A stretch of 64,000 bases of DNA, taken from positions 1,630,995 through 1,694,994 of the forward strand of contig NZ_CVLB01000001.1 in assembly GCF_001049755.1 (NCBI RefSeq), read 5' to 3'. This document shows, in pieces, positions 1 to 64,000 of the stretch (within the stretch, counting starts at the first letter, position 1; every line of letters begins with the position of its first letter). A program made the translations under genes and the position numbers. Source of the stretch: Brachyspira suanatina. Its GTDB lineage: Bacteria > Spirochaetota > Brachyspiria > Brachyspirales > Brachyspiraceae. Under the pieces are notes generated by a model. It searched no databases, was not told the origin of the DNA, and saw nothing but the letters and a program-made list of their open reading frames with translations.

Positions 1-1081
1 GTCTTTTACAAACAGTATTTTTGTTTTCGTCCCAATAAATTAAAAAACTTCCATTATTCCATTTAGCCATATTATCTTTTATTATTAAATTGATTTTTTT
101 ATTTTTAGGCTTTCTTAAAAATGGATAATCATTAATGAATCCTTTAACATCAGTAATTCTTGCCATTATATAAGGTCTTATAGTTTCTTTTATTTCGCTG
201 TCTTCGAGTAAAAATGCAATAGGTTCATTAGTATAATTATAACCATGAACTTTATCCACCATAGAGAAATGTGCTGATATATAATTCCAAAGTCCAAGCC
301 TAGCCTCAAAATTAAGATAAACAATTTCTTTTATATGAAAAATATCATTTTCTATTACATAAACTAAAAAACCTTTAGCCTCTTCTTTTTCATTATAATA
401 TATAGCCACTATAGTATCATCTACATCCCATCTCCAATACTCTTCCCATTCTAAATCTCCTCTAATCAAAGCACCATGTCTTGTATGAGAAAACTCATTA
501 TAAAGCTCTATTAAATCCTCACTGTCGGAAGCGACTCTCTCTACCCTGCCCTTATTAGTTATAGTTTTAGGAAGCTGAGTGTCTTTTATTTCAAAACTCA
601 TCTTATCAGAAATAATTTCCCACCCTTTTCTTCTATAGAATGGTATTGAATAAGGATATAATACGGATATAGTCTGACCTTCTTTTTTCATGTTCTCAAT
701 ACTCTTTATCATTAAATCATTCATAAGTCCTAGATTAGAATATTCAGGATAAGTGGCAACACCAGTAATACCAGCCATTTTATATATAACGCCATGTATA
801 TTCATTCTCATAGGATAAACAGCAATTTGAGAAGCTAACTTTTCACCGTCAAACCAGCCTAAAACTTTAGCCTTGCTTAATACGGCAGATTTAGCCTGTT
901 TTATTTCATCAATCTCATAACCAAGATTTATAAGTTCATTATTGCTCACTTGAAATGCATATCTTAATAAATTATTAAAATCATCTAAATCTTCTAATGT
1001 TAAATATCTTATTCTAAATTTATTTTTCTTTTTCTTTATTATATTTTCTTTAGAATCTTCTTTATTATGATGAGTACTCAT
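1..1081 (-). CDS. Eis-like GNAT N-acetyltransferase (C-terminus cut by window edge)
   Basis: The frame opens with ATG at 1081 and is open to base 1, giving about 360 residues without a stop. Residues about 20-150 form a GNAT domain resembling the Eis family: an acetyl-CoA loop region reading GVATYPEYSNLGLM, followed by SVLYPYSIPFYRRKGWE, which is typical of Eis-like enzymes. Eis proteins are about 400 residues with two GNAT folds and an SCP2-like tail, so roughly 40-50 residues are probably missing. The family acetylates amines or lysines using acetyl-CoA; the substrate here cannot be told. A weak AGG lies before the ATG, and a good promoter sits at 1115-1143, so the gene is transcribed separately from the nuclease gene upstream. 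Family call is firm, substrate unknown. Confidence 0.85.
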   Translation of the reverse strand, partial: MSTHHNKEDSKENIIKKKKNKFRIRYLTLEDLDDFNNLLRYAFQVSNNELINLGYEIDEIKQAKSAVLSKAKVLGWFDGEKLASQIAVYPMRMNIHGVIYKMAGITGVATYPEYSNLGLMNDLMIKSIENMKKEGQTISVLYPYSIPFYRRKGWEIISDKMSFEIKDTQLPKTITNKGRVERVASDSEDLIELYNEFSHTRHGALIRGDLEWEEYWRWDVDDTIVAIYYNEKEEAKGFLVYVIENDIFHIKEIVYLNFEARLGLWNYISAHFSMVDKVHGYNYTNEPIAFLLEDSEIKETIRPYIMARITDVKGFINDYPFLRKPKNKKINLIIKDNMAKWNNGSFLIYWDENKNTVCKR

Positions 1082-1114
1082 AAATTTTACCTATATTTTA
1101 CATAATACATAGTT

Positions 1115-1143
1115 AATATAATAAAAATATTTATAATTGTCAA
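1115..1143 (-). promoter_or_regulatory. Promoter for Eis-like gene
   Basis: Read on the minus strand: TTGACA (1138-1143), 17-base spacer, TATATT (1115-1120). The predicted start of transcription near 1108 leaves a short leader before the ATG at 1081. Confidence 0.6.
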
Positions 1144-1170
1144 TTTATAAAATTATGAAAGCAAATATAA

Positions 1171-2001
1171 TCAATTATTATTAGAATTTTCTATATTGGC
1201 CATAAATAATTCATCTGAAGGAAGAACTAAATTATCAATATTATCTTCTTTACCCTGACATAACTTGAAGAAGTCACAAAACTCACAATGCCTTCCAACC
1301 TTTTTATCAAAAGCTCTGTCATACCTTATATCATCAACTATTTCATCAAACCATTCTCTTAAATAATTAATAGATTCAGGAGTAAATTCTATAGTATCTA
1401 ATTTATCATCTTCAAAATGATAATAAGAACCGCTTGTAACCTTACATTTAAGCCCATCTAATATACATGCATATAATTTAAGCTGTATGGTTTTTCTATC
1501 TCTCTCATCATTATCTTCACCAACATCATAATACTTTGTGGTTTTATAATCTACAATCTGTAATGTACCATCAGCAGATAAATCTATTCTATCTATCCTT
1601 CCAAATAAAATATAATCTCTGACTCTATTTTCCATATAGCTTTCTATTTTGTAAGGTACTTTCTGTCCAAATGAATTAAAGAAATTAGAAAGCATATAAA
1701 GCCCTCTTTCTCCAAGTTCCTTTTCTTCTTCCCTGCTATTGAAAAATGCTCTTATACCGCTTCTTTTCCATACATTTCTAAAAATATTATACAGATTCTC
1801 TAAAGTTCTTTCTTCTGCACGCTGTTCATAAAATTCTTTACAAGCCAAATGTATAGCATTACCAAAGATAAAATAAACATTAACACTTCTCTTTTGCTTT
1901 TTAAAAGGCTTCTCTATATAAGTATATCTATACTTTCTAGGACAAAGCAAATATGTAGACATGCTGTATTCACTAAATCTCTGTAATTTTTTAGCTTCCA
2001 T
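1171..2001 (-). CDS. PD-(D/E)XK nuclease, RecB/Cas4-like with four-cysteine Fe-S motif
   Basis: A 276-residue protein with the RecB-nuclease core: H50 in GNAIH, GRIDRID with D136/D139, VDYK with D150 and K152, and QLKLYA with Q172. Cysteines C20 (in LLCPRKY) and C239, C242 and C248 match the N- plus C-terminal cysteine arrangement that holds a 4Fe-4S cluster in Cas4 and AddB. Enzymes of this fold cut or trim DNA ends in repair or recombination. There are no cas genes, CRISPR repeats or add/rec helicase genes nearby, so it is a stand-alone RecB-like exonuclease rather than Cas4. No clear Shine-Dalgarno precedes the ATG. The ankyrin gene ends 44 bases upstream, so the two may be co-transcribed. 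Confidence 0.85.
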   Translation of the reverse strand: MEAKKLQRFSEYSMSTYLLCPRKYRYTYIEKPFKKQKRSVNVYFIFGNAIHLACKEFYEQRAEERTLENLYNIFRNVWKRSGIRAFFNSREEEKELGERGLYMLSNFFNSFGQKVPYKIESYMENRVRDYILFGRIDRIDLSADGTLQIVDYKTTKYYDVGEDNDERDRKTIQLKLYACILDGLKCKVTSGSYYHFEDDKLDTIEFTPESINYLREWFDEIVDDIRYDRAFDKKVGRHCEFCDFFKLCQGKEDNIDNLVLPSDELFMANIENSNNN

Positions 2002-2045
2002 AAATTAAAATTATTATTAAATCTATATATTAATAATAGTTATTA

Positions 2046-2915
2046 TTATTTTTCTGCTGTATTGTTATTTTCAGTTTCAGCAGAAGTATATTTATTAAGT
2101 AATTCTTTTATATCAGTATCAGTAGTAATATCTACAGGTTTTTTACCTTCTATATCAGCTATATTAGCATCTGCTTTATTTTTCAAAAGTATTTCTACGG
2201 CTCTGTAACTGTCAGAAGCTGCAGCAAAATGCAAAGCTGTCCATCCATCATCATCTTGGAAATTAACATCTGCTTTAAATTTAAGCAATGCTGCTATAAC
2301 TGTTACCTGATTATTCATAGAAGCCCACATTAAAGGAGTAGTTCCTGTATTATCTCCTACATTAACTATATCTATACCTGAACTTCTTGCCGCAGAAGAA
2401 TCTAATATCACAGAAACAACATTAGCATTTCCTCTTGCTGAAGCAATATGTATAGACATAGCATCATCTATACTATCTTTGGCAAGTACATCAGCTCCAT
2501 AACTTAAAAGCATATTAACTATATCTGCATATCCATAATATGAAGCAAGCAAAAGAGGTGTCTGACCATCAGCATACCATTTGTTATCTCCATCCATTAA
2601 TATTGTATCAACAGGAAGTACAGGATTCATATCAATCCATTTTTGAGATAATAATTCTTTTACTACTGCAATATTATTTGCTCTAACTGCCACATGTAAT
2701 GCAGACCAGCCTTCTGAATTTGTACTATTAACATTTGTTCCTTGTCTTAATAACTCTCTTATTTTAGCAATATCACCTTTTTCTATATAATCAAAAAATT
2801 CATTGTTGGAGTTTGTAAGCGACTCATTTTGAGAAGTTTCAGAATTTGTTATGTCTTGTGAATATAATATAAAACTAAATAAAAACAAACTAACCACAAC
2901 AAATATTTTTTTCAT
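2046..2915 (-). CDS. Exported ankyrin-repeat protein
   Basis: A 289-residue protein with an N-terminal signal peptide (residues 1-19, hydrophobic VVVSLFLFSFILYS) and no lipobox cysteine. Five or six ankyrin repeats fill residues about 38-275; clear units carry GWSALHVAV, GQTPLLLAS, GTTPLMWAS and GWTALHFAA, each followed by a helix ending in GAD or KADVN. Ankyrin arrays bind proteins, and the signal peptide places it in the periplasm or envelope. The tail is Glu/Asn-rich. GAGGG precedes the ATG at usable spacing, and a promoter lies at 2949-2976. The partner is unknown. Confidence 0.85.
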   Translation of the reverse strand: MKKIFVVVSLFLFSFILYSQDITNSETSQNESLTNSNNEFFDYIEKGDIAKIRELLRQGTNVNSTNSEGWSALHVAVRANNIAVVKELLSQKWIDMNPVLPVDTILMDGDNKWYADGQTPLLLASYYGYADIVNMLLSYGADVLAKDSIDDAMSIHIASARGNANVVSVILDSSAARSSGIDIVNVGDNTGTTPLMWASMNNQVTVIAALLKFKADVNFQDDDGWTALHFAAASDSYRAVEILLKNKADANIADIEGKKPVDITTDTDIKELLNKYTSAETENNNTAEK

Positions 2916-2948
2916 GGAAATACCCTCAACTATATTATATTTCTATAA

Positions 2949-2976
2949 ATTATAGTATATATTTAAAAATATACAA
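2949..2976 (-). promoter_or_regulatory. Promoter for ankyrin gene
   Basis: Minus-strand TTGTAT (2971-2976), 16-base spacer, TATAAT (2949-2954). It stands back to back with the plus-strand promoter at 3009-3037. Confidence 0.5.
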
Positions 2977-3008
2977 CAATTAATATAATAATTTTCATAT
3001 TATACCAC

Positions 3009-3037
3009 TTGATATATTATCCTATATAAACTAATAT
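3009..3037 (+). promoter_or_regulatory. Promoter for exported barrel-like protein gene
   Basis: TTGATA (3009-3014), 17-base spacer, TAATAT (3032-3037), followed by an AAGGAG ribosome site at 3051-3056 before the ATG at 3063. Confidence 0.6.
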
Positions 3038-3062
3038 ATTTAATATTTTAAAGGAGATTTTT

Positions 3063-4391
3063 ATGAATAAGTATAATAAAAAACACTATAGTATATTAAT
3101 AAGTAAAATCAATTTTTTTTATTTCTCTATTTTTTGTATTATGTTAATTATTATGAGTAATAAAGCATATTCTCAAACTACAAATACTAATAATATAAAA
3201 AGATACGGACAATTATCAGCATCTTTAGAGATGGTAGCTTATGGAAGAATGAGCGATTTAATAGAGCAGACTGGAAATGAAGATACTTTAGGTGTTTTAT
3301 TATACGGAGATTTACACTATATAAAAGAATATAAATATGCCTCAATAGAAGCTGCTTTCAATGCCAGATTCTATGAGCCATTATCACATAAAGCAAGATT
3401 TTATAAAGATATGTCTCCTCCTGTATTTGATTTCTCTAAAATGAATATATTTGTAAATTTCAAATATGTAGGCATAAGAGCAGGAGTTTTAGAACCATAC
3501 ACAAAAAATATACCTATGACATCATATTTTCCTACATTATTTTATTATCATACTGTAAGCAGTAATAAAGCAACAGTACTTTCAGGACCTAGAGATATGC
3601 CTATAGGATACGACAGTCAGTTTATACCTAGATATGATACAGGTATAATGGTGGAAGCTAACTTTTTTGGTGTATTTATAGGTGTAGGTATGGTTAATGG
3701 TGAAGAAGGACTTGATGCTAATTCATCTAAAGGTTTAATGGCAAAAGTAGCTTATAGTAATGATTATATTAACACAGGAGTGGCCGGAATAGTTACAGAA
3801 ATAGGTTCTATTCCAATAAAAGAATGGGGAGATAGTGTTAATGCTTTTTTCTATTTTAGAAATGGAAGGAATGGAAGATTCACTGTAGGATTAGAAGGTT
3901 TCTGGTTCAGACATGGTATAAGAAGAAAAAATGAATATTCTCCTGGTGAAAACAATAATAATGATCATCATTACAATGACGGATATTATACTGATTTTTC
4001 TGTACAAACTTTTAATGGAGATAGTCCTTATTATGGTATGAGCGGATTTATATTTTTTGAAGCTAGAAGATTATGGAAATTTGATATAACTGCTCATTTT
4101 GGAATACATGATAATAATATATATTCTGATGCCGAGGATATTTTCCAATTAAAATATAGAGCATTCCTAAAAATAACATTTAATATAACAGATGACTTTA
4201 AAATAATGATTTCAGATACATTTACTTATGATCCGGTTTATAAAAATAATTATCAATATTATGAATTAGAAGATAGATATCAAGTTGGTGTTATATCCTA
4301 CGAAGCAAAAAATGGAGGTCATTATACTGTAGACAATGATTTTTATTTAGGTATGAGTTTTAAATTTGGAGGAGTATGGGGAAATAAATAG
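3063..4391 (+). CDS. Exported protein, possible outer-membrane beta-barrel
   Basis: A 442-residue protein that I do not recognise by name. After a basic start, a hydrophobic stretch (about residues 16-34) ends near a SQT cleavage-like site, so it is probably exported. The rest is rich in aromatic and glycine residues with alternating polar/nonpolar strands (for example FNVNFKYVGIRAGV-type segments and the closing YLGMSFKFGGVW), a pattern common in outer-membrane barrels of spirochaetes. No lipobox and no enzyme motif are visible. Start supported by AAGGAG six bases before ATG. Barrel assignment is inference from composition only; a barrel predictor would test it. Confidence 0.7.
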   Translation: MNKYNKKHYSILISKINFFYFSIFCIMLIIMSNKAYSQTTNTNNIKRYGQLSASLEMVAYGRMSDLIEQTGNEDTLGVLLYGDLHYIKEYKYASIEAAFNARFYEPLSHKARFYKDMSPPVFDFSKMNIFVNFKYVGIRAGVLEPYTKNIPMTSYFPTLFYYHTVSSNKATVLSGPRDMPIGYDSQFIPRYDTGIMVEANFFGVFIGVGMVNGEEGLDANSSKGLMAKVAYSNDYINTGVAGIVTEIGSIPIKEWGDSVNAFFYFRNGRNGRFTVGLEGFWFRHGIRRKNEYSPGENNNNDHHYNDGYYTDFSVQTFNGDSPYYGMSGFIFFEARRLWKFDITAHFGIHDNNIYSDAEDIFQLKYRAFLKITFNITDDFKIMISDTFTYDPVYKNNYQYYELEDRYQVGVISYEAKNGGHYTVDNDFYLGMSFKFGGVWGNK

Positions 4392-4456
4392 AACTATTTT
4401 AAAATAATTATAAATTAAATCTTTATTTTTTTATTATATCATTTATAATACTTAGC

Positions 4457-5602
4457 ATGAAAAATATAGATTTAAATAATGTAAATAGAATAGTATTCAA
4501 ATTCGGTACTAACGTTTTAAGAAATGATGAAGGATATATCTCTTTAGCTAGAATATATTCATTTATAGAAGCTATAGCAAAGTTTCACAGAATGGGAAAA
4601 GAAGTTTTAATAGTTACTTCAGGAGCTGTGGGATTAGGTGCTAAAAAAATTAATGCAACAGATTTAGATGAAGTTGCTTTGAAACAAGCATGTGCTGCTA
4701 TAGGTCAGTCCCAGCTTATGTCAATATATGAAGATGGATTTTCTAAATTTGACATAGTTACTGCCCAAATACTTCTAACTGAAGAAGATTTCTCCAATAG
4801 AAGAAGATATTTAAATTTGCACTCCACTTTAAGTATGCTTTTGAAATATAAAGTTGTACCTATAATAAATGAAAATGACACTGTATCAAGTGATGAACTT
4901 AAACAATTATATGATGTCACTCAAATAAGTTTTTCTGATAATGATAAACTTTCTGCCTTGGTAGCTAGTGAATTGGATGCTGATTTACTTATAATACTCT
5001 CTGATATAAATGGGCTTTATGATGATAATCCGAAAACTAATCCTAATGCTAAATTTATACATGAGGTATTTGAAGTTACAAAAGAAATAGAAAATTTAGG
5101 ATTAGATGCTTCAAAAGGTGGAAGAGGCGGAATGAAAACAAAACTTCAGGCTGCTAAAATAGTTACAAGATCAGGATGCGCATTATTCATAGCAAATGGT
5201 AAAAGACCTAATGTACTTAATGATATTTTTGAAACAAAAGATAAAACAATATTTTATCCTGTTGAAGAAAATGCTGAGCTTTCAACAAAAAGAAGATGGA
5301 TTGCTTATGCCACAACTATAATAGGAAAATTAATAGTTAATGCAGGAGCTAAAAAGGCTGTTTTAGAAAAAGAATCAAGTCTTCTTCCTATAGGAATAAC
5401 AAAAGTAATTAATACATTTAAAAAAGGTGATATAGTAAGCATTGCTGATGAAAATGGAACAGAGTTTGCAAGAGGAATAGTCAACTATAATTCTGAAGAC
5501 GTTCAAAAAATAATAGGACATCACTCTGATGATATATTGAAAATACTAGGGTACAAAAATTACGATGCTGTAATCACTAGAGATTATATAGTATTATTAT
5601 AA
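4457..5602 (+). CDS. proB: Glutamate 5-kinase with PUA domain
   Basis: A 381-residue enzyme that phosphorylates glutamate to glutamyl 5-phosphate, the first step of proline synthesis. The amino-acid kinase domain (residues about 10-260) shows the opening VFKFGTNVL, VTSGAVGLG, the substrate loop NENDTVS, the SDINGLYDDNP segment and GRGGMKTKLQAA. Residues about 285-375 form the PUA domain typical of long ProB. Length fits the two-domain family (about 370). proC is present at 7107 but proA is not in the window. No Shine-Dalgarno is seen; a TATAAT at 4444-4449 lies only 7 bases before the ATG, so the mRNA could be nearly leaderless. The 3' end overlaps the opposing galT by 6 bases. Confidence 0.95.
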   Translation: MKNIDLNNVNRIVFKFGTNVLRNDEGYISLARIYSFIEAIAKFHRMGKEVLIVTSGAVGLGAKKINATDLDEVALKQACAAIGQSQLMSIYEDGFSKFDIVTAQILLTEEDFSNRRRYLNLHSTLSMLLKYKVVPIINENDTVSSDELKQLYDVTQISFSDNDKLSALVASELDADLLIILSDINGLYDDNPKTNPNAKFIHEVFEVTKEIENLGLDASKGGRGGMKTKLQAAKIVTRSGCALFIANGKRPNVLNDIFETKDKTIFYPVEENAELSTKRRWIAYATTIIGKLIVNAGAKKAVLEKESSLLPIGITKVINTFKKGDIVSIADENGTEFARGIVNYNSEDVQKIIGHHSDDILKILGYKNYDAVITRDYIVLL

Positions 5603-6598
5603 TATATTTCTTAACTGCTGTGTAGCATCTTCAGGAGTAATAGAATTAATAAATACCCCGCTTCCTAACTCATAACCTGCCAATTTACTCATTTTAGGCA
5701 TTATATCTAAAAACCAATGGCTTGAAGTTTTATATTTATTTTCAAGTGTAGGTAAAAGAGTATGAAGTACATAATTAAAACCAACTTCACCCAAAAGCTT
5801 ATATAATCTATCAAACACATCTTTTAATATACTAGAAAAATCTAAAATATTAGAACTAGATACATGTACAATACTATCAGAATGCTCTTTAGGAATTATA
5901 TATATTTGATATGGCGATTTTGAGGCAAATGGTGATATAGCTATAAAATTATTATTTTCGCATATCACTCTCTCATTCAATGATTTTTCTTCTTTTATAA
6001 TATCACAATATACACATCTTCCATTTTTAGTATAATAATCCAAGGCCCCGCTAATCTCCTCATACATCTGAACAGGTATAAAAGGAGTTGTTATAATTTG
6101 AGAATGCGAGTGATAAAGACTTGCCCCTGCTTCCGGTCCGAAATTCTTAAAATACAGACTATACATCATATCCTCATTTTTTCCTAAATCTTTAAGCCTC
6201 ATCATAACAGCTTTAAAAATGTAGAAAAAATCTTCTGTTTGTGCATGATAAAAGTTAAAGTAATGATCAGGATGCTCTATAATAACATCATGAAACCCTT
6301 TAGAACTGCTGGCATGAAAAAGCTCATTCTCTTTAGGAAGCTCATTTTCATGAGTTTCAGATATTATAGGGTATTTGTTAGGTACGATTCTAACCTGCCA
6401 AATTTCTTCCTGTTCAGCATAAACAGTATAAACAGGATCCGGTGTCTTCATTTCATGTCCCCTGCAAAAAGGGCAGCTAAGTTCAGAATTGGCGATATGC
6501 CTTTCAGATGAATTGACATAATCGCTTGGTCTTCCTGTTCTTTCAGAAGAAATGATTACGGACTGTTTTGTTACAGGGTCTTTACGGATATGGGGCAT
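5597..6598 (-). CDS. galT: Galactose-1-phosphate uridylyltransferase
   Basis: A 333-residue HIT-superfamily enzyme of the Leloir pathway, exchanging UMP between UDP-glucose and galactose 1-phosphate. Visible features: zinc-type CPFC (C42, C45) and CVYC (C195, C198), and the active-site HSHSQ (residues 163-167), where the second histidine is the expected nucleophile. Many GalTs have HPH; HSH is a known variant. The C-terminal segment SHWFLDIMP replaces the more usual HWHIE. No galK or galE is adjacent. The response-regulator gene ends 7 bases upstream, so the two genes form an operon from the promoter at 6996-7023. It converges on proB with overlapping ends. A related nucleotidyltransferase such as ADP-glucose phosphorylase is less likely. 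Confidence 0.88.
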   Translation of the reverse strand: MPHIRKDPVTKQSVIISSERTGRPSDYVNSSERHIANSELSCPFCRGHEMKTPDPVYTVYAEQEEIWQVRIVPNKYPIISETHENELPKENELFHASSSKGFHDVIIEHPDHYFNFYHAQTEDFFYIFKAVMMRLKDLGKNEDMMYSLYFKNFGPEAGASLYHSHSQIITTPFIPVQMYEEISGALDYYTKNGRCVYCDIIKEEKSLNERVICENNNFIAISPFASKSPYQIYIIPKEHSDSIVHVSSSNILDFSSILKDVFDRLYKLLGEVGFNYVLHTLLPTLENKYKTSSHWFLDIMPKMSKLAGYELGSGVFINSITPEDATQQLRNIL

Positions 6599-6605
6599 AA
6601 AAATA

Positions 6606-6968
6606 TCAACCTATAAGTCTTTTTATCTTGTCTTTAATCTCTGTGAGGTTACCTGATTTTAATATATAGCCGTCAGCATTCCATACAGAAAACTCATGTC
6701 TGTAATTGTTATATGCTGTACATATTATGATAGGCAATTCTCTATGCTTTTCTCTAACCTTAGCCAAAAAATCTAAGCCATCCATTTTAGGCATTTTTAT
6801 GTCTAATGTTATTAAGTCAATATGAGGAACTCCTTTATCTAACATTTCTAAAGCTTCCTCACCGCTATCTGTGGATACTACATCATATCCTTCATCTTTA
6901 AACTCTTCTTCAAAAAGAGTTCTAATGCTTTTTTCATCATCTAAAACTAAAATTGTCTTCTTAGGCAT
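6606..6968 (-). CDS. Stand-alone response regulator receiver (CheY-like)
   Basis: A single receiver domain of 120 residues and no output domain. Acid pair DDE near residue 10, phospho-acceptor Asp in LITLDIKMPKMDG, conserved Thr/Ser in IIICTAYN and Lys in GYILKSG are all present, so phosphorylation by a histidine kinase is expected. I start it at MPKKTILV because GGAG lies 6 bases upstream. The frame is open to an earlier ATG at 6995, but that codon abuts the -10 hexamer (6996-7001), upstream of the likely transcript start, so it cannot be the start. It is co-transcribed with galT, an odd pairing. No kinase is adjacent; the target may be chemotaxis or another pathway. Confidence 0.9.
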   Translation of the reverse strand: MPKKTILVLDDEKSIRTLFEEEFKDEGYDVVSTDSGEEALEMLDKGVPHIDLITLDIKMPKMDGLDFLAKVREKHRELPIIICTAYNNYRHEFSVWNADGYILKSGNLTEIKDKIKRLIG

Positions 6969-6995
6969 AATGTTCTCCAAGTATCTTATACTCAT

Positions 6996-7023
6996 ATTAT
7001 AATAATTGAGTTAAAAAAGTCAA
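6996..7023 (-). promoter_or_regulatory. Promoter for response regulator-galT operon
   Basis: Minus-strand TTGACT (7018-7023), 16-base spacer, perfect TATAAT (6996-7001). The predicted transcript start near 6989 decides the start codon of the response regulator. Confidence 0.7.
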
Positions 7024-7106
7024 ATAGAATTTTTTACTTTGATTATTACAATATTATATTTTACAAATAAATAATTGTAAAAAAGCAGAATTTTATACTA
7101 CAAATT

Positions 7107-7898
7107 TTACTTTTTTTCACTTTCTATAGATTTATTATAGCTTGCAATAACGCTTTCTATAATACCGCTTCTAAGTCCTTTCTCTTCTAAAACTTCAACT
7201 CCTTTTATAGTAAGTCCTCCAGGAGTACATACACCATCCTTTAATTGTGCCGGATGTTTTCCAGATTCCAATACCATAGCTCCCGTTCCTTTAAAAACTT
7301 GTGCCGCCATTTCTATAGATGTTTTTCTATCTATTCCCATTACTACCCCGGCATCGCTCATAGCCTCTATCAATATATACATAAATGCAGGAGAACAGCC
7401 TGCCATAGCATTATAAGCATGTATTTGTTCCTCTTTAATAACTTTAACCATTCCTACCCTTTTCAGTAACTCAACAACACCATTCTCAACAACTTTATTT
7501 TCTGTTTCTACAACTGATATAAAACCATTGCATGTTTTAACAGGAGTATTAGGCATTATTCTCACTATTCTGCTTCCATTAAAATATCTTGATAAATCCT
7601 TTTTTGATACAGAAGCCGCCACACTTATAATAGTAGCACCAACTTTAATAGATGATGATATCTCGGCGGCAATAGCAGGAATCATATAAGGCTTAACTGC
7701 CAAAAATAAAACATCTGACTCACTAGCTACTTTTCTATTATCAGTATAAACTTTTATTCCAAGATTCTTTTCAAGATAATCTTTCTTCTCCATAGTTTTT
7801 ACGCTTGCTACAATATTGGTATACTCTATTCCAGATTTTATAAAACCTTCTATTAAAGCTCCGCCCATAGCTCCGGCACCAATAAATCCTATTATCAT
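7107..7898 (-). CDS. proC: Pyrroline-5-carboxylate reductase
   Basis: A 263-residue NAD(P)H-dependent reductase that makes proline from pyrroline-5-carboxylate. The Rossmann loop GFIGAGAMGGAL opens the protein; VRIMPNTP near residue 116 and the C-terminal signature with KDGVCTPGGLTIKG (ProC consensus around the PGGTT motif) are clear. Length matches the family (about 265-270). It faces the same way as the galT operon but is separated by about 83 bases containing an AT hairpin (7059-7066 with 7075-7082) that may end its transcript. proB lies 2.5 kb away on the other strand, so the pathway genes are near but not in one operon. Confidence 0.96.
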   Translation of the reverse strand: MIIGFIGAGAMGGALIEGFIKSGIEYTNIVASVKTMEKKDYLEKNLGIKVYTDNRKVASESDVLFLAVKPYMIPAIAAEISSSIKVGATIISVAASVSKKDLSRYFNGSRIVRIMPNTPVKTCNGFISVVETENKVVENGVVELLKRVGMVKVIKEEQIHAYNAMAGCSPAFMYILIEAMSDAGVVMGIDRKTSIEMAAQVFKGTGAMVLESGKHPAQLKDGVCTPGGLTIKGVEVLEEKGLRSGIIESVIASYNKSIESEKK

Positions 7899-7999
7899 AT
7901 TAACTCCTTTTCATATAAAAATTCAAACTTATATAAAATAATACCAAAATATTCAAAAATGTAAAAATGATATTTTATTAAACTTTCATAAATATTATA

Positions 8000-8773
8000 T
8001 TAATTTATCATTTTTGCACATACTTTATTCATATAACATTTATCACAATCAGGATTATTTTCATGGCAATAATCTCTGCCTAATTTCCAACATACAAAAT
8101 CTATTTGTCCAGGAAATTGAGGATTCAATTCTCTTGCCTTATGAATAACTAATAATTTCTTTTTATCATCTTCTAATTGATTATATCTTTCAAATTCTAT
8201 AAATCCAAGTCTATATATAACTCTAATAATATGAACATCAGCAGAAATATCTATATTTTTATAATCACTCATTTCTATTTTAAATTGATTTGCCAATGTA
8301 TTAGCTGCCATATTAGCTATTTTCTGACCGCATCCTCTAAATTCTAAAAATCTAGAAACTATAGTAAAACTATTTGGTTTATTTAACCATATTTTTGAAG
8401 CATCGCCTCCATAATATTTTATTATTATATTAATTGCATTATAAAATACTTCTGCCTTTTCATCATTAAATCTATGAAGTTTATTCTTATTAAAAAAGTC
8501 CTTATAATAATCTAAACCTTTTTCCTTTAATTTATATATATCAAAAGTATTTAAATCTTTATATATCTTATATGGTATAATCCATGCTTTTTCAGAACTT
8601 ATCTGCACATCCATCAAGCAACCTAAAACAAATACATGCGGATATTCTTCTAACTTATTTAGAAATGTATTTGCCTCTTTATCATCTAAAAAATGTACTT
8701 CTTTCATATTATTAAATATCTTGTCAGATTCATTTAAAAGCAGCTCTAATCTTTTATCCATTTTATAATCCAT
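8000..8773 (-). CDS. Endonuclease III-like HhH-GPD DNA glycosylase with Fe-S cluster
   Basis: A 257-residue base-excision-repair protein. The helix-hairpin-helix reads FRGCGQKIANMAAN, keeping the catalytic Lys of endonuclease III, and ISADVHIIRVIYRLG keeps the catalytic Asp. The C-terminus has C-X6-C-X2-C-X5-C (CHENNPDCDKCYMNKVC), the exact spacing of the endonuclease III 4Fe-4S loop. It is longer than typical Nth (about 210) because of an unusual N-terminal half without close likeness to Nth, so substrate range may differ. It starts 10 bases after the preceding gene, forming an operon. An internal Met at residue 5 is an alternative start. Confidence 0.85.
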   Translation of the reverse strand: MDYKMDKRLELLLNESDKIFNNMKEVHFLDDKEANTFLNKLEEYPHVFVLGCLMDVQISSEKAWIIPYKIYKDLNTFDIYKLKEKGLDYYKDFFNKNKLHRFNDEKAEVFYNAINIIIKYYGGDASKIWLNKPNSFTIVSRFLEFRGCGQKIANMAANTLANQFKIEMSDYKNIDISADVHIIRVIYRLGFIEFERYNQLEDDKKKLLVIHKARELNPQFPGQIDFVCWKLGRDYCHENNPDCDKCYMNKVCAKMIN

Positions 8774-8783
8774 AATATTTAAT

Positions 8784-9674
8784 TCAAATAGAATTTAGTT
8801 TATTTATAGCCTCTTCTATAGACTCTATTTTAGAATCATATTTATTAATATTTTCTAATCTGTTTATGCCATTACAAGCCTGCCATAAAGAAATTAAAGC
8901 TACATAATCCTCAGCTTTATTTTTTATATTATAATTATCGAAATTGCAAATTATATCAGATAATACATATTCAAAATCCATTATAACAGATTCATATATT
9001 TTCTCAGACTTATCAAAATCTTGTATATCTTCAAAGCATAAAGCTGTTTTTATTAAATCAGGACCTACCAAAGCTTTATAATCAGACATAACATTGCATG
9101 TTATATAGCTTTTATAATACATTACATCCGCTCTGTTTTTTAAATCTCCATATATAGCATAAAAATCACTGAATACATCAAATATATATCTATATATAGA
9201 AGAAGTAAGATATATACTTAATCTATCGGCTAAATTGGCATTTTTGAAATTGAATACAATATTGCTTGTTATAATCAATATAAACTCATGAATTCTTTTT
9301 AATAAAATATCAAGTTCTTCTTTTAATTCTCCGAAATATAACGCATATACAAATCTTACAAAGTCTCCATACAATAATGCATTATTAACAGTCAAATCGA
9401 AACTTATATTGTCTATACCGCTTATATTCTTATTATTAATCAATTCTTTTATAACCCTTAAAACGCTTCCATCATCCTCATAATAAAAATTATAATTATT
9501 AGAAGTGAATAACGCTATAGCCTCTAGTTTGCGTTTAGATGAAAAATCTTTTATATAAGAATTTAATACAGATTTGGCCAAAAAAACATTTCCCGATGAT
9601 AATGGCTTCAATATATCAGCATATTCGCCATTAAATAAATTTTCTTTTAATTTTATTAATTCTTCTTCATTCAT
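8784..9674 (-). CDS. Unknown helical protein
   Basis: A 296-residue protein that I cannot assign. It is mostly predicted helix, acidic, and rich in Asn, Ile, Tyr and Leu. There is no signal peptide, membrane segment or recognisable motif. The pattern of paired amphipathic helices (for example FEDIQDFDKSEKIYESVI) hints at a TPR-like or helical-bundle fold, but repeats are not regular. Translation of the downstream glycosylase begins 10 bases after its stop, so the two are co-transcribed and a link with DNA repair is possible. No strong promoter is evident. Confidence 0.7.
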   Translation of the reverse strand: MNEEELIKLKENLFNGEYADILKPLSSGNVFLAKSVLNSYIKDFSSKRKLEAIALFTSNNYNFYYEDDGSVLRVIKELINNKNISGIDNISFDLTVNNALLYGDFVRFVYALYFGELKEELDILLKRIHEFILIITSNIVFNFKNANLADRLSIYLTSSIYRYIFDVFSDFYAIYGDLKNRADVMYYKSYITCNVMSDYKALVGPDLIKTALCFEDIQDFDKSEKIYESVIMDFEYVLSDIICNFDNYNIKNKAEDYVALISLWQACNGINRLENINKYDSKIESIEEAINKLNSI

Positions 9675-9810
9675 AATTTACCCCTATATTTACAATATAT
9701 ATTATACTATATATTTGTAAATAATTATATAACAATAAAAAAATTAAATATATACTTTTTATTCATTTTGATATAAAATAAACCGCATTAAAAACTAATA
9801 GGATATAAAA

Positions 9811-11046
9811 ATGGAACTTTTAGCACCTGCTGGAAATAAAGAAAAATTAGAAGTAGCATATCATTACGGAGCTGATGCCGCATATATAGGCGGAGCTTTA
9901 TTTAATTTAAGACATCAAAGCAAAAATACAACTATAGATGAACTTGCTGAATGTGCTCAATTAGCTAAAAACTTAAATAAAAAAATGTATTTAACTTTAA
10001 ATGCTTTTCTCCATGAATATGATAAAAATAATTTAAAAGCATACTTAAAAGAAATACAGAATCTAAACATAGATGCATTCATAGTTTCTGATTTAGGAGT
10101 ACTTGGAATAGTTAAAGAAACAATACCTGAAGCAACTATTCATATAAGCACTCAGGCTTCTGTTACAAATAGTTATTCATGTAAAATGTATGAAAGTTTA
10201 GGAGCAAGCAGAATAATATTAGCTAGAGAACTTTCTTTAGATGAGATAAAAGAGATCAGAGATAATACTGATTTAGAATTGGAAAGTTTTGTGCATGGTG
10301 CTGTATGTATGTCATATTCAGGAAGATGCCTTCTTTCTAACTTTTTAAATAACAGAGATGCTAACGGAGGAGAATGCTCTCAGGTTTGCAGATGGAATTT
10401 CAAAACATATATAGAAGAGAAAACAAGACCTGGTGAGTTCATGGAAATTGAAGAAGGAGAAAATCATACTACAATATTAAGCAGCAGAGATTTACAAATG
10501 GCTGAATATCTTCATTTACTTCAGAAAGCCGGTATTGATTCTATAAAAATAGAAGGAAGAATGAAAAGCGTATATTATGTGGCTAATACTGTAAGAGTTT
10601 ATAGAATATTATTAGATTTGCTTGACAGAATCGGTTATGATTCATATCCTGAAGCAATAAAAAAAGAACCTATAGCAAGTTATTTGAAAGAGCTTGAAAC
10701 TATAAGCAGAAGAGAAAGCGATACAGGATTCTATTTTGGAAGAGATAATATAAAACCTACACTCAAAGGATATTTAAAAGGCAGAAGACTTATGGGTATG
10801 ATTGCAGACGACAGTGAAGAATATGCCAAAATCACAGTATACAACACTATAAAAAATGGTGATAATTTAGTGTATATAGGAAAAGATTTCATAAAGCATA
10901 ATGATAACATATTCAAACTATTTATAAAAACGGAAGAAAATGAATTTGTGGAAGTTGATAATATTAGAAATATAGATAATGCCTATATAAAATCAGGAGT
11001 ACATGATTTCAAAAAATACGATATTATCACTGTAGAAGAAGATTAA
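9811..11046 (+). CDS. trhP: Peptidase U32 family protein, TrhP-like tRNA hydroxylation protein
   Basis: A 411-residue U32-family protein. It begins with MELLAPAGNKEKLEVA and has the family signature FVHGAVCMSYSGRCLLSN followed by RDANGGECSQVCRW, with the cysteines thought to hold an iron-sulfur centre, and KIEGRMKS. U32 members such as TrhP (YegQ) hydroxylate uridine 34 of tRNAs using prephenate-derived chemistry; RlhA acts on 23S rRNA but is much longer. The length points to TrhP. Older annotations call these collagenase-like proteases. The ribosome site AGGAT precedes the ATG. ruvX follows after 3 bases, so the two are translationally linked. Confidence 0.85.
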   Translation: MELLAPAGNKEKLEVAYHYGADAAYIGGALFNLRHQSKNTTIDELAECAQLAKNLNKKMYLTLNAFLHEYDKNNLKAYLKEIQNLNIDAFIVSDLGVLGIVKETIPEATIHISTQASVTNSYSCKMYESLGASRIILARELSLDEIKEIRDNTDLELESFVHGAVCMSYSGRCLLSNFLNNRDANGGECSQVCRWNFKTYIEEKTRPGEFMEIEEGENHTTILSSRDLQMAEYLHLLQKAGIDSIKIEGRMKSVYYVANTVRVYRILLDLLDRIGYDSYPEAIKKEPIASYLKELETISRRESDTGFYFGRDNIKPTLKGYLKGRRLMGMIADDSEEYAKITVYNTIKNGDNLVYIGKDFIKHNDNIFKLFIKTEENEFVEVDNIRNIDNAYIKSGVHDFKKYDIITVEED

Positions 11047-11049
11047 ATT

Positions 11050-11469
11050 ATGGTATTAGGTGTTGACTTCGGAAGAAAAAAAACAGGTACAGCATTCATG
11101 GATATGGATATAAAAATTCCTTTTCCATGCAAACTTATAGAAGAAAGCAATGCCAGAAAAGTAAAACGTGCTTTGATGGATATAATAGAAGAAAAAAAGA
11201 TTGACACTGTTGTTTTCGGTTTGCCTTTATCAGATGAAGGAAAAGAAAGCGAATGGTGCTCTGAAATAAGAAGATTTTCTGAGTTTCTTTTAAAAAGTGT
11301 AAAAGTTGATATTGTATTTGTTGATGAATATGGTACTTCTAAAGAAGCTGACTTCATATTAAGAGGCAAAAAGAAAAAAGTTAAAAATAAAGCTAATGAT
11401 TTAATTGCAGCAACTTTAATATTAGAAAATTATTTGAATGTACTTAATATGAATAATAGAAATCAATAA
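11050..11469 (+). CDS. ruvX: RuvX/YqgF family putative Holliday junction resolvase
   Basis: A 139-residue protein with an RNase H-like fold. The opening LGVDFGRKKTG holds the first acidic residue, VFGLPLS and IVFVDE the second, and NDLIAATLILE the third Asp, the usual YqgF set. Family members are implicated in 16S rRNA maturation and, in some bacteria, in resolving recombination intermediates. It begins 3 bases after trhP without its own Shine-Dalgarno, so coupling is likely. Downstream, a weak AT hairpin (11470-11478 with 11498-11506) may attenuate transcription. Confidence 0.88.
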   Translation: MVLGVDFGRKKTGTAFMDMDIKIPFPCKLIEESNARKVKRALMDIIEEKKIDTVVFGLPLSDEGKESEWCSEIRRFSEFLLKSVKVDIVFVDEYGTSKEADFILRGKKKKVKNKANDLIAATLILENYLNVLNMNNRNQ

Positions 11470-11541
11470 TATAACTATTTACTATTTTTATGATTAGATA
11501 GTTATATATATTAATAAAAAATATAAAAAGGTAATAAAAAT

Positions 11542-12468
11542 ATGAATAATAATATAAGCAAAAAATATATAACTTTATCATCTATAATTGTAATTCTAAT
11601 TATTATATTAATTGCAATAACTTTTATGAAAAACAGAGGATATTCATTGCCTGAGTTAAAAAAGATAACTTCAAATATATCCGAAATCACTATAAAAAGA
11701 GGAGCAAATGAAACTATACAAATAAAATATAATGATAATAAATGGACTGTAAATGATAAATATAATGCTAATGAAGCTTTAGTAACTTCAATTACAAATG
11801 CTTTGAGTACTATACAGCCTGTAGAAATAGTTTCAAGAGGAGACGATAACAGCATATCAAAATATAAATTATCTGATGAGGAAGCATTAACCGTTTTAGC
11901 ATCAGACAGCTCTTCAAAAGAAGTAAGAAATATAAAATTCGGTATGAAAGCAGCTTTTGGAAATAGCGTATATGCTAAAATAAATAATGATAATAATATA
12001 TATCTTATTGGAAATACTTCTTTAAATCCCAAAGATATATTTGATAAAACTGAAAATGATCTTATAAATAAAACTATATCTGAAATACGCAATGATGATA
12101 TAGAACAAATAACTATAGAATACAATAATAACTCATATACATTATCAAAAAATACTAATGATACTAACAGTACTTGGATAAAAAATTGGAATAATAATAC
12201 TGTAGCAGGAAATGATGTTTATACAAGTATATTTACTTTGTCTAATTTAATTGCTGACGGATTAATAACTAATGATAATATAAATAAAAATACTTCATTA
12301 TATAAAATCAATATACAGGCTTTGAATGGAAATATATCTTATGAAATATTAAATAAACTTGATGATAATAATTATGAGATAGTAAGTCCCAATGATAATA
12401 ACAGATATTATATGACAGAAAAAACATTTGGAACATTCGTAGAAGCTATTAATAATATAATTAATTGA
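11542..12468 (+). CDS. DUF4340 domain protein, membrane-anchored
   Basis: A 308-residue protein with one N-terminal membrane helix (about residues 10-29) and a large outer part. The pattern SEITIKRGANETIQIKYNDNKWTVNDKYNANEALVTSI, broken here by commas in meaning only as two consecutive strands and a helix, is. Confidence 0.
   Translation: MNNNISKKYITLSSIIVILIIILIAITFMKNRGYSLPELKKITSNISEITIKRGANETIQIKYNDNKWTVNDKYNANEALVTSITNALSTIQPVEIVSRGDDNSISKYKLSDEEALTVLASDSSSKEVRNIKFGMKAAFGNSVYAKINNDNNIYLIGNTSLNPKDIFDKTENDLINKTISEIRNDDIEQITIEYNNNSYTLSKNTNDTNSTWIKNWNNNTVAGNDVYTSIFTLSNLIADGLITNDNINKNTSLYKINIQALNGNISYEILNKLDDNNYEIVSPNDNNRYYMTEKTFGTFVEAINNIIN
11542..12468 (+). CDS. DUF4340 family protein, membrane-anchored
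   Basis: A 308-residue protein with one N-terminal membrane helix (about residues 10-29) and a large extracytoplasmic part. The repeated strand-plus-WTV element (SEITIKRG, then NKWTVNDKYNA, then a helix before IVSRGDD) is the DUF4340 pattern; in other bacteria this domain often accompanies ABC-2/GldG-type transporters. No such transporter is adjacent here, and function is unknown. The AAGG ten bases before the ATG is a fair ribosome site. It is 72 bases after ruvX and ends just before a good terminator at 12492-12517. Confidence 0.7.
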   Translation: MNNNISKKYITLSSIIVILIIILIAITFMKNRGYSLPELKKITSNISEITIKRGANETIQIKYNDNKWTVNDKYNANEALVTSITNALSTIQPVEIVSRGDDNSISKYKLSDEEALTVLASDSSSKEVRNIKFGMKAAFGNSVYAKINNDNNIYLIGNTSLNPKDIFDKTENDLINKTISEIRNDDIEQITIEYNNNSYTLSKNTNDTNSTWIKNWNNNTVAGNDVYTSIFTLSNLIADGLITNDNINKNTSLYKINIQALNGNISYEILNKLDDNNYEIVSPNDNNRYYMTEKTFGTFVEAINNIIN

Positions 12469-12491
12469 TCATATTTAAGCAGTAAAAATAT

Positions 12492-12517
12492 AAAGGGGCT
12501 TTTTAATAAGCTCCTTT
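12492..12517 (+). terminator. Rho-independent terminator after DUF4340 gene
   Basis: Ten-pair stem AAAGGGGCTT / AAGCTCCTTT (one G-T pair) with a 6-base loop, followed by a short T run. It lies between two converging genes and could also slow transcription from lptB. Confidence 0.75.
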
Positions 12518-12549
12518 TTAATACCAAGTAATGACTATAAGAAAAAAAA

Positions 12550-13386
12550 TTACATAGTGAAAGATTCACCCAGATAAACTTTACGTGCTAATGGATTATT
12601 AATTATTTCATCAGGTGTTCCCTTTACCAATATTTGTCCATTACCCATTATATATGCTCTATCTGTGATTCTCAAAGTTTCGCGTACATTATGGTCTGTA
12701 ATCAGTATTCCTAATCCTTTTTCTTTTAAAGAAGCTATGATGTTCTGTATATCTATAACGGCAATAGGGTCGACTCCCGCAAAAGGTTCATCCAATAATA
12801 TAAATTTTGGATTAACAGTTAATGCCCTTGCTATTTCACATCTTCTTCTCTCACCGCCGGAAAGAGTGTACCCTTTTTGTTTTCTTACATGGTTAATATT
12901 AAATTCATTAAGAAGCATATCTGTTATATCCATTCTTTGCTTTGCAGATAATGCTCTATTATATTCCAATATGCTAAGAAGATTATCCTCAACAGACATC
13001 TTACGGAATATCGAAGCCTCCTGAGGTAAATATCCTATTCCTAAAGTAGCTCTTTGATGCATATGAAGTTTTGTAATATCAAGATCATTAAGATATACAT
13101 TTCCAGCAGTAGCAGTAACGAATCCTACAGTTATATAGAAACTTGTTGTCTTTCCTGCTCCATTAGGCCCTAAAAGACCAACAACCTCACCCTGTTTTAC
13201 ATTATAAGAAATATCGCCTATTATTTTTCTTTTTCCGTAATATTTTGTAAGATTAACAGCTCTTATCTCATAAGGATTTGATTTATCATAATTAAAGAAA
13301 CTCTCAGCCGTTATCGGATCATTATTAGAGGGCATAAAATTTGTATCATCTTTTTTTTTAAAAATATTAAGAAATTTACTAAACAT
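12550..13386 (-). CDS. lptB: Lipopolysaccharide-export type ABC ATPase LptB
   Basis: A 278-residue ABC ATPase. Walker A GPNGAGKTT (73-81), signature LSGGE (175-179), Walker B ILLDEP (196-201) and the H-loop histidine in ITDHN (232) are intact. GYLPQEASIFRKMSVEDN and the ending KVYLGESF are hallmarks of LptB rather than other ABC proteins. LptB powers transport of lipopolysaccharide or related lipo-oligosaccharide from inner to outer membrane, with LptF/LptG, which are not in the window. The first 40 residues are an extension beyond typical LptB (about 240). The start is supported by GAGAGGG before the ATG. Ferritin ends 35 bases upstream. Confidence 0.93.
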   Translation of the reverse strand: MFSKFLNIFKKKDDTNFMPSNNDPITAESFFNYDKSNPYEIRAVNLTKYYGKRKIIGDISYNVKQGEVVGLLGPNGAGKTTSFYITVGFVTATAGNVYLNDLDITKLHMHQRATLGIGYLPQEASIFRKMSVEDNLLSILEYNRALSAKQRMDITDMLLNEFNINHVRKQKGYTLSGGERRRCEIARALTVNPKFILLDEPFAGVDPIAVIDIQNIIASLKEKGLGILITDHNVRETLRITDRAYIMGNGQILVKGTPDEIINNPLARKVYLGESFTM

Positions 13387-13421
13387 ATACCCTCTCTTTA
13401 TTTATTATTATTTATTTTTTA

Positions 13422-13964
13422 TTATTGTACATTTATATCAAGTCCGCTTGAATGCTTTTCAGTATTTAAAGTATTCATAGCCTTATCAAATGTATAAAGG
13501 TTTCTTCCTTCTAAATTACCGCCGCCAAGCATTTTAATTTTTTCAATAATATCATTAAATAATTCTTCTTCTTCAAGCTGTTCTTGTATAAACCAATCTA
13601 AGAACCTAGATGTAATATAATCTTTGTTCTCCATAGCTTTTCCAACTAATTCATTTATACATGAAGTTACATACTCTTCATGTTTTAATATAGTTTCAAA
13701 TAAATGCTCTACTGAATTAAAATCGCTTTGAGGTGCATGCATTTCGCTTATAACAGCCTGTCCACCTACTTTATTTATAAAATCTCTAAATTTTTCAAAA
13801 TGCTCTAATTCTTCTTTATAGTGTCCGTATAAAAAGCTGCTGCATCCTTTCAAGCTTTTTTTGTCACACCAGCCTGCCATATTAAAATAAAGGCTAGCAG
13901 AATATAATTCTTTATTTAACTGAATATTTAATAATTTAATAGTATCCTCTTTTATTATAGACAT
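13422..13964 (-). CDS. ftnA: Ferritin (non-haem, bacterial FtnA type)
   Basis: A 180-residue four-helix ferritin. The iron-oxidation site residues are visible: E19, E51/E52 and H55 in YKEELEHF, Glu near 97 in LKHEEYV, and Glu/Gln in FIQEQLEEEE near 130. It stores iron as a mineral inside a 24-subunit shell and protects against oxidative damage. Length and the NKELYSASLYFNMAGWC opening fit FtnA rather than bacterioferritin, as no haem-binding Met is evident. Strong AAGGAG lies before the ATG and a promoter at 14001-14028. lptB follows after 35 bases. No obvious Fur box was identified. Confidence 0.93.
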   Translation of the reverse strand: MSIIKEDTIKLLNIQLNKELYSASLYFNMAGWCDKKSLKGCSSFLYGHYKEELEHFEKFRDFINKVGGQAVISEMHAPQSDFNSVEHLFETILKHEEYVTSCINELVGKAMENKDYITSRFLDWFIQEQLEEEELFNDIIEKIKMLGGGNLEGRNLYTFDKAMNTLNTEKHSSGLDINVQ

Positions 13965-14000
13965 GATAAACTCCTTTTTAATATTTTATAACCTCTAACT

Positions 14001-14028
14001 ATTCTATAATATGTTTTAAAATTATCAA
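14001..14028 (-). promoter_or_regulatory. Putative promoter for ferritin-lptB
   Basis: Minus-strand TTGATA (14023-14028), 16-base spacer, TAGAAT (14001-14006). The -10 is imperfect. Confidence 0.4.
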
Positions 14029-14058
14029 TAAAAAAAATATTATATTTTTATAAAACTA

Positions 14059-14390
14059 TTTGCCGTAGTGGCGAACCGCACGGTATTGCTTATTCTTATC
14101 AAATGCCCTATGTAAGTGCGGCTGATTACTTTTCATTATACAATATAAAAAGCTATAATATTATATAACTAATTATAGAAATAAAATGTATTAATATTAT
14201 AATTACCTTGTACGAGCTGTTACCGCAGGTACGATTCGCGCCACCAACCCACACAGTATTGCTCAACCTTTAAGATAGTACAATGTACGCGACCGAAGGA
14301 AGTACCCGGACGAAGTCCACCCGCAAAGCGTGCCTTTGGCAAGGTGAGGGTATGCGGCATCATACCTTTCATTATACAGTGAATTATAAT
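14059..14390. repeat. GC-richer intergenic repeat block, two related copies
   Basis: The 508-base gap 13965-14473 holds no gene. Within it are two stretches far richer in G and C than the surroundings. They share words: GTATTGCT at about 14083 and 14256, and a 26-base segment at 14117-14142 and 14353-14378 that begins TGCGGC and ends TTTCATTATACA, matching at about 21 of 26 positions. The second copy also has two tiny hairpins with 4-base stems and 3-base loops: GGAC-GAA-GTCC (14308-14318) and TGCC-TTT-GGCA (14331-14341). No coding frame or tRNA fold fits. This looks like a dispersed intergenic repeat family or the relic of one. Confidence 0.5.
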
Positions 14391-14473
14391 AATAAAAAAT
14401 TAAAAAAATATTATAATACAATCCCATAAATAAAAGGCAAACAAATACAATAAAAACCTATTCCGCTTAAATT

Positions 14474-17400
14474 CTAATTAATAAGATTCTTCACTTCATC
14501 CCAGCTTAATTTATTTATATCGCCCATAGAATCGCCTACTACAGTATCAATCAATAAACGTTTTTTATTCTGAAGTTCTAGTATCTTCTCTTCTATAGTG
14601 CCTCTTGTGATTAGCTTATAATTAGTTACAACGCGTTTTTGTCCTATTCTGTAAGCTCTATCAGTGGCCTGATCTTCAACGGCAGGATTCCACCATAAAT
14701 CATAATGCATTACAGTGTCCGCCTGAGTAAGAGTAAGTCCTGTACCTGCTGCTTTAAGGCTAAGTAAGAATATAGGTGCCTCTCCTGCATTGAATCTATG
14801 AACTAAATCCATTCTGTCCTTTGTGGCTCCGTCCAAATAAAAATAATCTATTCCTAGTTTCTTGAAGGCTGAACGCATAAGATTAAGCATTCTAGTAAAT
14901 GAACTGAATACCAATACGCTATGTCCACCTGAAATGGCTTCTTTAATCATCTCTATAAACATATGGAATTTACCGCTTGTATGACTCTCACCTCTCAAAT
15001 CATCATGCATTAATCTTGGATGGCAGCAAACCTGTCTTAATCTTGTTAATGCTGAAAATATTTCTATATGTGATTGAGCAAAACCTTTACGTTTAACAGT
15101 TTCAAATATCTCTATTCTAGCCGCTTCAAGTATAGACATATAAAGTTCTTTTTGATCTTTAGTTAAATCGCAGTAGCTTACAACTGTATGTTTAGGAGGC
15201 AAATCTGTAAGTACATCAGTTTTTAATCTTCTTAATATGAAAGGTGCTATTCTAGTTTTTAAATTATCCAATGCCTCGCTTGAACTATCCAAACCTGCAA
15301 GTATGGGAGCTTCATAATCTTCGACAAAATCCTTATGCTTGCCCAAAAATCCCGGCATAAGAAAATCAAACATTGACCACATCTCACTTATGCTGTTTTC
15401 TATAGGCGTACCGCTTAAAGCAAGTCTTTTTAATGATTTCAAACTCTTTACCATTTTGGCATTCTGAGTATTGGCGTTCTTTATATGCTGTGCCTCATCA
15501 AGTATAAGATAGTTAAACTCATTTTCACTTAATGCTTTTACATCGCGTCTTAATGTAGAATAGGATATTACCGCAACATCATAATTGCTTACAGCCTTAA
15601 TCTTTTTCATTCTAGTTTTTAAATTACCTGATAAAACTATAACTTCAAGAGAAGGAGCAAATTTCTTAATCTCGCATTCCCAGTTAGCAACGCATGAAGT
15701 AGGAGCAACAACCAAAGAAGTGAGTTTATTTCCATTTTCTTTTTCTTTTAATATTGTAGCTATAGTCTGAAAACTTTTACCAAGTCCCATATCATCGGCA
15801 AGTATACCGTTTAATGACATATCAGCCAATTTTCTAAGCCATTTATAACCTATTAACTGATAGCTTCTGAACTCGCCTACTATATCTTTAGGAGGAGTTT
15901 CATCATACTCAACACGCTTTATATTGGCTATAGTATCAACTGCATTATCATCTAAATCCAATTCTATTCCGCTATGTTTCTCAAGCATATCAGCGAAATA
16001 AGGAGCACTGAACATAGGAAGCAAATATCTATTATCTTCTTTCTGTTCTATAGGATTTTCTTTGAACATCTTGGCTATATAATCAATTACTTCCAAATCT
16101 ATAGGTACAAATGAACCATTCTGAAGTCTTATATATTCTTTATTTTCAACCTTTACGGCTCTTACTATTTCTGATAAATCATGAAGTTCTTTAACCCCTT
16201 CAAAAGAAAAATTAATCTCAAAGAAGTTAATATCTTTAGTTAAAGAAACTCTCATTTTAAGAGGCTTAACATTCAATTTCAATGATTTGAAAGATTCACT
16301 ATAATAACAAGTCCAGCCCCTATCCTGAAGTGCAGGAAGTATTTTATAACATAAATAGAATATCTTCTCATCATCTGAAGTAGCAAATGTATAATCTCCT
16401 ACCTTCTCCAAATATTTTGATAAAGTTCTGCAGAAATATTCTTCTTTTTCAGTATCTCTGTAAATCTCTGTAACCTCATTATCAAACATATTGCTGCTTG
16501 TGAACTTTCCGGAATAAGGATCAACAGTAAAAGAACCATATTTAAACTTTATAGTAGAAAATACATTAGTTCCGTCATAATCCAAAAATACCAATGCCTG
16601 AGCAGGGAAAGCTAATATATCATTCTCTTTTATATCTTCAGGAAGTTCTATATTATCAAAATCTTTTTTAAGATTAGGAAGAACCCTTGAACAGAAATCT
16701 TTTATATAATCTTTTTTTACCACTATATTGTCTTTAAAAATATTCTTTTTTATTCTAGGGTATGAAGGATTAGTCTCATAAAAAATATCTTTATATAGTA
16801 CAAAATCGCAGTTTTCTCCGAATGTATAAACTCTATTTAAATCAACATCTTTAATACTAAGATTAAGCACTAAATCTTTATTTTCATTATAATAGCTTTC
16901 TAGCTGTAGATTTAACACTTCATCGCTGAATGTAATTACTCTGCTTTCAAGTCTTATATTAGGAACATCTTTTAAAAGCGATAAACATTGATATGCATTA
17001 TAATCTTTGAACCATAATTTACCATTTTCTTGTATCTGCTTAGCTTCTGCATATAAATTATTCAAAAATCTTATTAATTTAGCTTCCGCCTTGCTGAAAT
17101 CTTCAAGCTCTATTACTCTTTCATCATCTTCTATATTCTGTTTCTCTCCGATAACACATGAAAATAAGAAACTTTCAAGCTCGCCTACTCTATACTCTTT
17201 TTTATTTTCTAAATCTATTAATTTTAAAGAAAGCCCCAAAGTTCTTTCATTGTTGTTGTCGCCTCTTAATGATAATAATACTGATAAACTATAATACTCC
17301 CTATAAAGATTATCCCTGTAATTATCCATTAAAGGAGATCTGGTATAATATAGCCATTCTTTTCTTGAAGGGTCTATTATTTCTGATGAATCTTCTTTCT

Positions 17401-17569
17401 TACTTCTGTCTATTCTTTTATTATCGCTTTCTGTAATAACTACACTATTGGCTATAGTTTTTATAGATGCCTTTGCAAGCTCATCATTTTCTTTAGCATT
17501 GGCATTTAAATTTAAAAAAGGATTATCATTTTCCTTAATTTTCTTTTTAGACTTACCCCTAGTATTCAT
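14474..17569 (-). CDS. SNF2-family DNA-dependent ATPase/helicase
   Basis: About 1,031 residues. Motor motifs: I at DDMGLGKSFQT (about residue 595 on), II DEAQ (about 690), III LSGTPIEN, then the C-terminal RecA half with DLWWNPAVEDQATDRAYRIGQ near 970. This is the SNF2/Rad54-type translocase that remodels protein-DNA complexes, cytoplasmic. The N-terminal 500 residues carry no named domain I can see and resemble the variable N-part of bacterial SNF2 proteins. The frame opens at 17596, but I choose ATG 17569 (MNTRGKSKK) because AAGG lies 8 bases before it. It ends at an AT-rich stretch with no clear terminator. No methylase or nuclease partner is next to it. Confidence 0.92.
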   Translation of the reverse strand: MNTRGKSKKKIKENDNPFLNLNANAKENDELAKASIKTIANSVVITESDNKRIDRSKKEDSSEIIDPSRKEWLYYTRSPLMDNYRDNLYREYYSLSVLLSLRGDNNNERTLGLSLKLIDLENKKEYRVGELESFLFSCVIGEKQNIEDDERVIELEDFSKAEAKLIRFLNNLYAEAKQIQENGKLWFKDYNAYQCLSLLKDVPNIRLESRVITFSDEVLNLQLESYYNENKDLVLNLSIKDVDLNRVYTFGENCDFVLYKDIFYETNPSYPRIKKNIFKDNIVVKKDYIKDFCSRVLPNLKKDFDNIELPEDIKENDILAFPAQALVFLDYDGTNVFSTIKFKYGSFTVDPYSGKFTSSNMFDNEVTEIYRDTEKEEYFCRTLSKYLEKVGDYTFATSDDEKIFYLCYKILPALQDRGWTCYYSESFKSLKLNVKPLKMRVSLTKDINFFEINFSFEGVKELHDLSEIVRAVKVENKEYIRLQNGSFVPIDLEVIDYIAKMFKENPIEQKEDNRYLLPMFSAPYFADMLEKHSGIELDLDDNAVDTIANIKRVEYDETPPKDIVGEFRSYQLIGYKWLRKLADMSLNGILADDMGLGKSFQTIATILKEKENGNKLTSLVVAPTSCVANWECEIKKFAPSLEVIVLSGNLKTRMKKIKAVSNYDVAVISYSTLRRDVKALSENEFNYLILDEAQHIKNANTQNAKMVKSLKSLKRLALSGTPIENSISEMWSMFDFLMPGFLGKHKDFVEDYEAPILAGLDSSSEALDNLKTRIAPFILRRLKTDVLTDLPPKHTVVSYCDLTKDQKELYMSILEAARIEIFETVKRKGFAQSHIEIFSALTRLRQVCCHPRLMHDDLRGESHTSGKFHMFIEMIKEAISGGHSVLVFSSFTRMLNLMRSAFKKLGIDYFYLDGATKDRMDLVHRFNAGEAPIFLLSLKAAGTGLTLTQADTVMHYDLWWNPAVEDQATDRAYRIGQKRVVTNYKLITRGTIEEKILELQNKKRLLIDTVVGDSMGDINKLSWDEVKNLIN

Positions 17570-17613
17570 TCCCATAACCTTACTATATTTATACACATTA
17601 TTTTGAGGCTTTT

Positions 17614-17641
17614 ATAATAATAGAATTATTAAAAAAGTCAA
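17614..17641 (-). promoter_or_regulatory. Promoter for SNF2 helicase gene
   Basis: Minus-strand TTGACT (17636-17641), 16-base spacer, TATTAT (17614-17619). Confidence 0.55.
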
Positions 17642-17766
17642 TATCATATATTGTATAAAAAAACATGATTTTTGATAATATGTAAAAAAGAATAGTTTTT
17701 TATATATTATGATAACTAGATTATGTTAACATTATATATATTTATAGTTGTTTTTTATATCTTTTA

Positions 17767-18534
17767 TTAGAATATATTTAAATTTTTAAAATAATTTTCA
17801 GCATCATTATAGCCCTGTTCTATTCTCTTTTCAGCACCTTTAGGAGAGAAATCAAGCACACCCTGAAAAAAATTTCCTAAATCTTTTGAAGGATACATTT
17901 CATAAATATTGACATTATCCTTCTTTTTAACAGGCTTTTTATAATCCAAATGAATTACTATTATGTCAGTGCAATCTTCATAAAGATAAAGCGGCTCTAT
18001 AGGACAATCATCTGTATAGCATCCGTCAAGATAGAATTTATCATCAATCTTTTCTGTAGGAAATACGGTTACAAGAGCAGAAGTAGCTAAAAGTATTTTC
18101 TTTATTCTTTCATTAGAATTGCCGTTTAATTTGAAATATTTTGATTTTATAAAAAAAGGAGCATTATATTCCGTACAGGAAGCATATATATTAAAATGAT
18201 AATTTGACAAAATATTAAGATCAATATATTTATCTATAACTTCTATTAAGCCTTCTCTTGAAAATATACCAAATATAGAAGATTTTTCAATTTTGAAATA
18301 GTCCTTAATTTTTTTTGGAGTAAGAATCTTTGTTTCTATTTCTTTAGTCCAAACCTTTTCCGCTGCTTCATAATCATTCATAGCCATGAGGCAGGAATTC
18401 AAAGCACCTACAGAATTTCCGGAAATGGCACTAACTTTATCATATATACCGGATTCTTTTAAATACTTCCATACACCTATATGATAAGCACCTCTGCCTC
18501 CTCCTCCGCCTAATACAAGTCCGATTTTTTTCAT
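17767..18534 (-). CDS. Patatin-like phospholipase
   Basis: A 255-residue patatin-family lipid acyl hydrolase. The oxyanion loop LGGGGGRGAYHIG is at the start, the nucleophile elbow GNSVG holds the catalytic Ser near residue 43, and DGCYTDDCPIEPL supplies the Asp of the Ser-Asp dyad (usually DGG/DGA, here DGC). No signal peptide or membrane segment, so it is cytoplasmic or membrane-associated, acting on phospholipid acyl chains. It lies downstream of fliD but a terminator (18565-18595) separates them. Substrate unknown. Confidence 0.9.
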   Translation of the reverse strand: MKKIGLVLGGGGGRGAYHIGVWKYLKESGIYDKVSAISGNSVGALNSCLMAMNDYEAAEKVWTKEIETKILTPKKIKDYFKIEKSSIFGIFSREGLIEVIDKYIDLNILSNYHFNIYASCTEYNAPFFIKSKYFKLNGNSNERIKKILLATSALVTVFPTEKIDDKFYLDGCYTDDCPIEPLYLYEDCTDIIVIHLDYKKPVKKKDNVNIYEMYPSKDLGNFFQGVLDFSPKGAEKRIEQGYNDAENYFKNLNIF

Positions 18535-18564
18535 AACTCAAATATACTAATTTAATTAAAAAAA

Positions 18565-18595
18565 ATGCTATTGCATATCAAATACACAATAGCAT
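18565..18595 (-). terminator. Rho-independent terminator after fliD
   Basis: Nine-pair stem ATGCTATTG / CAATAGCAT; reading the minus strand the second arm runs straight into eight T residues. Confidence 0.7.
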
Positions 18596-18622
18596 AATAT
18601 TTAAGCAATAATTAATAATTGA

Positions 18623-20824
18623 TTAATTACCGCCATTATTCTGATTAAGTGAAGACTCAAGTCTCTTTCTTTCTCTTTCAGCCTGCTGCAATTCTGCCTG
18701 CATTTGATAATATGAAGCAAGTCTCTGCTGTCTGTATTCTTCTATACGGTCTTTTTCATCGTCCATTCTTCTCTTATTATCATCTAAACGGCTTTTAGTC
18801 ATAGCAATACTATTTTCAACGATACCTCTTGTCTGAGAATAAGGAGTTATAAAATCGCTCATAACATAAGCAACTCCTGTATCAGGTATATCATCGCCTG
18901 TAGTATCATTAGAGAATAATTCTTCTATACCATCCATCTGAGTTTCTATCTTATTCATAAATTTTTCTTCATCTACCTGTAAGAAACCTTTTTTTACTTT
19001 AGACCAATCTTCTCCGGCATTTCCTCTGTTTATTCCTATCTGGTCAAGAAGAGCCAATTCCTCACCATACTCTGTTTCATAAGCATCAGCAACTATCATT
19101 CTTACCCTTTGAGATACAGTACTTACAAGAGTATTTCCGCTGAATACTCCTACATAATAAAGTTTCTTTCTAAGAGCATCATCTGACATATCAGGATTAA
19201 ACTCTACTCCTAAAGTGGTAGCCAAATCATTCAAGTCGGTTCTATTCATAGTTTCAAGTCCGTCTCTTATATCTCTAGCTAAAGGTCTTAACATAGTATC
19301 ATTGAGAAGGTCTATAACTTCATTATAAGCCCTTATAAAATTAGCTATAGCATTAACAACACCCTCTTTATCAACTTCAATAGTAGTGGCAAATGCTTCA
19401 GGAGTAACTTTTTTAGCTGTGATATTAAGTCCATTAACTACATCATTAAATTCATTGCTCTCGCTTAATACATCAACTCCGTCTATAGAAGCTCTAGCAT
19501 CTGTTGCCTCTGATACCAAATAGTTAGGAGCATCTTCCTCTTTACCCATATCCTCAACTAATAAATCCTTATAAAATACATTATAACCAGCATTTTTATT
19601 TATAAGAACAACTTCTGTTATAACATCGCCAGGTTCAAATTGTCCGCCTATAGGAATATTGAGTCTTTGCCATGAAGAACTTATAGTAGGTAAAGCAAAG
19701 AATTTTTCTACTTCATCTCCAGCTTTATTTATATATTTTACACCTATAATCTCAGAATTAAATCCTGTATCATCTACTGGTTCAGGAGCTTCTGCTTCAA
19801 CTCCCTCTTTTGCCTTCCTTTCAGCTTCTAAAGCATCTTTATATTTCTTTATATCTTCAAAAGTTCTAGAACTGTCTGCAGGTGATAAACCTTCTCCGTA
19901 TAATTCAACATCTTTATATATTACACTGTCTATTTTATTAAAAGTTAATCCTGTATCAGGTATAGACAAATCAACTGTAGGAGGCATAATAGGAGCTTCT
20001 TCATCATCTAAAGTATCAGAAACTCTAGCTGTTATAGATAAAGTAATATTTTCATTAGCCTCTGCTTCTCTATGTAAAGGAAGAGATAATTTATTCTCAC
20101 CTTTAAGTACTATAAAGTCATTTTTAACCATATAATTAGTAGTTAAATTATCTGATTCATCTTCCCATTTACTCAAAAGTTGTTCATTAAATATATGTCC
20201 CAAATGCCTGTAAGGACGTCTAGTAAACATATTAAGTTCTTTCAATATACCTGATTCATCGCTTACAACTTCTACTATATTTTTAGATCCTGTTTTTACT
20301 AAATCCATAGTAAGAACTTGTAAATTTCTTGATTTTTGAGTTATTGTAGTTTTTATTTTTTTACCGAAAGCCTTATCTATAGCTTTTTGCAAATTTACCA
20401 AACTTCCGCCGGCAAAATCAATAGTGGTTTCTTCCTCTCCTATCTTAAGAACTATCTTTCCTGCAGGTAGAGTATCAGTCATATTGAAAGCCTTTGATGA
20501 AAATTTCTGACTAGCCGCTATATCTTTAATGGCTATATCATAAGTGGTAGTATTAGCTAATCTATTGGCTGTAACAGTGAAGTAATCTGGTATACCTTCT
20601 CCTGTACCTATATAATTTCTAAAAGGAGAACGAAAGCCGTAAAGTTCTTTTGAGGCTGTAGCAAGTGTATCCAATCTGGCTTTTAAATCTTCATAAGCAG
20701 ATATTTGTCTTTGATAATCTCTAGCATTATCTGCCAAATTAGAAAGCGTGGTGCTTCTTTTATTTACCTCTGCTTCTACTGCATTTTTATATACTTCATC
20801 AAGAAAAGCTTCACTTGTTGCCAT
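18623..20824 (-). CDS. fliD: Flagellar filament cap protein FliD
   Basis: A 733-residue flagellar hook-associated protein 2. The N-terminal FliD domain (residues about 1-110) has long helices (DYQRQISAYEDLKARLDTLATAS) and the C-terminal FliD domain spans about 440-720, ending in a helical coiled coil (MTKSRLDDNKRRMDDEKDRIEEY). FliD caps the growing filament and guides flagellin assembly; in spirochaetes the filaments are periplasmic. The middle (about 215-430) is an expanded variable region, making it longer than enterobacterial FliD (about 470). AGGAGAGG precedes the ATG. No other flagellar gene is adjacent. Confidence 0.92.
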   Translation of the reverse strand: MATSEAFLDEVYKNAVEAEVNKRSTTLSNLADNARDYQRQISAYEDLKARLDTLATASKELYGFRSPFRNYIGTGEGIPDYFTVTANRLANTTTYDIAIKDIAASQKFSSKAFNMTDTLPAGKIVLKIGEEETTIDFAGGSLVNLQKAIDKAFGKKIKTTITQKSRNLQVLTMDLVKTGSKNIVEVVSDESGILKELNMFTRRPYRHLGHIFNEQLLSKWEDESDNLTTNYMVKNDFIVLKGENKLSLPLHREAEANENITLSITARVSDTLDDEEAPIMPPTVDLSIPDTGLTFNKIDSVIYKDVELYGEGLSPADSSRTFEDIKKYKDALEAERKAKEGVEAEAPEPVDDTGFNSEIIGVKYINKAGDEVEKFFALPTISSSWQRLNIPIGGQFEPGDVITEVVLINKNAGYNVFYKDLLVEDMGKEEDAPNYLVSEATDARASIDGVDVLSESNEFNDVVNGLNITAKKVTPEAFATTIEVDKEGVVNAIANFIRAYNEVIDLLNDTMLRPLARDIRDGLETMNRTDLNDLATTLGVEFNPDMSDDALRKKLYYVGVFSGNTLVSTVSQRVRMIVADAYETEYGEELALLDQIGINRGNAGEDWSKVKKGFLQVDEEKFMNKIETQMDGIEELFSNDTTGDDIPDTGVAYVMSDFITPYSQTRGIVENSIAMTKSRLDDNKRRMDDEKDRIEEYRQQRLASYYQMQAELQQAERERKRLESSLNQNNGGN

Positions 20825-20966
20825 ATAAACACCTCTCCTTACAATAATATATATTTATAAAAACTAAAATTGTAATATCTTTGTAAAATAAATCTATTTT
20901 TAAATTATCGGAACAATAAAAAAAATAATGAGAATAATATTTTTTATTGAGCAATATTATTTCATA

Positions 20967-20994
20967 TTGATTTTTTAGAAATATAGTATACTAT
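20967..20994 (+). promoter_or_regulatory. Putative promoter for TM2 gene
   Basis: TTGATT (20967-20972), 16-base spacer, TACTAT (20989-20994); a second possible -10, TATAGT, follows at 20997. Confidence 0.4.
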
Positions 20995-21024
20995 GGTATA
21001 GTAAAAAAAATCAAGGAGCGATTT

Positions 21025-21228
21025 ATGGAAATTTCAGACAAGAGCTGGGTTGTTACATTAATTTTAGCAATATTTTTACCAGTACACAGATTCTATGTAG
21101 GAAAAATAGGAACAGGCATATTGTATCTTATTACATTTGGCGGATTGGGTATATGGTACATTATTGACATCGTAATGATCATACTGGACAAATTTACTGA
21201 TAAGGAAGGAAGAAAACTAAAAAAATAA
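21025..21228 (+). CDS. TM2-domain membrane protein
   Basis: A 67-residue protein made of a single TM2 domain: a first helix (VVTLILAIFLPVHRFYVG) with the conserved H-R-F-Y-V-G turn, then GILYLITFGGLGIWYIIDIVMI with the conserved Gly and the Asp-containing second helix. TM2 proteins are small inner-membrane proteins of unknown role. Strong AAGGAG before the ATG, its own promoter and a strong terminator make it a monocistronic unit. Confidence 0.9.
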   Translation: MEISDKSWVVTLILAIFLPVHRFYVGKIGTGILYLITFGGLGIWYIIDIVMIILDKFTDKEGRKLKK

Positions 21229-21249
21229 GTAAATTCGAGTAGATCAATG

Positions 21250-21278
21250 AAGGTTAGTATTATTATGATACTAACCTT
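21250..21278 (+). terminator. Rho-independent terminator after TM2 gene
   Basis: Perfect 11-pair stem AAGGTTAGTAT / ATACTAACCTT with a 7-base loop and a following T run. Confidence 0.9.
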
Positions 21279-21327
21279 TTTTATTAATTATTAAAAATAT
21301 ATTTAAAACTTTATTTCACAATATATT

Positions 21328-21879
21328 TTATTTAATATCATCATAATAAACATTTTCCAGCTTTTTTATGAAATCTTTATTTTTCTTGTAATTAACTTTA
21401 TCATTTTTTAATTCTTTATAAAGCTCTTTTATATCAAGAGTTTCTAACATTAACTGAAGTTTCTTTTTATAATTTCTGCTTTTACATTTATTATAAAATT
21501 TTAAAACACTTTTTGTATGTTTAAAAGAATCAGCATTTTCAAAAATATCTTCAAAGTATTTAAGATTATCAATATTCCAAGAAGTTAAATCACAGTTAAA
21601 ATATTTTGTATTACTAAACATCTCACTCATATCAATAACTTTATACACATTCCATTTACTTAAATTAGCATTGAAATATTCAGCATTTTTAAACATGCAT
21701 TTCATATCAGTTACATTAGATACATTCCAAGTTTCTATGCCGTCAAAATTCTTTCTTTTACTATCTTCAAATAAATATGACATATCAATTATATCGCTTG
21801 TATCTATATCAGAAAGGTTTATATTTTCATCTTTAATATAATCCAATAATCCGAATTTATATTTAGGCTTGTATTTCAT
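21328..21879 (-). CDS. BspA-type (DUF285) repeat protein, no signal peptide
   Basis: A 183-residue protein with DUF285-type repeats in residues about 20-115: TSDIIDMSYLFEDS, WNVSNVTDMKCMFKNA, WNVYKVIDMSEMFSNT and WNIDNLKYFEDIFENA, spaced about 23-25 residues. The last 60 residues are basic and Lys-rich. Family members are often called surface proteins, but this one begins MKYKPKYKFGLL and has no signal peptide, so it is probably cytoplasmic. It begins 5 bases after the methylase stop codon, so it is in the restriction-modification operon; a role in that system is not established. Confidence 0.85.
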   Translation of the reverse strand: MKYKPKYKFGLLDYIKDENINLSDIDTSDIIDMSYLFEDSKRKNFDGIETWNVSNVTDMKCMFKNAEYFNANLSKWNVYKVIDMSEMFSNTKYFNCDLTSWNIDNLKYFEDIFENADSFKHTKSVLKFYNKCKSRNYKKKLQLMLETLDIKELYKELKNDKVNYKKNKDFIKKLENVYYDDIK

Positions 21880-21884
21880 TAGAT

Positions 21885-23108
21885 TTATACCTTATCAATA
21901 ATCTTTATAGGAAGAAGCCTTTCTAATTCTGTCTTTGATACTTGAGTGTTTCCTGTTATAAGACTAAGCACCTTTATATTATCTTTATCATTTAAGGCAT
22001 TATAAATATATTCTAAACTATAATCTTTATTGTAACTACTTAAAGGATATATAACATTCACATGATTTTCGCATACGAACTCTTTTTCTTTTACTATTGC
22101 CGATTTTATATTTATATTTTTGTGTGAACCTGTTACCCTATTAACAGCTATAACATTATTCTTTATAATAAATTCTTTTGGAATATTTCTTATATACTGA
22201 AGTTTTCTTTTATTAGGTATAAGTATTTTTCCATCAACTATATTAGATGAATATATTAAAGGTATAGAATTATTTTTATCATCAGTGAGATTTTCTTTAT
22301 ACTTATTCCAAGCAATGCTTCCTGTTTTTACCTCATAACCTATTTCTTTCAAGCTTATAGTATCTTTATACGCTTTATTTAAAAATGCTTTATCCTCTGT
22401 AAATATTGTAATATCATTTTTTGAGAATATATATTTTTTATTTTTATGACTATTAGTTTTTTTAAGTATTAATAGCATAACCTTTTGATTGGCCATATAA
22501 AAATTATCAGAGCCGTCTACAATATGCAAATATTCAACACTGCTTATGTTCATAATATATTCTCTTAATTTACTGAAAAAAGCACCGTTATTCATAGAAG
22601 GAGGCACTACATAAGCTAAATATCCTCCGTCTTCTAAAAGTTCTAAACCTAATTTTATAAATATAGCAAATATGTTAACTCTTCCGCTTATTATATCATT
22701 ATGTTTTTTCTTTAATTCCTTATCAGGTTTAAACTCAAAATATGGAGGATTGCCTATAACATAATCATATTTAATAGATTTTTCAGTATCAAGCTTCAAA
22801 GTATCCAAACATTTTATATCTGCATTATTTATTAGTTTTTTTGATATAGCAACTAAACTCTCATCAATATCAAAACCATATAATTTATGATTTTTAAAAT
22901 ACTCATTACAAGATAGAAGAAACTCTCCGCTTCCGCATGCAGGATCAAGTATTTTTACATTATCTTTTTTCTCTGAAATAGATACTAATTCTTTTAAAAG
23001 TAAATCTCTTATAGTTTTAGGAGTGAAGTACTGCCCTAATTTTTTTCTTTTTTCTATATCCGTATTTTTAAGATAATCAAAACTTTCTTTCGTGTAATCT
23101 TCTTGCAT
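21885..23108 (-). CDS. Type II N6-adenine DNA methyltransferase
   Basis: A 407-residue methylase of the gamma/TaqI-Eco57I-like class. Motif X-like GQYFTP (residues 25-30), motif I DPACGSGEF (55-63), motif II-like GFDIDESLV and the catalytic NPPY (120-123) are intact. The C-terminal half (about 240-400) should be the target-recognition part. It uses SAM to methylate adenine within a DNA site and so protects the genome from the partner nuclease at 23123, which ends 14 bases upstream. Recognition site cannot be read from the sequence. Confidence 0.93.
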   Translation of the reverse strand: MQEDYTKESFDYLKNTDIEKRKKLGQYFTPKTIRDLLLKELVSISEKKDNVKILDPACGSGEFLLSCNEYFKNHKLYGFDIDESLVAISKKLINNADIKCLDTLKLDTEKSIKYDYVIGNPPYFEFKPDKELKKKHNDIISGRVNIFAIFIKLGLELLEDGGYLAYVVPPSMNNGAFFSKLREYIMNISSVEYLHIVDGSDNFYMANQKVMLLILKKTNSHKNKKYIFSKNDITIFTEDKAFLNKAYKDTISLKEIGYEVKTGSIAWNKYKENLTDDKNNSIPLIYSSNIVDGKILIPNKRKLQYIRNIPKEFIIKNNVIAVNRVTGSHKNINIKSAIVKEKEFVCENHVNVIYPLSSYNKDYSLEYIYNALNDKDNIKVLSLITGNTQVSKTELERLLPIKIIDKV

Positions 23109-23122
23109 ATATATCTTACTCT

Positions 23123-23824
23123 TTACAAACTATTACAAAACTCAATAACATTATTTTCGCATTTTATTCTATCTATATGAGAAAAATAATCTACATTGGC
23201 ATCTTTATTTATATTCTTATTTTGGTCATAAGCAGTTCTAATATAAACATCAAATCCCCTATCAAACTTATAATTCATATTATCCAATTTGTTTCTCATT
23301 TCTTTTCTAAACTCTTCTTCTAATCTCTTAGCATTATTTTCAAAAAAACCTATAAGCTCTATTCTCTCTTCCATACTAAGTACATCTTTACCTAAAAAAA
23401 ATGTAACATCAGAAAGTCCGTAAGAACCAAATATATAAATAGCATTAGCCTTAGGTAAATTACTATTCCACATAGGTTTTGAAGATTTACCGCTGCTGTA
23501 TTTTATTTCTATAGCTATAATCTTTTTATTGGCAAATATTAAAAAATCTGGAAATTCCTGACTGCCGTAAGGTTGGCATACAAAACAATTTTCCATACTT
23601 CTATCTTCTAAAGCATAAATATTATCAAGCAATGAATCGCTTTTTTTATCCAAAATATTTTTCTTAATACAAGAAAGTATATGATCAATATCCTCTGGAA
23701 CCCTTCTATTAAAGCCATAACGTTTTAATGAAGCCTCAAATCTATCTTCAAATTCATTTCCCTTTTTACTTTTGAGCCATTCTTTCTTATTTTTCTGTAT
23801 ATCTATAAAAATATCACTAAGCAT
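23123..23824 (-). CDS. Putative type II restriction endonuclease (PD-(D/E)XK)
   Basis: A 233-residue protein with a clear nuclease motif: FPDFLIF with D93, then IIAIEIKYSSG with E106 and K108, giving PD-X12-EXK. Upstream CQPYGSQE resembles the approach to the active site in several type II enzymes. Its neighbour 14 bases downstream is an adenine methylase, so restriction is the best reading. It would cut unmethylated DNA. The promoter -10 (23831-23836) lies only 6 bases before the ATG and no Shine-Dalgarno is present, so the mRNA is probably leaderless. Specificity unknown. Confidence 0.82.
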   Translation of the reverse strand: MLSDIFIDIQKNKKEWLKSKKGNEFEDRFEASLKRYGFNRRVPEDIDHILSCIKKNILDKKSDSLLDNIYALEDRSMENCFVCQPYGSQEFPDFLIFANKKIIAIEIKYSSGKSSKPMWNSNLPKANAIYIFGSYGLSDVTFFLGKDVLSMEERIELIGFFENNAKRLEEEFRKEMRNKLDNMNYKFDRGFDVYIRTAYDQNKNINKDANVDYFSHIDRIKCENNVIEFCNSL

Positions 23825-23830
23825 TTTTTT

Positions 23831-23859
23831 AATATAATTATAAATTAAAATATTGTCAA
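23831..23859 (-). promoter_or_regulatory. Promoter for restriction-modification operon
   Basis: Minus-strand TTGACA (23854-23859), 17-base spacer, TATATT (23831-23836). The transcript is predicted to begin at or very near the ATG at 23824. Confidence 0.65.
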
Positions 23860-23869
23860 GTATTATACT

Positions 23870-24394
23870 TCATACTAATTGTTTCCACAACCAAATATCA
23901 GGCTTACCTATACCATTAGCATCAGGAAAAATGCCTGCAATTTTATATCCATTTTTCTGATAAAATTCATAAGGATGATTATTAATATTTTTTATATTAT
24001 TGAATATATATGATATATCAGTATGATTAAAATCAAATTGATGCAAATTAGTTCTAAAATCTTCATCATCTGAACCAAGCATTATATTAAGTACATTTTT
24101 TGATTTAGCCTCTCTTTCAATCTCTTTTAATAACTTAGAGCCTATACCGATATTTCTATATCCGAATCTTATTACTAAAGGGTGAAGTTCACATGTTATA
24201 TTTGAATACATTTTCAAAAGTCCTGCATATCCTATCAATATATTATTTTCTATATATCCCAAAGAAATAAAAGACTTATTAATCAAGTCAATTACATCAT
24301 CTATGCTATAGCAACTATTAAATGCTTCTGTCATCATCATTGATATATCTTCAGCATAATTAATATTTTCTTTAATATTTATAAACATAATCAA
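23870..24394 (-). CDS. AAC(6')-I-like aminoglycoside N-acetyltransferase
   Basis: A 174-residue GNAT enzyme. Its features follow the AAC(6')-Ii type: CELHPLVI, acetyl-CoA loop RNIGIGSKLL, LGSDDEDF, HPYEFYQKNGYKIAG and FPDANGIGKPDIW, where the reference family reads ELHPLVV, LGTDD, HPYEFYEKLGYKI and LPNANGWDKPDIW. Such enzymes acetylate the 6'-amine of aminoglycosides using acetyl-CoA. This is a resemblance to memory of the family, not a search result; the substrate could also be another amine. It stands alone, divergent from the GHL10 gene with overlapping promoters. Start could be Met1 or Met3. Confidence 0.8.
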   Translation of the reverse strand: MIMFINIKENINYAEDISMMMTEAFNSCYSIDDVIDLINKSFISLGYIENNILIGYAGLLKMYSNITCELHPLVIRFGYRNIGIGSKLLKEIEREAKSKNVLNIMLGSDDEDFRTNLHQFDFNHTDISYIFNNIKNINNHPYEFYQKNGYKIAGIFPDANGIGKPDIWLWKQLV

Positions 24395-24411
24395 AAGCCT
24401 TTTTTCATATA

Positions 24412-24440
24412 TTGACTGTTATTATCATTAAATATATAAT
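24412..24440 (+). promoter_or_regulatory. Promoter for first GHL10 lipoprotein
   Basis: TTGACT (24412-24417), 17-base spacer, TATAAT (24435-24440). Its -10 overlaps the -10 of the divergent acetyltransferase promoter. Confidence 0.65.
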
Positions 24441-24458
24441 CTCTAAAATATTTATCAA
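24431..24458 (-). promoter_or_regulatory. Promoter for AAC(6')-like gene
   Basis: Minus-strand TTGATA (24453-24458), 16-base spacer, TATATT (24431-24436). Confidence 0.5.
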
Positions 24459-24475
24459 TAATAAAAATTAAAATT

Positions 24476-26293
24476 ATGAATAAAATCATTGTAATAATAT
24501 CTTTAATCATACTATTAGCAACATCTTGTCAAACTTTGAATATCATTATACCAAATGATGTAAGAAAAATGCTTGCTAAAAATATTGATGAAGATAGAAG
24601 TCAAAATCCTTTTTATAGAGAGTTCAGAGCAGCTTGGATATCGTCAGTAGTTAATATAGACTGGCCTTTGAAAGGAGGAAGCGAATCCGAGCAGAAAAAA
24701 CTCATTGTAAAACATTTAGATACATTATATGAAAATAATTTTAATGCTTTATTCATTCAGGTGAAGCCGGATGCAGGAGTAATATTTAAATCAGAAATAA
24801 ATCCAGCCACAAGATATTTTTTAGGTTCAAAATCAAGCGATGAAAAAGATGATTATCCTTTTGAAACAGATATGCTTGAATTTATAATAGAAGAAGCTCA
24901 TAAAAGAAATTTAGAAGTTCATGCTTGGTTTAATCCTTACAGAATGTCTTTAACTTATGATAAAACTAAAAGCTATGAAGAACAATTCTCCAAAAAGAAT
25001 TTTATTCATACTTATGTTTCTAATAATCTTGAGCCTATATATTGGTATGATAACAGACTTTATTTGGATCCGGGCGAACCTATAAGTGCAAAATATATAA
25101 CAGATTCAGTTATAGAAGTTCTTGAAAATTATGATGTAGACGGCATACATTTTGATGATTATTTTTATCAGAATGCTGCAAGAGGAAAAACTTATAAAGA
25201 TTGGCCCGATGAAGTAAGTGCTGAAAAATACGGAGCTAAAAGAGGATATAATATAACAAATAAATCTGATGATGATTATGGAGTGAATGGGCTTTATGCT
25301 TGGAGAAGAGATAATATCAACAGGCTTGTAAGCGATTTATACAGAGAAATAAAATCAAGAAAACCCTATGTAAAATGGACTATTTCACCTGCAGGAGTTT
25401 GGAGGAATAAAGATAAATTAGCAGAATATCCTGGAAGCAAATATGGAAGCGAAACAAGATCATATAATCCTAATTTTGATGCTTTGCATGCTGATGTTCT
25501 TTTATGGATGCTTAACGGAGAAAAAACAACTACTTTGAATAATGCCACAAGAAAAGACGGATTAAATAGAATGTATATCGATGCTATAATACCGCAAGTA
25601 TATTGGACTTCAGAACATAAAACAGCACCTTTTGATAAAATAGTAAAATGGTGGGTTGATGAAGCAAAAAAATCAAATAATGGAAAACTTGCAGACATAT
25701 ATATAGGACATGCTCTATACAGAATGGGAAGTGCCACAAATATAGAACCTTGGCATGATATTGATTTGATGTCAAGACAAATAAATTATATAAGAGATGT
25801 AGGTAAAGGATATATTAAAGGCTCAGCATTCTTCACAATGCATAATATGTATAGAAAAGACAGAGATACAGGAAATTTTGGAAATGATGCTATTGAATAT
25901 GTAAGAGAAAATAATTATATATTCAAAGCAATAGTACCAACAATGAATACAATGAAAGATATAAATAAAGCTCCTTTAAAATTAGAAAACCCAAGTATTA
26001 AAAAAGTTTTCGGAGGAATTGAAATAACATTTACAGATCCTAATGAATATAAGCTGGATAAATACGGACATCTTCTACCTTCATATTCTTCATACTATGC
26101 TATATACAGAGAAACTATAGGAGAATCAGGAATAGAATTAATAGACAAAATAAGAAGAACCGATTTTAATACAAATGCAAAAGTGAGATACAAAGATAAA
26201 ACAGTAAATTCAAAGCAAACTTATATATATTATGTTACAGCTTTGGACAGAATACATAATGAAAGCGAATACCTTACTATAATAAATGATTGA
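24476..26293 (+). CDS. GHL10 (DUF187) glycoside-hydrolase-like lipoprotein, copy 1
   Basis: A 605-residue lipoprotein: signal helix then lipobox LLATSC with Cys near 18. The GHL10 TIM-barrel domain (about residues 45-440) opens with EFRAAWISSVVNIDWP and carries FIQVKPDAGVIF, VHAWFNPYR and the active-site strand DGIHFDDYFY. The C-terminal 90 residues look like a fibronectin-type fold (YYAIYRE, TYIYYVTALDR). GHL10 proteins are predicted to act on envelope glycans, possibly peptidoglycan-linked, and would sit on the outer face of the inner membrane or outer membrane. A paralog lies at 58820-60640. The next gene overlaps its end by 8 bases. Confidence 0.9.
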   Translation: MNKIIVIISLIILLATSCQTLNIIIPNDVRKMLAKNIDEDRSQNPFYREFRAAWISSVVNIDWPLKGGSESEQKKLIVKHLDTLYENNFNALFIQVKPDAGVIFKSEINPATRYFLGSKSSDEKDDYPFETDMLEFIIEEAHKRNLEVHAWFNPYRMSLTYDKTKSYEEQFSKKNFIHTYVSNNLEPIYWYDNRLYLDPGEPISAKYITDSVIEVLENYDVDGIHFDDYFYQNAARGKTYKDWPDEVSAEKYGAKRGYNITNKSDDDYGVNGLYAWRRDNINRLVSDLYREIKSRKPYVKWTISPAGVWRNKDKLAEYPGSKYGSETRSYNPNFDALHADVLLWMLNGEKTTTLNNATRKDGLNRMYIDAIIPQVYWTSEHKTAPFDKIVKWWVDEAKKSNNGKLADIYIGHALYRMGSATNIEPWHDIDLMSRQINYIRDVGKGYIKGSAFFTMHNMYRKDRDTGNFGNDAIEYVRENNYIFKAIVPTMNTMKDINKAPLKLENPSIKKVFGGIEITFTDPNEYKLDKYGHLLPSYSSYYAIYRETIGESGIELIDKIRRTDFNTNAKVRYKDKTVNSKQTYIYYVTALDRIHNESEYLTIIND

Positions 26294-26996
26294 CAAATAT
26301 AATCTAATAAATATAATTAATAATATGATATTAGAAAATTTATACTATACTGATTATTATAAAAATCATTGGAATAAATACGGAATATTATTCTCAGATA
26401 AATATTTTGAAAGTGAAAATAAAACTATATTAAATGATGATTATTATATCATACATAAAAAATATTCAGGATACATTCATCAAAAAGATATTATAGGATA
26501 TGAAAGAGGCCTATACACTAATCATGATAATAAACTTATTTACAATTACAGAAGCGATGATGCCAGAATGTTTAAAATAATAAATCATAATAACAATGAA
26601 TATTTTGTTTTTAATAGAGATTTATCAGGCTTTTCTATAATAGATTTAAATAAAACCAATAAAGAATTCAATTTTTATTATAATAAACCAATAAATAAAA
26701 ATGGCATCATTGTTTTTATGGACGCTGAGTATTGTAATAATAAAATTCTTTTTTATATATTTTATTTATCTAAAGCAGAGAACGGAGCATTTAAAAGGGT
26801 ATTCAATTATTTATTATATGACTTTTCTAATGGAATTAATAGAAGTCAAAATTATGTTAACTTTATAGATATAAGAAAATCAGTATTGGATTTATATAAC
26901 TATGAATTATATTTCACTTATAAAGCATATTTTGATAATAATGCTATAATAGCAGAAGATTTATCTAACGGACAAAAATTTAATATAAATTTATAA
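26286..26996 (+). CDS. Unknown protein overlapping GHL10 gene
   Basis: A 236-residue protein that I do not recognise. Tyrosine- and asparagine-rich, no signal peptide, no membrane helix, with short strands such as YFVFNRDLSGFSIIDLN that suggest a beta-rich fold. It starts inside the last 8 bases of the GHL10 gene, so the two are translationally coupled. It ends 1 base before the convergent lipoprotein gene. Function unknown. Confidence 0.65.
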   Translation: MIDKYNLINIINNMILENLYYTDYYKNHWNKYGILFSDKYFESENKTILNDDYYIIHKKYSGYIHQKDIIGYERGLYTNHDNKLIYNYRSDDARMFKIINHNNNEYFVFNRDLSGFSIIDLNKTNKEFNFYYNKPINKNGIIVFMDAEYCNNKILFYIFYLSKAENGAFKRVFNYLLYDFSNGINRSQNYVNFIDIRKSVLDLYNYELYFTYKAYFDNNAIIAEDLSNGQKFNINL

Positions 26997-26997
26997 A

Positions 26998-27465
26998 TTA
27001 ATTCAAAGCCTTATTTCTCATTAATACCAAAGCTAAATCATAAATTCCATTTTCTTCATTACTGTACAATGAATAATATATTCCATTGACATTCCAATAT
27101 GCTATATATTCTTTTTTATCATTACTTTGTATTGTTATTTCAATATTTGTTTCTTCATCAATATTTTTTCTCTCTTCTTTAAGATTATTATAAAATACTA
27201 ATAAATCATTTAAATTCTTTGAAGCTCTGTAATAATAGTTAATATTATTATAATCGAAATTAGACTCTGCAATAGTTTTATTAACAATAGCATATTTAAC
27301 ATTCATAGCATGTTCAGGAACAGGCACACAGTATCCTAAAACAGCAAAAGATTTTGTAGAGTCCACCGGTACAATATCAAACTTTTCACTATCATTTTTA
27401 TTATCAGAGCATGATATTAATAATGTAATAAATAAAATTAAAAATAATGATTTTATAAAATTCAT
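26998..27465 (-). CDS. Small lipoprotein of unknown function
   Basis: A 155-residue lipoprotein. The signal reads LFLILFITLLISC, a good lipobox with Cys near 19, followed by a flexible DNKNDSEK linker. The mature part (about 120 residues) shows no domain that I recognise. It lies downstream of and on the same strand as the peptide-permease genes, about 57 bases after where their operon would begin reading from 27523, in reverse order, so it may be transcribed with them and could aid solute capture, but nothing in the sequence proves this. Confidence 0.7.
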   Translation of the reverse strand: MNFIKSLFLILFITLLISCSDNKNDSEKFDIVPVDSTKSFAVLGYCVPVPEHAMNVKYAIVNKTIAESNFDYNNINYYYRASKNLNDLLVFYNNLKEERKNIDEETNIEITIQSNDKKEYIAYWNVNGIYYSLYSNEENGIYDLALVLMRNKALN

Positions 27466-27522
27466 AATTATCCTTATATTAAATATCTAATTAAGATTAA
27501 ATCATATTCAATAAAAAATCAA

Positions 27523-28941
27523 TTATCTGCTTCTAAGTTTAGGGTGAAGTATCTTATCCAAAGCAAAACCTAAAAATGCAAATGACATACCCAAAATAGC
27601 AATTAAAATTCCCGGAGGTATTATCCACCACCAAAGGCCTGAAAGAACAGCAGAACCCTTCATAGCATCATGCAGAATCTGTCCCCAAGTAACTATAGAA
27701 GCATCTCCAAGTCCAAGCAATGATAAAGAAGATTCATAAACTATAGCAGAAGGTACAGCCAAAGCCATAGAAGCAAATGAGAAAGGCAAAAGCAATGGTG
27801 CTAAATGATTAAATATTATTCTGAAATGTCCTGCCCCTATTGTGCGTGCTGCCTCGATATAGGTTTCTTCTTTGAGCTGCATAGCCATAGAACGAACCGT
27901 CATAACTGAACCAGTCCAAGAGAAAAATATCATCATTGTAATCATGGTCCATATACTAGGCTTGAATATTGCACTCATAACTATCATAACAGGAAGTACA
28001 GGTATTCCTATAAATATTTGATAAATAAACTGCATAGTATTATCAACAAATCCTCCGAAATATGCAGAAACTATTCCATACATTACACCTATTATAACAG
28101 ATATAAAGCTTGTAGCTATTCCTATAAATAATGCCCATTTAAGTCCTGATACCAAACCTGAAAATATATCTCTTTTCATATTATCAGTACCCATTATACC
28201 TGACATAGAGCCCACCAATACCATATAAGGATCTTCAAAGCTGGCATTATCTCCTGAAAATTTACCGCTCACTTCAAATTTATAAACACCTTTCAATGCT
28301 TGAAAATTTTTAGCCATATCATCTTTTTTTGTATTAAAAAGTATTTTCATAGGATTGGTTGTAAGAGTGTCAATCTGCCTTGCTAATATTCTAGGAACTG
28401 ACTCTCTGTAAAACCTGAATATTCTATTTTTTGAATCATTGAATGATGATATTCTTAAATCTCCGTTTATATTATGTAAACTATCAGAAAGCGTAATTAC
28501 TGCCCCATCAGGTCTTGTAACATTCCATATTAGTCCTGTAGAGCCGTTAACGTTAGCATGAAAAATTAAATCCACTGGAGCTTTATCAAATTTATAATCA
28601 TATTCAAATATTGCTTTATAATTTAATTCTCCATCAATATAGTTAGTTTCAACACTTATAGGCTTTATATCTGTTGTGATAGCTGATTTTTCTTGCTGAA
28701 AAAAATTAAGCCATTCAGGAGCAGCCGAAGCGGGATTATCCTGCCAGTAAGTTATATCTCTCCATCTTTTTGGAGCTTCTTTATAAGTTAAAAGCAAAGG
28801 CTCTAATAATGATACCATAATAGCCAAAACAAGTATGCATAAACCTACAACACCTGTTTTATCTTTTTTAAACTCATCAAAAAATTCTATTAGAGGAGCA
28901 AGTTTTTTCTTAATATTGATTTTATTAACAGCTTTATCCAT
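27523..28941 (-). CDS. ABC transporter permease, DppC/OppC type, with large extra domain
   Basis: A 472-residue inner-membrane permease. A first membrane helix (about residues 33-52) is followed by about 190 extracytoplasmic residues, then five helices (from about 262) with the EAA loop EAARTIGAGHFRIIFNHLAPLLLP that docks the ATPase. The fold is DppC/OppC, whose usual length is about 300, so the insertion is striking. Its start codon shares one base with the stop of the upstream permease (TAATG), with GGAGG just before. No substrate-binding protein or ATPase is adjacent. Substrate is probably a peptide or similar solute, but unproven. Confidence 0.88.
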   Translation of the reverse strand: MDKAVNKINIKKKLAPLIEFFDEFKKDKTGVVGLCILVLAIMVSLLEPLLLTYKEAPKRWRDITYWQDNPASAAPEWLNFFQQEKSAITTDIKPISVETNYIDGELNYKAIFEYDYKFDKAPVDLIFHANVNGSTGLIWNVTRPDGAVITLSDSLHNINGDLRISSFNDSKNRIFRFYRESVPRILARQIDTLTTNPMKILFNTKKDDMAKNFQALKGVYKFEVSGKFSGDNASFEDPYMVLVGSMSGIMGTDNMKRDIFSGLVSGLKWALFIGIATSFISVIIGVMYGIVSAYFGGFVDNTMQFIYQIFIGIPVLPVMIVMSAIFKPSIWTMITMMIFFSWTGSVMTVRSMAMQLKEETYIEAARTIGAGHFRIIFNHLAPLLLPFSFASMALAVPSAIVYESSLSLLGLGDASIVTWGQILHDAMKGSAVLSGLWWWIIPPGILIAILGMSFAFLGFALDKILHPKLRSR

Positions 28942-29981
28942 TACATCTTGCCTCCAACTTTTATTCTAGGATCTAAGAATCCGTAAGATATATCAAGAAT
29001 CACTAATCCTAATTGATAAAGTGCGGTGGTTATAGCCAAATTACCCATTAATACTGGTATATCATTTTGCTGAACTGATATCCAATAAAGATTACCTAAA
29101 CCAGGCCAAGAGAATATACCCTCAAATATAATTGATCCTGCAATAGAACCAAACAAACCTAACAAAGTTATAGTAACTATTGGAGGAGCAGAACTTCTTA
29201 AAGTATGTCCAAGTAAAACAGACCTCTCTGATATTCCTCTTGCTCTTGCTGCCATTATATAATCTTCCTGCAATGTTGATAACACTATATTTCTTACAAC
29301 GAATGAAAGTCCCCAAAAACCTATTAATGTTAATGTAAGCAAAGGCAAAGACATATGCCATAACATATCCAAATAATACATTATACCTGTAGGTGTTGGT
29401 ATGGAATGCACTCCTCCAGATGGGAATAATTTAAACTTATAAACAAAAATCATTATAAGTATCATTGAAAGCCACCAAGTAGGCATACCGTAAACTATCA
29501 TAGTTATAATACTTGTACTTCTATCAAATAATCCTCCTGCCTTTCTTGCCTTTATAAGTCCTATTATCAAACCTATCATCATTTGTATAACTGATGCTGT
29601 TGTGAAAAGTATTATAGAACGAGGAAGCGCTTCTCCTATTATTTTTATTACATCTCTGTTGCCGTTTGAATCCATCATTATAGAAGATTTTCCGAATTGA
29701 AAAGTTATTGTATTAATTCCTCTTATGAATATTCTCTCTCCTATACTTCTATTAAGCCAATATATATCATAATAATATGCCCTTCTCTCTTTTATAAAAT
29801 TCTCCACATCTTCAGTACGCATATTACTAAGTCCTCTAACTTCAGCATTAATATTTTCTTCTATCTGTGCCTTGAGAGTTTTTTCACTGACAGTATTAAA
29901 TATAGCAGAAGACATAAACATAAGTATTATAAACATGATTATGCCTTTCAAAATTCTTTTAATAACAAAATAAGTAAACAT
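28941..29981 (-). CDS. ABC transporter permease, DppB/OppB type
   Basis: A 346-residue permease. N-terminal helix (about 10-30), a hydrophilic stretch, then five helices from about 115. The ATPase-docking loop reads YIMAARARGISERSVLLGHTLRSSAPP, typical of DppB/OppB and followed by the second-half loop FEGIFSWPGLGNL. It pairs with the downstream DppC-type gene, with overlapping stop and start codons, to form the membrane channel of a peptide-type importer. Cognate binding protein and ATPases must be encoded elsewhere. A clear promoter lies at 30000-30028. Confidence 0.9.
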   Translation of the reverse strand: MFTYFVIKRILKGIIMFIILMFMSSAIFNTVSEKTLKAQIEENINAEVRGLSNMRTEDVENFIKERRAYYYDIYWLNRSIGERIFIRGINTITFQFGKSSIMMDSNGNRDVIKIIGEALPRSIILFTTASVIQMMIGLIIGLIKARKAGGLFDRSTSIITMIVYGMPTWWLSMILIMIFVYKFKLFPSGGVHSIPTPTGIMYYLDMLWHMSLPLLTLTLIGFWGLSFVVRNIVLSTLQEDYIMAARARGISERSVLLGHTLRSSAPPIVTITLLGLFGSIAGSIIFEGIFSWPGLGNLYWISVQQNDIPVLMGNLAITTALYQLGLVILDISYGFLDPRIKVGGKM

Positions 29982-29999
29982 AATATAATCCTTTTAAGC

Positions 30000-30028
30000 A
30001 TTATACTAAAAATAATAAAAATTGTAAA
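30000..30028 (-). promoter_or_regulatory. Promoter for peptide permease operon
   Basis: Minus-strand TTTACA (30023-30028), 17-base spacer, TATAAT (30000-30005). Confidence 0.6.
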
Positions 30029-30079
30029 GTATTATTATATTAATTTAACTATGTTACTTCTTTAATAATTTTAAATGCT

Positions 30080-30161
30080 ACGCACGGTAAGCTTAATAAA
30101 AATATTAATTAAATTGCATTAAAAAATATCATCAATAATAAAAACAATATCAATCGTGCGT
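30080..30161. repeat. Intergenic inverted repeat
   Basis: ACGCACG (30080-30086) is repeated inverted as CGTGCGT (30155-30161), 68 bases apart. The 468-base gap 29982-30449 holds this pair, the permease promoter and the hairpin at 30268; the rest shows no gene. Confidence 0.35.
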
Positions 30162-30267
30162 TAAAGAATTTTTTAAATTTAATAAAAACTTGGCTGAGTA
30201 CTAAAATTTCTTATTCAGCAGTAAATATAAATAAAATATAATTACAAAATTAAGCTATAAAAAATAA

Positions 30268-30316
30268 AGGGCGGGGTATGTAATTAAGTTTTAAAACTTT
30301 ATTTCAATCCCACCCT
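30268..30316 (-). terminator. Large hairpin, likely terminator of cheW-rbfA-nrnA-rnhA operon
   Basis: On the minus strand AGGGTGGG pairs with CCCGCCCT (one T-G pair) around an inner palindrome AAGTTTTAAAACTT (30286-30299), then a T-rich run follows. It lies about 134 bases beyond rnhA. Confidence 0.5.
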
Positions 30317-30449
30317 ATTTTCTTATTAACTTATATTTAATTTTTAATTACTATTTCTTTTATTGCTTACTTAGAAAATATAATACCCACCCTAGATTTT
30401 TTTAAATTTAGAGGTTACTTACCGCCATAAAATAAATGATATTTAGATA

Positions 30450-30941
30450 TCAGCAATACTCAGTTTTTTCATTAAACGAAGCTGCCTTACCACTTTCAGT
30501 ATGCTCATCCATAAGAATATTAACTATTTCATCAGCACGATTATTTTCTTTATTAGTGGAATGTCCCTTAACTTTTATGAATTCTATATTATGCTTTTTA
30601 GAAAGTTCTATTAATTTTAACCAATATTCTTTATTTTCAACAGGCTTCTTATCGCTTTTTATCCAATTATTTTTCTGCCAAGAATATATCCATTTAGTCA
30701 TACCATTAACTAAATATGCACTGTCGCTATGAAGCTTGATATTATGAGAATGCTTTAATCTCTCGAGTGCCTTAATAGCCGCTTTCATTTCCATTCTGTT
30801 ATTTGTGGTATTATCTTCGCTTTCTCCAATCTCAAGACGAATATTATGCTTTTCACTTATAAGTATTGCAGCCCAAGCACCAAGCCCAGGATTACCTCTG
30901 CATCCGCCGTCTGTGTATATAATGATATTATCTTTTGTCAT
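30450..30941 (-). CDS. rnhA: Ribonuclease HI
   Basis: A 163-residue enzyme that cuts the RNA strand of RNA-DNA hybrids, removing primers and R-loops. The catalytic acids are all present: D11 in YTDGGCRGNPG, Glu in NNRMEMKAAI near 51, Asp in LHSDSAYLVNG near 74 and Asp in NNRADEIV near 136. Length is standard. It is the last gene of a four-gene run with cheW, rbfA and nrnA, 35 bases after nrnA. Cytoplasmic. Confidence 0.96.
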   Translation of the reverse strand: MTKDNIIIYTDGGCRGNPGLGAWAAILISEKHNIRLEIGESEDNTTNNRMEMKAAIKALERLKHSHNIKLHSDSAYLVNGMTKWIYSWQKNNWIKSDKKPVENKEYWLKLIELSKKHNIEFIKVKGHSTNKENNRADEIVNILMDEHTESGKAASFNEKTEYC

Positions 30942-30976
30942 GAATTTTTCTTATGTTTATCTGATATTATAACGAA

Positions 30977-31972
30977 TTATGAAGCTAATAAATCAATCAA
31001 TTTATCATTTATTTCTTTTACTAAATTTTCTTTAGTGTAATCTTTTTTTGATACAGTAAAACCTGATGCTTTAGGATGTCCTCCGCCTCCAAAACTTTCA
31101 GCAACCTCTCTAATATTTTTAGGACATCTGCTTCTAATACTAACTCTAAAACTATCTTCTCCCTCATGGATTATAAAACCAATTAATACATCATCCATCT
31201 GAATAATCGTATCAGAAGCACTAACAGCAAGCTCTTTCATATTAGTTCCGCAAATCTTGTCACCCAAACATATATATCCTATTTTATTTTTATCATCTAT
31301 CACCATAGTTCTGTATATTTCCATCAAAGCAGCTACATCATTTTTAGTATATCTCTTTCTAACAACATTTCCAAGATTTTCCTGTATGATTCCTACTTTC
31401 ATTAATTGAGAACCATAAAGCAAAGTTCTATCTGTTGTATTGCTGAATATAAAACTTCCTGTATCAGTACAAATACCGCAGTAAAGAAGTGTTGCTATAT
31501 TATGATCAAACTTTTCTAAATAATCTTGAAATATATCAACTATTATCTCGCAAGTAGCACCAGCAGTAGTATCATCATAAAACATAGTAACGCCATTAAT
31601 ATTTCTAACTTTATGATGATCTATAAATATTACTTCATTATACTCATTTAATATTTCAGAAATCCAACCTATCCTATCTATATCTCCTGAATCTAGCACA
31701 ACTAAAACATCTTTCTTAGGCAAAGTATTTTCATTAACTTCAAAAATCACTTTATCAACAAAAAGAACATTCTGCAAATCTCTCTGCCTCTTATCTGTAT
31801 TTACAACATAAGCATCTTTACCAAATATATTTTTAATGATTAAAGATAAACCAAGTCCTGAACATATACAATCGCAATCCGGATTTCTATGACCTGTAAT
31901 GGTAACACTTTCAGACTTTGAGAGCCTGTCTATTATTTCTTTTTTTGATACATTTAATTTATTATTTTCCAT
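30977..31972 (-). CDS. nrnA: DHH-family phosphoesterase, NrnA-type nanoRNase/pAp phosphatase
   Basis: A 331-residue DHH/DHHA1 enzyme. Motifs: GHRNPDCDC (about residue 27), VVLDSGD (about 92), the name motif FIDHHK (about 116) and the DHHA1 signature FGGGGHPKASGF near the C-terminus. NrnA degrades 2-5 base RNA fragments and dephosphorylates 3'-phosphoadenosine phosphate. A related RecJ exonuclease is much longer, and c-di-AMP GdpP has membrane helices, so NrnA fits best. It follows rbfA by 38 bases, an arrangement seen in many bacteria where nrnA-like genes follow rbfA. Confidence 0.9.
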   Translation of the reverse strand: MENNKLNVSKKEIIDRLSKSESVTITGHRNPDCDCICSGLGLSLIIKNIFGKDAYVVNTDKRQRDLQNVLFVDKVIFEVNENTLPKKDVLVVLDSGDIDRIGWISEILNEYNEVIFIDHHKVRNINGVTMFYDDTTAGATCEIIVDIFQDYLEKFDHNIATLLYCGICTDTGSFIFSNTTDRTLLYGSQLMKVGIIQENLGNVVRKRYTKNDVAALMEIYRTMVIDDKNKIGYICLGDKICGTNMKELAVSASDTIIQMDDVLIGFIIHEGEDSFRVSIRSRCPKNIREVAESFGGGGHPKASGFTVSKKDYTKENLVKEINDKLIDLLAS

Positions 31973-32010
31973 AGATTATTTATATTTAATTTATTGTTTT
32001 TATTATAAAA

Positions 32011-32379
32011 TTAATTTTCTTCAGGAATTTCTTCCGGTATATCCAAATTTTTTATATCAGTTAAAACTTTATTTGTTTCTATTAGATTTTTATCATAATG
32101 AAAAGTTAAATTTGGAACATACCTAATAGTAAGCTGTTTTTTGAGATAAGAAAATATTACACCTTTAGCACTATTAAGTCCGTTAAGAACTTCATTTTGC
32201 TTATCTTCATGCAAGCATACAAAATATACTTTGGCATTCTTTAAATCTTTAGCAGTATCTACTTTGGTGATAGTTACAAGATTATTTTTTATTCTAGGAT
32301 CTTCTATCTCTCTCATTATAATCATAGAGAGAGTCTGCTTAATATTTTCATTTACTCTAAGTATTCTATGTGAGGACAT
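32011..32379 (-). CDS. rbfA: Ribosome-binding factor A
   Basis: A 122-residue KH-like protein that helps mature the small ribosomal subunit. The start SHRILRVNENIKQTLSMIIMREIEDPRI is the classic RbfA opening; VTITKVDTAKDLKNAKVYF and YVPNLTFHYD complete the fold. Length normal. It is 20 bases downstream of cheW and 38 upstream of nrnA in a single transcript. Confidence 0.95.
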   Translation of the reverse strand: MSSHRILRVNENIKQTLSMIIMREIEDPRIKNNLVTITKVDTAKDLKNAKVYFVCLHEDKQNEVLNGLNSAKGVIFSYLKKQLTIRYVPNLTFHYDKNLIETNKVLTDIKNLDIPEEIPEEN

Positions 32380-32399
32380 AACAGTATTTACTTATTTTA

Positions 32400-32879
32400 T
32401 TATTTTACTATAGAATTATTAACAGCATTAGTCAAATCATCAAGCTCATCTTTAATGAATACTTTATCTATATCAACTAAAATAATCATTTGTTCATTAG
32501 CTTTAACTAAGCCCATTATATATCTGCTGTCTATTCCCACATGCATATCTATATCTTCTTGAATATTTTCGTTATTTATAGTAAGAACGTCTGATACAGA
32601 GTCAACAACCAAACCATATTTTTTATCGCCTATAGCTACAACTACAATTACGCAGTTTTCAGGATTCATAGGTTCATCAAAATGGAATCTTGCTCTTAAA
32701 TCTATAACAAGAATTATAGTACCTCTCAAATTAATAATACCTTTCAAATAATCAGGACAATTCGGAATTGGAGAAGGCTGCATAAAGTTTAATATTTCCT
32801 GAACTTTTAATATATCTATTCCGTATAATTCGTTATTTATCTTAAATACAAGTATTTGATTTGATATGGCACTGCTCAT
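32400..32879 (-). CDS. cheW: Chemotaxis adaptor CheW
   Basis: A 159-residue CheW-domain protein that links chemoreceptors to the kinase CheA. It shows LVFKINNELYGIDILKVQEI, the PNCPDYLKGIINLRGTIILVIDLR core and YIMGLVKANEQMIILVDI. It is the first gene of an operon with rbfA, nrnA and rnhA, so a chemotaxis protein shares a transcript with RNA-maturation genes. AAGGAG and a strong promoter precede it. Confidence 0.95.
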   Translation of the reverse strand: MSSAISNQILVFKINNELYGIDILKVQEILNFMQPSPIPNCPDYLKGIINLRGTIILVIDLRARFHFDEPMNPENCVIVVVAIGDKKYGLVVDSVSDVLTINNENIQEDIDMHVGIDSRYIMGLVKANEQMIILVDIDKVFIKDELDDLTNAVNNSIVK

Positions 32880-32905
32880 GTTATCTCCTTTAAATCATAT
32901 TAAGA

Positions 32906-32933
32906 ATTATAATATATAATGTACATAAGTCAA
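32906..32933 (-). promoter_or_regulatory. Promoter for cheW-rbfA-nrnA-rnhA operon
   Basis: Minus-strand TTGACT (32928-32933), 16-base spacer, TATAAT (32906-32911). The rest of the 271-base gap to 33152 is very AT-rich and shows no gene. Confidence 0.7.
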
Positions 32934-33151
32934 GTAATTTTATTATTCTTTTTATTCATTTTATACTATATTTAATAAAAATACAATCATATTTAAAATT
33001 AATATATCTTATTTTTATAGCCAAAATCGATTATATATAAATAATATTGATTAATTAATATATTTAATTTATAATACAAAAATACAGTTTCAATAAAAAT
33101 TATTAATCATTATTAACGATAATATTATTAACTATAACAAAAGAGAATTTT

Positions 33152-34222
33152 ATGGCTAAATTATTAATATCAAGCGACTTACATCTTAGCTTACAGGAAA
33201 AAGAATACTCACTTTCTGTACTAGATGAGATAATAGAATATGCAAAAGATTATGATGCTTTAATGCTTCTTGGCGACACTTTCAATACATTTGAAGATCT
33301 GCAAGGATTAAAAGATATATTTTCAAAAAAAGTGGAAGATTATCAAAAAGAAGTATATTTACTTAAAGGCAATCATGAAAACTTAAAAGCTAAAGGCATA
33401 ACATTAAATAAATTAAAATTTCCTGAAAATGTTATAGTCATAGAAGATATAAGCTTTTTTAATATTGACAACCTTGATATTATAGCACTTCCCTACAGTG
33501 AAAAATATATTATAGATAATGATATAAATAAAAAAATAGAAAGTTTAAATGCTGATAACAGAATAGTAATAGCTCATGGTATAGTTGAAGGCACATTGTG
33601 GGCTATAGAAGAAAATGAAGAGACTGCAAGCATCCCTATAGATATAATAAAAAAGATAGATCCAAATATAGCAATAGTAGGACATATACATAAACAAATG
33701 GAAGTTAATATTGAAAATATAGAAATAATATACACAGGTTCTGCTAGAGTTTGGAGAAGAAGCAAATCAGAAATGGGTATAAGAAGATGCTTAGCTATTG
33801 ATACTGCTAACAATTCTATAAAAAAAACATTTATAAATATAAAAAATGCCGGAGTATATAGAGTGTATGAAAGCAATATTTATAATATATCAAATATAGA
33901 ACAAAAAGCATCCGCTTGGGATATAAATGATATTATAGACATAAATATTTATGGAATAGCTGAAGATGAAAATGAACTTGATGAAAAAATAAATAATATA
34001 AAAAATAAATATTCAAAATATGTAAGAGATTTTAATATAAAAACTTCGGATATATTTTTGCTTGAAAATGCTTACAATGAAAGCATTATAAAAGAGTTTT
34101 TATCAATAGCAGATGAATATGAATTTAATACTAATAATGAAGAAGATTTAGAAATAGTTGAAATTGCAAAAAGAATAGGCATAGAAAAACTATATACCGC
34201 CTTACAAAATAATAAAAGATAA
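33152..34222 (+). CDS. SbcD/YhaO-like metallophosphoesterase (DNA repair nuclease)
   Basis: A 356-residue calcineurin-like phosphoesterase. Metal ligands: SSDLHL (D9, H11), LLGDTF (Asp near 42), KGNHE (Asn-His near 75), AHGIVEG and VGHIHKQ. This is the Mre11/SbcD type, a nuclease that works with a Rad50/SbcC-like ATPase on broken DNA ends. The partner gene begins 30 bases downstream. The C-terminal 120 residues are a helical capping region. Length is nearer to YhaO-type than classical SbcD (about 400). The Shine-Dalgarno is weak. Confidence 0.88.
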   Translation: MAKLLISSDLHLSLQEKEYSLSVLDEIIEYAKDYDALMLLGDTFNTFEDLQGLKDIFSKKVEDYQKEVYLLKGNHENLKAKGITLNKLKFPENVIVIEDISFFNIDNLDIIALPYSEKYIIDNDINKKIESLNADNRIVIAHGIVEGTLWAIEENEETASIPIDIIKKIDPNIAIVGHIHKQMEVNIENIEIIYTGSARVWRRSKSEMGIRRCLAIDTANNSIKKTFINIKNAGVYRVYESNIYNISNIEQKASAWDINDIIDINIYGIAEDENELDEKINNIKNKYSKYVRDFNIKTSDIFLLENAYNESIIKEFLSIADEYEFNTNNEEDLEIVEIAKRIGIEKLYTALQNNKR

Positions 34223-34252
34223 TAAAAAATAAATATTAAACGGAAAATTACA

Positions 34253-36412
34253 ATGATATTAAATTTAAATAAATTCGGAAAGTTTAAAAATAAATCTTTT
34301 GAAATATCTGATAATCTTACACTATTTTACGGAGAAAATGAATCAGGTAAAACTACTATATTTGATTCTTTGATGTTATTATTTTCAGAAAACAAAAAAA
34401 CTTCATCATTCGCAAAACAAATAAAATTACGATACGGCGATGATATAGATATAAATACAGAACCAGAAATAGATGAAAGTATAAAACTTCATCCTCAATC
34501 ATATAATAATTTATACTCTATAAGACAAAGCGAAATAATATTTGAAATGTCCGACAGTAAAAAAGATTCTAAAGATTGGGAAAGTGAGATAAAGAAAAAA
34601 TTATTTGCTTCAGATATAGATGTAGGCAAAATAATATCAGAAATAAAAGCTGAACATTCTGGAAAATCACAAACTGCAATACCTGCACAATTAAAAAATA
34701 CAAAATACAGAAATGAAGAAATAGAAGAAGAACTTAATGATTTATACAGTAAAGCTGATACAGAAGTTAATAAAAAAGATAAATTAAAAGAACTTGATGA
34801 ATTATTAAAAGAAAGCAATAATATTTTAAAAGAAAAAATTGATGAATACAATAAATTAAATGCTGTAAGAGAAGAAAAAAATAAAGCAAAAGAAAAAAAT
34901 CATTTATTAAATATCAATACAATGATACATGATTTTTATAAAAAGGATCAATTCATAAAAGAGAATATCAATTTAAGAGATGATCATTCAAAAACTATCA
35001 ATGCTCTAAGCGGAAAAATAGATGAAAGCGAAAATAAAATTTCATATTTAAAAGGAAAAATAGAATCTCTTCAAAAATCTTCAGAAGAAAAAAATAAAAC
35101 AGATTATCAAAGCATAATGCTTAGAATAGATAAAGCAATAAAAAAAATAGATGCTTTAAAAGAAAAAAATAATAAAATACCAAAGATAGTATTTTTGGCA
35201 GCTGTTGTTTTAGTATCAGCATTGCTTAGTTTATATTTCAAAAATCCGTATTGGTTTTTAATAATACTTCCTTCAATACCATTCTTACTCATCAAAGAAG
35301 GTAAAAATGATAAATCTATAAATGATATATTAGACTCTCTTCCTGAACTAGATATAAACTCTGACAATTTAGAACTATCCGCTTTAAAAGATATATTACT
35401 TAGAGAATTGGCAAAAATAGAATTAATACTTGAAAAAAATGATGATGAAGAATTAGAAAATTATAAAAAAGAATTGGAAGAAGCTGTAATTAATTTAGAA
35501 AATCATCAAAAAGAATTAAATAATTTCTTTAATAAACTAAATGTAAAAAACAAAGAAAATTATTATGAAATAAAAAGTAATTTTGATAATGTATACAAAA
35601 GCACTGAAGAATTATTTAAAAAACTAATGATAGAAGCAAAAAAATTCGGATTCAAAGATATAAAAACATTAGAAGCTAATTGTAATAGAATATTAAAAGA
35701 GCTTGATGAAAAAGGAGTCAATCCTGATGATTTTAATGAAATGGAAATGAAAGCATTAGAAAATAAATTAAGAGAATTAGAAAGAGAAATCAATTCTATA
35801 AAAGAAAATATGAATAAAGTTATATCTAATGCTTCATATATTCAGGGGGAGCTTAACAGCAGCGATGATGTTCACAAAGAAATAATAAATCTTGAGAGTG
35901 AGTTTGCAGAAAATAATGAAGAGATAAAAAATTTAAACAAAAGAAAAAAAGCATTAGAACTTCTTGAAAATATGCTTTCAAAAATAAATAAAAAAAATGA
36001 TGATATATTCAATTCTCTTTCAAACGATGCAGAACTTCTATATAATCATATAACAGGTAAAAGTCTATCTGATAATGGAATTTCAATGTCTGGATTCGAT
36101 AAAAATAAAATAATTGTAAAAGATAAGCAAAATGAAATGAGAAATGTAGAATTATTATCTTCTGCCACAAAAGATGCTGTTTATATAGCTATGCGTCTAT
36201 CTATACTTTCTAAAATACATGAAAAAGGAAGATTAATACTATTAGATGATCCATTTATAACATTTGATAATAAAAGAACAAAAGAAGCATTATCATTTAT
36301 AAGAGAATATTCAAAAAAATATAATATTCCTATAGCAATATTCACAAAAGATATATTCATAAGAGATATTATGAAAAATTATGAAGAAGCTATTATACAT
36401 GAATTATCTTAA
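34253..36412 (+). CDS. SbcC/Rad50-like AAA ATPase with membrane segments (YhaN-like)
   Basis: A 719-residue SMC-like ATPase. Walker A GENESGKTT (27-35), the signature-like region SATKDAVYIAMRLSIL and Walker B LILLDDPF with FITFD (about 661-672) are intact. Long coiled coils (about 150-300 and 375-600) flank a central hydrophobic part (about 309-348) able to form two membrane helices, instead of the zinc hook (CXXC) of Rad50. This layout is that of B. subtilis YhaN. With the metallophosphoesterase upstream it should form a membrane-associated DNA-end processing complex. Exact function is inferred. Confidence 0.85.
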   Translation: MILNLNKFGKFKNKSFEISDNLTLFYGENESGKTTIFDSLMLLFSENKKTSSFAKQIKLRYGDDIDINTEPEIDESIKLHPQSYNNLYSIRQSEIIFEMSDSKKDSKDWESEIKKKLFASDIDVGKIISEIKAEHSGKSQTAIPAQLKNTKYRNEEIEEELNDLYSKADTEVNKKDKLKELDELLKESNNILKEKIDEYNKLNAVREEKNKAKEKNHLLNINTMIHDFYKKDQFIKENINLRDDHSKTINALSGKIDESENKISYLKGKIESLQKSSEEKNKTDYQSIMLRIDKAIKKIDALKEKNNKIPKIVFLAAVVLVSALLSLYFKNPYWFLIILPSIPFLLIKEGKNDKSINDILDSLPELDINSDNLELSALKDILLRELAKIELILEKNDDEELENYKKELEEAVINLENHQKELNNFFNKLNVKNKENYYEIKSNFDNVYKSTEELFKKLMIEAKKFGFKDIKTLEANCNRILKELDEKGVNPDDFNEMEMKALENKLRELEREINSIKENMNKVISNASYIQGELNSSDDVHKEIINLESEFAENNEEIKNLNKRKKALELLENMLSKINKKNDDIFNSLSNDAELLYNHITGKSLSDNGISMSGFDKNKIIVKDKQNEMRNVELLSSATKDAVYIAMRLSILSKIHEKGRLILLDDPFITFDNKRTKEALSFIREYSKKYNIPIAIFTKDIFIRDIMKNYEEAIIHELS

Positions 36413-36436
36413 TCATATTTATTACCTTTCATAGTA

Positions 36437-36465
36437 TTGTATTTTTATTAATTTTTTTATAAAAT
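36437..36465 (+). promoter_or_regulatory. Promoter for NYN gene
   Basis: TTGTAT (36437-36442), 17-base spacer, TAAAAT (36460-36465). Confidence 0.45.
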
Positions 36466-36500
36466 ATATATAATAATCTTATACAAATATCGGCGGAATT

Positions 36501-37598
36501 ATGAAAAGAATAGGTATATATATAGACTTAGAAAATGTATCACATTTAAGCTATGAAGTTAATTTTGAACAAATGTTTAATAATATATTTTCTTTTTATA
36601 AGAATAATTTAAAAGATAAAGAAATACTATATTCTATAAAAAAAGCTTATGGTGATGCAAAATCTATAAAAAAATATTCTAAAAAACTAAGAGATATGCA
36701 TATAGATATCGTTTATTCTGTGCCTGTTAATAAAGCTAAAAATATGGCTGATATGATATCATCAATAGATGCATTTGAAGATTTTGTAATAAATAAAAAA
36801 ATTGATATAGTAATATTTGTAAGCAGAGATGTTGATTATACTGTAGTTATGGATAGACTTTCAAGATATGGCGCCATTGTTGGAATAGTAACAGTATTTG
36901 ATAATTCTAAAAGAAATATATTCAAAAATTCATGCAATCATATATTCAAAATTGAGGATTATAAATTAGCAGAAAAACATGAAAATGAAACTAAGAAAGA
37001 AGAAAATAATATAGATAAAATAGAATTTTTAACTTTCTTTTATAATAGAGTACTAGAAATATATAATATACAAAATACAGAAACAGTAAAGATGTCAATA
37101 TCAGATATATGCAATAAAATAAATGAAGACTTTAATTTTGACAAAGGTAAAAGTGCTATAGAACAAACACAATTCAAAAAAATGAAAAATGTTCTTAAAT
37201 ATTTAAATCATAATGGAATAGAAACTGCAATTAATAATGATGATTTTTATATTAATCAAATAAATACATTCAAAAATGTAATGTCTAAAATTTTGAATTT
37301 AACCAGTTGTGAAATTAGCGAGAAAAATTTCATATTAGCTTTCAAAGAAATAATTTCTAATTATGAAGAAAATGCTGTTATTTCTCTTGCTAACACTATG
37401 AATGAGATAAATAAAAAATTTAAAATAGGCAATAATTCTAGTGCTGTAAAAAATACAAAATTTAAAAAACCAAGTAAATTTATAGACTATATAATTAAAA
37501 AGGATATTCCTATTGAACTTACAAATAAAGGAAACAGTTTTATGATGAAAGATAAAAACAAAGTATTAGAAATATTAGAAAATATACATAATGAATAA
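36501..37598 (+). CDS. NYN-domain putative ribonuclease with two OST-HTH/LOTUS-like modules
   Basis: A 365-residue protein. The N-terminal NYN domain (1-160) has the PIN-like acids D9 (YIDLENV), D85, D91 and SRDVDYT (D111, D113), typical of LabA/MARF1-type RNases. The rest holds two similar segments (about 196-255 and 287-345), each SxxDIxNKIN or LANTMNEIN, then F-x-F/IG, then a QFKKMKNVL/KFKKPSKFI helix and a strand, as in OST-HTH/LOTUS RNA-binding domains; this match is my reading, not a search. It has its own promoter. The next gene (tyrA) begins 22 bases later if started at 37621. Confidence 0.85.
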   Translation: MKRIGIYIDLENVSHLSYEVNFEQMFNNIFSFYKNNLKDKEILYSIKKAYGDAKSIKKYSKKLRDMHIDIVYSVPVNKAKNMADMISSIDAFEDFVINKKIDIVIFVSRDVDYTVVMDRLSRYGAIVGIVTVFDNSKRNIFKNSCNHIFKIEDYKLAEKHENETKKEENNIDKIEFLTFFYNRVLEIYNIQNTETVKMSISDICNKINEDFNFDKGKSAIEQTQFKKMKNVLKYLNHNGIETAINNDDFYINQINTFKNVMSKILNLTSCEISEKNFILAFKEIISNYEENAVISLANTMNEINKKFKIGNNSSAVKNTKFKKPSKFIDYIIKKDIPIELTNKGNSFMMKDKNKVLEILENIHNE

Positions 37599-37620
37599 CA
37601 ATAATATTAAGGAAATGAAT

Positions 37621-38472
37621 ATGTCAAATATAACAGTTATCGGAATGGGATTAATGGGCGGTTCTTTAATTAAAGCATTAAAGTTAAGCAATCAAAATTA
37701 CAATATATATGCCATAGATACAAATAAAGAAAATATAGAATCAGCTTTAAAAGAAGATTATATATTAAAAGGATATTCTAATTATGATAATATAAAAGAG
37801 CTTATTGAACTATCTGATATTATTATGATATGCACAATTCCGTCAATAGCAATAGATATAATAAATAAATATAAACATTTAATTGATAATAGTAAAATAT
37901 TATCAGATTTCTGCGGAGTTAAAACTGATATTTTTAATAATACAAAAGATAAAAAATATGTTGGGCTTCATACTATGGCTGGTAAGGAAAAAGGCGGATA
38001 TATAAACTCCTCTGAAACTCTTTTCAAAAACTCAAATGCCATAATAGTAAATAATGAAAATGCCAATGAAAATGATATAAATATAATAGAAAAACTTTCA
38101 AAGGATATAGGCTGCTTAAAAATAAAAAAAACAACAGCACAAAAACATGATGAAATGATAGCTTTTACTAGTCAGCTTATGCATATAGTGGCATGCGGTA
38201 TAGTTAATCATGATCATTTTTTGCCTTCGATTGGATTTGAAGGAAACAGCTTGGGAGATCATACAAGGGTTGGTACAATAGACGCTAATATGTGGAGCGA
38301 ATTATTTTTATATAACAGTTATTATTTATATGATTCTTTAGATAAATATATTAAATGCTTAAATGATTTCAAAGATGCTTTAAAAAATAAAAATAGAGAT
38401 GAATTAAAAAGACTTATGCAGCATTCAAATAATACAAAAAAAGAATGGCTGGATTTAAAAAATGAAAATTAA
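37621..38472 (+). CDS. tyrA: Prephenate dehydrogenase
   Basis: A 283-residue NAD-dependent enzyme of tyrosine synthesis, converting prephenate to 4-hydroxyphenylpyruvate. Rossmann loop ITVIGMGLMGGSL, IIMICTIP, GLHTMAGKEKGGY with the active-site His, and FTSQLMHIVA followed by the GDHTRVGTID helix are all typical of TyrA. The frame is open to 37591 but I start at 37621 (MSNITVIG) because AAGGA lies 7 bases upstream of it and it avoids overlap with the NYN gene. The stop is followed by a strong two-way terminator. Confidence 0.9.
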   Translation: MSNITVIGMGLMGGSLIKALKLSNQNYNIYAIDTNKENIESALKEDYILKGYSNYDNIKELIELSDIIMICTIPSIAIDIINKYKHLIDNSKILSDFCGVKTDIFNNTKDKKYVGLHTMAGKEKGGYINSSETLFKNSNAIIVNNENANENDINIIEKLSKDIGCLKIKKTTAQKHDEMIAFTSQLMHIVACGIVNHDHFLPSIGFEGNSLGDHTRVGTIDANMWSELFLYNSYYLYDSLDKYIKCLNDFKDALKNKNRDELKRLMQHSNNTKKEWLDLKNEN

Positions 38473-38497
38473 ATTATAAAGATATGTTTATATAAAC

Positions 38498-38549
38498 AAT
38501 ATAAATTTAGTGTCTAACAACTTTAACTGCTAGACACTAAATTTATATT
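38498..38549. terminator. Two-way terminator between tyrA and M24 peptidase gene
   Basis: Nineteen-pair perfect stem (38498-38516 with 38531-38549), 14-base loop, T runs on the plus strand after it. Convergent genes on both sides share it. Confidence 0.9.
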
Positions 38550-38552
38550 TTT

Positions 38553-39629
38553 TTATTTTATAATCATTTCTTTTGTAAAGCTATTTAAATTTTTATGCCC
38601 ATCTTTGGTTACAACTATCAAATCCTCTATTCTTACTCCTGTCTTTTTATCAGCACAATAAATACCTGGCTCTATTGAAAATATCATACCCTCTTTTAAT
38701 AATGCATGATGAACAGAACTAACATATCCATATTCATGAACATCCATACCTATACAATGACCTGTTCTATGAGTAAAATATTCTCCATATCCATTTTTTG
38801 TAATATAAGAACGTGCTTCATTATCTATATCTGAAAATTTTAATCCTTCTTTTACTTTATAAATGGCTCTTTCATTAGCAGTTTTTACTGTATTGTATAT
38901 TTTTTTAGCTTCATCGTTAGGCTCTCCGAAAAATATAGTCCTAGTCATATCTGAACAATATCCGTCATGCATACATCCCATATCAATAACTAAACATCCA
39001 TTATCCCCTATTACAGTATTGCCTGTAGAATAATGAGGATTAGTAGCATTCTCTGCAAAAGCTATTATAGGCGTGAATGAAAATCCTCCATCTGCTCCGT
39101 TTCTTTTATATATAAGTTTTAATTCTTCTAAAGCATCAATTTCTTTCATACCTACTCTTACAAAATCAATGATATCTTTCATACTTTTATCATTGATTTC
39201 TGAAGCTTTAATCATCTTTTTTATCTCTTCTTCATCCTTTTGCATTCTTACATAATCTATGCATGAAGAGGCATTTATATATTTTTTTGCTATATCTAAT
39301 TCCATCATCTCAAGTAAGAAATTGGAAGTCATAACCTTATCTATACCAATATTTTTATCTTTATGTACAAATTTAGATAATTTTTTTACAGCACTTTCTG
39401 TATCTGAATAATATAAAATATCTATATCATTATTATTTAATGGAAAAAGTTGATTATTAATAAGATGAACTTCATTATCCTGATTAATATAAAGTCCTAA
39501 AAATCTTTCTCCTGAATGTATATTAATATTTGTAAGATAATATATAGACATTCTGTCTGTTATAACAAATTGATAAATATCTTTTTCTTTCATAGAGTTA
39601 ATAACTCTGTTTAATCTATTAGTATTCAT
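38553..39629 (-). CDS. M24-family Xaa-Pro aminopeptidase/dipeptidase
   Basis: A 358-residue pita-bread metallopeptidase. The N-terminal creatinase-like part covers about 1-125; the catalytic part has the metal ligands in VIDMGCMHDGYCSDMTR (two Asp), RTGHCIGMDVHE (His), FSIEPGIY (Glu) and VRIEDL (Glu). These enzymes remove N-terminal residues next to proline or split Xaa-Pro dipeptides. Cytoplasmic. It converges on tyrA. Prolidase versus aminopeptidase P cannot be settled by sequence. Confidence 0.92.
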   Translation of the reverse strand: MNTNRLNRVINSMKEKDIYQFVITDRMSIYYLTNINIHSGERFLGLYINQDNEVHLINNQLFPLNNNDIDILYYSDTESAVKKLSKFVHKDKNIGIDKVMTSNFLLEMMELDIAKKYINASSCIDYVRMQKDEEEIKKMIKASEINDKSMKDIIDFVRVGMKEIDALEELKLIYKRNGADGGFSFTPIIAFAENATNPHYSTGNTVIGDNGCLVIDMGCMHDGYCSDMTRTIFFGEPNDEAKKIYNTVKTANERAIYKVKEGLKFSDIDNEARSYITKNGYGEYFTHRTGHCIGMDVHEYGYVSSVHHALLKEGMIFSIEPGIYCADKKTGVRIEDLIVVTKDGHKNLNSFTKEMIIK

Positions 39630-39706
39630 AAAAAATAATTCCTTTTATAAAAATCAAAAAATTATTAATATATATTATATAATGCAATGTATTATTTGTA
39701 TATAAA

Positions 39707-40597
39707 CTATTTATTTTTTTCAGGCAAACTAAGCAAAGTCAAAGCAGTCAATGTTAATAATACGCCTATAACAGAAAGTACAGTAGGTATTTCATGATAA
39801 AAGAATATTCCGAAAAACATTGCCGCTATAGGTTCGCCTGAAGCCAATATAGAAGCCTTTCCAGCATCCATATGTCCTAAAGCTATAGTAAAAAATGCAT
39901 AAGGAAATACTGATGTACAAAGAGAATGAAAAAGCATAAAAACCAACATACCAGAACCATTTTCTACTACAACATTTGAAAGTGCTTTCCAATCAGTAAA
40001 AGGCAATGATATTATAGCTATACTTATTAATGCATATAAAGTAACTGTTAATGTATTATAATTTTTTATTATAGCAAGTTTAGAAAATATACTGTAAAGT
40101 CCGTAAAAAAATGCTCCTAAAAAACCTATAAATATACCGAAATATGTCCAACGCATAGTTTCATTAGTTTCAAGTACTCCGCTTGCAAAGAAACAGCCAA
40201 GCAATGCTAATATCATACAAATAATTTTTTTTACAGTGATTTTCTCTTTAAAAAATATATTAGCAAATATCAAAACAAATATAGGAGATAAACTCAAAAG
40301 TACAGCAGATAAAGATAATGATAATTGCTTCACTGCCTCATTATAACAAATATTAAGTCCCAATATTCCAAGTATGCCAGCTGAAACGAATATCCATAAA
40401 TCTTTTAATTTTATTTTTATTAAAGATCTGTCATATAAAAACACACATATAAAAAATATTATGCTTGCTACAATAACTCTTGAAGAAACAACAGTAAAAC
40501 TATTAATATTCAATTCCATAAGTCTTCTTATAAATATTCCGCCGCCTCCCCAAAATATACCGGATAATATAGGAAGAATAGGTATAAACTTTTTCAT
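39707..40597 (-). CDS. DMT-family (EamA) transporter
   Basis: About 296 residues with ten membrane helices in two EamA repeats. Helix-rich segments such as LPILSGIFWGGGGIFIRR, AGILGILGLNICYNEAV and the second repeat GEPIAAMFFGIFFYHE fit drug/metabolite transporters, which export amino acids or metabolites. I start at MKKFIPILPI (40597), as GGAG lies 12 bases before it; a start six codons earlier is open but has no ribosome site. Substrate unknown. Confidence 0.9.
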   Translation of the reverse strand: MKKFIPILPILSGIFWGGGGIFIRRLMELNINSFTVVSSRVIVASIIFFICVFLYDRSLIKIKLKDLWIFVSAGILGILGLNICYNEAVKQLSLSLSAVLLSLSPIFVLIFANIFFKEKITVKKIICMILALLGCFFASGVLETNETMRWTYFGIFIGFLGAFFYGLYSIFSKLAIIKNYNTLTVTLYALISIAIISLPFTDWKALSNVVVENGSGMLVFMLFHSLCTSVFPYAFFTIALGHMDAGKASILASGEPIAAMFFGIFFYHEIPTVLSVIGVLLTLTALTLLSLPEKNK

Positions 40598-40648
40598 AAT
40601 GAAACAAGACTCCATAAATAATAATTAAAAATTTGAATCAGTATTATA

Positions 40649-40672
40649 TATTAAAAATAATTTTTTTTAATA
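40649..40672. terminator. AT hairpin after HEAT-like gene
   Basis: TATTAAAAA and TTTTTAATA arms with a short loop, just beyond the stop of the operon gene at 40681. Weak, AT-only stem. Confidence 0.35.
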
Positions 40673-40680
40673 GTGAATTT

Positions 40681-42510
40681 CTAAATATTTTTTATATTGA
40701 ACTGCTTTTTTATTAATACCTGATGTTCTAAAGATGTATAACTTAGAAGCTCAAAAAATGATTTACTTGGAAAAACTGAATATTGAATATATTTATGATA
40801 AGGACGAACCAATTTATAATATTTTTTATCTAATAATTTTGAACGTCCTAATGTTAATAAAAATACTCCTACATATTCTCCAACTAATTTTTCTTTATAA
40901 TCATAATCATCTTTGAAATCATTTACTTTTATTAATGTTTCATCTAAATAATTAAATATTTCATTTTTATAGTTTTCTATACTTTTAGCTAGGCAATTCG
41001 CTATAGAAGATAAAAGAATACTATTATTTTCATTTAATATCTTTTTATCATCAAAACTGCTATATATATTCAAAGTATTTATTATTACTTCCCTATTAAT
41101 AATATTTTTTATAGGAGCATATATTTCAAATAATAATTTCATTGCATCTATATTATTATTAATAATTATATCTGTAATAGTTTCTTCATCTTTTTTAATC
41201 AATGATTCTTCTATAATATACCATAAAGGTTTTGAATCAATTATTTTGCATAGAATTTTATTTTTTATATAATCATCATCTATAAGTCTTTTTGCAGATT
41301 CGGTATTTAAAGGCATATTAATGGTTTCTAGTTCATAACTTCCAAATAAATTAGGAGCATTATCAACAATCTTTCTTAATACTCTCTTTTGTATATCATT
41401 CAAATCTGGATTTATTAATTCTTCTTTTTTCTTTTTATTTGGAAAAACTCTTGTAACGGCTTCTATTAATATATCATCATAACTTTTTTCATCACTATTA
41501 ATATTACCTGTAACATTACTTTTTGTTTTAATGCCCTCAGTATTTAATAATGTTTCAATATCACTAGAATAAGCCCAAGCATATTTTGCTATATTAGAAA
41601 AATTATCGTCCCATACCCAATCAACACCTGCACAATTATTTTCTATTATATACAAAAGCAAATTAGAAATATCTTTATTAAAAATACCAGTATAAGCTAA
41701 ACAAATTGCTGCAGATCCTCTTACCAAAAGAGATTCGCTGCTATTCATAATATTATAAACTTCTTCAATATGCTTATTAACTTTTAATTTTTTTATGTTA
41801 TTAATATCATTAATATTTGGATATTCTTTATAATAATCTTTATTAGAAATTTTATAATTATGCTGTGCCGCTATAAAACCTTGTACTAATAAAGTTGAAG
41901 CCTGACGAATATAGGCATTATTTTTATTTCCATTTTCTAATTTGAAACATTCATCATAAGAAAAATTCAATATTTCGTCTAAAGAGTTTGGAATAAAACA
42001 TAATAATCTCATAGCTTCAAGAGAATTGCTTTTATTATAATAATCAAGTATTTCATTTTTATATTTTTTGACAGTACCATAATATTTAGTTTTATAAAAG
42101 AATGGCGTATTAATAAAATGCTTTTCTCCCAATGCTATTCTTGCTAAAAATATACATGCCAATTCTGAAGCATTATTATTGAACTTCAGTAAATCTGCTA
42201 AATAAGAAACAGCCATCTTTGAAGATTTATAAACACTTCCTTGATGGGTAGTTGCTGCATAAAGTCCATACACTCCGAAATTAACATCATTATCATCATC
42301 GCTAGTTAAAGCTTCTATATAATAAGGTGTTAAATCTGCTTTGCCGTAAGCATCATAAACATTTCCCCATTTTTCATCATAAAGTCCATTAGGAACATAT
42401 CTATTTTTTCCAGTTAATGGAGGACGTTCTATTTTATCAAACTGAAATTTAGAATTTTCATCATTATTTATATGATAATTATCCCATTTTGGAAGAGATT
42501 CCATACTCAT
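40681..42510 (-). CDS. HEAT-like repeat protein in DUF4132 operon
   Basis: A 609-residue cytoplasmic protein with no signal or membrane helix. The first half has helix pairs like HEAT repeats (ASELACIFLARIALGE, RQASTLLVQGFIAAQ, LLVRGSAAICLAYTG); the second half is helical without clear repeats. No catalytic motif. Its ATG overlaps the TGA of the TPR gene as ATGA, so the two are translationally coupled in one transcript with the DUF4132 gene. Function unknown; probable scaffold. HEAT-like call is inference. Confidence 0.75.
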   Translation of the reverse strand: MSMESLPKWDNYHINNDENSKFQFDKIERPPLTGKNRYVPNGLYDEKWGNVYDAYGKADLTPYYIEALTSDDDNDVNFGVYGLYAATTHQGSVYKSSKMAVSYLADLLKFNNNASELACIFLARIALGEKHFINTPFFYKTKYYGTVKKYKNEILDYYNKSNSLEAMRLLCFIPNSLDEILNFSYDECFKLENGNKNNAYIRQASTLLVQGFIAAQHNYKISNKDYYKEYPNINDINNIKKLKVNKHIEEVYNIMNSSESLLVRGSAAICLAYTGIFNKDISNLLLYIIENNCAGVDWVWDDNFSNIAKYAWAYSSDIETLLNTEGIKTKSNVTGNINSDEKSYDDILIEAVTRVFPNKKKKEELINPDLNDIQKRVLRKIVDNAPNLFGSYELETINMPLNTESAKRLIDDDYIKNKILCKIIDSKPLWYIIEESLIKKDEETITDIIINNNIDAMKLLFEIYAPIKNIINREVIINTLNIYSSFDDKKILNENNSILLSSIANCLAKSIENYKNEIFNYLDETLIKVNDFKDDYDYKEKLVGEYVGVFLLTLGRSKLLDKKYYKLVRPYHKYIQYSVFPSKSFFELLSYTSLEHQVLIKKQFNIKNI

Positions 42511-43553
42511 AATAATTTATGCTCCTTACAAAATTTAATTGCTGCTTCAAAATTTTTATTCGCTAATTCTAATACATAATCTTTAAATTCATTTAAATTA
42601 TCTTCATCTTCTAAAGCTAACTCATAAGATTTATTTATATCTTCAAATGCTTCATCATTTAATTTTTTGAAATCATCAATATTTTTTTGAGCAACTTCAA
42701 GTTTAATTTCTGCCCTATTAAAATATAAAAGCCAATACTCACTATCTAACTCAATAGCTTTATCGCAATCTTTAATAGCTTCCTCGTTTTTATTTAAGTT
42801 ATATAAAACAATAGCCCTATTTCCATAAGCCTCTATATAATACTCATCTATCTCTAATACTTTATTATAAAGATTTAAAGCCTTCTCATAATTTTCATTA
42901 GTATTATAATATAATGCCTTATTATAATAAGCATTTATATTATTATCAATTTCTATAGCTTTATCATAATCTGCTATAATATCTTCTTCATTATAATTTA
43001 GTTCATTTTTTGCATTTCCTCTGCTATTATAGGCATTACTGTACTTAGGATTTATTTCAATAGCTTTATCGTAATCATCTAATGCATTTTTATAATCTTC
43101 TAAATTAGATTTTGAAAGTCCTCTATTATAGTAAAGTTCTGCATCATTTTTATTTAATTTTATAGCACAAGTAAAATCTTCAATAGCCTTTTCAAATTCT
43201 CCTAATGCTCCATAACATAAGCCTCTATTATTATAAACATCGCTAATGGTATTATCAAGTTTTATACTTTTAGTGTAATCTTTAATGGCTTTCTCATAAT
43301 CACCAATATCATATTCAGTTAAACCCTTATTATAATATATATCTGCATTATTATTATCTAATTTCAAAGCAGTATTAAAATCTTTTAATGCAGCTTTATA
43401 TTTACCTAGCTTGTTCTTTGCAAGTCCTCTGCAATTATAAATTTCCGCATTATCTCCATTATAAAATATTAGTTTATCATAATATTCTATTGACTTTTCA
43501 TAATTTCCTGCATCGAATGCTTCATTTGCTAATTTGTAAAAATCATCAATCAT
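42507..43553 (-). CDS. TPR-repeat protein in DUF4132 operon
   Basis: A 348-residue protein of about nine tetratricopeptide repeats of 34 residues from residue 1 to about 300, each with the A/G-x-Y pattern (for example NADIYYNKGLTEYDIGDYEKAI, given here only by its key residues Y-N-K-G and the closing Y-x-x-A). TPR arrays bind other proteins. Shine-Dalgarno AAAGGAT before the ATG; 20 bases after the DUF4132 gene and overlapping the next gene by 4 bases. Cytoplasmic; partner could be the operon neighbours. Confidence 0.9.
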   Translation of the reverse strand: MIDDFYKLANEAFDAGNYEKSIEYYDKLIFYNGDNAEIYNCRGLAKNKLGKYKAALKDFNTALKLDNNNADIYYNKGLTEYDIGDYEKAIKDYTKSIKLDNTISDVYNNRGLCYGALGEFEKAIEDFTCAIKLNKNDAELYYNRGLSKSNLEDYKNALDDYDKAIEINPKYSNAYNSRGNAKNELNYNEEDIIADYDKAIEIDNNINAYYNKALYYNTNENYEKALNLYNKVLEIDEYYIEAYGNRAIVLYNLNKNEEAIKDCDKAIELDSEYWLLYFNRAEIKLEVAQKNIDDFKKLNDEAFEDINKSYELALEDEDNLNEFKDYVLELANKNFEAAIKFCKEHKLL

Positions 43554-43573
43554 ACTTTATCCTTTAAAAATTA

Positions 43574-46500
43574 TTATAACTCTTTTACTAAACCGCACAT
43601 AGAAGATACAAATCTTTTATTCAATTCCAAAGGATTGCTTGGACAATTAAAATCAAAATTATTATCTTCATCTAATTTATAAAATACTGCTCTTTCAATG
43701 TCAACATCTTCTTCTTGTACATAACCAACCATCAAATAATTAAAATGAATAACAAACATTATTTTTGCTATTTCATCTTTCAAAGAATATTCAAAAAAAG
43801 TTCCAGCATCTAAAACCTCTCCCCTTTTCATATCAAGAGAAGCTGCAAATTTCATTAATGCATAAGGATTAACTTTGTTATCATGATATACTATTTCAAG
43901 ATTTTTATTTATATCTTTTTCTTCTGGAAGCTCATAAATCATATTAAGCTGTTCTATAGGTTGTGCTATATCATAATCTGATAATTGATTTTTCCATTTC
44001 AATAAAATATCATTATCAAGTTCTATAGGGTGAATTAATGTTATATTCTTTTTATCTTTTAATTCATCTTTAAATATATATTCTTCATCATGTACAGTAT
44101 TAAAAGAACCATCTTCCGTATATCTGAATGACTCTATTAATTTATTATTATCATCATAAATGCCCCATATAAGTTTTTGAGCGAATATATTCATCAAAGG
44201 ATTATCCACAAATACTTCTTTAAATCCTTTATAGCTCCATTTTCTTCCATTTAATAATACTTTTTTCAATCTTATAATTTGATTTTCTACAGTATTTTTT
44301 ATAGATTTTTTTAATTCTGTTAATTCTTTTTTTGCTTTTGAAGCTGTATCTTTATCATCTTTAGTATTTGGAGCAGGAAGAGATTTTATTGTTTTATCAT
44401 TTTGATTATCTTTAATTGATAAACTAAAATCATTGTTTATACTTATAGTAAAAGTTCTTTGAGCCTCTCCTCCATAAGATAAAGTCTTTTGTCCTTTACT
44501 GTCAAAATCAAAATTAGGTATTATTTTATCAATAAGTTCATCTCTGCTAATTCCAAGTATAGAAGAAACATTTTCTAATGCAGTTTTAGCAGCATTTTTA
44601 ACTTGATTATTTTTATACTTTAAAGAAATAGAATCAAGCATAACAAGAACCAATTTATTTCCATTCAATGCCATACATTGTACTATATGTGCTGCTAATG
44701 CTCCTCTGGCATTATTAGTTAAATAAGCAACTTCATTTTTTAATTTTAACACTGCTTCATCATCCATATATAAACAGTAAAGAATATATATGTTTTTTAA
44801 TTCTATAGGATATTTCAAATTAACAAATTCATTATAAATATTTGATAAAGCATTTCTAAAATATTCCATATCAAAATGATTAATTATTTTTTCTATATCT
44901 ATTAATTTGTTTATTTCTTTTAATGCTATATATTCAGTAAAAATATACTTCATTACTTTTAACGGTACTAATGTTTTTTTATCTTTTAATAATACATTTG
45001 ATATTTCTTTTTCTATAAAGCTATATTTATTGATTTTTTCTTCATATCCTTCATTATAATATTTATCTACATGAGAGTTTATTTCTTCTATATTTTTAAA
45101 CTCAAAACTTTCATTAAATCTGCTCATATCCCAAATTCTTATTATGCTTTTTAATGAAGTTTCAAATTCTCCTTTAGCTTTATCAAGTTTCTGAATTAAA
45201 TCATCTTTTACTTTGCTTTCTGATTTTTCTAATATTTTAATGCATGTCTTTTTTATTTCTTTTGATTTTGATGTTTCAAGAAGTTTTAACACTAATTTAT
45301 AATTTTCTATTTTACTTTCTTTGTTATATAAAGTATTCAAAAAATGTATGGTGAAATTAATATCCTTAGAAATATTTTTTATAAACTTATCATCATTAAT
45401 AAACTTATCAATATCTTCTAAATAATTATTGCCTATTTCTATGACATTATATATATTTAATAATGTTTTTTTCTTGTTATCTGCCGAATATATGGCATTT
45501 GTATAAATATAGTAAGTTAAATAAATATCTATTATGTTTACTTTATCATTTAGAGTAAATATTTCTTTTACAATATTGAAAACTGTTTTATCATATAAAT
45601 AATTTCTAGCTGAAATAAAACTATTTATTGTAATATAAGAATATAGAGTGGATTTTATAAAATTTTTAGCCTTATCATTATAATCGTATAATAAAGCAAG
45701 CATATAAGTATGATATTCAAATATATTATGTATCAAATATTTATAATCATTATAATCATCATAACATTCAGGAAGCGGATCTAAAAAATTACATAGAAAA
45801 TCTACTGCCCTATCAACTATATTATGATCTATAATTTCATTTTCTTTTTTATTAAATAAAAATGCAGACATAAGCAAATAAATATCAATACAATTATCTA
45901 CAAAATGCATGTTATTATATTTTAATTGAGGATTAGAATTATTATAATCAAGCAAAACAGATTCCTGATATAATTTATACATATTATAGAAATTATCTTT
46001 ATCATCATTATATAATGATTCTATTAATTCCAATTTTATACTTTGAGAATTAGATTTAAATAAATAAAATATTTTCTGTAATATTTCAAGAAGCTCATTA
46101 ATAAATGTATATGTTAAAGTTACATTATTATATTTATTATCTGATGTGGTGTAATTAATATCTATTATATATCTTATAAAATATTCACTCTTATAAAAGA
46201 CATTAATATCCTTCATAAATAAAGCTGACGAACCTTTATTATTTGATAAAATTTCTAAAAACTTATTTTTTATTTCCTCTGATACATCAATAATTAAAAA
46301 TAAAGAACATAAAATATTTCTAATGATTATATTTTCATTATTTTCTATTTTGGAAATTATAGATAATAATTTAAAAGCCAAGTTTTTATCTTTGGTATGT
46401 ATTATTAATTGAGATAAAATATATAATGGACAATATATTTGATAATCTTTATATTCATCGATTATTTCATCATCAGTTTTATTTTTTATTTCTTCTATAA

Positions 46501-46942
46501 ATCTATTAAAAGAATTTTTTATTTTATTATCTATTTTTACCAAATCCTTAAAAATTAAATTATAACATTTTAAAAAATCTATAAAAAAATGAATTCCTAT
46601 AATATTTTCTTTGTTTTCAAAAATATAATAAAGAAATCCATTTTTTACAGAATCATCTAAATAATAAAATCTTATAATATTATAAGTATTATTTTCTCTA
46701 TATTCATAATTATTATGTATATAAAGAATAAGCAGTCTTTTATATGATTCTCTCTCATCTTGTCGGCATTTACTTAAATCATTAATAAAAGCATCAAAAT
46801 CATTTCTATTCATTATAGAATGAACTCTTTCAGGTACTTCATCAGTTTTTAAATACACATAATCTTCAATAGTATGTCTAATCTCATTTGAAATATCTTT
46901 ATTATTTGTAACTTTTTTTATATGGCTTTCTATGCTTCCCAT
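43574..46942 (-). CDS. DUF4132 (MolR-like) large protein
   Basis: A 1,122-residue cytoplasmic protein. The C-terminal 200 residues carry the DUF4132 pattern: WGIYDDNNK near 923, then ESFRYTEDGSF, ITLIHPIELD and a downstream DYDIAQPIEQL, equivalent to the W-G-x-Y / HP / QP-x-x-Q-L elements of that family. The N-terminal part (1-850) is helical, HEAT-like in places (ARGALAAHIVQCMALNG). DUF4132 proteins (MolR) are widespread and of unknown function. It is the first gene of a three-gene operon, with AAGGAT before the ATG and a promoter at 46976-47004. Confidence 0.85.
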   Translation of the reverse strand: MGSIESHIKKVTNNKDISNEIRHTIEDYVYLKTDEVPERVHSIMNRNDFDAFINDLSKCRQDERESYKRLLILYIHNNYEYRENNTYNIIRFYYLDDSVKNGFLYYIFENKENIIGIHFFIDFLKCYNLIFKDLVKIDNKIKNSFNRFIEEIKNKTDDEIIDEYKDYQIYCPLYILSQLIIHTKDKNLAFKLLSIISKIENNENIIIRNILCSLFLIIDVSEEIKNKFLEILSNNKGSSALFMKDINVFYKSEYFIRYIIDINYTTSDNKYNNVTLTYTFINELLEILQKIFYLFKSNSQSIKLELIESLYNDDKDNFYNMYKLYQESVLLDYNNSNPQLKYNNMHFVDNCIDIYLLMSAFLFNKKENEIIDHNIVDRAVDFLCNFLDPLPECYDDYNDYKYLIHNIFEYHTYMLALLYDYNDKAKNFIKSTLYSYITINSFISARNYLYDKTVFNIVKEIFTLNDKVNIIDIYLTYYIYTNAIYSADNKKKTLLNIYNVIEIGNNYLEDIDKFINDDKFIKNISKDINFTIHFLNTLYNKESKIENYKLVLKLLETSKSKEIKKTCIKILEKSESKVKDDLIQKLDKAKGEFETSLKSIIRIWDMSRFNESFEFKNIEEINSHVDKYYNEGYEEKINKYSFIEKEISNVLLKDKKTLVPLKVMKYIFTEYIALKEINKLIDIEKIINHFDMEYFRNALSNIYNEFVNLKYPIELKNIYILYCLYMDDEAVLKLKNEVAYLTNNARGALAAHIVQCMALNGNKLVLVMLDSISLKYKNNQVKNAAKTALENVSSILGISRDELIDKIIPNFDFDSKGQKTLSYGGEAQRTFTISINNDFSLSIKDNQNDKTIKSLPAPNTKDDKDTASKAKKELTELKKSIKNTVENQIIRLKKVLLNGRKWSYKGFKEVFVDNPLMNIFAQKLIWGIYDDNNKLIESFRYTEDGSFNTVHDEEYIFKDELKDKKNITLIHPIELDNDILLKWKNQLSDYDIAQPIEQLNMIYELPEEKDINKNLEIVYHDNKVNPYALMKFAASLDMKRGEVLDAGTFFEYSLKDEIAKIMFVIHFNYLMVGYVQEEDVDIERAVFYKLDEDNNFDFNCPSNPLELNKRFVSSMCGLVKEL

Positions 46943-46975
46943 AATTTATCCTTATATAGTCTGAATAATACAAAA

Positions 46976-47004
46976 AATATATAATAAAACTATTTTTTAA
47001 TCAA
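46976..47004 (-). promoter_or_regulatory. Promoter for DUF4132-TPR-HEAT operon
   Basis: Minus-strand TTGATT (46999-47004), 17-base spacer, TATATT (46976-46981). Confidence 0.55.
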
Positions 47005-47091
47005 TTTTATTGTTATTAAGATATGTTATAAGTGTTAACTGATTAATTAAGATTTTATTGAAATTTAAAAGAATTATTTAAAAAAAATAAA

Positions 47092-47117
47092 CCGCTTTTG
47101 TGGGATGAACAAAGCGG
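47092..47117 (-). terminator. Orphan terminator-like hairpin
   Basis: CCGCTTT / AAAGCGG stem with a bulged T and two more pairs; reading the minus strand it runs into a T-rich tail. No gene on that strand ends just before it; the only reading tail, ending VDWTTPQ and a stop at 47134, has no start. It may be the leftover end of a lost gene. Confidence 0.4.
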
Positions 47118-47275
47118 CTTATTACAAATATAGTTATTGGGGGGTAGTCCAATCAACTAAATATATTATCGGACGCTTGGAAATTAACTTTAGTATTTTT
47201 ATAAAAAATATTAATATTGATTTTTTTTATTACTTTTTATCATAAAAATATTAATTTACAATTAAGTAGTAGAAT

Positions 47276-47412
47276 ATGAAATCAAAAAATAATGAGTCTA
47301 GAGAAAGTTGGGAATTTGTATTAGATACTACAAAACAACTAGAGATAGAAAAACTTATAAAAATTTGAATGATGCAAATAAAACTCAAAATTCTAATAAA
47401 AAAAATAAATAA
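47276..47412 (+). pseudogene. Broken short gene upstream of DUF6338 remnant
   Basis: ATG at 47276 opens a 30-codon frame (MKSKNNESRESWEFVLDTTK) ending at 47368; the reading resumes one frame over as RDRKTYKNLNDANKTQNSN and ends at 47412, just before the DUF6338 remnant. A frameshift within about 45 codons best explains this. The protein is unidentified; it may have been a small partner of the next gene. Confidence 0.4.
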
Positions 47413-47415
47413 AAA

Positions 47416-48108
47416 ATGGACTTTTCATCTTTAATAACTGATATAATATTTATTTTTCCTGGATTTATTATTATAACTGTTAAAAATTTATTTACTTATG
47501 TAAAAAAACTAGCAATTTTTCAAAAATACTTCAATCATTAATTACTACAATTTGTGTATGGTATATTATTATAATAATATCTTATTTCAATAATACTGTA
47601 AATAGTATTTTAAATATATTATTAAAATTAGAAAAAACTAACTTTTTAGAAAATAAATTTAAAATTTTTACTTTTTTATTATAGTTTATTCATCATCTTT
47701 TATATTAGGATTATTAATAGGTTACTTATTTTATAGATTAAAAAAGATAAGAAAATTGTGTGATGAAATATATTATAAAATTTTCTAAAAAAACCATTTA
47801 CATATATTTTTGAACATATATTTTATGAAGCTAGCTTAGATAAAAATAAACAACCATATGTGTTTATAAAAACTATAAGCGGAGAATATATATTTGGATT
47901 TATAAAAATAGTAAGTGATAATATAGATGATAGAAGTATATGTATAACTAATGTACATCAAATTAGAAATAACCAATTAATAAAAACGCTATACAACGAA
48001 AATAATTTTATTTATATAAAAGAAAGTTCAATAGAATATATTTATATATTAAATGATACTTCAGATTTAGAAAAAATATATAATTATTTAATTAATAAAG
48101 ATATATAG
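47416..48108 (+). pseudogene. Decayed DUF6338-family gene
   Basis: ATG at 47416 opens MDFSSLITDIIFIFPGFIII, the DUF6338-type membrane N-terminus, which stops at 47541. The protein continues in other frames: QSLITTICVWYIIIIISYF to about 47683, FIIVYSSSFILGLLIGYLF to 47789, and finally KKPFTYIFEHIFYEASLDKN into an open segment to 48108 whose VFIKTISGEYIFGFIK resembles the family's conserved outer part. At least three frameshifts break it, so it is dead. Family resemblance is from recall of DUF6338, and should be confirmed by a search. Confidence 0.65.
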
Positions 48109-48150
48109 CTTTAATAAAAAAATGAATAATAATTTGATAGTAATAAAAAA

Positions 48151-48180
48151 CCGTTGGATTCTATTAAAGAATACCAACGG
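48151..48180 (-). terminator. Terminator of thrS-infC-rpmI-rplT operon
   Basis: CCGTTGGATTCT pairs with AGAATACCAACGG (one bulged A); on the minus strand a run of six T follows. It sits 40 bases after rplT. Confidence 0.85.
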
Positions 48181-48220
48181 CGATTTTATACATAAGTAAA
48201 TATTTTTTAAGTCTAATATA

Positions 48221-48574
48221 TTAAGCAAGTGCTTTTTTAGCTACTTCAACTACAGCCTCAAATGCTTTATAATCATCGATAGCTAAATTAGATAAAGCTT
48301 TTCTATCAATAATAACATTAGCTTTTTTAAGTCCGTTAATGAACTTGCTGTAAGATATACCTAAAGGTCTGCAAGCTGCATTGATTCTTAACGTCCATAA
48401 ACGTCTCATCATTCTTTTTTTCTGTCTTCTATCACGATAAGCGTATTTTAAGCCTCTTATTACAGCTTCTTTAGCTTGTTTCATTTGCTTACTATGAGAA
48501 CCATAGTAACCTTTAGCCATATTTAATATTTTTTTTACTTTTTTCTTTCTTACTACACCGCTAACTGCTCTCAT
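48221..48574 (-). CDS. rplT: 50S ribosomal protein L20
   Basis: A 117-residue basic protein that binds 23S rRNA early in assembly. It shows MRAVSGVVRKKKVKKILNMAKGYYGSHSK, the usual opening here starting MRAV, and RDRRQKKRMMRRLWTLRINAA, then YSKFINGLKKANV. Length normal (about 117). It is the last gene after rpmI (15 bases). L20 represses rpmI-rplT translation in other bacteria. Cytoplasmic. Confidence 0.97.
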   Translation of the reverse strand: MRAVSGVVRKKKVKKILNMAKGYYGSHSKQMKQAKEAVIRGLKYAYRDRRQKKRMMRRLWTLRINAACRPLGISYSKFINGLKKANVIIDRKALSNLAIDDYKAFEAVVEVAKKALA

Positions 48575-48589
48575 TCTAGTCTCCTTTTA

Positions 48590-48793
48590 TTATCTGCCAT
48601 AAGGCATTAATCTTGGCATTTCTAACATATTAGTATCATCTGCTATTCTAGCCTTACGATACTTTCTTTTAGTGTCAGGTCTTTTGCTTAAGAATTTGTG
48701 GCTACCAAATGCATGAGCAAATTTTACTTTACCAGTTTTAGAAAATCTAAAACGTTTTTTTGCACCGCTTTTTGTTTTTAATTTTTGTTTCAT
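48590..48793 (-). CDS. rpmI: 50S ribosomal protein L35
   Basis: A 67-residue, very basic protein: MKQKLKTKSGAKKRFRFSKTGKV, with the family's KTKSGAKKRF core and the HAFGSHKFLSKRP segment. Length fits L35 (about 65). The gene is 127 bases after infC and 15 before rplT. The 127-base gap holds a stem (48866-48872 with 48878-48884) and might be a site for L20 feedback; not proven. Confidence 0.96.
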   Translation of the reverse strand: MKQKLKTKSGAKKRFRFSKTGKVKFAHAFGSHKFLSKRPDTKRKYRKARIADDTNMLEMPRLMPYGR

Positions 48794-48920
48794 AAACTAA
48801 TATCCTTTTAATTATATTTACTGTATGCTCAAACTATATGTATGATAAGTACATATAGGTAGTGGGCTATTTATTAAAAATAGCTGCTATGCTTCAATTT
48901 CATAATTAAAGCAATAATTA

Positions 48921-49505
48921 TTATCCTTCATTAGTTTCAGAAGATTCTTTTTTATTGGCAGAACCTTCAGAATCAGTTTTCTTAACTTTTACAGGGTTAA
49001 GTACTGCAGATAAATTCTTACCTTCTAATTTAGCAGGTTTCTCTGTAGCAGCTTCATTCTCTAAATCTTGTATAATCTTATTGATAAGGTCATAGCCGAA
49101 TTCAGTATGAGCCATTTCCCTACCCCTAAACATTATAGTAATCTTAACCTTATTGCCTTCATCTAAGAATTCACGAATATGCTTCATTTTAAAGTTGTAA
49201 TCATGTATGCTTATCTGAGGACGCATCTTGATTTCTTTAAGCTGAACTGACTTTTGCTTTTTCTTAGCTTCTTTACTCTTCTTCTGAATATCAAATTTAT
49301 ACTTACCATAATTGATAATCTTACAAACAGGAGGTTCTGCTGTAGGAGCTATCTCCACTAAATCTGAACCTTCACTTTTTGCCAATGCAAGAGCATCTTT
49401 AATACTCATTACACCAAGACTCCCTCTCTCATCATGCACAACCCTAACTTCTGGTGCAGTAATAAATTGATTAATTCTCTCTCCTTCTTTTTTTACTGTT
49501 GCCAT
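48921..49505 (-). CDS. infC: Translation initiation factor IF-3
   Basis: A 194-residue protein that keeps 30S subunits apart from 50S and checks the start codon. N-domain NQFITAPEVRVV and the linker-to-C-domain run KYKFDIQKKSKEAKKKQK, then KEIKMRPQISIHDYNFK and FRGREMAHTEFG, are standard. The last 30 residues form an acidic/Lys tail beyond the usual C-domain. It starts at ATG 49505, 12 bases after thrS. E. coli uses AUU here; this gene uses ATG. Confidence 0.96.
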   Translation of the reverse strand: MATVKKEGERINQFITAPEVRVVHDERGSLGVMSIKDALALAKSEGSDLVEIAPTAEPPVCKIINYGKYKFDIQKKSKEAKKKQKSVQLKEIKMRPQISIHDYNFKMKHIREFLDEGNKVKITIMFRGREMAHTEFGYDLINKIIQDLENEAATEKPAKLEGKNLSAVLNPVKVKKTDSEGSANKKESSETNEG

Positions 49506-49517
49506 TATTTATCTACC

Positions 49518-51449
49518 TCATTTAGTAGTAAATATAGAATCATTCATTCTCTCCTTAGATTCTTTTTTGAGTTTTTCTATGAACTCATTTAAATCCATAT
49601 CTTTAATTTCTTGTGAAGAACGTGTTCTAATAGATAATTTTCCACTAGAAACTTCTTCAGCTCCTATTATAACTGTATATGGAGTTCTTTGCAAGCGATA
49701 TTTTTTAATCTTAGTACCTAAATTATCATTTGACTCATCAATTTCTACTCTGAATCCTGAATCTTTCAATGCTTTAGCTACTTCATTAACCCTATCAATT
49801 TGAGGCTGTTCATTAAGTACATTAACTACAGCTACTTGTAAAGGTGATAACCATAATGGGAATTTACCATTATAGTGTTCAACTAATATACCTATAAAAC
49901 GTTCCATAGAACCAAGTATAGCTCTGTGAAGCATTACAGGAGTATGTTTTTTACCGTCTTTACCTTCATAGCTAATCTCAAATCTCATAGGAAGTGAGAA
50001 ATCAACTTGTAAAGTACCGCATTGCCAATTTCTGTCAAGAACATCTTTAATATTGAAATCTATCTTAGGACCATAGAAAGCTCCGTCGCCTTCATTAATC
50101 TTATAGCTTATTCTTAATTTGTCTAAAGCATTGATTAATGATTTAGTAGCAAGCTCCCAAATCTCATCGCTTCCGATAGATTTTGCTGGTCTAGTAGAAA
50201 CAAATATTTCAAAGTTCTCGAAACCAAAGTCTTTATATACAGATAAATAGTATTCAATAGTATTAATAATCTCGTCGCCTAACTGTTCTTCAGTACAGAA
50301 TATATGAGCATCATCTTGAGTGAAAGCTCTTACTCTGAAAAGTCCATGCAAAGCTCCTGAAAGCTCATGTCTATGAACAAAACCTAATTCAGCAACTCTT
50401 AAAGGCAAATCTCTATAACTATGTATGTTAGAATTATAAACAATCAAACCACCTGGACAGTTCATTGGTTTTACAGCATATTTAGTTTCATCAATTTCTG
50501 TAAAATACATGTTTTCTTTATAGTTATCCCAGTGTCCGCTTCTATGCCATAATTCTTCATTAAGTATAGCAGGAGTTTTTATTTCAACATATCCGCGTTT
50601 TTCATTTTCATTTCTTATATATGATTCAACAGCTTTATAAATAACCATTCCTCTAGGATGCCAGAAAGGAAAACCAGGACCTTCATCATGGAAACTAAAT
50701 AAGTTTAACTCCTTACCTAATTTTCTATGGTCTCTTTCTTTAGCTTCTTTGAGTTTTTTAAGATATTTATCCAATGATTCTTTACTTTCAAAAGCAGTAC
50801 CATATATACGTGAAAGCATTTTATTATTAGAATCCCCTCTCCAATAGCTTCCAGCAACAGACATAAGTTTATATGCTTTTAAATAACCTGTTGAAGGAAC
50901 ATGAGGTCCGCGGCAAAGGTCTATAAAATCGCCTTGCTCATAAAAAGATACTGTATCAGCATCTATACCTTCTATAATTTCAACTTTATAAGGTTCATTA
51001 GCTTTCTTGAAATATTCTATAGCCTCATTTTTATTCATTACTTTTCTTACTACAGGAATATTCTCTTTGATAATTTTTTTCATTTCATCTTCGATTTTTG
51101 GCAAATCTTCTTCAGTGAAAGGCTTTTCAGCATCAAAGTCATAGTAAAAACCGTCTTTGATAGCAGGTCCTATAGTAACTTGAGTATTAGGATAAAGTCT
51201 TCTAACTGCCTGAGCCATTAAGTGGCTTGTAGAGTGTCTTAATATTTCAAGTCCCTCATCTGAGGTGGTAAGTATCAATTCTAAATCGCCGTCTGTTTCA
51301 GGCGTATATGTAAGGTCAACTTCTGTTCCGTTAAACTTAGCTGCTACTGCATCTTTGGAATCTTTTTTAGCATTTTGTTTAAGGAAGTCTAATAAAGACT
51401 CTCCATTGGACAAATCATAAGACTGTCCTAAATAATTAATTTTTGACAT
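49518..51449 (-). CDS. thrS: Threonine-tRNA ligase
   Basis: A 643-residue class II tRNA synthetase. N-terminal TGS domain (1-60), editing domain with HSTSHLMAQAVRRLYP (His sites) and CRGPHVPSTG, the catalytic core with MNCPGGLIVY (zinc Cys), RVRAFTQDDAHIFC and the anticodon-binding end LSPLQVAVVNV. The frame reaches back to 51518, but that ATG lies inside the -10 box (51518-51523). I start at 51449 (MSKINYLG), where AGAGGTG is 5 bases upstream. It heads the thrS-infC-rpmI-rplT operon, a widespread arrangement. Confidence 0.97.
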   Translation of the reverse strand: MSKINYLGQSYDLSNGESLLDFLKQNAKKDSKDAVAAKFNGTEVDLTYTPETDGDLELILTTSDEGLEILRHSTSHLMAQAVRRLYPNTQVTIGPAIKDGFYYDFDAEKPFTEEDLPKIEDEMKKIIKENIPVVRKVMNKNEAIEYFKKANEPYKVEIIEGIDADTVSFYEQGDFIDLCRGPHVPSTGYLKAYKLMSVAGSYWRGDSNNKMLSRIYGTAFESKESLDKYLKKLKEAKERDHRKLGKELNLFSFHDEGPGFPFWHPRGMVIYKAVESYIRNENEKRGYVEIKTPAILNEELWHRSGHWDNYKENMYFTEIDETKYAVKPMNCPGGLIVYNSNIHSYRDLPLRVAELGFVHRHELSGALHGLFRVRAFTQDDAHIFCTEEQLGDEIINTIEYYLSVYKDFGFENFEIFVSTRPAKSIGSDEIWELATKSLINALDKLRISYKINEGDGAFYGPKIDFNIKDVLDRNWQCGTLQVDFSLPMRFEISYEGKDGKKHTPVMLHRAILGSMERFIGILVEHYNGKFPLWLSPLQVAVVNVLNEQPQIDRVNEVAKALKDSGFRVEIDESNDNLGTKIKKYRLQRTPYTVIIGAEEVSSGKLSIRTRSSQEIKDMDLNEFIEKLKKESKERMNDSIFTTK

Positions 51450-51517
51450 TATAACACCTCTTGAATTGATACTTTTATTTACATTTAATAAAAAATTTAA
51501 TGCAAATATTTTAAACA

Positions 51518-51546
51518 ATTATAACATACATACAAACAATAGTCAA
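51518..51546 (-). promoter_or_regulatory. Promoter for thrS operon
   Basis: Minus-strand TTGACT (51541-51546), 17-base spacer, TATAAT (51518-51523). The predicted leader is about 60 bases, which leaves little room for a large regulatory RNA. Confidence 0.75.
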
Positions 51547-51652
51547 CAAATTGATTATACAATTATTAAAATTTCTAAAATTAAACTAATCAATAAAACA
51601 AATTTATTAATACATATTTTAAAACAACTATGATAAAAAATTAGGATTTTTA

Positions 51653-51681
51653 TTGAAAATTTATTATATTTACTATATTAT
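51653..51681 (+). promoter_or_regulatory. Putative promoter for fba
   Basis: TTGAAA (51653-51658), 17-base spacer, TATTAT (51676-51681), followed by AAGGAG before the ATG at 51727. Confidence 0.5.
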
Positions 51682-51726
51682 TATTAAGTACTTTTTATAA
51701 TCTTAAAAAAGAATAAGGAGAAAAAT

Positions 51727-52689
51727 ATGGTTAAATTCTCAGACTTAGGTCTTGTTAATAGTAGAGAACTTTTTAAAAAAGCTATAGGCGGCGGTTATGC
51801 TATACCAGCATTTAACTTTAACAATATGGAACAACTTCAAGCTATAGTACAGGCATGTGTAGAAACTAAAAGCCCTGTTATAATTCAGGTTTCTTCAGGT
51901 GCTAGAAAATATGCTAATCAAACATTATTAAGATATATGGCTCAAGGTGCTGTTGAATATGCTAAAGAATTAGGCGTTAATGTACCTATAGTTTTACACT
52001 TGGATCATGGCGATAGTTTAGAACTTTGTAAAAGCTGTATTGAATATGGTTTTTCTTCTGTTATGATAGACGGAAGCCATTATGATTATAACAAAAACGT
52101 AGAAATTACTAGAAGCGTTGTTGAGTATGCTCATAAATATGATGTTACTGTTGAAGGTGAATTGGGAGTACTTGCTGGTGTTGAAGATGATGTTGTAGCT
52201 GAACATCACACTTATACTCAGCCTGAAGAAGTAGAAGACTTCGTTAAAAAAACAGGAGTTGACTCTCTTGCTATTTCTATAGGTACTAGCCATGGTGCTT
52301 ATAAATTTAAACCTGGTCAAAATCCTCAAATAAGATTAGATATTCTTAAAGAAATTGAGAAAAAAATTCCTGGATTCCCTATCGTACTTCATGGTTCTTC
52401 AAGCGTACCTCAAGAGTATGTTAAAATGATCAATGAAAACGGCGGTAAATTAGATGATGCTATAGGTATTCCAGAAGAGCAATTAAGAGAAGCTTCTAAG
52501 AGTGCTGTTTGTAAAATCAACATCGACAGCGATTCAAGACTTGCTATGACTGCTGCTATTAGAAAAGTATTCCATGATGATCCTAAAGAATTCGATCCTA
52601 GAAAATATTTAGGACCTGCTCGTGATGAAATGAAAAAACTTTATATGCATAAAATAATTAATGTATTAGGTTCAAACGGTAAAATATAA
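51727..52689 (+). CDS. fba: Class II fructose-bisphosphate aldolase
   Basis: A 320-residue zinc-dependent aldolase that splits fructose 1,6-bisphosphate into two triose phosphates in glycolysis. PAFNFNNMEQLQAI, VLHLDHGDS (zinc His and catalytic Asp), MIDGSHYDYNKN, EGELGVLAGVED, VDSLAISIGTSHGAYKF (zinc His) and VLHGSSSVP are all conserved. Length fits the class II type. Strong ribosome site. Followed by a small basic gene and then a terminator. Cytoplasmic. Confidence 0.97.
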   Translation: MVKFSDLGLVNSRELFKKAIGGGYAIPAFNFNNMEQLQAIVQACVETKSPVIIQVSSGARKYANQTLLRYMAQGAVEYAKELGVNVPIVLHLDHGDSLELCKSCIEYGFSSVMIDGSHYDYNKNVEITRSVVEYAHKYDVTVEGELGVLAGVEDDVVAEHHTYTQPEEVEDFVKKTGVDSLAISIGTSHGAYKFKPGQNPQIRLDILKEIEKKIPGFPIVLHGSSSVPQEYVKMINENGGKLDDAIGIPEEQLREASKSAVCKINIDSDSRLAMTAAIRKVFHDDPKEFDPRKYLGPARDEMKKLYMHKIINVLGSNGKI

Positions 52690-52712
52690 TAAAAATTAAA
52701 GGAGATATTACT

Positions 52713-52805
52713 GTGGGAAAACAACATAGAAAAGTAGTTAAACGCAAAAGAGCATTAAGAAGAATAAAAAGACAAAAAGATGCTCTAAATGCTAAAACTA
52801 AATAA
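52713..52805 (+). CDS. Small basic protein, 30 residues, GTG start
   Basis: GTG at 52713 opens MGKQHRKVVKRKRALRRIKR (first 20 residues) and 10 more to TAA at 52803-52805; 14 of 30 residues are Lys or Arg. An AAAGGAGA ribosome site lies 8-9 bases upstream, and a strong terminator begins 18 bases after the stop, so it is co-transcribed with fba. Very short MGKxHxKVxKRxRR proteins occur in several bacterial phyla as unnamed or ribosome-associated-looking proteins; that likeness is from memory. The composition suggests RNA or nucleic-acid binding. Function unknown. Confidence 0.8.
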   Translation: MGKQHRKVVKRKRALRRIKRQKDALNAKTK

Positions 52806-52822
52806 TCATTGAAAAAAATTGT

Positions 52823-52854
52823 TTAAGGGCATGAGTTAATTCTTATGCCCTTAA
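52823..52854 (+). terminator. Terminator of fba-small gene transcript
   Basis: Thirteen-pair stem TTAAGGGCATGAG / CTTATGCCCTTAA (one G-T pair), 6-base loop, TTATTT afterwards. Confidence 0.85.
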
Positions 52855-52903
52855 TTATTTAACTAATCAAAATAAAATATCTTACTAATCAATAGGAAAT
52901 GAA

Positions 52904-53800
52904 ATGAAAAAATATATATTAATATTATTATTTGCTTTAATAGTATCATGTACAAAAACAGTAGATAAATCACCTCTTGCACTTCAAACAGATTTCGGAA
53001 GAAAGGATAATGCAGTTGCTAGTATGTACGGAGTTGCTTTGACTGTAGATAAAGATTTAAAAGTTTATGATCTTACTCATGAGATACCTGCTTTTAATAT
53101 TTGGGAGGCTGCTTTAAGACTAGATCAAACTGCTAGATATTGGCCTGAAGGTACTGTATTTGTAAATGTTGTAGATCCGGGAGTTGGTACTGATAGAAAA
53201 TCAGTTGTTATGAAAACTACTAACAATTATTATTTTGTAACTCCTGATAATGGTTCTTTAACTTTTGTTGCTGAAAGTTTAGGTATAGAAGAAGTAAGAG
53301 AAATTGATGAAGCTGTAAACAGACTCACTAACTCTCAAGAATCATATACTTTTCATGGCAGAGATGTTTATGTATATACTGGTGCAAGACTAGCTTCAAA
53401 GCAAATAACTTTTGAACAGGTTGGAAAATCTTTAGGTACTAATATTACTAAAATAGAATATCAAAAAGCAAAATTTGAAAACGGAAAATTCTCTGCTAAT
53501 ATTCCAATACTTGATGTACAGTACGGTAATGTATGGTCATCACTTCCTCGTCAATTAATGCTGGATAATGGAGTACAGGTTGGAGATATTTTGAATGTTT
53601 CTATATACAATCAAGGAAATTTAGTATGGAACGGAGATGTCAAACTTGTTAATACTTTCGGAGATGTACCTGAAGGCGATAATATGGCTTATTTCAATTC
53701 AGAGCTTAATTTCTCTGTTGCTGTGAATATGGGTAATTTCTCTGACAAATATAAAGTATACAGCGGTCCTGAATGGAGTATGGAAATAATAAAAAAGTAA
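52904..53800 (+). CDS. DUF62/SAM hydrolase-like protein with lipoprotein signal
   Basis: A 298-residue protein. The start MKKYILILLFALIVSC is a lipoprotein signal (Cys16). The mature part follows the DUF62 fold: LQTDFGRKDNAVASMYG (substrate-binding Asp), YDLTHEIPAFN, VVDPGVGTDR (D91, R98), FVTPDNGSLT and FHGRDVY. Known members hydrolyse S-adenosylmethionine to adenosine and methionine, or are halogenases, but they are cytoplasmic. Export of this fold is unusual, so the substrate may be something else. AGGA ribosome site. It precedes a hairpin and the HNH nuclease gene. Confidence 0.85.
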   Translation: MKKYILILLFALIVSCTKTVDKSPLALQTDFGRKDNAVASMYGVALTVDKDLKVYDLTHEIPAFNIWEAALRLDQTARYWPEGTVFVNVVDPGVGTDRKSVVMKTTNNYYFVTPDNGSLTFVAESLGIEEVREIDEAVNRLTNSQESYTFHGRDVYVYTGARLASKQITFEQVGKSLGTNITKIEYQKAKFENGKFSANIPILDVQYGNVWSSLPRQLMLDNGVQVGDILNVSIYNQGNLVWNGDVKLVNTFGDVPEGDNMAYFNSELNFSVAVNMGNFSDKYKVYSGPEWSMEIIKK

Positions 53801-53821
53801 TATATTATAAAAAAGATAAAT

Positions 53822-53883
53822 ATAAAAATTGTGAGCGTCTGCTAAGTTTACTTGGCAGACGCATAGCGGAGAACAATTTTTAT
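53822..53883. repeat. Nested palindromic element
   Basis: An outer inverted repeat ATAAAAATTGT / ACAATTTTTAT (53822-53832, 53873-53883) encloses an inner 12-pair stem GCGTCTGCTAAG / CTTGGCAGACGC (one mismatch pair of G-T type; 53835-53846, 53851-53862) with a TTTA loop. It may end the DUF62 transcript, or be a mobile palindromic unit. Confidence 0.6.
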
Positions 53884-53903
53884 TAGCAATAATAGGAACG
53901 ACT

Positions 53904-54521
53904 ATGGCAAGAAGAAAAAAGAAAAAATCATCTCCTTTATTTATATTATTCATTTTATTAATAGCAGCAGGATACTATTATTATAATAATGTATACAATA
54001 AAAAAGAAATATCAAAAACAGAAAAGCCCAAAAAAGAAACTGTTACTATATACAACAGAGACGATTGGGGAGATTGGGCTGATGAAGATAATGATGGACT
54101 TAATACAAGGCATGAAGTATTAGCCAGAGAATCATTAATAAAACCTGTAATATCTAATAACAGAGTGATATCAGGAAAATGGTATGATAAGTTTACAGGA
54201 AAATATTTTACTAATGCCAAAGATTTAGATATAGATCATTTAGTACCTTTAAAAAATGCCCATATCAGCGGTGCTAGTAATTGGAGCAAAGAAAAGAAAA
54301 ATGAATACTACAATTATATGAAGAATGAAAATCATTTGGTAGCTGTATCAAAAGGTGCAAATCGTTCTAAAGGTGATAAATCCCCGGTAGAATGGCTTCC
54401 TCCTAATGAAGAATATCAATGCGAATATGTAAGAGAATGGTATAAAATCAAAACCGATTGGGGGCTTACAATAGAAGAAGGTTTTGATGAAGTATCAAAC
54501 AGAGTATGCAAAGGAAAATAA
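53904..54521 (+). CDS. Membrane-tethered HNH nuclease (DUF1524-type)
   Basis: A 205-residue protein with a basic start, one membrane helix (about 11-28) and an outer nuclease domain. The family motif WADEDNDGLNTRHEVL (59-74) has a D-x-D-x-D-G calcium-like loop, and DIDHLVPLKNAH (109-120), NHLVAVSKGANRSKGDKSP supply the HNH residues (H112, N154 region). Related secreted nucleases occur in Gram-positive bacteria. It faces outward, so it may cut external DNA for nutrition or uptake. No uptake genes are adjacent. Confidence 0.82.
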   Translation: MARRKKKKSSPLFILFILLIAAGYYYYNNVYNKKEISKTEKPKKETVTIYNRDDWGDWADEDNDGLNTRHEVLARESLIKPVISNNRVISGKWYDKFTGKYFTNAKDLDIDHLVPLKNAHISGASNWSKEKKNEYYNYMKNENHLVAVSKGANRSKGDKSPVEWLPPNEEYQCEYVREWYKIKTDWGLTIEEGFDEVSNRVCKGK

Positions 54522-54620
54522 TTTTTTATTAATATAATTTTTTAAACTTTACTATACTATAAAATAGTTTGAAATGTTTATACCTAAACAAATATATTTT
54601 GTCAAAAATAACATTATATT

Positions 54621-54679
54621 TTCTTTTGGTTCTTTTATTGGTATAAGGCACAGCCCGCCTTCGGCGAGAACCAAAAGAA
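54621..54679. repeat. Inverted-repeat element with GC mini-hairpin
   Basis: TTCTTTTGGTTCT (54621-54633) and its inverse AGAACCAAAAGAA (54667-54679) are perfect 13-base arms. Inside is a CGCC-TTC-GGCG mini-hairpin (54656-54666). The 391-base gap 54522-54912 contains this, the element at 54768 and a weak ATTAGTAT/ATACTAAT stem (54727-54748) and no gene. Confidence 0.6.
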
Positions 54680-54767
54680 CTGCATTTTGACTTAAATTTA
54701 GTAATTTATTTTACCTGTAAAACACAATTAGTATGATTTAATACTAATTTTATACTTGCACTTTTTG

Positions 54768-54793
54768 CAACTTTTTGCGGCGGGAAAAAGTTG
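54768..54793. repeat. Hairpin with GC-rich loop
   Basis: CAACTTTTT (54768-54776) and AAAAAGTTG (54785-54793) are perfect 9-base arms around the loop GCGGCGGG. Confidence 0.55.
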
Positions 54794-54912
54794 AATAAAA
54801 AAATTAAGAAAGTTAAAAATTTTCAGTATATACTCAATAACTTGTATATGCTTATCAAATAACAGTATTTAAGAAAATCATACTCATACATAATTGTATA
54901 AAAGCTAATAAT

Positions 54913-56568
54913 TTATTTATTATAGTCTTCTATAAGCTGTTCAAAAAATCCTTTTTCAACATCAATGAGTTTTACTCTGTTTGTTTGATTAAATTTCTGT
55001 GCATCTGATTTATAATTATAATAATACTCTTCATTGTATACTTCTGAAAAATTAGTAGCTGATGCTGATATAAGATTAGATTTACTCATAGAAAATTTAT
55101 CTAAATATAATTCATTATTTTCTATAATAAATGTGTAATAATATGTTTTAGCACTATCATATTGTTCTATTGTAATATAGTTTCCTGATACAACAATATT
55201 AAAATCGCTTAAATATGTATATTCATAAAATGCATCTTGTAAAGGATAAAACCCTGATATAAATGAAGCTTTATTATACTCTTTTTTCCATATAGTTATA
55301 TAATGAAAATATTTATCCTCCTCGCTTGTAAAATCATCAGGATAATCTATATATTCCTGATTTAATATAGGAGATGATATAAACATATATTTATCATTAG
55401 TATCAGATTTAACAATAGACTCAGAAGTTGGTTCATAGTAAAAATAAGTATTAGCTAATTTAAAATTCTGAGCTGTTTTATTTAATATTTTTACAATCAA
55501 ATCATAATAATTATTTCCTGTAATAACAGTACCATTCAAATTTGTAGGACTTAAAACAGGAAAGTTATTTATTATTTCATCTCTTTCATCAGTATAATAA
55601 CTATAATGATTCCAAATGTTTTCTAATTCTTGATTGTCTTGAAAACAATTAATATTAACATCAGCATTTTTTTCCAATAAATAATCAGCAATATCATAAT
55701 TTTCTAAAAATGCACTATACATTAAAGGAGTTCCTATAGAACCATCCCTCATTCTATTTAGAGAATTAATATCAGCACCAAGATCCAGAAAATATTTTAC
55801 TAAATCAATATCCTGATTATGTATGGAAGTAAATAATAAATCACTTTGTAAGTTATAATCAACTTTTTCAAAATTATAATCGTATAATATATCAAGCATT
55901 TTTTTAATAATATCCGAATCACCATTATTAACCATTAAGTCATATACATCTTTATAGTCAAAATATATTCCAGAGTCTATCAAATAATAAACAATATCTG
56001 AATATTCTTTACTGCCAATATGATCATAAGATGTTTTTTTAAGATAATAATAATAAGATAATGTTTTAAATATTTTTTCACTTGATAAATCAATGCCATG
56101 CTCTACAATCCATTTTATTAAATCATAATAAACAATAGAGTCTGTACTGTATTTTATAGCAAGCATTAATGCATTATTACCATCTTCATCTTCAGCATTG
56201 ATAGTTTTTATAAGCAAATCTCTTATAGGTTTCAATTTTTCTTTTTCTTTTTTTATTAACTCTTCATTTTCTTCATCATTTCCATACGACTCTAATAATT
56301 TATTAACTCTAAATAAAAGTATCTCATCAAGTTCTTTTTCTGTATAAGATTTTATAGGGTATATATTTTTTCTTACTATAACATCACTTTTATTATTAAC
56401 ATTATTAGTAACTATATTATTTTGATTAGTAATAACTGTATTCGTATTTTGTGCTGATGAGTTTAAATTGGTATTTACATTAGGATTTATATTGTTTTCT
56501 TTCTTTTCTTCACTATTAGAACAGCTCATTAAAACAATTAAACTTATTATAATTAATACAAATTTCAT
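54913..56568 (-). CDS. Ankyrin-repeat lipoprotein
   Basis: A 551-residue lipoprotein with signal ending LIVLMSC (Cys16) and an Asn/Thr-rich linker (about 20-65). Ankyrin-like repeats lie in about 110-310: NNALMLAIKYST, FTSIHNQDIDLVKYFLDLGADIN and GTPLMYSAFLENYDIADYLLEKNADVN-type units. The C-terminal 230 residues are beta-rich without a named domain. It has its own strong promoter (56598-56626) and stands downstream of the murF operon. Probably envelope-anchored; role unknown. Confidence 0.85.
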   Translation of the reverse strand: MKFVLIIISLIVLMSCSNSEEKKENNINPNVNTNLNSSAQNTNTVITNQNNIVTNNVNNKSDVIVRKNIYPIKSYTEKELDEILLFRVNKLLESYGNDEENEELIKKEKEKLKPIRDLLIKTINAEDEDGNNALMLAIKYSTDSIVYYDLIKWIVEHGIDLSSEKIFKTLSYYYYLKKTSYDHIGSKEYSDIVYYLIDSGIYFDYKDVYDLMVNNGDSDIIKKMLDILYDYNFEKVDYNLQSDLLFTSIHNQDIDLVKYFLDLGADINSLNRMRDGSIGTPLMYSAFLENYDIADYLLEKNADVNINCFQDNQELENIWNHYSYYTDERDEIINNFPVLSPTNLNGTVITGNNYYDLIVKILNKTAQNFKLANTYFYYEPTSESIVKSDTNDKYMFISSPILNQEYIDYPDDFTSEEDKYFHYITIWKKEYNKASFISGFYPLQDAFYEYTYLSDFNIVVSGNYITIEQYDSAKTYYYTFIIENNELYLDKFSMSKSNLISASATNFSEVYNEEYYYNYKSDAQKFNQTNRVKLIDVEKGFFEQLIEDYNK

Positions 56569-56597
56569 AATACCTACCCTATCTATAATTTTTTCAA

Positions 56598-56626
56598 AGT
56601 ATATATTACAGTGTCTTTATTGTCAA
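56598..56626 (-). promoter_or_regulatory. Promoter for ankyrin lipoprotein
   Basis: Minus-strand TTGACA (56621-56626), 17-base spacer, TATACT (56598-56603). Confidence 0.7.
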
Positions 56627-56628
56627 AT

Positions 56629-57390
56629 CTATTGATTTTTATTTATATCTTTTAAACTCTTTTCAAGCATTATAAATTTATTATCAAAGAATTTAAACAT
56701 TCCTATATAATCATCATCTGTCTGCATAGTATTGCCGTCTTCAAGATTAAGATTATTTTCTATAATGCTTCTTGATAATATCATCAATACCCTGATTATG
56801 CTTTCAACCTCTCTTAAAGTTTTATAAGCCATAATCTCATACTTACCGAAATTTTTAAGTCCTTCAGTGTAGGCATGATTTCCGTTATTATCTGAAAAAA
56901 CATCAACCCTCACCCATAAACGAGTTGGAAAGTATTTATCATTTTTTATATATTCATTCATCTCAAATAAATAAGTATCTTTAGAAATAAGAAGATTAAT
57001 CTCCCCTATCAAAACTGCAGATACATTATTTACTTTTATTATAGAATAACATACCTTACTAAAAGTTAAAGCAATATCTTTGAAATTAGTATTCTCACTA
57101 TTAACCTTAATTGATAAAAATGATTTATGACTAAGTATTTTTTCTCTTGTGGCATTATCTATATCATTATAATTCATCAATATTTCAGCTTCATTATCAG
57201 GCACATTGAATGGAGCAAGTTCATATTCAAAATCTATTGTTTCAATATTAAATGTATTTTTATTATTATGACTTACTACAGTTATATCTATATTCCAATC
57301 TTTTTTTAATTGTAATGAAAAATCATTGAACATTTTATCATCTAGTAATATAAAAGCTATTACAGAATTATTTTGTATTAAATTATTCAT
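56629..57390 (-). CDS. DUF4261 family protein
   Basis: A 253-residue cytoplasmic protein. The segment TRLWVRVDVFSDNNGNHAYTEGL followed by KNFGKYEIMAYKT resembles DUF4261, whose hallmark is a W-V-x-x-x-x-F strand and a GL-x-x-FG-x-x-E turn. It starts 10 bases after murF with AAAGG at good spacing, so they form an operon. Function unknown; the C-terminal 60 residues are extra. Resemblance from memory. Confidence 0.65.
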   Translation of the reverse strand: MNNLIQNNSVIAFILLDDKMFNDFSLQLKKDWNIDITVVSHNNKNTFNIETIDFEYELAPFNVPDNEAEILMNYNDIDNATREKILSHKSFLSIKVNSENTNFKDIALTFSKVCYSIIKVNNVSAVLIGEINLLISKDTYLFEMNEYIKNDKYFPTRLWVRVDVFSDNNGNHAYTEGLKNFGKYEIMAYKTLREVESIIRVLMILSRSIIENNLNLEDGNTMQTDDDYIGMFKFFDNKFIMLEKSLKDINKNQ

Positions 57391-57400
57391 TTTTAAGCCT

Positions 57401-58747
57401 TTATATATTTTTTATAGAATCTATTATCACAGCGAATCCCATACCCAATGAAGCTTTTATTAACATTGCAGTATCATCTTTCAAAAACTCTTTTACTTTA
57501 TCTACAGCACTTTGAGCATTTTCAAAATAATATTTCTCGCAATTAACTGTATCGTAAATATCCTTTGAGTGCTTTCCAACTGCTATAACAGTATCAATGT
57601 TTTTTAATTCATTTATAATTTTTCCTATATCTTTATGATAGCTTGAATTTTCAGTTTCTGTTTCAAGCATATCACCTATTACAGCAATCTTTTTTGATTC
57701 TCTTCTTTGAGATAAAAACTTAATCATATTTTTTAATGCAGCAGGATTTGAATTGTAGCAGTCATTTATTACATTGCATCCTTTTATATTAATTATCTGC
57801 ATTCTGTTTTTTTGAGATTCATAAGTTATCAAAATATCCGCACATTTCTGTAAATCAACATTATAGAGTTCAGCTGCTTTTAATGCGGATAAAACATTAT
57901 GCAAATTAAAATCTCCTATTAAATTATGTTTAAAAGTTATGCCTTTATACTCAAATGTATTATCATCTTTTTTTATTATTTCTTTTATATCAGCTTCTAT
58001 TATATTTTTTATATTGTTTCTACTAGCCTCTTTTTTTAATATATCAAAGCAATTAGTATTTTTATTAATTACAGCATTAGCATTTTCTCTAGTATGATTA
58101 AAAAGCTCTGATTTAGCTAATGCAATATTTTCTATAGAACCTAAATGGGCAATATGCACAGGCTCTACATTATTTATTATAACAGTATTCGCCTCTATAG
58201 CTTCAGATATTCTTAATAATTCATTTTTATGATTCATACCGGCTTCAATAACTGCTATCTCATAACTATTATCTAAATTAAATATTGTTTTAGGCACTCC
58301 TATTTCATTATTTAAATTGCCTTCTGTTTTCAATGCTTTATATTTTGTAGATAAAAATAAATGAGTTAATTCTTTTGTAGTGGTTTTTCCGCAGCTTCCT
58401 GTTATTGATATCACAGGTATATTGAATCTTCTTCTATATTCTCTAGCGAGTTTTATAAAGAAAAGTATTGTATCATCAGCATAAAAAACTACCGCATCAT
58501 CTGGAAGTTTTATACTTGCATCGCTTAAAATAAAATATCTGCATCCTTTATTATAAGTTTCTAATGCAAATTTATTTCCGTCAAACTTTTCGCCTTTAAT
58601 TGCTAAAAATAATTTACTCTCACCAAAATTATCTCTGCTGTCAGTTGATATTTCTAATTCTAAATTTAAATCTTCTATATTTTTAGAGCATTTAGAGTTT
58701 AATTCTTTTGTTACTGCAATTATATCTTTTAATAAAGTATTACCCAT
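57401..58747 (-). CDS. murF: UDP-MurNAc-tripeptide D-alanyl-D-alanine ligase
   Basis: A 448-residue Mur ligase, the last cytoplasmic step of the peptidoglycan precursor, adding D-Ala-D-Ala. N-terminal substrate domain (SRDNFGESKLFLAI), ATP loop ITGSCGKTTTKEL (about 115-127), TEGNLNNEIGVPKT, VIEAGMNHKNEL and the C-terminal NDCYNSNPAAL confirm MurF rather than MurE or MurD. It has its own promoter (58782-58810) and is followed by DUF4261 after 10 bases. Other division/wall genes are not nearby. Confidence 0.96.
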   Translation of the reverse strand: MGNTLLKDIIAVTKELNSKCSKNIEDLNLELEISTDSRDNFGESKLFLAIKGEKFDGNKFALETYNKGCRYFILSDASIKLPDDAVVFYADDTILFFIKLAREYRRRFNIPVISITGSCGKTTTKELTHLFLSTKYKALKTEGNLNNEIGVPKTIFNLDNSYEIAVIEAGMNHKNELLRISEAIEANTVIINNVEPVHIAHLGSIENIALAKSELFNHTRENANAVINKNTNCFDILKKEASRNNIKNIIEADIKEIIKKDDNTFEYKGITFKHNLIGDFNLHNVLSALKAAELYNVDLQKCADILITYESQKNRMQIINIKGCNVINDCYNSNPAALKNMIKFLSQRRESKKIAVIGDMLETETENSSYHKDIGKIINELKNIDTVIAVGKHSKDIYDTVNCEKYYFENAQSAVDKVKEFLKDDTAMLIKASLGMGFAVIIDSIKNI

Positions 58748-58781
58748 AATAATATTTCCAATTAATTTATTTTGTTAACAT

Positions 58782-58810
58782 AATTAAACCATATAAACAA
58801 ATATTTGTAA
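58782..58810 (-). promoter_or_regulatory. Putative promoter for murF-DUF4261
   Basis: Minus-strand TTTACA (58805-58810), 17-base spacer, TTTAAT (58782-58787). Confidence 0.45.
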
Positions 58811-58819
58811 ACATTATAT

Positions 58820-60640
58820 TTATCTATTTGTAATCATAATAGGCACGCTCTCATTATGAAGCCTATCTAAAGCAGTAATATAATAAATATAAGTTTTTTT
58901 AGGATTTGCAGTTTTATCATTATATACTATGTTAGAATTAGAATTGAAATTAGTTCTTCTTATTTTATCAATCAAAACTATATAATCTTCATCAACATCT
59001 TTTCTGTATATAGAATAATAAACGCTTGTACCTTCTACAGCACAATTATATTTATCAGTTTTGTATTCTCCTGAATCTGTGAAAGTGATTTCTACACTAT
59101 TGAATTTATTTGTTATATAAAGATTAGTTAAACCTGAAGGTGTAATATTTAAATCTTTCATAGTGTTCATAGTAGGTATTATAGATTTAAAAGGATAACT
59201 ATTTTCTTTTAAATAATTCAAAGCTTTATAACCAAAACCTTTTGTATGAATATCATCTTTATACATATTTCTCATAGTAAAAAATACAGAACCTTTTATA
59301 TAATTTCTTCCATTAGTCCTTATATAATCAACCTGTTTTGACATCAAATCTGTATCCTGCCAAGGCTCTACATTTGTATCCCTGCCCATTTTATAAAGAG
59401 GATGTCCTACATATAAATCTGCCAATTTACCATTAGTGGACTTTTTAGCCTGTTCAATCCACCAATCAGCTATAATGTCAAAAGGAGCAGTCTCATGCTT
59501 ATCACTCCAATAAATCTGCGGTATTATAGCATCAACATACATTTTATTTATTCCGTCTTTTTCAGCGGCATTTTTTAATGATTCAGTTTTCTCGCCATTA
59601 AGCATCCATAAAAGTACATCAGCATGCAAAGCATCAAAATTAGGATTATAAGACTGAGTATCGCTTCCATATTCATAACCATTATAATCTGAAAGTTTTT
59701 CTTTATTTCTCCAAACTCCCGCAGGAGATATAGTCCATTTTACATAAGGTTTTCTTGATTTTATTTCTTTATATATGGAACTTACAAGAGTATTAATGTT
59801 ATTTCTCCTCCAAGCATAAATCCCATTAACTCCATAATCATCATAATTTGTATTGGAAGGATCATAACCTTGACTAGATGCATATTTCGAAGAGCTTGTT
59901 TCATCAGGCCAATATTTGTATGTCTTATCATCAATCATATTCTGATAAAAATAATCATCAAAATGCACCCCGTCTATATCATAATTTTCAACAACTTCCA
60001 TGATAGAATCTATCACATATTTTGCACTTATAGGTTCGCCCGGATCTAAATAAAGTTTATTATCATACCAATGAATAGGTGTTAAATTGTTGGAATAAGC
60101 ATATACATGAATGAAATTCTTTTTTGAAAACTGCTCTGCATAGCTTTTATTAGTATCATAAGTTACGGCTATTCTATAAGGATTAAACCAAGCATGAACT
60201 TCTAAATTTCTTTTATGTGCTTCATCTATAATAAATTTAAGCATATCAGTTTTAAAAGGATAATAATCTGTTTCATTAGTAGAATCTTTTCCGAAAAAAT
60301 ATCTAGTTGTAGGATTTATTTTTGAAGGAAATATTACACCAGCATCAGGCTTAACCTGCACAAATACAGCATTAAAATTATTATTGTATAATGTGTCTAA
60401 ATATTTTAAAGCAAGTTTTTTTTGCTGCTCCTCACTTTTTCCCTCAATAGGCCAATCCATATTATTTACAGTAGAAAACCAAGCGCCTCTGAATTCTCTA
60501 TATAAGGGATTTAAACTTCTATCATCATTAATATCACTTATAAGCATAGTTTTCAAATTATTAGGAATAATTATTTCATTCTTTTGACAAGATAAAACAT
60601 AAAATATAAATATAGATATAAAAATAAATAACTTTCTCAT
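58820..60640 (-). CDS. GHL10 (DUF187) glycoside-hydrolase-like lipoprotein, copy 2
   Basis: A 606-residue lipoprotein when started at 60640 (MRKLFIFISI), where AAGG lies 9 bases upstream and the signal ends FYVLSC. The frame is open to 60715 but the extra 25 residues would sit before the signal peptide. The GHL10 barrel (EFRGAWFSTVNNMDWP, FVQVKPDAGVIF, VHAWFNPYR, DGVHFDDYFY) and Fn3-like tail closely match copy 1 at 24476. Predicted envelope glycan-acting enzyme. It sits between murF and a propeller-like protein, behind a terminator. Confidence 0.9.
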   Translation of the reverse strand: MRKLFIFISIFIFYVLSCQKNEIIIPNNLKTMLISDINDDRSLNPLYREFRGAWFSTVNNMDWPIEGKSEEQQKKLALKYLDTLYNNNFNAVFVQVKPDAGVIFPSKINPTTRYFFGKDSTNETDYYPFKTDMLKFIIDEAHKRNLEVHAWFNPYRIAVTYDTNKSYAEQFSKKNFIHVYAYSNNLTPIHWYDNKLYLDPGEPISAKYVIDSIMEVVENYDIDGVHFDDYFYQNMIDDKTYKYWPDETSSSKYASSQGYDPSNTNYDDYGVNGIYAWRRNNINTLVSSIYKEIKSRKPYVKWTISPAGVWRNKEKLSDYNGYEYGSDTQSYNPNFDALHADVLLWMLNGEKTESLKNAAEKDGINKMYVDAIIPQIYWSDKHETAPFDIIADWWIEQAKKSTNGKLADLYVGHPLYKMGRDTNVEPWQDTDLMSKQVDYIRTNGRNYIKGSVFFTMRNMYKDDIHTKGFGYKALNYLKENSYPFKSIIPTMNTMKDLNITPSGLTNLYITNKFNSVEITFTDSGEYKTDKYNCAVEGTSVYYSIYRKDVDEDYIVLIDKIRRTNFNSNSNIVYNDKTANPKKTYIYYITALDRLHNESVPIMITNR

Positions 60641-60665
60641 AAAATCAAACCTTATATATAAATAA

Positions 60666-60697
60666 AGGGCTCGTAAATTTATAAATTCACTAGCCCT
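60666..60697 (-). terminator. Terminator after propeller-like gene
   Basis: AGGGCT / AGCCCT arms with an inner GTGAATTT / AAATTTAC stem (one G-T pair) and T-rich tail on the minus strand. Confidence 0.65.
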
Positions 60698-60723
60698 ATT
60701 AAAATTATCTATCAATTAAATAA

Positions 60724-62775
60724 TCATATTAAAAATGAATAATATTTAGTATTGCCGGCAGTATCCATTACCTCAATAGTAACAGAACCAGCATTAGCAT
60801 CATCTATATTTATAGTAAATACTTCATTCATAGAATCTAACATACCGTCATCAGGAACAATATATTTCCATTCGCCTGTTATAGTAGAATATCTTACTGT
60901 TTTTATGAAAGATAATTTATCTTCTACTCTAAAAGTAATTTTTCTCTTTGCACCGATTCCTGTAACATTGAAATCTAAAATTTCAGGAGGATCATTATCA
61001 TATTTTATATTAAACACTTCTAAAGTTTTAGTCTTAGCGATGCTTATAGGATTATCATATCTGTCGCTTGCTGTTATTCTAAAATCATAAATTCCTGAAG
61101 GAAGTAAATAAGATTCAAACTTAAAATATGATGTAGACAAATTATCAGCTAATTTTCTGTAATTTTTCTCGCCTTTTAATCTATACTCTAAATTATATAT
61201 AAGTTTATCACCATTAGGATCAGTTCCCTTCCAATAAATCATAGCCTCATTTTCTTCTAGCTGAGGATTTTTAGCTGTTTCAGTAGAATCATTCTGCTGA
61301 AGATAATAAGTAGTAAGTCCTCCATTTAAAACTTCAGGAGAAAGATTATTTTCAATATAGCTAAAATCCATAGAATTTAATACAGGAGTAGTTTCTGTAT
61401 CAGAAGTTGTCATTGTAACTTTAAATTGTATAAATCTTCCATAAGGCACATCTATTTTACCATCAGTACCTACAGCTACAAAACTGCTCCAAGTATTATC
61501 AACTCTTGCAACATTTCCTGTTCTCACTTCAATAGATATAGAAGAGCCATCAGGAATAGTAGACATTGTATTTAAACTTCCTAATTTACTTAAAAGTTTT
61601 AAATCTAAACTATCGCTTGTAAAAGTACCTTGATTAGGATAAGTATGTTTTACTCTATATATCTCACCTGTTTTTGATATGGCAAAATAAAGTCCGTCAT
61701 CAGAAACAGCAAATGTAGAAAGTATTTTATTTTTTAATCCGCCTATATATGATAATAGTCCGTCATTTCCTCCTATTTTATATATATCAGCAGTATCTCC
61801 TGTAACAAAATATATATTATTATTGTTATCACTGCTTAATGCTAAAACCAATGTTTGATTTAAGAAAAATAATCTCTGAACTGTACCATTAGTATCAGCT
61901 TTATATAAAGAGTTTCTAAATTCATTTTCACTTTCATCAGGTCTTTTATCTCCATCTATTATAGAAGGAAGAAGCAAATAAGCAGGCTGTCTTGTAGAAG
62001 TTCCAAAATATAAATTACCTATATTATCCATAGTTATAGCATAAACTTCATTTTCAGCAGTATCATAAAGAACATTGTATGAAGGATTTTCTAAATTTGT
62101 AGATAAATCAATAACTAATACAAGTCCTCTTCCTGCAGTACCAACATAAAGTTTATTACCATTTTCATCATATAATAAAGACATAGCATGCTGTTCTTCT
62201 GTTTTTAATACTTCTTTAATATTACCGTTAGACGAGATTCTCAATACTCTGGCATTATTTCCGCCGGCAGCAGCAAATAAATTTCCCTTATCATCAAACT
62301 TCATATCCCAGATATAAGTATCATCTAAAGTTTTTCTCCAAAGCTCATTTCCTTGACTGTCATATTTTATTATTTTTGCATAAGGACCTGTAGCTGCATA
62401 TACATTTCCTTCACTATCAGTAATAACTGCAGTAAAAGCATTTTCACCTTTCTCTGAAGCAAATAATGTAAAGTTAGTATCATCAGCAGTTCTTTTATAA
62501 AGTTCAGCACCGCTTCCGCTTATAGCAGCAAATAAACTTCCATCATTGGCAGGATACATTTTCCATATATCTTTACCAGCAATTACACCATTCTGTTCTA
62601 TTATAGGAGCTAAAGTTAAGCTTCCCTGTTCTGTAAGCATTATTCCGTCATAAACACCATTATCATAAAAACCTTTTTTTCCGCTTGATAATGTTCTAGT
62701 AACAACACCAAAACCATTAACAGAAAATAAGATTAATATTATTTGCAAAGTAATTAGAATCTTAACAATTTTCAT
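60724..62775 (-). CDS. Exported beta-propeller-like protein
   Basis: About 683 residues from ATG 62775 (MKIVKILITL), chosen because AAGGGG lies 9 bases upstream; an ATG six codons earlier has no ribosome site. A signal peptide (about 1-24) precedes repeated strands of the G-x-x-Y-x-G/A type (DSEGNVYAATG, DDKGNLFAAAGG, ENGNKLYVGTAGRG, DNIGNLYFGTS), a beta-propeller of about six blades up to residue 380. Then follow two Fn3/Ig-like domains. Probably periplasmic or surface; it follows the S55 peptidase gene after 56 bases and may share its transcript. Confidence 0.8.
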   Translation of the reverse strand: MKIVKILITLQIILILFSVNGFGVVTRTLSSGKKGFYDNGVYDGIMLTEQGSLTLAPIIEQNGVIAGKDIWKMYPANDGSLFAAISGSGAELYKRTADDTNFTLFASEKGENAFTAVITDSEGNVYAATGPYAKIIKYDSQGNELWRKTLDDTYIWDMKFDDKGNLFAAAGGNNARVLRISSNGNIKEVLKTEEQHAMSLLYDENGNKLYVGTAGRGLVLVIDLSTNLENPSYNVLYDTAENEVYAITMDNIGNLYFGTSTRQPAYLLLPSIIDGDKRPDESENEFRNSLYKADTNGTVQRLFFLNQTLVLALSSDNNNNIYFVTGDTADIYKIGGNDGLLSYIGGLKNKILSTFAVSDDGLYFAISKTGEIYRVKHTYPNQGTFTSDSLDLKLLSKLGSLNTMSTIPDGSSISIEVRTGNVARVDNTWSSFVAVGTDGKIDVPYGRFIQFKVTMTTSDTETTPVLNSMDFSYIENNLSPEVLNGGLTTYYLQQNDSTETAKNPQLEENEAMIYWKGTDPNGDKLIYNLEYRLKGEKNYRKLADNLSTSYFKFESYLLPSGIYDFRITASDRYDNPISIAKTKTLEVFNIKYDNDPPEILDFNVTGIGAKRKITFRVEDKLSFIKTVRYSTITGEWKYIVPDDGMLDSMNEVFTINIDDANAGSVTIEVMDTAGNTKYYSFLI

Positions 62776-62831
62776 ATTTTCTATCCCCTTCATTCTTATA
62801 TCTATTTTTTATCTCAACATAAAATAATAAT

Positions 62832-64000
62832 TTAACGATTCTCGTATTTTCTAGCACCTTCTATTATTATATCCAATTTCATCATTCCTAATATAGAACT
62901 ATCCATTTGATAATTTCCATTAATAGGAGTAATAACAGCAGCTTTATCTGATGTAGCATTTTTAGCCATAGCTCCATATCTAGAAGGTGGAAGTGTAGGA
63001 TATAAGTCCTTACCTATTTGAACACCTCTTGATGAAGAATAAAGCCATACTTTCAAAGCACTGTCATCATAACTTTTTCCATATATACGCTGAACATCAT
63101 CTAAACTTCTTATTTCATATTTACTAGGCATAAATAATTGCTCTGCATAATTAAATATGTATTCATTAGCAGCATATATAGTATAAACATCTGTTTTTAG
63201 ATTAACAGGAAGTCTTACAGGAATATCAACATATTGTTTTTCTTTTCCATAAGGAGTATATCCCAATCTTAAATGTATAGTTTCTCCGGCAACTGCTCTA
63301 GGCTCTACCAAAGTTATATCATTCAAAAAAACATATTCAAGATTGTTTCTTTTTATAGATAATTTTATTGATTTTATTCCAACTCTATTAAAATTATTAC
63401 GTATAAAGAAACTAACAGGAGATATTACTTGAGCTATAGCATCTTTAAATGCATCAGCAGAAGAATAGGATAATATTCTATTACTTACTTTATAAGGCTC
63501 TTCAAAATAATCTGTTTCTATTTCATAGCTTATACTAAATACCCCCTCTTCATTTTCTCCAGCAGCAGAACTTATAGCATTATATAATGACATAGAAAGT
63601 ATATCTGTAAAAAATGCTGGATCATTTAATACTCTAAAATTAAAATCTCTTTTAAGGAAATCTGTATCATCTAATTCTATTTTTACAGGAACCATCACAT
63701 TTTCAGGAACTTCTCCATAAACACCAGATACACCGAACACTCCGTCATAAATAGTATATCCTAAATAATTAGAATAAGCATATCCAAGTTTGAATGAAGA
63801 CTCATAAGAAGGCAGCATATGATTAATATACGCTCTTGATACGGGTGCTCTTAAGCTTCCTTTTGACCACATAGAGTGACCAAAAATAACAAATTTCTCA
63901 TCATCTGTGTGAGTAACTGTACCTATACTTGCTAAAGAAATATCTCCGTCAGCAAGAATTAATGCAACTGAATCTCCGAATAAAAATTTCTTTGCCTGAT
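62832..64000 (-). CDS. SpoIVB-type (S55) peptidase domain protein, 5' end cut by window edge
   Basis: The frame is open from base 64000 to a stop at 62832. Before the internal Met at 63872 the reading gives GDSVALILADGDISLASIGT, then VTHTDDEKFVIFGHSMWSKGS, which is the S55/SpoIVB pattern (GTVT, FGH with catalytic His, and G-S after it). The earlier start at 63872 is therefore wrong. The remaining 330 residues are beta-rich. Spirochaete members of this family are usually exported. The gene begins beyond the window and leads into the propeller gene. Proteolysis is inferred from the domain only. Confidence 0.75.
   Translation of the reverse strand, partial: QAKKFLFGDSVALILADGDISLASIGTVTHTDDEKFVIFGHSMWSKGSLRAPVSRAYINHMLPSYESSFKLGYAYSNYLGYTIYDGVFGVSGVYGEVPENVMVPVKIELDDTDFLKRDFNFRVLNDPAFFTDILSMSLYNAISSAAGENEEGVFSISYEIETDYFEEPYKVSNRILSYSSADAFKDAIAQVISPVSFFIRNNFNRVGIKSIKLSIKRNNLEYVFLNDITLVEPRAVAGETIHLRLGYTPYGKEKQYVDIPVRLPVNLKTDVYTIYAANEYIFNYAEQLFMPSKYEIRSLDDVQRIYGKSYDDSALKVWLYSSSRGVQIGKDLYPTLPPSRYGAMAKNATSDKAAVITPINGNYQMDSSILGMMKLDIIIEGARKYENR

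Follow-up and report, generated by a model that had tools for sequence, protein, structure and literature searches.

The short reading frame that separates fba from its terminator in Brachyspira suanatina raises two questions, whether so small a frame encodes a protein at all and, if it does, to which class that protein belongs. The frame lies in a window of 64 000 nucleotides from contig NZ_CVLB01000001.1, and the features of the locus are given in Table 1. The original prediction described a GTG start, a strong Shine-Dalgarno site, 14 lysine or arginine residues among 30 and a position between fba and the terminator, and all of these were present as described; the basic residues comprise eight lysines and six arginines.

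Table 1. Positions of the small gene, of the signals and genes around it and of the separate bS22 gene.
Feature	Position	Strand	Details and evidence
Basic 30-residue protein gene MGKQHRKVVKRKRALRRIKRQKDALNAKTK	52713..52805	+	GTG start, TAA stop; ORF, genus-wide conservation, profile hits
Shine-Dalgarno site AAAGGAG	52698..52704	+	8 nt 5' of GTG; read from sequence
fba, class II fructose-bisphosphate aldolase	51727..52689	+	PF01116, E 1.5e-103
Candidate promoter TTGAAA-17-TATTAT upstream of fba	51653..51681	+	Consensus match 10/12
Intrinsic terminator hairpin 3' of small gene	52823..52854	+	13-pair stem, T-rich tail
SAM hydroxide adenosyltransferase gene	52904-53800		PF01887/PF20257
Gene for a 205-residue protein	53904-54521		
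Canonical bS22 MPSGRKRLRQKMATHKRKKRLRKNRHKKK, outside the window	G000:C2:329681-329767; L064 ~1495-1584	-	bS22 search

It is presumed that fba is the upstream cistron on the same transcript as the small gene and that the candidate promoter serves both. Promoter-like matches in the region were not more numerous than in shuffled sequences, so the fba promoter candidate is weak, while two terminator-like hairpins were observed where shuffles predict 0.3. Upstream of fba, threonyl-tRNA synthetase is encoded by a divergent gene, and a SAM hydroxide adenosyltransferase gene follows the terminator. The start of the latter product resembles a lipoprotein signal (MKKYILILLFALIVSCTK), which is odd for an enzyme that works on cytoplasmic SAM; a similar start was found at loci L018, L039 and L041. 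The 205-residue protein has an N-terminal membrane segment, and its sequence DIDHLVPLKNAHISGASNW...NRSKGD resembles secreted HNH-type nucleases by eye.

The small protein was found in 24 of the 26 Brachyspira genomes searched, the source genome of the window included, and the two that lack the gene (G005 and G159) are draft assemblies, fragmented and 85-88% complete. Each genome carried one copy except G004, which carried two. The two copies, on contigs C38 and C82 of G004 (loci L006 and L021), are different alleles, and the assembly also gave two bS22 matches; G004 is probably a mix of two strains or species.

Comparison of 17 distinct coding sequences of the small gene yielded a dN of 0.049 and a dS of 0.341 (dN/dS 0.144); fba from the same loci, used as a yardstick, yielded a dN/dS of 0.069. 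At least 19 synonymous and at least 19 nonsynonymous changes were counted in a gene with only 21% synonymous sites (binomial p = 7e-5), and the variable columns at codon positions 1, 2 and 3 numbered 9, 6 and 20 respectively. Neither a lack of conservation in related genomes nor equal synonymous and nonsynonymous rates, the two outcomes named beforehand as contrary to a gene, was observed. The coding length is constant at 93 nt within Brachyspira, while the length of the 3' flank varies. The start codon alternates between GTG and ATG, the latter in several species, an exchange that is expected of a start codon and therefore supports this reading of the start. All copies extracted from fba loci have a GGAG-type site 5' of the start, and no Rfam family overlaps the locus. 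At the level of sequence, these comparisons establish the frame as a true protein-coding gene under purifying selection.

The distance from the fba stop codon to the start of the small gene ranges from 14 to 52 nt across species. Other species retain the terminator hairpin, with changes on one side of the stem matched on the other (GGGCAT/ATGCCC to GGGTGT/ATACCC), and in the sister genus different hairpins are found in the same place behind the small gene. Since the terminator keeps its place after the small gene, and the hairpins of the sister genus do likewise, fba and the small gene very probably share one transcript in Brachyspira and the sister genus. In Brachyspira the small gene would be the last cistron of this transcript, with a strong Shine-Dalgarno site of its own for translation, and cotranscription with a gene of glycolysis would tie its expression to growth.

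Further members came from a first profile, which combined the Brachyspira copies with one relative; a profile of 24 members (A2) was then run on 296 Spirochaetota genomes with a cut-off of E<=0.01. A2 matched 56 of the 296 genomes, in single copy in each with the exception of G004. The match in G086, which is marginal (E 0.007) and has an internal stop, was discounted as not credible, which left 55 genomes: 27 from the Brachyspiraceae, of which 29 genomes were available, and 28 others. Weak matches in other families (G024, G157, G184, G132 and G131) were read out and are not small genes of this kind. The family members are 29-41 residues in length and start with GTG or ATG, and a clear Shine-Dalgarno site precedes the start in copies from both clades, whichever of the two codons is used. 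They conform to the pattern [MV](G/S/T)K(Q/K)(H/Y)xxxxKRKRAKRRLKRKKK; the core KRKRAKRRLKRKKK is kept across families, with 41-67% identity to the window protein, and positions K10, R11, A14, K19, R20 and K22 are nearly fixed.

A uL2 tree placed the positive genomes in two groups, the Brachyspiraceae (support 100/97) and a further clade (25 rows, support 100/99) that also contains six negative genomes, several of which are incompletely assembled. As the positives lie in two supported clades, inheritance of the family, as read from this tree, is mostly vertical. The sister family f2 was without the gene by profile search. Two genomes of f2 (G019 and G020), a family of the same order, had neither the small protein nor bS22 by profile, and their assemblies are 97-98% complete. 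This distribution is compatible both with one ancestral gain followed by losses and with transfer from one clade to the other. Most Spirochaetota families are without the protein by profile search, and their ribosomes work without it, which counts against a ribosomal role. A scan of GTDB contigs confirmed only three spirochaete loci among 240 pattern matches and missed most of the known members, and no family member was found on the viral contigs scanned. The original prediction likened the MGKxHxKVxKR pattern to very small proteins in other phyla; this likeness was not confirmed, all relatives found being from the Spirochaetota, by searches that are insensitive outside this phylum, and the profile matches place the family in two Spirochaetota clades.

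The window protein is predicted by AlphaFold2 to form one helix (residues 3-29, mean pLDDT 93; for a helix this short and charged, such a value is a poor guide to the bound state). The single copy, slow evolution, positive helix, fixed positions and strong Shine-Dalgarno site resemble those of known tiny ribosomal proteins, and for this reason an rRNA-binding reading is favoured. By this analogy, the window protein is probably a lineage-specific, single-copy, strongly positive, helical rRNA-binding protein that is ribosomal or ribosome-bound. The single Lys/Arg-rich helix would most likely sit in a pocket of the ribosomal RNA, or bind rRNA during assembly, much like bS22 or eL41, and we infer expression, RNA binding and a location on the ribosome for this protein. 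An association with the ribosome had been put forward as a possibility, and it is plausible from size, charge, single copy, mostly vertical inheritance and predicted helix; the nearest known tiny ribosomal protein, bS22, comes from a different gene of the same genomes.

Next in likelihood is that the protein is no ribosome component but a general RNA chaperone, or a small protein that binds DNA or belongs to the nucleoid. A short helix rich in lysine and arginine can bind any nucleic acid, and no ribosomal protein genes were located near the small gene in any context seen. However, the single copy, the near-constant length and the fixed residues listed above suggest a specific site, and a general nucleic acid binder appears unlikely, if still to be given some weight.

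The small gene is adjacent to fba throughout Brachyspira and in the sister genus g14, an arrangement seen nowhere else, and a peptide partner or regulator of the aldolase or of glycolysis would account for the fba operon. In genus g15 of the Brachyspiraceae, however, the upstream neighbour is ruvB, and fba was not seen beside the small gene in the second clade, where the neighbours include a radical-SAM gene, cutA, a type III pantothenate kinase gene, an MlaD-like gene (by eye) and others. A long convergent gene is common beside the small gene in this clade, with mnmE after it at loci L087 and L088. These contexts make an aldolase-specific role improbable; the order of the fba operon alone would mislead, as the protein is conserved in differing contexts.

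A basic peptide that is secreted, as an antimicrobial, a signal or otherwise, would also present a cationic helix. The window protein, however, has no signal sequence and few hydrophobic residues, none of the loci read has an export or processing gene next to it, and it is near-invariant across species, unlike such peptides, all of which makes a secreted role very improbable.

Borrelia bS22 is encoded by a 93-nt gene with a GUG start, which was missed by annotation until cryo-EM (PMC10618245), and the window protein, of the same size class and from a gene that the original prediction likewise takes to be unannotated and below usual gene-finder cutoffs, could on these grounds be taken for the Brachyspira bS22 (mS38/AURKAIP1-like). 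The sequence of Borrelia bS22 was obtained from PDB 8FMW, which was reached by a search with a Bacteroidota-type bS22. The canonical bS22 of Brachyspira is encoded elsewhere in the genome (Table 1), with a product 71% identical to that of Borrelia; the bS22 profile matches this second gene at E 8e-15 and does not match the window ORF. bS22 was found in 253 of the 296 genomes and in 53 of the 55 genomes with the new family, the remaining two (G001 and G224) being assemblies of 460 and 600 contigs respectively. Profile-profile comparison of the new family with bS22 aligned one column, and shuffle tests of A2 against bS22 gave P values of 0.27-0.70. The window protein is similar to bS22, a small subunit protein of Mycobacterium, Flavobacterium and Borrelia and the analogue of mS38, which characteristically binds the 16S h2/h27/h44/h45 pocket, in being ~30 residues long, very basic, single-copy and helical, but the bS22 family reads MPxGKKRKxxKxxTHKRKK...NRHKKK and the two genes coexist. 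An identity with bS22 is hardly credible and was rejected, and these comparisons show the window protein to be distinct from it. Least credible of all is a non-coding RNA or fba 3' UTR with an incidental ORF, a reading prompted by the position ahead of the terminator and refuted by codon-level conservation, given the synonymous excess, the intact frame, the ATG/GTG exchange, the lack of an Rfam family and the recurrence of the protein sequence in unrelated contexts.

The family was also compared with other tiny ribosomal proteins. Once shuffling had accounted for composition, A2 showed no clear link to bS22, eL41, THX or bL35, which weighs against the ribosomal reading; the same test does not connect the bS22 of Mycobacterium with the bS22 profile of spirochaetes, which limits its reach and leaves room for a structural analogy. 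eL41/eS32 is eukaryotic and archaeal and binds the pocket that is filled by bS22 in bacteria (PMC10618245). Like the new family it is a tiny single basic helix, and it shares an RRLKRK-like stretch with many family members (by eye), but the resemblance is no better than that to shuffled eL41 (P 0.14), and the likeness was rejected as not above composition. The C-terminal helix of bS21 is basic too, and in Brachyspirales its end (KALKRMKRKIKKERR) scores above shuffles (P 0.004-0.03, uncorrected for multiple tests), whereas the bS21 tails of most other spirochaete families give no such signal (P 0.05-0.8); bS21 is intact in Brachyspira, and replacement of a lost bS21 tail was therefore rejected. 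bTHX (S31) and bL34 belong to the same size and charge class, but bTHX gave a P value of 0.28 against shuffles, and a separate, intact bL34 is present in all 31 genomes, by which its replacement was rejected. The likeness to the N-terminus of bL34 (YQPSxxKRKR against YNPRxKRKR, by eye) was discarded, as only one of three sequences was supported by shuffles (P 0.04).

No match above the curated cut-off was found in Pfam or NCBIfam for the 24 members, a negative that is weak because both libraries also miss Brachyspira bS22. The PDB gave no match at E<=10 by sequence or profile, with a method that does find bS22 relatives, and literature searches for small ORFs or a ribosome structure of Brachyspira yielded nothing relevant. 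The family appears to be undescribed so far.

The lineage-specific tiny ribosomal proteins bS22, bL37 and bL38 emerged one by one via cryo-EM, and proteins of this kind are missed by gene finders. The present family may possibly, rather than probably, be a new ribosomal protein of ~30 residues in two Spirochaetota clades, occupying an rRNA site that is unfilled by known bacterial proteins and acting alongside bS22. Sequence analysis alone sufficed to delimit the family, its exact sequences and its hosts are given, and the ribosomes of cultivable Brachyspira could show its place.
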